In this document: in pieces, positions 1-30,922 of the stretch
Numbering within the stretch: position 1 is the first letter of the stretch
Layout: every line of letters begins with the position of its first letter
Source: Chromera velia
Lineage: Eukaryota > Sar > Chromeraceae
DNA length: 30,922 nt
NCBI GenBank assembly: GCA_018398765.1
Contig: JAHBMJ010001392.1
Coordinates: forward strand, 1 to 30,922
Reading direction: 5' to 3'
Program-made: the position numbers and the translations under genes
Notes under the pieces: generated by a model
Told to the model about the DNA's origin: nothing
The model's database searches: none
What the model saw: only the letters and a program-made list of their open reading frames with translations

Positions 1-20
1 GGGGGGGGGGGGGGGGGGGG
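1..20. other. Poly-G run at the window edge
   Basis: Twenty consecutive G open the window. A similar 16-G run follows an undetermined base at 11204, so this is more likely a sequencing or assembly edge artefact than biology. Confidence 0.6.
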
Positions 21-205
21 AAGAAGTTCTGAAGAACGAACGAGTGAACAAACGAGCGAACGAAAAAAAGAAAGAAATATAGAAAGGAACGAAGGAAGGA
101 AATAAAGGAAGGAAGGAAATAAAGGAAGGAAGGAAGGAAGGAAGGAAGGAAATAAAGGAAGGAAGGAAGGAAGGAAGGAAATAAAGGAAGGAAGGAAGGA
201 GGGAG

Positions 206-260
<55 letters not shown>

Positions 261-300
261 GAGAGCAGAGAAAGAGGAAGGGGGAAGGGGGCAAAGGAGG
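21..300 (+). repeat. GA-rich compound microsatellite (GGAA, GAAA, GA)
   Basis: A purine-only tract made of GGAA units interrupted by AAATAAA, then GAAA units (about 206-243) and a GA dinucleotide run (about 241-265). It holds no gene. It lies downstream of the cyclophilin gene. Confidence 0.9.
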
Positions 301-541
301 GAGACGCATACCAACACAACAAATCACCGGGAGACAGGTACAGCCTCATGACCACGAACTCACGTACTTGACACACGCAGAAACGCAAAGAGACTTCTTG
401 CTTTTGACATACAGCTCTACGACTCGAACATGAAATCATCAGCCATCTTATAATACATGGTAACCATGAAACGGACACGCAGTGCCACACAGTTTCGTGG
501 AATCGGACAGACTCTGTTTGAGCCACAATTCCAACAAATCA

Positions 542-547
542 TTTATT
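542..547 (-). terminator. Candidate polyadenylation signal of the cyclophilin gene
   Basis: AATAAA reads on the minus strand about 33 nt past the TGA stop of the cyclophilin gene. That is a sensible place for a cleavage/polyadenylation hexamer. The motif is seen; its use is inferred. Confidence 0.4.
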
Positions 548-579
548 TTCCTTCATGCATCAGCCCCTCGTGCATCATA

Positions 580-1080
580 TCAGTTTGGCTGTTCCTCCTC
601 TGCAATGGGGTTCGCATGAATGACGACAGACTCGATTGTGATTGGGTTTGTGGGTCTGTTCTTCGCACTCACTGGCTCCTTCTCGAGTTTGTCTAGTGTG
701 TCCAGACCGTCTATCAACCTCCCGAAGACCGTGTAGTTCCCGTTCAGGTGCGGTTGTCGTGAGTAAGTGAAGAAAAATTGAGACCCGTTCGTGTCCGGTT
801 TACTCTGGTTGGCCATTGATAAGACCCCCCGCCGATCATGCTTCAACGCCGCATTGAACTCATCGGGAAAATACTTTCCGTATATGCTCTCCCCCCCCTT
901 CCCTGTCCCAGTAGGGTCTCCTCCTTGAATCATGAATCCCTTCATGTTCCTATGAAAGGACGTGTTGTTGTAGTAACCGGATGCACACAGAGCAAGGAAG
1001 TTTTTGCAGGTCTGGGGAGCCTGGTGGCAGAACAGCTCCACCTTCAGATCCCCAAAGTTTGTTTTCATCGTTACTGCCAT
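580..1080 (-). CDS. PPIL3: Cyclophilin-type peptidyl-prolyl isomerase, PPIL3 (cyclophilin J) family
   Basis: An intronless 166-codon frame that is one complete cyclophilin domain; human PPIL3 is about the same length. The opening MAVTMKTNFGDLKVELF, the block FHRNMKGFMIQGGDPTGTG and the ending ESVVIHANP match the PPIL3 subfamily closely. Catalytic-site residues are present: R44, F49, Q52, the MAN at 89-91, Q101 and F103. The cyclophilin-A tryptophan that drives cyclosporin binding is His111 and the His126 equivalent is Tyr116, as is usual in PPIL3, so weak cyclosporin binding is expected. Members catalyse cis-trans isomerisation of prolyl bonds and associate with spliceosomes, so a nuclear role is inferred. 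The ATG at 1080 gives exactly the family N-terminus. A short EEEQPN tail extends past the core. It is divergent from the J-like gene starting at 1725. Confidence 0.95.
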   Translation of the reverse strand: MAVTMKTNFGDLKVELFCHQAPQTCKNFLALCASGYYNNTSFHRNMKGFMIQGGDPTGTGKGGESIYGKYFPDEFNAALKHDRRGVLSMANQSKPDTNGSQFFFTYSRQPHLNGNYTVFGRLIDGLDTLDKLEKEPVSAKNRPTNPITIESVVIHANPIAEEEQPN

Positions 1081-1724
1081 CTTGCTTTGAGCACTTTCAC
1101 CGTGGTCCTTGAGCCTGTCCTGAGCTCACACAGACAAATTGGGCCTTTTGTCAATGAAAGCGAGAAGTTCTGACAGAATTTCTAGCGGAGCCTTGAACCT
1201 TACTTCGGAATGACTCTCTGTTTCTGTCCCTCACAGAGTTTGATCGGGCTTTCTGCCAACACAAAGCAATCAGATTGCCGTCTCCTATAAGCAGAGGACA
1301 GATAGACTGTCAGGGCGGCGAGCCAAGGACAAGTAAAAGAACTGCCAAAGAGAGCTTGGGCCACAAAAATGAAGCAAAGCACTGTGTCTAGAGAAATCTA
1401 CTTCTTTGAACATATAGTGGAAGACGACCTGGGTGTCTTGTCTTGAATTCTGTGGTCGCGATTGGTCACGCGCCCTATATATGTTCATGCAGCTTTCCAG
1501 CTGACAAAATTTGTCACAAAAAACGACGCGTCGCGCAAAACGCGCGCGCTTTACGTCGCAAGCTAGAGCTCAGGACGTCGATCCTGCACTGTAGCAAAGG
1601 GCACGCACTTCTGGTCCAACTTCTGGAATTCACTCATCGCTGAAGAAATGAGGATAAGCTTAATTGCAGCAGATTGAAATCCCAGACGAGAGGTCCCACA
1701 GTGAATTCGAGTCATTCTTGTGAA
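1081..1724. promoter_or_regulatory. Shared upstream region of two divergent genes
   Basis: 644 bp separate the start codons of the cyclophilin gene (minus) and the J-like gene (plus), so it must hold both promoters and 5' UTRs. A CCCTATATATG stretch lies near 1473-1483 and a CG-rich patch (ACGCGTCGCGC-like) near 1525-1560. Neither can be assigned as a promoter from sequence alone. Short reading frames here look like chance. Confidence 0.45.
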
Positions 1725-3747
1725 ATGTATGTGACGATGGTGTTCTGGTTTGTGTTTGCGATTCTTTCCGTCTCCCCCCTGCGGACTGTCTCGTTCTTCC
1801 TTCCAGCAGGCCGGAGTCCCTCGCTGCCTACCTACAGATACATCAACAAAAGGCCCAGCAGGCTGTGGGTGGGTGGTGGGAACATCGGAGAGGAGACAGG
1901 AAAAGGAGACGGCAAGACGCTCTATGAGATACTTGGCGTCTCCCAAGATGCAGAAGCCAAAGAGATCCGGAAACGCTTCAGACAGATGGTAAGTCTATGG
2001 GCCCTTTCTTAGAGCCTCTCCATTTCCCAATCTCCAAGACCTAAAGACCTGACTTGACCTCTGTGACGGTCTGTCTCCCTGACTGACAGAGTGACTAACT
2101 TACTGATCGAGTGCAGAGAGCGGAGCTCCACCCATCCGTCTCCAAAGAAGAGGGCGGGGAAGAGAGGTGGAACAAGATCGAGGAAGCTTTCGATACTCTC
2201 AAGTCAGTTTCTTCGCTCCATATGTGAAGCAGAAATGAGTGCATTAGGGGATATGAAGTTGGTGTGTGAGGTCAACTTACTGACCTCGACAAAAAGACAG
2301 ATAGACAGTCTGACAGACTGACTGACTGTGCTGAGATACAAAGTGAAAAAGAACGGTAATCCAGAAAGGAGTCCCGACCTTTTTTCCGCGACGCGTTTTC
2401 CTTGGACCTGTCTCGTGTTCGTGTGTACCATGTGCGAGGAGCTTGAGTACGCACGCAGTGTCAATCCAAAGTGTATTAGGGACATTTCTGTGTTTGTCAT
2501 TTCCTCGTTCCCCCCTCCTTCCCTTCCTCCCCTCTTCCTCTCGTTCCACACTTATCTTCCGTTGATAATTCCCGCTGTCTGTTTTTTCCTTGCCCGACTG
2601 CCCGTGTCCCTTTCATCTTCCCACATCGATCAGCTGAATTTGAAGATCTACGCACGCTTTCCCTTCTCTTTCCTTCTTTTCTCTTCTCTGCTGTGTCGCT
2701 CCGTCTCCCCAGAGACCTCTCAAAACGAGCAGCATATGACAGACAACTCCTGCGTTCCCGTCTGGCTTCCACGACCAGTCCTTCCAGTAGCCAGGCTTCT
2801 TCTTCCTCGCAAACCTCAACTTCTATCTCATCAACAGAAAAAGGAGCTGCCCCGGCAACTGACGGGCCGAAATGGGATGCTGGGGAGGCAGTGCCGGTCC
2901 AAAGGAAAGATATTCCAGGCCAAAGTCAAAGCCTGTCAGGTGGAAGAGAAGAGGGATACTCCTATGGGGACCGGGAGAGGGAAAGAGGGGGAAGTGCAGG
3001 GGGAATGGGGGGTCTTGAGGGGTTGGAGGGACAACTGGGGGGGGATGTGGTTGAGAAGGCCATCGCGGCAGGGCTCTCGGCTCTAGCGTCGAAAGGCGTG
3101 AACAGTCTTCTTGGGAAAGTTGTGGAGACACTTGAAGATGCAACGGCCTCGTCTACGGTCGGTCAGTGTGTTGTTTCCCTCTTTTTACTTTTGTTCTATT
3201 TCGCTCTCTTAGGGTCTTTCTTGTGTAAATTGAATATGGCGTGCTGACCGCGAGAGTCACTGCTGCATTTCGGAAGTGTGGTCGGTCTTCGCATCAGTCG
3301 GGTCTTGTGTTTCTTTTCTTTTCCTCCATCGTGAGAGAATGCATTGGGCAGCTGTACTCTGTATGCGCTCTCTGGTCTGTCTTCGTTGCTTCAAGCACTT
3401 GGTGCTTTTTGTGATTTTATTGCTCCATGTTCACTGCGCTCCGTTGAATCTTTTAGTCAGTCTCTCCAAATCTTTCGCTTTCCAACCAAAGGACAATCTA
3501 TCCACAAAAGGGGGGGCCTTGATGTCCCTGGTTTCGGGGTGTTGCCTCGTGTAGCGCCGGGTGGATTGGCTTTCAAAGTACAACGAAGAAATCGTGTTGA
3601 TTGTCGTGCATACGAACGCATTTCGTTTGCATGTGCAGGATGACGTCCTCGAGAAGCTCCCTCCTCTGGAGGGTCCGGGGGGGGTGTCTGCATACAGAGA
3701 GGAGGTGGGAATACTGGGTGGCCGTGCGTGCGTGCGTGCGTGCGTGC

Positions 3748-3778
<31 letters not shown>

Positions 3779-4613
3779 CGTCGTGTTCTGTTGCATCTTG
3801 TGTGAAAGAGAGAGCATGCGTGATTTTGTTTGCGTTCTGGCCTCAATGTCTGTCGACGCTTTCGCTGCTTGCGTCTTCTTTCTTTCCATCCTTCCATCCT
3901 TCCTTCCTTCCATCCTCCCATCCTTACTATGTTCCCCCCCCTCCCTTCTGTCCTTTCCTTTCATGCCTTCATTGCGCCTGCTCCGTTTTTTCTCTCATAC
4001 GCTGTGCAAACAGAAAGGATAATTTGGCGTTTTGCCTCTTTCATCCTTCCTTCTCACCCCTTGCAGATAGCAGTTCTTCAGGGAGCCCTCGAGAGAGTCA
4101 AGTCCCGCAGGTCTGCGCTCGGCAGTGCACCCTCTGGGGCGGCCAGCGGGTCTGTGGGGGGTGACTTGTTGGACAGGGTGGAGAGAATGGAGGAGGAGAT
4201 GGAGACAGACGCAAGAAAGGCGGCGTTCAGAGCCAAGAGGGAGTATATTGAGGTACGTTAGGTTGCATGTGGTTAGTTGGGTGGGTACTGGGATGGACGA
4301 CGCGGAAAGAGGTGCAGCGCTACAGTCGGTTGAACGTGCTCACGCTGGAGCAATAATGTGCGGTCTTTGTTTTTGCCCGCTGTTTTTTTAGGAACCTTTC
4401 AGTTGTTTCTTTCAGACACCTTTCGTTCGTGCTAGCAGTCGTGATCACTCACATGATCTGATGGTGTCGGAACATATCCTGGAAGCCGCTAGTGTCTCTC
4501 TCCAAAACGCTGGTGGTTAGAGTCGACTTTCTCAGACACATGCAGGAACATATGCATTGAAAGAAATGCAATTCATTGGCTCGTCTTTCCATGCTTTTGG
4601 TTCACTCTCTGTA

Positions 4614-4651
<38 letters not shown>

Positions 4652-5442
4652 CCTCAGTCTCTGTCTCTCTGTCTCTGTGTCTCTCTGTCTCTCTCTCTCC
4701 CCGCCTGCCCCACTCTCTATCTTTTGTTTTCAATCCCCTCGATTCCCCTCCACCATTCCTGCCTGAACGTCCGTTGATTGCCCTGCAGAACCTTGAACGA
4801 AAACTGCGCACGCGTCTGCGCATCGTCTCGGACGCTCTGAAGTCATGGGAGGATAAGTTCTCTGCAGAGTCCGCAGCCGCAGACGAGTTGGACGAACTCA
4901 GACGACAGCTCGGTGTCAGCTCGGCACCTCAGCGTAGTGTTAGCTCGGCAGCTCCAGCTTCTCCATCGTCCACCCGGCCGAAGGAGACGGCCAAACCGTT
5001 GAGCTCGAGCCTTCGTAAACCAGCAATGGCGGCGCCCTCATCCTCCCCCGGGTCCTCTGGCGGCGCCCCTGGTCTCCGACGGCGCGTCATTCAGGTCGTG
5101 GACGATCTCTCTGAACCTGATCCGGCCAGCAATGGGACGGGGAAGGAAAAGGGGGCTGCGGAGAGAATTCTGAGATTGATTGACGATGTCTCTGACGCGA
5201 AGGCTTCCGCAACTGCGCGTTACAGTTCATCATCTCCCCCCTCCCCGTCGGGCGACCAGGCTCCGAGCAGTCGCAGCAGTACAGGAAGCAGTGAGCAGTC
5301 AAAGGGGGGAAGAGGAAAGGGAGATGAGGAGGACGACCAGCCTTCTCGCTCAGGAAATGCAAATCCCTCTTCGTCATCCCCTTCCCGAGCAGCTGTTGAA
5401 GGTGAAATTGACAATTTGAGAAAACTGTGGGGCCTCACGTGA
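1725..5442 (+). CDS. Plastid-targeted J-domain-like protein with HPS in place of HPD
   Basis: Six exons fit GT-AG rules and phase: 1725-1988, 2117-2202, 2713-3157, 3639-3704, 4067-4252 and 4789-5442, giving about 566 aa. Residues 1-23 form a signal peptide (MVFWFVFAILSV core) followed at once by FFLPAG and a basic, Ser/Pro-rich stretch, as in bipartite leaders for complex plastids. Residues 66-130 are a J domain: TLYEILGVSQDAEAKEIRKR, helix II, then H93-P94-S95, then IEEAFDTLK and DLSKRAAYDRQ. Asp of HPD is essential for stimulating Hsp70 ATPase, so a Ser suggests a J-like protein that binds clients or partners without classic activation. Exons 3-6 encode Ser/Gly-rich linkers, a helical stretch (DVVEKAIAAGLSALASKG), and coiled coils (ERMEEEMETDARKAAFRAKR; LERKLRTRLRIVSDALKSWE). 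The exon-3 donor (GTCGGT) and exon-4 donor (GTGGGA) are the weakest calls. ATG 1737 is an alternative start. Confidence 0.8.
3724..3780 (+). repeat. GTGC/GT microsatellite just inside intron 4 of the J-like gene
   Basis: GTGC tetramers grade into a GT run starting about 20 nt after the proposed exon-4 donor. It supplies many GT dinucleotides and makes donor choice ambiguous. A CCTT-rich tract follows at about 3877-3930. Confidence 0.85.
4603..4705 (+). repeat. CT and CA microsatellite in intron 5 of the J-like gene
   Basis: CT repeats, then a CA run (about 4631-4650), then more CT/CTGT repeats, ending some 85 nt before the exon-6 acceptor. It may add to the polypyrimidine signal. No coding role. 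Confidence 0.85.
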
Positions 5443-6409
5443 GTGTGTGTAGTTGTGTGTGGACTTTCTCTCTCTTCCGTTTGTCTTTCTGAAAAAGAAA
5501 GGATGCGGGTAGACAATGAAAAACTGCAGGTCTCTCTCACGTGAGGGACAGAAGAAATGGACCTGGGGCTTTCAGAGTGGCCATGGGCGGTTTGACGCGG
5601 TTTGAGTGTGTGGGATTCAGATTCTGCTCGTGCATGGCGCAAACGCTTCTTTCGATGCGTTTCCGTGAAACTCATTACGCTGCAGAGTAAGACGGACATC
5701 GAATTCTGTTTTGTAAGAGAAAGTTGTGAATTAATTCAACTGTAAATTGTTATCGGTTTCTGAGAACGAGCGGAAGAGGAGGAAACTGACACTAGAACTG
5801 ACAGGCAGAACCGCAAATGGACAGGCAAACAGTTAGAGGGGAGCGAGAAAAGAAAAACGAAGCTAGAGCAGGAAACATGAGAGATCCGAGTTTATCCGAG
5901 TTGAAACAAGCGAAGAAGAGGGCACGGTCAGCAACAAACTGCAATGTTACTGCATACCGTGCTTTGTAGTAACCTCAAAAGACCAGCTCCGAGTCAAAAG
6001 ATCACAAAAACTCTGACACTGCAATGTCTAGTGCAACGTTAAAGCCTAGTAAGTATGACTGCTTTTAATTGGTTTTCCCCCAAAACATTTAGAAAAGGAT
6101 TTATAGCACGAGACTATGATATGGTAAGGACTTGATTTGTGTAATTAGTTGTACAATGATATACAAACTATGAATTATATTTATAGTTTTAATATTTTAG
6201 CATTATAATTTAGTATTATATAAAAATTAGTAAACTGTACGGTAAAAAAAAAAAGCTTGGATTTATGTTTTGTGACACCCTATGTAACCCTATGCAATAA
6301 AAGTTCTTAAAAGTCGTACTCATGTGGAAAATGCTAGTATATTCTATTTCTACCCAAGTATTATAGTTACTCCTCCAATAATCTAGGAGTGGACACTAAA
6401 GTTTTAAAG
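5443..6409. other. Intergenic DNA without a recognisable gene
   Basis: From the stop of the J-like gene to the retroelement I see no long frame or domain. Base composition turns strongly AT-rich from about 6050. An AATAAA at 6295-6300 is too far (about 850 nt) from the stop to be assigned with confidence. Confidence 0.6.
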
Positions 6410-6608
6410 TTTTTTTTTTGTTCTCCAGACTTTATTTAAAAAAAATATTTTTCAAGTAGTTTTAAGTTTTAAATAGGTCCTTAATTAAGTCAGTCATAAC
6501 TCATCATGACACATGAATTTCTTGTCTTACACTTCAAAACCATTGCTACTGCCAACAAATATCATGTTGGATGCAGTTGAATTACGGTCCCGGGATAGTA
6601 ATATTAAG

Positions 6609-7241
6609 TTATGCTTGATTTTTTCTGACAAAGTGCGAGTGAAAGACAGAGTGACAGAGGGCAGGGGTGGAGCGATAGCATGCATCCTCTATTACTTTTG
6701 CGACCTTATGCTTACGTGGAGAGCCTGTTTCTCTTGCTCTTTTCATCTGATAAAGCATGATACCGATCAAATCTTCTACCTTGGAATGCGGCTCTCTGTT
6801 TCCTTTCCCTTTCTCTTCTTTGTCGTAGACTTCTGTGAGCTGTTCGGCAGTCACATCTCGAAAAGCATCCTTAAGTTCCTCTTTACATCTCCCCCACACT
6901 CTTCGTCTCATCAAGATTCTTTTTATAAGTATGTTTACATAATAGTCTGCTTCGTTGACCAAAAAGGTGAACAGGGCCATTTTGTCGATTTTTTCACCCC
7001 TTTCTGACTTTCTTACACACTTTGCTCTTTTGTTTCTCTCATCTGTCCACCCTTGTACCAGATAGCCAATGTATTCCTCTCTTTCCCATTCATGTACTAA
7101 GCATTCTGTGAGCACGTGGACCTCATCTTCGAGGACTGAAAGGCCAAGCAAGTCAAAACAGAATGAACAAATTCGTTTCTCAAGTAGCACTCTCTGTTCA
7201 CCTTTCTGCGGCACTCTTCCTTTTGTGACGGCAAACTTCAA
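6609..7241 (-). pseudogene. LINE C-terminal fragment with CCHC-type zinc knuckle
   Basis: A 210-codon open frame. Near its start it carries CSFC, then EDEVHVLTEC, the C-x2-C...EDE-x-H-x4-C pattern found at the C-terminus of many LINE polyproteins after the reverse transcriptase. The rest is Lys/Arg/Glu-rich and ends at 6609. It has no start of its own and belongs to the broken element upstream. The assignment rests on the motif and on position after the RT. Confidence 0.7.
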
Positions 7242-7526
7242 GCTTCAGAATCTTTCTCCAAGTCTGAATGCTGCTCTTCTTCTATGCACTGACGAGGGCG
7301 CCGACTCGGTGTAGTAAGAGGGGGTTTTTCCAATATCTTCTTCTCTGATGCATACATAGAGTCACTGTGCACCAGTGTTTCTTTTTGCATTTTCTTCTTT
7401 CTCAAGGAAAGACCACAAATGAAGGCGATTTCCATTTTGAACCCCTCTGTGCCAACCTGAAACCCTCTTGAACTGACTCAGTCTTACCTGTTCTTCTCTC
7501 TTTCTTGTCTTGATTGTTTGTTCCAT

Positions 7527-8230
7527 CTACCTCTTAAATACTTTCTTCTTTCTTTTTTCCATCTTATCTACGTTTCTTTCTCTCAACCATCTAACTACTC
7601 TGTCTCTTATCTTAAAAGAAGGCTGTTGGCCTGCCTGTACTGGTGCTCTTTTTATCTCAAACGGGTGTTCACCTCTGTTATACAATGCTTTTACACTCTC
7701 TTCTAAGTGGGGGAAGAACTCATATGGATGCATTTCCTTCCGGCCCCTTCAGTCTGCTGTCTACTCCTCTCTGAACTGCTGCATCGATCAACGCATGGAA
7801 GACAGGGGATTCTCTCTTCTTTTTCAGAACAGCAGCCCCCCATTTCAACGTCCGATCTGCTACCTCCAGCTTGATCGGAAGAAGACCCCCCTCTAAATAC
7901 GTTGATATGATGCTTTCTTTTTCTCGTATGCCCAACACCCACCTCACAAACCTTCTCTGTAACTGGTTAAATTTCTTGAAACTCTTTTTTATGCCCCTAT
8001 GGATTTCACAGCCATATAGCCAAACAGTTACTGCCCTGACTGTCTGTTTGAACCACTCAAAACAAACACTTGGAAGCAGCTTACCTGCGACTGCTATCTT
8101 TTCTTTTTGAGAATAGAAAGCTCTTTCTGTCTTTGTAGATCTTTTATCCATCATCTTTTCTATCAAACAGTCGTCTCTTATCAAGAGGCCCAGCTATGGG
8201 TATTCAAATACCCTTTTCAGTTCCCCTCCG
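7527..8230 (-). pseudogene. LINE reverse-transcriptase C-terminal (thumb) region, frame-broken
   Basis: The frame 8184-7720 contains WLYGCEIHRGIKKSFKKFNQ and RRFVRWVLGIREKES, the pattern after the RT palm in LINEs. Just upstream, the usual YLG motif reads FEYP-stop-LGLLIRDDC, so a nonsense codon interrupts it. A second frame (7733-7527) continues the protein after a frameshift. Confidence 0.75.
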
Positions 8231-8280
8231 GCCAAACTGAACTCATATGTCTTCCTTCTTTCCCGGTCTCTCCCCTCCTC

Positions 8281-9060
8281 CTACATAAAGAACATCCATC
8301 TTAACTTGGTTGAAAGAGGAACTTCTATGTCTTCTGTGTAGCTTTTCGCTCCCTTCAGCAGTGCTTTAAAACCCTTTTCCTCCTTTGACTCAAGAAACGT
8401 ATCGTCTGTATAAAGACCTGCGTCAAAGTCCACTGTATATCCCTGCAGACCCACCTTTACCTTTATCCTTCCTGTCTGTCGTCTGCCTCCCTCCAGTTCT
8501 TTGTCTGCTCTCCTTTTTATTTTAGCAAGCATATCGTTGGTGTACATAGAATAAATGACAGGCCCTGCCGGACTTCCCTGCTTCTCTCCTTTCTTTTCTC
8601 TCCACCACCAGTCCGTTCCTTTCACTCTCACCCTTATATCTCTTACCGACTCCACAATCCAATCAGCCATCCAGTCTGACAACTTGTTTTTCTTCAGCTG
8701 TCTGTAGAGTTTTTCGTGTCTCACTTCATCAAACGCCCTTGTAAAATCCAAAAAAGCAATAAAAAACACAAGAACACAAGCAATATTATTCAACAAAAGA
8801 AAAATTGCGTCAAGCGTAGCTGATCTCTTCTTGTATGCAAACTAAAAAGGTGTGGCAAAGTCCATGTGCATCCTTTCTTCATCACTTGCCCCCCTCATCA
8901 CCAGTTCTCCATACTTTACTATTGCAGAGGCCAAGTGAATGAGTCTCCACGTCCCTAGAAAAGCCTGCATCTTTTCTGGCTTTGGGACTGGAGCGATTAG
9001 CAAGTCATTCCAGCCTTTCAGCCATCATGTGTATCTTGCTGAGACAGAAAAGAGATAGGT
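8281..9060 (-). pseudogene. LINE reverse-transcriptase fingers and palm
   Basis: In order on the minus strand: GWNDLLIAPVPKPEKMQAFL (fingers), HLASAIVKYGELVMRG, MDFATPF-stop-FAYKKRSATLD, FLDFTRAFDEV (motif A with catalytic Asp), QGSPAGPVIYSMYTNDML (motif B) and LYTDDTFL (motif C, 8401-8412). Motif C is normally Y/F-A-D-D; here Ala is Thr, with both Asp kept. At least one in-frame stop lies between motif 0 and motif A. The RT identity is secure; activity is not expected. Confidence 0.85.
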
Positions 9061-10019
9061 ATAGAGATCGACCGCATTCCGACACTTCTTTATCATTCTT
9101 AGCACCCCCGGAGGCATACTGTCCTTTCTTGCTGCCTTTTTGGGTTTTCTGCCTTGTGTATAGCCTTTTTTACTTCTTCTGTCCTTATGGCGCTTTTTAT
9201 TGCTCCTGCTCCCACCCTTGCTTTTTTGATTTCTTTCTGCCCGTCTTCTTTTTCCTTGTTTTCTGCTTCCTCTCTTTCAGAGCGAATCTCTTATGCTTCC
9301 TTCTATCTGGAAAAGTTTTTCGTTCCCTCTCGCTATCTCATCATTTGATATCCTATTCTTTTGGTGCACTTCCTTTCTTGTTGAGAGGGCTCTCCATATA
9401 CTCCATCCGCCTCTGTTTTCTTTCAATTAATTTATTATTCTCTGTGTTCTTCTCGTACGGTCCCTCTGTTCTCTTTTTCTTTTTATCCTTCTATATTCCT
9501 TGCTTGCCTCTCTTCACTCCGTTCTTGCCCTTTCTAACTCTTCTTTTGCAATTCTTTTTCTCTTTTCTTCATGTGCAAGAGTCTCTCTCTCCTTTCTTTT
9601 GGCCTTGGCTACTTTTTCGTCTGCTTTTCTTTCTCTGTTTTGCGCTTCTTTTTCTTTTTTCTTGCAGAGAACTTCAAGGGGGTCATCAAAGAGTATTTCT
9701 GTCCCTCTTCACTTTTGTTTCTCTTTTTGTGCTGCTTTGAAACTAGCTTTGAAATTTATGTATTTCTCTCTGACCGCCGTCTCTATTCTTCTGTATTCCT
9801 CTTCTAATGTCTTTCTTTCTACACTAAAGCCCTCTTCTTTTTGCAAGATATCTCTGTATAGCATGCCGAGGTTTTCCTTTTCTATTCTTTTTTCAAAGCC
9901 TTCCGTAAATTCCCTCTCCGCTCTTGTAGGCAGAGGACCCCACCATCTTTTCTTTATTTGGTCTTCCTCTCTTAACTTACTCTCCTTCTTTTTCTTTTTT
10001 TTTCTTTTCTCCGGTTCTT

Positions 10020-10790
10020 CCTTTGTCTGTACTTTCACGCTCATAGACAGTGCAAGGTGATCGAAATTGAGGGAGTGGAGGGGATGGATTATGAAGGATA
10101 AAACAGAAGGGAGCAACTTAGGGGACACGCACACGTAGTCATTCACTGCCTTCCCTTCCTTACCTACCATACATACAACAAATGTGTACTATCGTTCATC
10201 GAAGTTAAACGCCTCCTCCTCTTTTCCTTCTTCGATATAACATTTTCGCAGTCCGTTTAAGAACACGATCCTTCTTCCTTGACAAAAAGAAATAAAAACG
10301 TCTCCTCGCTTATCTGCCTTCTTGTCTTCTGACTCTCTATATGGTCTTGAATCCCCTTTTCCTTTTTCCGCCCCTCTTTTCGCTCTTAGTCCGTCTGTCT
10401 CTCCGTTACCCCACACTATACGTGGTGCCAGGGTCCCTGTTCTTGTATTGAAGTCTCTTCCAATACATTAAAAACTTTTTTTTCCTCCTTTTGATTCTGA
10501 TTTCCTTTTGATCCCTTCCAATTTTTCACTTACCTCTTCAAGCAGTGTTTTATCTTTTTGAGGGGAGTCTGCACAAGGGTCATATATTCCCACTACGCAC
10601 GGCTAGTCGAGATCGACTACGCACGGCTAGTCGAGATCGTCGGGGGCACTCACTCATGCAGCAGCTCTGCTCAGCCTCTCTGCTTCGAGTCCTAACCCTC
10701 TCGCTTTTTCCTCCATTAGTATTGCCACCCTTCCCATTCGCTTTACTTCCTCTTCTTCCCCGTGTTATCCTTTTCTTATCAGTGGAAAGT
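10020..10790 (-). pseudogene. LINE endonuclease, C-terminal two thirds
   Basis: Minus-strand motifs in order: GRVAILMEEKARGLGL, VVGIYDPCADSPQKDK, CIGRDFNTRTGTL (the GDFN-type motif, about 10434-10463), GDVFISFCQGRRIVFLNG, and DYVCVSPKLLPS ending in NFDHLAL near 10060. The last Ser-Asp-His triad of APE-type endonucleases reads Phe-Asp-His. Stops fall in a duplicated 24-bp segment (10592-10639) and in the TAA before CIGRDFN. It is the continuation of the fragment at 11828-12001 across the nested element. Confidence 0.75.
10592..10639 (+). repeat. Exact 24-bp tandem duplication inside the endonuclease relic
   Basis: Two perfect copies of a 24-nt unit beginning ACTACGCACGGC sit next to each other. 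On the element strand each copy contributes an in-frame TAG between the AERLSRAA and VVGIYDP blocks, so the duplication is part of the decay. Confidence 0.9.
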
Positions 10791-11013
10791 AACTATGTGA
10801 AAACAGGACCAGACTGACTCTAACACTAATTCCAACTCCAAAATTTTTTTTTTTTTTTGATAAATTAAGATGAAAATACACTAAATAGAAACGCTTAAAC
10901 CAGTTTCTCATAGTTTAAAAGGCGTAAAACGTTGCTAACAACATCGAAAATAACATTCATATATATACTAGTTTACATGTATATATATATATATATATAT
11001 ATACGTAGATGAG
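10791..11013 (+). repeat. Left arm of the nested TIR element
   Basis: Pairs with the reverse complement of 11614-11827 over its whole length with scattered substitutions. It includes a TA microsatellite at about 10978-11003 and a poly-T tract at about 10844-10858. Confidence 0.85.
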
Positions 11014-11203
11014 CAACAGATCTATGCAGACATGATATATTTTATATCAAATTAATTTTGCTTTGCGTCCATCTGTTCTTACGATCGTGTAACCCCCTTC
11101 CATCTCCCACGCCATCCCCTTCACCCATTTTACTCCCTCACATATGCAAGAGAACCCCCCGCATACTGTCAGGTCCTTGTGGTTCCTCTTTGTAATAGGA
11201 CGC

Positions 11204-11220
11204 NGGGGGGGGGGGGGGGG
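11204..11220. other. Undetermined base followed by 16 G (assembly gap)
   Basis: The only N in the window, at 11204, is followed by 16 G in the middle of the nested TIR element. Unknown length may be missing here, so the element's interior may be incomplete. Confidence 0.7.
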
Positions 11221-11613
11221 ACGCTTCTGTCAACCCATCACCTCAATGCACATTTCCCATGGAAGAGATTTACCTCCAGTGTTCGAGGAAAGAAGTGGAT
11301 GGTCAATCAGATGGAATCAGAGGGAAACGTGGAGATCTTTTGTTGAATCTAAATATCCAACTATTACCATTCTACGTGGGATTTTGTGCTGACCCAGAGC
11401 AGCCCCAGCTGTGATGCATCTTAGGGCTTGCGCATCGCACTTTGTACTGTTCTACGCATACATTGTTCACACATTCAAGTTTAGCAGACAGGTTCAGTCA
11501 GAAAGGTCTCTTTTGCTTAAATCAATATACTCTTTGATTGAATCTTGCTAAAAACGTAGCTGAATTCAATTCATATAAATAAAAATTTTGAGCAAACAAC
11601 AAATGTGTGCTTA

Positions 11614-11827
11614 CTCATCTACGTATATATATATATATATATATATATACATACATATATGAATGGTGTTATCGATGTTGTTAGCAACGTTTTATGCTTT
11701 TTAAACTATCTAAAACTGGTTTACGCGTTTCTATTTAATGTATTTTCATCTTAATTTATCAAAAAAAAATTTTTTTTTGGAGTTAGAATTAGTGTTCGAG
11801 TCGGTCTGGTCCCGTTTTCACATAGTT
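11614..11827 (-). repeat. Right arm of the nested TIR element
   Basis: Inverted partner of 10791-11013. Its TA run lies at about 11623-11650 and its outer end CACATAGTT mirrors AACTATGTG. Confidence 0.85.
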
Positions 11828-12001
11828 TTGTCCTTCCAGTTTTCTGTTCGCAGTCTGACATTCATACAGGGCCGATCCTGTCTTGACTAAAAACAGAATG
11901 TCTGCCTCTTGCACCTCTCTCTTAAAGCTTTTTGAAGCTAGAACAGTCTCCAGTTTCAAAACACTTCCTCGGCAGTTAAATCACCACATATTCAGGACTT
12001 C
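11828..12001 (-). pseudogene. LINE endonuclease, N-terminal part
   Basis: Directly after the stop of the ORF1-like frame, and in the same frame, the minus strand reads FNCRGSVLKLETVLAS and EADILFLVKTGSALYE. This matches the N-terminus of APE-type endonucleases (WN-x-RG, then DI-x-x-LQET). The metal-binding Glu of QE is Lys here (LVKT), so the enzyme would be inactive. It is cut off by the TIR element at 11827. Confidence 0.65.
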
Positions 12002-13633
12002 TTCTCCCATTTTCCCAGTTTCTGTTAACTGTCTGACACTGCTTGCGTAGTTGTTTTCCACCTCTTCTCTTTCTGATTCTTCTTCGCTTCTTTCTCTTTC
12101 TTTGTTCTCTCCCCCCTTTGATTCTGTTATGGATGATAAGATGTTTGACAGAGGAGAGAACAGGACTGCTTCTTCTGAATCCTGTTGCGATGAAGTTGGA
12201 GAAAAGGGAGGTGAGGGAGGGTTCTGAGGTATGGGATTTCGAGGGGGTGGAGGTGGGGGAGGAGGTGGAGGCGGGGGGAGAAGAAGTGGGAGAGGAGGAG
12301 GTGGGGGAGGTGGAGGGAGAGGACCAGAGTCAGATGGCGCATGCGAATGAGAAGAAAGAAGAAAAGACAGAGGGGAAGGGCATGTGTTTTTGTAAGGGGA
12401 GAGAGATGATAAAAATGATGAATGGCGGTTCTCCCAGCCTGGCCTCTTCCCATCCCCCCACCCTCTTTTCTCATGCCTTAAAGTTTTCATTCCCACGCCA
12501 GGACCGGGAGACGCCAGAGGAAAACAAAACAATGGGGGCTCAGGAGAGGGGCGGGGCAAAGGAGAGCAAGATGTGGGTGCGAGTGTGTGCATGTATGTGA
12601 GAGAATGTGGGGGGGGAGGAGGTGGAGGAGATGGAGGGGGAGGACCAGAGTCAGACGGCGCATGCGAATGAGAAGAAAAAAGAAAAGAAAGGGGGGAAAG
12701 GCACGTGTTTTGGGAAGGGGAGAGAGGTGATAAAAAGGATAAATGGCGGTTCTCCTGGCCTAGCCTCTTCCTAGGCCTCTTCCCGTCCTCCCACCCTCTT
12801 TTCTCATGCCTTTTCATTCCTACTCCAGGACCGGGAGATACCAGAAGAAAGCAAAACAGTGGGGGCTCAGGAGATGGGCGGAGCAAAGGGGAGCAAGACG
12901 TGGATGCATGTGTGTGCATCTGTGTGAGAGAATATGCATGCGTATGTGTATGAGTGTATGTCGGGCTCATCTTTAGAGTAGGACGGCAGGGGCATGAAGA
13001 GGAAGAAGAGATGGGGGAGGAGGAAGAGGAGTCGAGAGTGAAAGGCAAAGGGAGAAGAGGAGCAACATAAAAAAGAAAAGAAGCTGGATCCATCAAATCG
13101 TCACCTTCCTTATTTGCACGTCTCCCTCTTCTTTTGTTATGTTTTTTTTTACCTCTATCTGTTCTGACTGGCTTAGCTGGGAACAAAGAGATACAAAAGG
13201 GAGGAAGAGGAATCAAAGGAGGCTTGACAATGGAGGTCTCGTCAGATTTTTCATTTTCTTCTAACAGCACCGCCCATCTGTTCCCAACCGCTTTCTTTCC
13301 CCGTCCCGACAAGTAGACCCCCGCTCTGAATGCTTTCCTACCCCTGCACACTGAGCATCTCTCCTCTTCTGCACATTTATCCATAAACAGACCGTCCCAG
13401 TGGGGAACGTACCCCAGTCTTGGGGGAGGAGAAGAAGAGCAGACAGGAGGAAAGTCCGAAGAAAAAGGGGAAGAAGATCCATCACACGAGGAGCATAAAA
13501 GGGGGAAGTCTATCCCATCGCCGTTAGTTGATTCTGCACAGAAGGCAGGAGAGAAAGGGCAGGCCCATATGAGTTTGCATTTATTCAGTTCGACCAACCA
13601 TAGTTGCACTAGTGCAGTACAGTGTAGAAGCAA
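11981..13633 (-). pseudogene. LINE ORF1-like region, proline-rich, with internal duplication
   Basis: An uninterrupted 550-codon frame with no convincing ATG near its start. The N-terminal third has Cys-rich patches (WACPFSPAFC; PLLCSSC; CAEEERCSVCRGRKAFRAG) and a basic stretch (GKKKHNKRRGRRANKEG) that could bind nucleic acid. The middle holds two tandem copies of about 107-aa units containing PSPEPPLFCF, GPGVGMK and HEKRGW, each ending in a polyproline run. The C-terminus is acidic and stops with NMW-TGA immediately before endonuclease sequence in the same frame. Position just 5' of the endonuclease suggests ORF1; no gag or RRM domain is recognisable. It could be a chance-open low-complexity frame in part. 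Confidence 0.5.
12270..12960. repeat. Two tandem copies of a 320-bp G-rich unit
   Basis: The landmark GGACCAGAGTCAGA occurs at 12321 and 12642, about 321 bp apart, and flanking sequence matches through the whole unit (GGAGGTGG-rich start, GCGCATGCGAATGAGAAGAA, then GACCGGGAGA and GGGGCTCAGGAGA). It is the DNA basis of the repeated proline-rich segment on the minus strand. Confidence 0.85.
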
Positions 13634-13664
13634 AACTAGTACAGTACAGTACAGTACAATTCGA

Positions 13665-13705
13665 GCGGCCTGCCCCGCCCTGCCTCATTAAGTTGGGCAG
13701 GCCGC
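13665..13705. repeat. Perfect 11-bp-stem inverted repeat near the LINE 5' end
   Basis: GCGGCCTGCCC pairs with GGGCAGGCCGC across a 19-nt loop. It sits beside a run of ACAGT units (13640-13660) upstream of the ORF1-like frame, so it may belong to the element's 5' UTR. Confidence 0.6.
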
Positions 13706-15780
13706 CTGCCACTTGTCGCACTACCTTTTTATAAGCTTTTAAGCTAAGTTTTAGCATGTTTAGCATGTTTATAAGCCAAGTTTTAGTAACTTTTTACTCG
13801 TGTTTTAGTGAGTTTTCATTATCTTTTTATAGTAATTTAAGATAATAAATAGTAAATAGTTAAAGTTTGCATTCTAAAACATAAATTAGAGAAAAAGATG
13901 GCTTTCACTGAAGCCTCTCAACCACGAGAATACAATGTTTCTGTTCCATCCCTCAGGTCTTCAGACAAGGTTTTGCATATTGAAGTCGAGGGGTGGAGGA
14001 AATCTAGGGCAACGATATCCTTGTAGATAACCGTGTGTTACGTTGAAGTGGTACAAGGCAGTATAGGCTATGACACCCCCTCTTCAGCTTAACTGTATAT
14101 CGTCAGACGACAAGGTGGACAACGGTAACACCATTACCTCTTCTGGTGGCGCCGGGACGACCTTGTGGAAGCAGCCCCTAAGAACGCTGCCCTCACCACG
14201 GAGGTCTTTCAGGCCGCTAACGCGGCGGGGGTCTCGGAGCGGAGGTTCTCTCTCTATAACCTATGTATAACATACAGTTTCAATTCTTTTGGAAGCTTTC
14301 TCTAAGTTACTGTAATTCATCATTACCATATTATAACTTAGCACACGTTGATAGAGTATTAATGTAGGTTAAGAGACCCCTTTGGGCACTAGAAATAGAA
14401 GAAATTTTTTTTTAAGGTCTGGTACAGTAGTACAGTACAGTGTAGATGTCATAGTACAGTAGTACAGTATAGTACAGTGTAGTACAGTGTAATACAGTGT
14501 ACTTGTGCAACTATATAACCAACTGACTGTGTTTCGTTTCTCGTTTATCAGAGCATATATGCAGAGAGGAACGCAGCTTATCAGGACGGTCTTTCTTTCT
14601 TTTGTACGTTCGATTGGATTCTTATATTCCTACCTGCCTGAATCATTCCTTGTGCTTTCTAGAAGCGCTAGACTTCTAATCTTTCTATCTAAACCAGGCA
14701 AGAGAGAAGCGACCAAGCGGGCCTGCCCCTCCCTTTGTTCTGGTAGGACACCTCAACAATGGTGGAAGGGAGGAGCTGTGCCCTCAATTGGAATAGGGAC
14801 GGGAGGCCTATACGACTTGTTGGGGGCAAATAGAGTCCTCAAGCGACACGGGGAAGGAAGGGGAAGGACGGGCTGTTAAAATTGTTTGGGGGTAGGGGCT
14901 TTTTGTTCAGGCAGAAGCCCCCGAAAGTGCCGTACTGCAGGATTGGAAAGTCTATGGGGAGAAAGAGTCCTGCTGCTCTTCCTCCCCTGGGGGACGTTCA
15001 GTGTTGGAAAGGCCGAACCCTCTTGTCCCCTTCCCCCGAACCCCCCATAGCCTCATCATTGTTACTCACACCTCCTGTCTGTCTCTGCGGTCTCCCAGCC
15101 TAACCTTCCCCTGCTCTGGTGTCTCTGCCTCTTACCATCGCTTCCATGAAAGCGAGACGACAGCTACTGAGCCCCAAAGTCTCTCTCTGCTTAGATCGGT
15201 GCTTCTGCCCCTGTTCGATAGTGCCGGGTCAATTATGATTAAACTTCCTTTTCCCTCCCTTTCCAACCTCAGACAGGGCTACCCTGGGCTCCCTAGGGTC
15301 TGTCGGCATTTTATAGGCGTCCTCAGAGCAGAAACGGGAGAACATATCGGTTGTTGTCCACTCTAGGTGGAATGCAAAGAGACGGGTAGTCAATCCAGCT
15401 CTCTTCTCCCTCCTGCCAGCCTTCAGAAAGTCCTCTTACACCCCCCTTAACTGCTGAGCAAGCTGCTTGTCTTCTGCCGATGCGATGCCATACCCCTCCG
15501 GGCCTCTCCACATTCATCACTACTCTCTTCACTTTACCAAAGAGGCGGTAGAGGGGGGAACTCCCAGTATGGATTCGGATCTTGGGTGTGAACTCCCAAG
15601 ATGGAGAGAAGAGGGGGAGGGGATCTCTCTTATCGGAGACATTCATCTGCGCTCTGCAGGTTTCATACAGGTGAGAGAAAAGACGATGATGCTCCTGGTT
15701 GAACTTTGAATATCTTTGAAGGCGGCTAGGAAGGCGGGTATGTATGAGTAATCTTATGGAAAGTTTTATCTCGTATATAC
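13706..15780. other. Unassigned repeat-derived DNA
   Basis: AT-rich at 13730-13870. At about 14140-14265 one plus frame reads DDLVEAAPKNAALTTEVFQA and SERRFSLYN, which looks protein-derived but has no start or context. From 14420, AGTACAGT-type repeats lead into GTGCAACTATATAACC, resembling the inverted 5' end of the LINE at 13590-13650. The frames at 14505-14879, 15001-15366 and 15467-15709 are short, unrelated to one another in frame, and match no family I recognise. Probably relics of mobile DNA. Confidence 0.4.
14425..14505 (+). repeat. AGTACAGT-type degenerate tandem repeat
   Basis: Multiple TACAGT units spaced by GTAG or GTG precede GTGCAACTA. Similar units occur in inverse orientation at 13610-13660. 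Confidence 0.7.
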
Positions 15781-15835
15781 GTGTATCCTATATACTAAAA
15801 GTATAGCAACACTATATAGCCTAGATCCGTATAGC

Positions 15836-16471
15836 ATAAAAGTATACTATATATAAGAACTAAAATTTGAGATGGGACCATCGGCCGCTATCCAAATATT
15901 CATTTGCCACTCTATGGGTCGTCGCAATGGGTTCCAAACGAGTCGTTAAAACGACGGTCACCTCCGGCCCCCTTCGGGCCCCTCCTTCCAGGCTTTCTAG
16001 ACACTGCGGCGTTTATGGTCAAACGCCGCGGTGCCGTGGAGCGGCACCAAGCGCCGCGGAGCGCCCGAAGGGCGCACCGCGGTGCGCCACAGTTGTAAAA
16101 CCTTGAAGAAAGGGGGGAACTGCGGCGTGATTATTCCGGTCTTTACCTTTTCTGAGGTGAGTTGAACCAAATTGATCAGCAATTGATCAAATTTATCATT
16201 GAAACACCTTAAAAAAAATTTTATGGCGCCTGCGGCGTGCAGAAAAAACCGTTTTGACAGTAGCATATGGGGCCATGTACGTCCCAAATGGGAGGGGGCA
16301 CCGCCGCGGTGCTAAAAATGCCCGCTCTAGAGAGCCTGCCTCCCTTTTTTAAAGGTTTCAAGTTGCAACCCATTGGGTGGCAACTAGGGCAGCAAACAAA
16401 TTTTTGGATAGCTTATAAATCAGTATCTAGGTCAGTATCAATTTAGGGTATACTCTAGGGTATACTTTTAT
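15836..16471. mobile_element. Short TIR (MITE-like) element rich in GC hairpins
   Basis: Outer inverted ends ATAAAAGTATAC (15836) and GTATACTTTTAT (16460-16471), plus longer inner inverted arms starting GCTATCCAAA (about 15887-15940, partner about 16360-16412), frame the unit. The interior carries strong hairpins: GGTGCCG/CGGCACC (about 16030-16048), GCGCCC/GGGCGC (about 16061-16075), an 18-bp perfect palindrome centred on ACCGCGGT (16071-16088), GCACCG/CGGTGC (16298-16312) and a near-perfect 11-bp stem at 16362-16384. No transposase is seen. The TIR assignment is inferred from symmetry. Confidence 0.5.
16071..16088. repeat. 18-bp perfect palindrome
   Basis: GGCGCACCGCGGTGCGCC is its own reverse complement. 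It is the last of a cluster of GC-rich hairpins at 15965-16090. Confidence 0.9.
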
Positions 16472-16722
16472 AAAAATTGGTATATGATGTTAATATATGT
16501 TGAATTAATACGATTTGCATGACAATATACGTTGTAGTTTGACTTCAAGTCAGGATTCTTCCTATAGGACTCTTGTTAAACAAAAAACCATCGTTGAGTG
16601 AAAGCTAGTTGTAAAACGAAGGTCCAAAACTAAATTTAACAGTATGTCTTGCATATTGTGACGGCATGACTTGCCGAAGGCTGAACGCCTATTATAGGCC
16701 GACTCGGATGGCGACAGCGTAC

Positions 16723-16743
16723 GATGATGATGATGATGATGAT
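16723..16743 (+). repeat. GAT microsatellite, seven units
   Basis: Seven consecutive GAT units. No gene context. Confidence 0.9.
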
Positions 16744-18292
16744 AATGAAATAACTTAGTTAAAGATTTGTCTATATATATGCATAAATGATGTATAAATG
16801 TTGGTCAGATGTATTAAATGAATGAAAAAGCCTTTCAAAAATTAAGAGCTCACCTTTCAGTTTTCTTGTGCTGCCCCTCCCCTTTTCTTCGTTTTTTTTT
16901 TTTTTTTTTTTTCCAATTCCTCCAAATCAGTGGCTTGCGATCAACTTCAACCAGCGAGCTGAGAGAAACACCTGTATGTTTGCCTTACATTCTTTGAGGG
17001 CGAAGAAAAGAGCTGAAGCAGGAAGAAATGACATCATTTTGGTCTGCCTGCCTTTTCTGCTTGCCGTCAAAGAGTCGGTGTGCACTTTAGATATTGAATA
17101 AGACAAATTCCTTGATTGTGTCCTTGAGGTCGAGTAGCAAAGTCCGGACTGAATACATGAAGGGATGGGAAGCCACCCGTGAAGACTGGGGCCGCATAAG
17201 TGTCGTCTTTTTAGTGGAAAGAGGGGAGTGTGTTGCCTTTTTATACCTGAAAGAATTCAGGCAGGCGGTGGGAAGCGATTCCGAGTAGTAAAGTCACCAG
17301 GAGAAGAGAGCAAACTGAGCGCTCTTCCGGCCAGTGTGCACAAAGAAGAAGCCAAGCAAAAGAGAAAAGAATCAAAAAGTTTCGTTTGTTCTCTGTTCCT
17401 TCTCTTCTTGGATTGTCTCTTTCTATCCGTGCACTGATCAGATGCTTTCTCTCTCCATCTCTTTCTAAACGGCGTGTGTGTTTGTTATCTCGAAGCTTTC
17501 ATCTTCCCTCTGCTCCTTTGTCTGTTTTTCGTCTGATCTGGAACTTTCGGGTTCGTCTTATGGGTTCCCCCGAATGAAATTGACTCCTTCTCATTTTATT
17601 AATACATATTGGCTGCAAAGAACGAGCGCAGCCAATCCGAAAAAAAAGATGGCAAGACACCCAGAGACCCTCTTCCTTCCTTCCGTTCGTTTGGCCTCTC
17701 CTCTTCTCTTCAGTTGAAGAAAAGTTGAAAGCAGGAAGCGAAATGCTTTTCTGAAAGACACGCTGCTCTTCATCATGCACATCACGTCAAAAGTTGTCGT
17801 GGCAGCAGTTTAGTTGATGTACGTCTAGCTTGTCTGTCTGTCTATTTGTCTGTCTGTCTGTCTGCCTGTCTGTCTGTCTTTCTGTCATTCTGTAAAACTG
17901 TCTTTCTGTCTGTCTGTCTGTGCGATTGTTCTCCCCTCCACTTGACTTGCGATATGGTTGCGATATTTCACTTGTGCGTGCAACCAGCATGTATGCAGCC
18001 ATTCCCCTCCCTTCTCCGGTCTTCAATACGAATATTCCACAGCTTTTCCTTCTCTCTTCTCCCTGAAGCAGATCATGGTCGGATGAACACTTGCGATGTG
18101 GCGATGGGCTCTGATGGAAAGCCGAAAAAGACAGCCTCTCAAGCACGAAGGGACAATCAAGAACATCGGAATGAAATATCATGCATGGTCTCCATTGCAA
18201 AGTTGTCTCCCTCACGCACTCCCGAACCAGGAAGGTAGGACGTTGGGACCTGATTTAAGCACAGACACGGACATGCAATCTCTCTCGCCCCT
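16744..18292. other. No recognisable gene; 3' flank of the NEK gene
   Basis: Contains a long poly-T (about 16890-16912), several short frames on both strands without domain signal (for example 17094-17288 plus and 17499-17780 minus), and a TCTG repeat. The part nearest 18292 is probably the 3' UTR of the kinase gene. No AATAAA is close to its stop. Confidence 0.5.
17832..17925 (+). repeat. TCTG microsatellite
   Basis: Imperfect TCTG/TTTG tetramers, interrupted around 17885-17905. It lies downstream of the NEK gene stop. Confidence 0.85.
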
Positions 18293-18456
18293 CTACCTGC
18301 AAACAAGGGAGGGCAAGCGCGTGGTGCCGTCTCTGTCTCTGTCCCTTTCTCGTCGCCCCCCCTCCCTATCCCGTCCCCTGTCCCTCTCCCTCCCCCCCCC
18401 TCTGTCGTCGTCCCCTCCACCGTGATGCCCCCGATCCCTGTCGTGACGGTGAATTT
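18293..18456 (-). other. Proposed last coding exon of the NEK gene
   Basis: A pyrimidine-rich CTTCCTTGCAG acceptor precedes it. Joined in phase 1 to the exon ending at 18667, it reads [20 protein letters not shown] and on to an RERDRDRDG stretch, then TAG at 18295-18293. The Arg/Asp bias matches the preceding tail exon ([12 protein letters not shown]), which supports the call. Confidence 0.6.
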
Positions 18457-21400
18457 CTGCAAGGAAGGAAAAAAGTAAAGCAACGGGATTTTGTGTCTTC
18501 CTTCAATTACTCACTGAATGTCACTTCAGAATGCTGAAGGATGAGGAAGGTGAGGAAAACACACACAAACCCTAGAGAGTCATCCAAGGAGGTCTCGGGG
18601 TCTTGCGTACATTTTTTCTTTTGTCTCAAGCAATATTGGGAAGAGCTCATTGGTGCAGTGACTGACGTGGTAAGCATGGGAGCTTGGGTAATTCTTGGTG
18701 GTGGTGGCTGAGTGGGTGTTGGTGATGGTTGTTGATGAACCCCCTTCCCCCCCTGTCTCCTCCCTTGTCTCCCCGGTCTTTCGCATGTCCCCCTCCCGCC
18801 CTACGACGACTCCGAGATCTCTCTGCGTCGATGGGCATGCCTCCTGAGATCACAGGAGGACTGCCGACTGGAGGAAGCACCGAAGAGGCAGCTGCAGGAG
18901 GGGGTGTGCGGCCTCCCGCTTTGCCTCCTGCTTGAAGGTTCAGCGGGCTGATGGAAGGAAGAAGAGGCATCTGGACACCGTGGCTGCACGGATGCAGGTT
19001 TACTTCGTTTGGGGATGAATGTATTTGTTACAGACGGGCTTGCCAGGCTACTGGATCGACCGTTTAGCTCAAGAACGCAAAGACAAGCGATGGAAGAGAA
19101 GGAGCAAATCGTTTCTGGTTCATTTTCCCTTTTTCTTCTTAGAAGCGAACTGAGAAAGAAAGAGGGGAAGGAAAAAGAACGAAAGATCGCGATAAGGTCT
19201 GAGAGACCAGAGAGAACAGCACGGACAAATCCATGCACAGTCTGGCAAAAGTCGAACGTTTCTAAAACAACCCCTCATCACCGACTCTCAGACTATCAAA
19301 CGCACCCATTTATCACACACACACAGACACACACACACACACACACACACACAACACACACACACACACACACACACACAGACCGAGAGAGACATACAGA
19401 TATACTCACCCCTTCTTGGCCGCATCATTCGCTCCCTGTCGAATGCGTGCGATGAGTCCCTCTGATCTGTCCCTCTCCCTGTGTCTGTCCCTCTCCCTCT
19501 CCATTTGACGGTACATGCAGAAGGCGTCGTATGCCGCTCCATGGGCCCTTGAGGCCGCGTCCATCCCCCCAAAGCCGCCCCTTGCCTGATGGAGAACAGA
19601 ACCCTGGTGGTCCCTGTCGCGATGATCTCGGTGGTGTTTGGGTACGCTCGAATGTTGACTGGCGTGTGAATGGCCGTGGTGCCCGTGCAAATGGAGGGGA
19701 AGTGCTGGTGGAAGGGAGAGGGGGGCTGTTTGCTTTGGCTTTGTGACGTGCGAGACGGCGGCGGGATGGTTGTGGTTGTGGTTGGAACTTCTTTGATGCG
19801 ATGGCGACGATGCCTCTTTGTTCCCTCTTCCTGCCAATGGGGAATATCTTGGTACGAAGCAGTTGTCGAAATATCCTGTGGGCTTCTCTCTCTCCCTCTC
19901 CCTCTCTCTTCGTCGACGATCTTTCTCTCTGTCCCTCGCTTGATGGTCCTTTGGCCTACTCGGCTGGACGGGGGTGGCTAGAGGAATGGGCGGAGTGAGA
20001 GAGTTCGAAGGGGGAGGTTGGGGACTCTCCCTTCGGACATTCTGCAGATGATAAGGGGTTGGGTGTGTTGATGAGCTGTGATAGGTGTACGTATTTATAC
20101 GGGGATAGGTGTATATATTCATATGAAGAGGAATGGGGACTCTCCCTTCCAGACGTGCGGTAGATGATATGGGGAAACGTATGAGATTGATCGCATAACA
20201 ATGTACTGTGTATCTTTCGTGTGTGATTTTTTCTGCACGGGCAATTTGTTGCAACGCTCAGATCATCAAGTGTTGCTTAGAACATCCAGGCAGGCAGTTG
20301 CTGCACACATTGGCTTCTCTCTGGAGGAGCTAGACGGCGACACACGCGCTGCCTTCATTTATGGATGGCACTTTCAAAATGTGTTCATTTGATAAAAGAA
20401 AAGGAAGGACTGACCAAATTTGGCAAGGCATCCGAGTGATCTGACGACCTGCAGTGGAGGAAGGAAGATAGGGAGAAGAGGCACGTCGGGAGTGAATCGG
20501 ACTATTCGGTGCAAAAGAGTTTGTGGTTGTCTTCTTTTTCTTCTTCTCCTTCTTTCTCCGCATACATTCGATTCGTGCGCCCCTGTTCTTTCTGGCATTC
20601 CTCTTTGTGGTGGCTCTGAAGCTGCAGAACAGAAGTGATTACTCCTCTTTTCTTTTTATTTTGGCTTCTTCAAATCGATTTGATTGCATTGCCAAGTGAA
20701 GCAGTCGCTTTCTTTGTCTCTGTAGTACAAGCCCTCCCTCTTTGTCCCTCCCTCGACTATCGATACTTCATTCAGCGTCCTGTTGATCGACTGACCGACC
20801 GACCCACCGAGCAGCTTCGCTTCGCGGAATCAAACGCGCCCCCTCGCCTCCTCGGGCATCGAGTAGAAGACCTGATCGATCGATCGATCGATCAAAGGAG
20901 GGAGGGAAGAAAATGATAAATCAAAGCAGGAGAATGAACGAATGAATAGACAAAGAAAGAGACTTGAAAGAAATCATGAAATGTATGGAGAGTCAGAAGT
21001 GTACTGAACACCTAGCTAAGGTGACGCAAACAAAATGGAAACGGTCAAGGGCGGAGTCTTTCAAGAAAAAACCATGCAACGACGACGTGTGACCGGAAAA
21101 GGCTGTTTTCTGCGTTGAATCACGACAGAGAAAACGGGAGAATTTTGGCTCTGTGCGAGGGAGGTTGCTGAAAAAAAAGGCATAAACCACTGGACTCGAC
21201 CTGACCCACCTCTTCCATGATTGCTGCCGCTGTTAAAGGCGTGGATGATGCCTGCATCCAGATCCCTCTGCAAGTCCTTTTCTCGTTTTCTCTCCCTCCG
21301 CCTTTCTCTTCTTTCTGCACGTTCTTTTTCCTTTTCTCGCCATGACGCTTCCTCTCGCTCTCGGTCCCTGATTCGCTCCCTCTCCTTCTCCCTCTCCCTT

Positions 21401-24400
21401 TCTCGTGACAACTCCTTTTCTCTTTCTCGTTCTCTCTCCTTTTCTCTGGCTCTTTGTCGAAATCTCTCCAACTGCTCTGCTGCTTCTCTCTCTCTTTCAT
21501 TCTCTTTCTCTTTTACCCGTTCCCTTTCCTTCTCCCTCTCCTTCTCCCTTGAACGTGCGGGATCTGATGAAGAAGGCACAGAAGGATGTGAGGACGAAGG
21601 AGACACTCTCCCTCTGTCCTTTTTCTCGTGAGAGGAAGAGGGACTTCCAAGAGAAGGTCTCTGGGCCTCTCTTCCATGCCCTCCTCCCGAGGCATTGCTA
21701 ATGCTGTTGCTGTTCCTGCCCTTGTCAGAAGACTTCCCCCGACTCCCCACAGGAAGAGAACTGTCACCCCTAGTGGGAGGAGATCCGTTCCCCCCACCGT
21801 CACTGGGGGGTGCCCTGCTTTCACTTCGTTGTCTAACGGGAGCAGATGAGGAGGGGGGGGCACGTGGGGGCAGGGAAGACGCCCTCGCTGCTGAGGAGGA
21901 CGTTCCCACCCCCTCCTTCCCCTCCCTGTCTTTTGAACTGGAGTCGGACTTCGACTGTTCCTGTGAACTTTCCTTCTCCCTCTCTTTCTCTTTGCCATTC
22001 TCCCTTCCTGCCCCCTCTCTGTCTGCAGAAGGGGATCCTCGACCAGCAACAGAGGACTTGGCAGGCTCGTGATGGGAAGGCTGGGGAGGGGGTGGGGGGG
22101 GAACGGACTCTAATGAGACGGCGAGGGAAGTCTCGGCTGCCGAATGGACTGAGGGAGCGTGGTTGTGAGTGTGCGTGTACCCTCCTCTGGTGTTCTTGGT
22201 GATGCGGGAAGACTTAGTGGACATCCGGACAGCTGCACGCACGCATAAAAAAGCATGATACAAATCAAATATTGTCATTGACCCAATGGACCTAGCCACA
22301 TGACGAAAAGAGAGAGTTTCTGTTTTCTAAACCAGAGTCAAGAAGAGCTCAGAGAGTTCAGCCACACCCGCCAAACAGATCTACTAGGAAGACGAAAACC
22401 ATTTCTCCTGAGCAGCGGTATGGAATCGAGGGGGGCCTTTTTCGGCTTTTAGCACGAGAACTTCACAAACAGTAAGAAAGACGTGATCCTTCCTGCTCCT
22501 GCAAAAGACTGTCTGGGTGGTTGACTGACTGACAGGGTGCATGTGTTGTTTCTCCGTCGTCGTAGTTTGGTTTGGGGAGGCATTGGGTCAGAGACTGCAG
22601 AGAGGGGGTGGAGGAGGGAGGAGAGTTTCGTTTCCCTGAACATATGAACAAATCTGCCACATGTCTCCCTGCATCCTTATCGCATTCAATGTCTGTCTGT
22701 CTCTGCATACATGTACAACAGGCAGACCCCGTCAACCCTCAAAATACACCAAAGCAAATTCTCTCTCCAACCACAACTTGATTCCATCCATCCCATGATT
22801 GCAATCTCTAACTATGCATGCAACACGAGAGAGGAATTTGGTCCCCACCCTCCCCGAGGAAGACAAGGAGTCACTCACCTTCCAAGTAGGGTTCTTCAAA
22901 CTGCCGCAAAGACTCACGTACAGAAGAAAAGAAAGAAAGGAGCAACCATGCACAAAGACAGACAGACAGACAGACAGACGGACAGACGGACCGACCCCAA
23001 CGTTGGGAGGGAGCTTGATGGTGTTGAGAAGGTCCCCTGGAGGTATCTCCTCGAAGTTCGGGTTGTTCGAGTGCAAAGAAAGGGCGGGGGACAAAGACTG
23101 CAGCTGGGAGATCTTTGCCTGCATCACCGGGTGTTGCAGAAGTTGTCCCATAGAGGGCCTCGTCACCGGGTTCACCTGCAGATCGAAGAGAAGAGAACAG
23201 AGGAGGGATTTACTTAGATATGGTGTGCGTAGCATGAGTGCTCTCTCTTTTTCTCTTTCTCTCTCTCCAGACTCTCCACACAATTCGGCATGAGATGAAA
23301 CACGACTTCCAACGAGACGAGACGAGTGAACACATCCACAGACCTGTAATAGAAGAGCCACCAGACACTCCAAATCGCTGCTGAAGGCTGCAGGAATGCA
23401 AGAGTATTCGCCCCTCAAGACCTGCGCAGAAATCAGCAAACGCACAGAACGAATGCCAACATGATATTAATAGCATTCTAAGGCAGAAACAAACGATCGA
23501 GGAATGTGAATCAGCCTTCCCCGGCGAGCAGAGGAGACGCACGTATACGCATGGACCGACCGAGAGGGAGACATGAACCCAAGTTGATGTGGATTGCACA
23601 GGTTTTCAGTATGTCAGACAGTGTGCTTCTCCCACATCCAATGCACTAGACCAGGAAGTGAAAACAAACCAAGCGGGTTGAGGGTTCTTCCAATAGATGC
23701 AAGTTTTATTTCTTCTTGTCCACCTTATTGACTGACCTTTCTGTAAAGAGCTTCCATGTCGTCTGCCCTGAAGGGAGGCTTCAAAGCGCACATCTCGTAT
23801 AGGATCACCCCCAACGACCACACATCGCTCTTTGCGTCGTAAGGCATGTCTTTCCACACCTCGGGGCTGCATGCAGAAAGAAGACATCGTAAGGCATGTC
23901 TTTCCACACCTCGGGGCTGCATGCAGAAAGAAGATATCGTAAGGCATGTCTTTCCACACCTCGGGGCTGCATGCAGAAAGAAGATATCGTAAGGCATGTC
24001 TTTCCACACCTCGGGGCTGCATGCAGAAAGAAGATATCGTAAGGTATGTCTTTCCACACCTCGGGGCTGCATGCAGAAAGAAGATATCGTAAGGCATGTC
24101 TTTCCACACCTCGGGGCTGCATGCAGAAAGAAGATCGAAGAAAACTCTCTCTCAGTCACCAGTGCAGCTCGGAAGTCAAGCAGAGACTGCTTCCAAGGAA
24201 GATGGAGAAACCGAAACGCGCGTCCTTGGGAGTCTTCGAAATCTACCGCGAGTCGAAAAAAGCTGTGCATCAAGAAAGGAAAGCAGGAAGGAAGCACAGA
24301 CCTACCTCGCATAGTACGGTGTCCCCGTTTGAGTGTACAGCATTCCCCTCTTGGCGACTTTGGAGACGTTGAAGTCCCCGATTTTCACATCGCCCCCCCT

Positions 24401-24708
24401 GGTCAGAAACACGTTGGCAGACTGCATGCAAGACAAGACAAAGAGAGGACAGAGACGAGAGAGAAAGAGAAAGTAGAAGGATTATTTTAGCCAAGTTCAT
24501 GCACGGGAAGAGATCGTTAAAAGCGCTTTCCAACGTTTGTTTTTTAAAATGCAGCGAGGTAAAACTGCAGGGAGGGTATGAGCGCTACAATTTTCTTTTG
24601 CACTTGTTGCACAAACGACAGAAGGGTCAGAATGGGATCAAACGGGGTGTCAAACAAAGCAGCAGTTGATAGCGAGAGAAAAACAGAAAACATGGGAACT
24701 CTCTCTTG

Positions 24709-24741
<33 letters not shown>

Positions 24742-25064
24742 GCTGACCTTCATGTCTCGATGAAGAATTTTGAGGTCGTGAAGAGCTTTCAGGCCCTGTG
24801 CACACTGCATTTATTCAAGAAACAGAAAAGGTGCACGCACTTAGTTGCACAGACAGATGGATGCAGGAAGCCCTGCGTTTGCACATCTATTTGAAAACAT
24901 ATGCATGTGTACTATCTGTCCTGTGTGTGCTGCATGGAGAGAGGTCCTGTGGTGTTTCCACGAGTGAGTCAGACACTTTGAGAGGAAGCGTCCAAAACCT
25001 TCCTTGTCAAGAGTACAAAACGCACACGGTCTCTTGGTCACATGGAAAGACACAAATGCATAGG

Positions 25065-25107
<43 letters not shown>

Positions 25108-25705
25108 ACAAACACACATCTGTACAGAAATATATACATCTATGCGTATGTATATATATACATAGAGAGAGAGAGAGAGAACAAACGAACGAATGAATGA
25201 ACGAACGGACCCCAATAAGAATTCTCCAGATGTCCGACTCCTTGAAGTACGTCCTGCTCTTCTGGTGCTCTACAATCTTCTGGTACAAGTCTCCCCCATC
25301 CGCATATTCCGTCACAATGCTGCAGTACAGGGAAGGAAGGAAGGAAGGAGGGACAAAGAATTGTTTCATTATGCAGACTTGCAGGTCGTTTTCTGATCGA
25401 GGATTTCCAGCTGGTCTTCCTTCCTGCTTTACAACCCCTGTCCCTACAGCGCAGTCACTTGCGACACAATACATTCAACCTTTGTTTTGCATGTGAAGAG
25501 GTCCCATCGCTCGTCTCTCTTCCTCCCACATGTGCACAAACAAACACCCGGTGTCTTTTCTCCTTGAAGTATCCCCTTCTCTTCTTGCCGGCTCTCCGTC
25601 TTCCTGCGGGCTGCCGCCGCCACCTCTACGTCCTTGCACCTGCACACTCTCTTTTCAGTATGTGCGCAGGCCAGTCCGCTTCGATACAATATAACACTCA
25701 CTCAG

Positions 25706-25740
<35 letters not shown>

Positions 25741-25764
25741 CACACATACACACACACATACACA

Positions 25765-25816
<52 letters not shown>

Positions 25817-25864
25817 CACTCGCTTGCACACACACCCGCACACACACTCACACGCACGCGTGCA

Positions 25865-25898
<34 letters not shown>

Positions 25899-26402
25899 TG
25901 CCGCCAACCTCCAGCAGCGCGGCTGTTTCCATTTCTCACGTACTCCACTCATCGTACGCAGACAGGCAAAGGGATCAGCTGATAAGTGACTTACCAAAGT
26001 GTGTGGCTGTTCTCGTCCAGGAAAGCTTCCTTGTAGGCGACGATGTTCTGGTGCCTGCATGTGAATTGACAGGAACATGCATGCAGTAAGTGCGCTCACG
26101 TGCGCAGGGACGGCTTCCCAAATAGAGGAGAACTCTGCTCCAGTGCCTTGCACAACCATCTGTCATGCAAGGGAAGCTACAAAGCAAGCATGCATGCACT
26201 CCAATCACGCACACACTCACTTGACAGACGCCAGCAGTCGTACTTCGTTGAGCGCGTTTTGCTTCTCCTTGTCGGAAAGGTTCGGCAGTTTCACCTTCTT
26301 AAGTGCGTAGTCCTTTCCATCTGACTTTCTGATCACCTTATACACACTGCTGTAGGCCCCTTCTCCCAGATGAGAAACCTCCTGGAAGTCAGCAAGCGAC
26401 AT
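18293..26402 (-). CDS. NIMA-related (NEK) Ser/Thr protein kinase with a long charged tail
   Basis: Exons by phase and GT-AG signals: 26402-26221, 26054-25995, 25319-25211, 24804-24748, 24421-24306, 23866-23737, 23421-23344, 23175-22996, then 22912-22879 or 22594-22534, 22232-21210, a candidate small exon near 20440-20415, 20041-19410, 18983-18667 and 18456-18293; about 1,040 aa. The kinase domain (residues 6 to about 270) has GEGAYSSV, K35, E53, HRDMKSANV (132-140), D152-F-N in place of DFG, GTPYYASPE and [18 protein letters not shown] and LPKPNY after it are NEK-like. The tail is Ser/Pro-rich, then dominated by Arg/Glu/Lys runs that may form a single charged helix, and finally Arg/Asp- and Gly-rich. 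NEKs act in cell-cycle, centrosome and flagellar control; the exact role here is unknown. The first eight exons are firm; the exon 10 to 20041 junction is not resolved. Confidence 0.85.
19315..19380 (+). repeat. CA microsatellite in a NEK tail intron
   Basis: Two CA runs separated by one AA interruption near 19353, ending about 30 nt from the donor of the exon 20041-19410. The dipeptide-repeat frames across it are artefacts. Confidence 0.9.
20041..20170 (-). repeat. Diverged duplication of a NEK splice-acceptor region
   Basis: The acceptor at 20042 (ATCATCTGCAG followed by AATGTCCGAAGGGAGAGTCC) has a degraded copy about 110 nt upstream on the minus strand (ATCATCTACCGCACGTCTGG, then AAGGGAGAGTCCCC). 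The older copy has lost its CAG. Confidence 0.6.
20415..20448 (-). other. Candidate micro-exon in the NEK tail
   Basis: A segment with acceptors CTGCAG (start 20448) or CGTCAG (start 20440) and donor GTCAGT. The 26-nt form converts phase 1, left by the exon ending at 21210, into phase 0, needed by the exon starting at 20041, and would add a peptide ending HSDALPNL. Evidence is phase arithmetic only. Confidence 0.35.
20873..20894. repeat. Palindromic GATC tetramer run
   Basis: TGATCGATCGATCGATCGATCA is a short self-complementary tandem repeat within a NEK intron. Confidence 0.85.
22534..22594 (-). other. NEK alternative exon 9b (LPKPNYDD form)
   Basis: 61 nt between CTCTGCAG and GTCAGT. Entered in phase 0 from the exon ending at 22996 it reads [20 protein letters not shown] and leaves phase 1, which joins cleanly to 22232. 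LPKPNY after the kinase domain resembles many NEK proteins, so this is probably the constitutive choice. Confidence 0.6.
22879..22912 (-). other. NEK alternative exon 9a (FEEPYLE form)
   Basis: 34 nt (or 22 nt if the CGGCAG acceptor at 22901 is used) after a long pyrimidine tract, with a strong GTGAGT donor. In phase 0 it reads [11 protein letters not shown] and leaves phase 1. Its larger-form acceptor GTGAG is weak. It has the same entry and exit phases as exon 9b. Confidence 0.5.
22959..22993 (+). repeat. ACAG microsatellite beside NEK exon 8 donor
   Basis: ACAG units next to the donor at 22995, inside the intron. It supplies several alternative GTC-type donors on the minus strand. Confidence 0.8.
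23838..24137 (-). repeat. Six exact 50-bp tandem copies of a NEK splice-acceptor/exon junction
   Basis: Units start at 23838, 23888, 23938, 23988, 24038 and 24088, nearly identical (one C-to-T in unit 5, small changes at unit ends). Each carries, on the minus strand, the last 21 nt of intron 5 including CTGCATGCAG and the first 29 nt of exon 6 (CCCCGAGGTGTGG...). Every unit therefore holds a complete 3' splice site: acceptors precede 23866, 23916, 23966, 24016, 24066 and 24116. Because 50 is not a multiple of 3, only 23866 and 24016 keep the kinase frame. All three minus frames are open across the array. Confidence 0.95.
24709..24737 (+). repeat. CT microsatellite next to NEK exon 4 donor
   Basis: A CT (GA on the gene strand) run about 10 nt inside the intron after the HRDMK exon. 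Confidence 0.85.
25067..25180 (+). repeat. CA, TA and GA microsatellites in NEK intron 3
   Basis: CA run at about 25067-25115, ATGTATATATATACAT near 25148-25163, and GAGA at about 25164-25180, close to the exon-3 donor at 25210. Confidence 0.85.
25718..25895 (+). repeat. Long CA-rich microsatellite in NEK intron 2
   Basis: CA runs with TACA and GAGA interruptions over about 180 bp between exons 2 and 3 of the kinase gene. The Thr/His and Cys/Val frames through it are artefacts. Confidence 0.9.
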
Positions 26403-26811
26403 CTCTCTGTCCTTCCCTCCTTCCTTGTGTGTATACGTATACACTTCAAGTCTGTTCGCCCCAGCTGCTTCACGAAAAGATCAACCTCGAGTGTTGGGAG
26501 AATGGATCGATTGCGCTCGAGCGTAGAACCTTGGAGCTACCGTGGCCTAGCGGCCGCCAGTATCTCGTGAGAATGACGCACATGCAGAGACCTGCATGCT
26601 GTTCGATCTGTATAAGAAGCTGAGATCGAGATCTGCGTTTGGGCTCGTGTGTCTTTTGGCAGAAGCTACAGCTGTCCGAGAACCTGTGGGCTCCGCTTTG
26701 CTCATCAATTAAGGACTACAGGTGCTTGTAGAGTGCCATCGAGAGGTCGATCGAGATATATAGATGTCTGCATGATCGACCATGCATGCATATATGCATG
26801 CAAAGTCCTGC

Positions 26812-26845
<34 letters not shown>

Positions 26846-27465
26846 GAATTCAGATACAGATCGAGAGAAATTAATGATTTTTGTCTGTATCTTTGCGTGC
26901 GTGCATCTCTATCGGTATACCGCGTTTTGCTCATGTCGATATATAGGAAAATATCCCGGAAAGCGAACAAAAAAGCAACTTAGCTTCGACAGAAAAACTT
27001 GAGTTTCAATTTGCATGCAATTTCAAGTTTTTTTGTTAATTTTTCGGCGAAATTTTCGCAGAAAATCCCACGTTAAATATGAAATTTCGCTACAAACTCG
27101 GACTCTCAGTCAAAGTGCGTACGTAAACGAATAACGCAGCGTACTGACTTTCCGGGGCCACCATGCATTCAGTTTAATTATAGCTCTGTATGTCAGAAAT
27201 GCAGCAAGTTCTGCTGATCTGACATGCAACGGGCGACCATGCATCTGCTCAGAGCACAGGTGCCAGGCCTGCCTATTATTCTTGCAAGTCACTGACTGGA
27301 GTGACGTCCTGATTCTCGTCATTTGCGGCAGAGGGTGCTCGCAAGCCTTAATTGATGCAGAGTGCCATTGCAGAGTTAATTGAACTGAACAACAGTTGTC
27401 TCGACAGTCGATTTTCACTTTCTCTCTTTTGATTCTGTGCCATTCAAGAGAAAAGTTCCGGAAAC
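26403..27465. promoter_or_regulatory. Shared upstream region of the NEK and coiled-coil genes
   Basis: 1,063 bp lie between two divergent start codons, so both promoters should be here. Visible features are a palindromic GCATGCATATATGCATGC near 26783-26800, a TA run at about 26815-26841 and an A/T-rich patch near 27000-27080. No gene or domain is seen. Confidence 0.45.
26815..26841. repeat. TA microsatellite
   Basis: An uninterrupted TA run in the divergent intergenic region. Confidence 0.9.
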
Positions 27466-28029
27466 ATGAGTGCAACAGGAGAAGGGGAGCCTGCTAAACA
27501 GGAAGCTGGACCGCTGGAAGAGGCTCCTGAGCAGCCGCCAGCTGATGCAACTTCAAAGCCAACTGATGCAAACGGCACTTCAAAGCCGGATCAGCCTGCA
27601 GCAGCAGAAGAAGTTGAAGCCTCGGCAACTCAGGCAGCAGCCCCCGCAGAAGAGGCAGAAGGAGGAGCGGCACCCTCATTACCACCGTTGAAGACCATGG
27701 ACAAGCCCGACGGTGCGAGTGCTCCCATGTCACCCAAAACCGAAAAGTCCCCAGCCGAATCAACAGCTTCACCCACCGCCCGGAGCCCCACAAAGAACCA
27801 ATTTGGTTTGTCCATTCGACGCAGGAAGAAGAGGGACATAGGCCAAGAGCTTGAGGCAGCAGTGCAGAAGGCAAAGGAGGGAGTGGAGGGTTTGAAGAAG
27901 AGTCGGGAGGAACGAGACAGAGAGCTGAGGGAATTGAAGGACGAGTTCAAGACATTGAGGAAACACCTGACCAAGGTCTACACAGAACAGCAGAAGGAGC
28001 TGTACTTGGGGGAGACTGGGCTCAATTAG
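27466..28029 (+). CDS. Intronless acidic / coiled-coil protein of unknown function
   Basis: A complete 187-codon frame with ATG at 27466 and TAG at 28027-28029. Residues 1-80 are rich in Ala, Glu, Pro and Gln, with a repeated TSKP and no predicted fold. Residues 88-110 hold a cluster of SP and SPT/SPK sites (MSPK, KSPA, ASPT, RSPTK) that proline-directed kinases could phosphorylate. RRRKKR at 118-123 is a basic patch that could be a nuclear signal or bind acidic partners. Residues 125-182 are a charged heptad-like helix, probably a coiled coil (EELKKSREERDRELREL-like). I do not recognise the family. Composition changes sharply at both ends, supporting a real gene. It is head-to-head with the NEK kinase; a shared regulatory region is possible, a shared function is only a guess. 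Confidence 0.75.
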   Translation: MSATGEGEPAKQEAGPLEEAPEQPPADATSKPTDANGTSKPDQPAAAEEVEASATQAAAPAEEAEGGAAPSLPPLKTMDKPDGASAPMSPKTEKSPAESTASPTARSPTKNQFGLSIRRRKKRDIGQELEAAVQKAKEGVEGLKKSREERDRELRELKDEFKTLRKHLTKVYTEQQKELYLGETGLN

Positions 28030-29015
28030 AATGAGATGTAGACTGAAAATGGGCCGTGATTTCGTTTCTTTGTGTGAAAGAAGGCAGCATTACTATTTAT
28101 TCATCATCAGCTCATACAAATACGCATCCCTTTCGCAACTCATTCAAGCGTCTACTTGTGGTACCTGAAAGCAGAGAATAAGAAGATGGACGGCCTCTTT
28201 GACAGGAGGGAAATGACTTGCGGGACAGTACTAAAGAAACAATCAAAGAAAGAAGACCAACAGCAAGTGTTGCTGAACAGTTAACAGGTTGAATCAAACT
28301 TAAATATCGATGAAGTTCGGAATTCTGGTTGGACCAGATCGTTCTGCATTACGATCTTACAGTTCGGTGCAAAGATAGCTAAGATAAGCTAAGAGGATAG
28401 ATGCAAAGCTTGATAACACAATTCATGATGACTTTAATTTAAATCCAAATTTGAATTGTTATAGTTTTTTTTACTGTGTTTTAGAGTTACTAATGTTACA
28501 AGTTAATACAACTGAGATCAAGCTAGAGCCTAGAGATCAAGTCCTATATTTTACTAGATATTTTAGAATATATAGCATAGACTATAGCGATCATCACCAT
28601 GCATATAGTATGCCAAATAAGTTGTATTGAATAATATGTTCAGATTTGTCTAGTATTATATTGTTTAGAGACCTAGTTACAGACAGACCATTAATGAATC
28701 GACTCAATTGAGGGTATCGAGGAAGTTTAATAGTGGTGTAGATGGTGGTACACTTTTCTGAATGATCAAACCTTTTCTCAACGCCCTACTAGCTGGTACT
28801 ATAGCATGCTAACTGACACATATATAAACGCCAAAGTCTTACCACTAGGAATTAGTTAAAACAATAACATCTAGCTGAAATGTTTCACTCTGTTGATTGA
28901 ACTTGATTGAATGGATCATTCGTGTTCCACTTTTAGCTCTAGTCCCACTCCTTTTCCCTATGCCGGTAGTACCGGTACACACTGCCGATATAGTTATACT
29001 GGCGTCTAGACTGGC
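28030..29015. other. Intergenic DNA without a recognisable gene
   Basis: AT-rich from about 28400 to 28870. Short frames on both strands (for example 28112-28297 and 28845-29072 minus) have no domain signal. It includes the 3' UTR of the coiled-coil gene. Confidence 0.55.
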
Positions 29016-29262
29016 GTGGCTGTATATGCCTTTGTATCGGAGGCTCTTCAACTTGAAGAAAGAATGTTGCATGTCTATCTGACTCTCTCATGCTTTTCCA
29101 GCTTGATGACAATACTAGAACAAGCGCTAGAACTCTATCAGACGCGCACCCCTCTCTACAGGGCCCTTCCTACCCGTCCCCACAGCTCCACGCATCTCTT
29201 CCCTCGCTCTCATCCTCTTCTGCTCCGGGTCCGGAACGGCGACTGCACAGATGGAATACGCA
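29016..29262 (+). other. Possible coding exon, unassigned
   Basis: Two overlapping plus frames look protein-like: YAFVSEALQLEERMLHVYL continuing into SLMTILEQALELYQTRTPLY, and, after a CTTTTCCAG acceptor at 29100, LDDNTRTSARTLSDAHPS with a Ser/Pro-rich continuation. Both run into a CA microsatellite. No family recognised; they cannot both be right. Confidence 0.25.
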
Positions 29263-29361
29263 GACACCCACACATTTACACTTACATTTACACATACACT
29301 TTCACTTACACTTGCACTTACATACTTACACACTTACACTTACACTTACACGTACACTTAC

Positions 29362-29403
<42 letters not shown>

Positions 29404-29498
29404 ACACACCCACACACCCACACACACAAACACACTCTTACACTTACACTTACACACACACATACACTTGCACTCATTCTTACACTTAAACTTACAAA
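29263..29498 (+). repeat. CACTTA hexamer and CA compound repeat
   Basis: CACTTA/CATTTA hexamers flank a pure CA run (about 29362-29402) and CCCACACA units, then CACTTA returns to about 29495. Not the TTTAGGG-type telomere repeat. Confidence 0.85.
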
Positions 29499-29538
29499 GC
29501 ACTAAAACCGAGTCCCACAAAAAGAAAGAGAAGGAGCC

Positions 29539-30061
29539 ACAGAAATAAAGAAAACGAAGAAGTGCAGATCCAGAAAAAGGCACGCACAGAGGCAGACAGA
29601 CCGACCCAGAGGCCTTTGACGTTGTGGCCTTTGGGCCCGCCCGTGCTCCACTCCCGCCGCCAACCTGGGACCGCAGCGCCGCCGCAAGAAGAACGCGCGC
29701 GCCAGTACCTGTCCCAGTCCCCGCCGCCTTCTCCTTCCCTGTCCTCCTGGACCCCCTGCTCCTCTCACCTCTTCCTTCGGCCGATCTCGCACCTGCCGTC
29801 TCCTTCTCCGCCTCCTTCCCCCTCTCTCGAGACCTTACACTGAGCCCCGTGTGCGCTCCGTCGGGTCTTCTCACACGAAGAGGGGGGGATCTACCGGACT
29901 GCCCAGAGGCCCCAGAGGCATGCGAGTGGTGCGAGTGGAGGTTCAAGTGCCCTCCTATCAGCCTGATGGCGACGCTAGCGGTTCTCTCGGGTCTGCTCTC
30001 CTCCTTACGGAGGTTCGCGTACCTGCGTCACAGAACGGAAGGAACAGAAGCACGAGGGAAA
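29539..30061. other. GC-rich segment with coding-like frames on both strands
   Basis: On the minus strand, from a GACGCAG acceptor near 30021, a frame reads YANLRKEESRPERTASVAIR and on to a Ser/Arg/Lys-rich stretch, ending at a possible GTACTG donor near 29708. On the plus strand, PEAFDVVAFGPARAPLPPP, and a different frame with MRVVRVEVQVPSYQPDGDAS, are also open. Splice signals favour the minus strand slightly. No domain recognised. Confidence 0.3.
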
Positions 30062-30259
30062 TTTTACGGACACACAACTAGTTTATCCTTGAAAAGCGTG
30101 TTAGAATAATGCATGGTTTAGGCTTCACATGGTTCGATCGTACGATGGAAATAGAAACCGGGCAGGGAATAAGTACACTACGCAGCATACGAGTGGGAAA
30201 ACCCGGCCGATACCACGTCGCCGTTGACAAAATGAAAAGGCCCGCATTCGCGAAAAAAC

Positions 30260-30261
<2 letters not shown>

Positions 30262-30297
<36 letters not shown>

Positions 30298-30310
30298 GTT
30301 TGTGTGTGTG

Positions 30311-30346
<36 letters not shown>
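30262..30346 (+). repeat. CT then GT microsatellite
   Basis: A CT run at about 30262-30294 followed by GT units to about 30346. Confidence 0.9.
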
Positions 30347-30348
<2 letters not shown>

Positions 30349-30829
30349 CTGTTGATGACTGACAAATCCCGAACTGCCATGTCCTTGCAGGTGGTCAGGG
30401 GTTCTGCCGCGAGGCTCCACCCTCCTGAGGGGTACGCAGAGAGACAGGGGGGGCTGCTGCTGCTGTCCTTTTCCGTTTCCTTTTTCGGATCTCGCACTCT
30501 GCACACAAGGAGAGCAGAAGAGACGGATGGACGGATATTGATTAATCGCTCCATAGGCTCCTCCTTTCTCTCTCTCTCTTGAAATATCGCAAAAAGAACG
30601 AAATGTGACCCCTAGCTGCAGGCGTCCCCCCCCCTGGAGGCAGCCAAAGATACCGACGTGCCCCATCCCACCCCACAAACACTCAAAAATGAAGAGAGAA
30701 AGAGAAAAAAAGAGGGCCAAGCACGAAAAGGGAATCAGGAGTTAGTCCAAGGCATGGGACCAAAAAGTAACAAACCCAAGCAGCAGGAGACATCTGCCCA
30801 TGATTTGTAGGAGAGGAAGAGGAAGGCAC
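30347..30829. other. Unresolved segment, possible exon
   Basis: After a CCTTGCAG acceptor at 30383-30390 a plus frame reads VVRGSAARLHPPEGYAERQG and stays open to the TGA near 30580, while the minus strand is also open over much of it. Nothing matches a family I know. Confidence 0.2.
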
Positions 30830-30922
30830 ACACTCACACACACACACGCACACACAGTCACACACACACACACACACAGAGTCACAGAGTCACACACACA
30901 CACACACACACACACGCTCACA
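30826..30922 (+). repeat. CA-rich microsatellite at the window end
   Basis: CA repeats with GTCACA and GCACAC interruptions running off the window edge. Confidence 0.9.

Follow-up and report, generated by a model that had tools for sequence, protein, structure and literature searches.

Tandem repeats that cross intron–exon boundaries have been published under the name 'mirages' in amphioxus, for Adh3 and for the globins BflGb6 and BflGb9 (PMC3087553). Such arrays are described there as unstable in length and variable in copy number, and RT-PCR suggests that splicing is left undisturbed. At BflGb6 one haplotype carries six units and the second one three, next to the authentic boundary (PMC3087553).

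The present locus lies in Chromera velia, in a window that is one entire contig (JAHBMJ010001392.1; 30,922 nucleotides, analysed at its full length). As in a mirage, it contains a direct tandem repeat whose unit crosses an intron–exon boundary, with the authentic boundary intact at one edge of the array and the gene otherwise open, the end of the last exon being provisional.

The NEK-type gene and its array

The gene was modelled by hand on the minus strand as eight exons running from 26402 to 23007, which join without stops and encode a full kinase domain (Pfam PF00069, 1e-63). The closest solved structures are those of NEK1 (1.5e-59) and NEK2 (2.9e-56) and, judged by these similarities, the gene is a NEK-type protein kinase with a complete kinase domain. 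Its exons, all from the hand model, are as follows.

26221..26402, minus strand: NEK exon 1 (ATG at 26402, start picked by hand)
25995..26054, minus strand: NEK exon 2
25211..25319, minus strand: NEK exon 3
24748..24804, minus strand: NEK exon 4
24306..24421, minus strand: NEK exon 5 (donor GTAGGT from 24305)
23737..23866, minus strand: NEK exon 6 via acceptor 1
23344..23421, minus strand: NEK exon 7
23007..23175, minus strand: NEK exon 8 (end provisional)

The modelled donors of the gene are GTGAGT, GTAAGT, GTCCGT, GTCAGC, GTAGGT, GTCAGT and GTCTGT, and its acceptors end in TGCAG in six cases of seven and in TGCATGCAG in two of the seven. Elsewhere in the window, also on the minus strand, are an open frame of a cyclophilin-type peptidyl-prolyl isomerase (583-1125; PF00160, 2.3e-56) and a reverse transcriptase domain (8284-8841; RVT_1, 6.9e-13), the mark of a retroelement or its remnant.

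The array occupies the end of the phase 2 intron between exons 5 and 6 (24305-23867), across which the joined protein reads YYA-S-PEVW. Tandem Repeats Finder gives it a period of 50, 6.0 copies, 98% matches and a score of 584 (23837-24135), far beyond chance. On the minus strand each unit consists of an intron tail of about 20 nt (19-20) ending in TTCTTTCTGCATGCAG, followed by a 30-nt exon head starting with CCCCGAGGTGTGG; at the unit junction this head, an intron tail of 19 nt and one additional base add up to the period of 50. Copies of CTGCATGCAG stand at 23867, 23917, 23967, 24017, 24067 and 24117, such that the candidate first bases of the exon on the minus strand are 23866, 23916, 23966, 24016, 24066 and 24116. 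The units differ from one another at 0-2 bases, units 2, 3 and 4 being identical and units 1, 5 and 6 having distinguishing bases. When the array stretch was searched against the genome (177.8 Mb, 4040 contigs), the single match was the array itself. On the plus strand of 23837-24135 the palindromic CTGCATGCAG yields antisense acceptor-like sites as well, and one unit of the array has an antisense donor-like AAG|GTATGT.

The repeat finder, the unit alignment and the kinase matches thus bear out what an earlier note on this DNA had described, namely six near-identical 50-bp units with complete-looking acceptors in a NEK-type gene. Its description of the unit as an acceptor plus the head of exon 6 also holds, with the correction that the head is of 30 nt rather than 29. 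Its proposal that near-identity reflects recent expansion fits the alignment; homogenisation would give the same look.

Six candidate acceptors and their frames

The consequences of using each acceptor were read from the gene model.

23837..24135, minus strand: boundary minisatellite of six 50-bp units, each an intron end plus the start of exon 6 (Tandem Repeats Finder and unit alignment)
23837..23866, minus strand: exon head of unit 1, the start of exon 6 at acceptor 1, kinase frame kept (unit alignment, gene model, Pfam PF00069)
23916..23917, minus strand: acceptor 2 junction, frameshift with a stop 59 nt into the exon (frame analysis on gene model)
23966..23967, minus strand: acceptor 3 junction, frameshift with no stop through the modelled exons (frame analysis on gene model)
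24016..24017, minus strand: acceptor 4 junction, in frame, adding 50 residues after GTPYYA-S (frame analysis on gene model)
24066..24067, minus strand: acceptor 5 junction, frameshift with a stop 59 nt into the exon, the neighbouring exon copy having G>A (frame analysis and unit alignment)
24116..24117, minus strand: acceptor 6 junction, which the transcript reaches first, frameshift with no stop in the modelled exons (gene model)

Only two acceptors therefore give an intact kinase model, acceptor 1 as it stands and acceptor 4 with its insert added. The frames of the gene model agree with the earlier note in all these respects: the kinase frame is kept at 23866 and 24016 and shifted at the other four acceptors, the 24016 acceptor adds 50 residues in the activation segment, and no stop interrupts any of the three minus-strand frames within the array. 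The insert at acceptor 4 would stand between the activation segment and the PE of the APE-like motif, where it would probably ruin the kinase.

With regard to which acceptor might be used, a published scanning rule holds that the first AG downstream of the branch point is chosen (PMC1431707). With a branch point above the array, this rule would point to the out-of-frame acceptor 6, and for acceptor 1 to be used it would need a branch point of its own. At each of acceptors 1-5 a branch-point-like CTTAC, supplied by the exon copy, does lie upstream, starting at a distance of 27 nt; at acceptor 6 no branch-point-like YTNAY motif was found 14-48 nt upstream. The motif is a weak guide and not a decisive one, since it is likewise absent at four of the six other acceptors of the gene.

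Similar arrays elsewhere in the genome

A whole-genome search for three copies of TGCATGCAG at 31-61 nt spacing returned 70 forward and 34 reverse matches (104 together), with arrays on at least 24 contigs, that of the NEK gene included. The exon side was inspected for 22 of the 23 other contigs (C2427 was omitted as irregular) and Pfam was queried for 19 of the 23 (the omissions being C571, C1886, C3706 and C2427). A Pfam-supported exon lies directly below the array on seven of the 24 contigs, counting the NEK contig, or on six of the 24 if C625 is set aside, and in five of the six other Pfam-supported contigs the boundary falls inside an array unit. The exons concerned encode MFS (C1765, 2.6e-08), ankyrin (C304, 8e-07; C625, 1.4e-06), cNMP-binding (C3715, 5.3e-09), PUL (C2749, 2.5e-06) and TRM13 (C3972, 0.024 for the exon alone) domains.

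At C1765, C3715, C2749 and C3972 an upstream donor, chosen by hand, is in phase with the exon-proximal acceptor. Joining lifts the Pfam score of the MFS exon from 33.6 to 71.4 bits, and the TRM13 exon joined to its upstream exon scores 52.4 bits against 34.1 for the upstream exon alone. For the cNMP-binding and PUL cases the gain from joining is only about 1 bit (from 36.4 to 37.0, and from 27.4 to 28.4, respectively), such that Pfam supports the exon, while the precise junction depends on phase. Each unit repeats 20 nt of exon head in the MFS array, 8 nt in the cNMP-binding and PUL arrays, 9 nt at C304 and about 10 nt, by eye, at C3972.

Other candidates fared less well. The ankyrin exon of C625 was withdrawn as a clear mirage, as a CCCCAG 33 nt below its array may be the real acceptor. 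An FkbM-like methyltransferase at C3793 looks good by eye, and its Pfam score is owed almost entirely to the upstream exon, at 22.6 bits after joining and 22.0 for that exon alone. There was no match in Pfam at C730, C835 and C3631, and in a second batch of ten candidates the only matches were those at C3972 (TRM13, 0.024) and C3619 (TAFH, 0.13). Several other array contigs look exon-like by eye, without firm homology. A codon-score test for exons below arrays was set aside, its training data being weak and even the NEK exon reaching only 0.104 of the null.

Spacings were compared in six of the arrays whose exons have Pfam support and are 50, 52/50, 44/53/96, 38/39, 45 and 35/70. Of these six only the 45-bp array (C3715) keeps the frame at every acceptor, and there is thus no general pressure to keep it; for C304 and C625 the frame test took the intron phase to be that of the exon-proximal acceptor. 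The array at C304 (L012:1-1650) is a long one of 44/96 bp upstream of the ankyrin exon, and there the palindromic CTGCATGCAG makes the opposite strand resemble better, pyrimidine-rich acceptors. That at C3776 (L051:1491-2967) carries TGCATGCAG in 29.5 units of 50 bp with 100% matches; N near both edges raises a suspicion of gap filling.

Whether such arrays are more frequent than expected was gauged with background and control words. In a background sample of 191.5 kb, made up of random regions, flanks, kinase loci and the window, the single words TGCATGCAH and TGCATGCAG occur 87 and 35 times, respectively. One qualifying TGCATGCAG array in this background translates into about eight expected genome-wide, as compared with the at least 24 contigs observed; this random-placement estimate points if anything to an excess and, with its one background array, is too loose to settle anything. 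The reversed control of the TGCATGCAG array pattern gave 0 matches, a weak control in that the random sample likewise lacks the reversed word. With the control word TGCATGCAH, arrays gave 477 matches, many of which are TGCA microsatellites, as compared with 104 for TGCATGCAG. Counted by eye on contigs up to C619, among the matches listed, there are about nine proper TGCATGCAH arrays, these being the ones not shared with the TGCATGCAG array set, against five TGCATGCAG arrays, a ratio (about 9:5) near the 87:35 of the single words.

The donor-like word AGGTRAGT likewise forms arrays, with 65 + 34 = 99 matches, many of them GAGT microsatellites; about 11 are proper arrays by eye among the matches listed, counted regardless of exon-end position. 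The reversed control of this pattern gave 508 + 435 = 943 matches, far more than 99, and donor-like arrays are therefore not in excess. An acceptor-specific amplification process is not needed, as TGCATGCAH and the donor-like word form arrays too. Overall the control words show no clear excess of arrays at acceptors and there is no clear sign that arrays target splice sites, and ordinary minisatellite turnover explains the arrays best. A donor-like core AGGTGAGTGCCTTG, or a close variant, is common to minisatellites at C394, C398, C537, C576, C1569, C3631:60532-61281 and L051:640-727 (minus strand). This may reflect either the dispersal of a minisatellite core or a donor context that is preferred.

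Turnover, splicing and relation to known systems

The reading that we consider probable is that the NEK array is a neutral boundary minisatellite, a mirage, spliced mainly from the exon-proximal acceptor at 23866. Its anatomy is observed; neutrality and the predominant use of acceptor 1 are what we infer. A short tandem duplication would have captured about 19 nt from the end of the intron and 30 nt from the start of the exon, joined with one additional base, after which turnover, presumably by slippage or unequal exchange, would have increased the copy number. Such an array would sit upstream of the intact original acceptor and exon, giving a normal mRNA if exon 5 joins 23866, and the remaining copies would leave with the intron or yield low-level out-of-frame transcripts. 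Boundary arrays could persist and grow in this manner because the duplication would be harmless for as long as a full copy of acceptor and exon adjoins the exon. The same architecture at C1765, C3715, C2749, C3972 and C304 supports this account.

The competing acceptors could instead form a functional switch, in which copy number or trans-factors set the proportions of active kinase and of frameshifted or insert-bearing forms. The six acceptor sequences are almost equal and all frames are open, acceptor 4 is in frame, and the early stops from acceptors 2 and 5 could lower the mRNA; set against this, the acceptor 4 insert lies within the activation segment and the amphioxus mirage genes apparently splice normally (PMC3087553). 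Moreover, the frame is lost at some acceptor in five of the six arrays compared for spacing. The earlier note's idea of copy number as a splice-strength or isoform switch is unsupported, and we regard such a switch as improbable. Somewhat less doubtful, while still unlikely, is a broader proposal, in which the exon-proximal acceptor is chosen by position among identical acceptors, at any copy number and across the boundary minisatellites of the genome. Exon definition would then beat first-AG scanning, and copy number would set, in a heritable way, how much of the kinase mRNA is misspliced.

As improbable as a switch is an assembly artefact, in which short-read gap filling multiplied a single duplication and the true number of copies is one, two or far from six. 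The published Chromera velia genome (193.66 Mb, 5953 scaffolds) was assembled with velvet at k=71 and gap-filled (PMC4501334). If the present assembly is that one, both the k-mer length and the gap filling lend weight to an artefact and, units 2-4 being identical, their copy number is uncertain. Precedents are the N near both edges of the array at C3776 and the amphioxus BflGb6 array, reported as misassembled in the draft genome (PMC3087553). The distinguishing bases in units 1, 5 and 6 nevertheless imply at least four distinct units, and arrays of the same design occur elsewhere in the same assembly. Far less probable again is an array of nascent introns, in which the GT of each exon copy (CCCCGAG|GTGTGG) would pair with the AG of the next unit to give 43-nt mini-introns and 7-nt mini-exons as an intermediate of intron gain. 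GT is present in all units, and an intron of potato RdRp is reported to have arisen from a boundary-crossing duplication with its donor from the exon copy (PMC4974935); but GTGTGG is unlike any modelled donor of the NEK gene, and five 7-nt mini-exons would add 35 nt and break the frame.

By itself the NEK array is most likely a neutral minisatellite that happens to lie in an inconvenient position, and it is the recurrence in several genes, together with a testable acceptor choice, that lends it moderate interest. Identical 3' splice sites which differ only by position constitute a clean natural test of that choice, in which the first AG below the branch point, the acceptor nearest the exon and competition between acceptors could be told apart. 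If several genes of one alga have such arrays, its RNA sequencing could answer the question directly. Boundary arrays further provide material from which introns can be gained and length polymorphism can arise.

With respect to lineage, the NEK array belongs to a photosynthetic alga and is known from one assembled copy, whereas the mirages are those of amphioxus. Among the literature matches listed, those on Chromera splicing included, none describes mirages in algae or alveolates, subscription journals being mostly outside this coverage. As to photosynthesis, light-harvesting proteins have 58 matches in the genome, the best of which resembles first the LHCI chains of entry 9vfj and then many Lhcr, FCP, VCP and ACP-type proteins, and this marks the organism as a photosynthetic alga, likely with a plastid of red lineage; a search of the genome with PF00223 (photosystem I) found nothing.

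In structural terms the described systems correspond to the NEK array as follows. The amphioxus mirages, like the NEK array, have tandem units that cross the intron–exon boundary, and the BflGb6 unit, like that of the NEK array, joins an intron end with its splice acceptor to an exon start, the unit sizes being 50 bp in the NEK array as compared with 150-160 bp in BflGb6 and 10-72 bp in Adh3 (PMC3087553). The duplication in potato RdRp similarly lies over an intron–exon boundary and carries a putative branch site, a pyrimidine tract and a 3' splice site, but it is a single duplication in which a new intron was detected, whereas the NEK array has six copies (PMC4974935). Tandem acceptors of the NAGNAG type also have nearby AGs competing for one exon; in the NEK array, by contrast, the acceptors are 50 nt apart and the full surrounding sequence is copied. 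As judged by its sequence, the NEK array adds a photosynthetic alga to the mirages, a kind of array that is known and has been little noticed.
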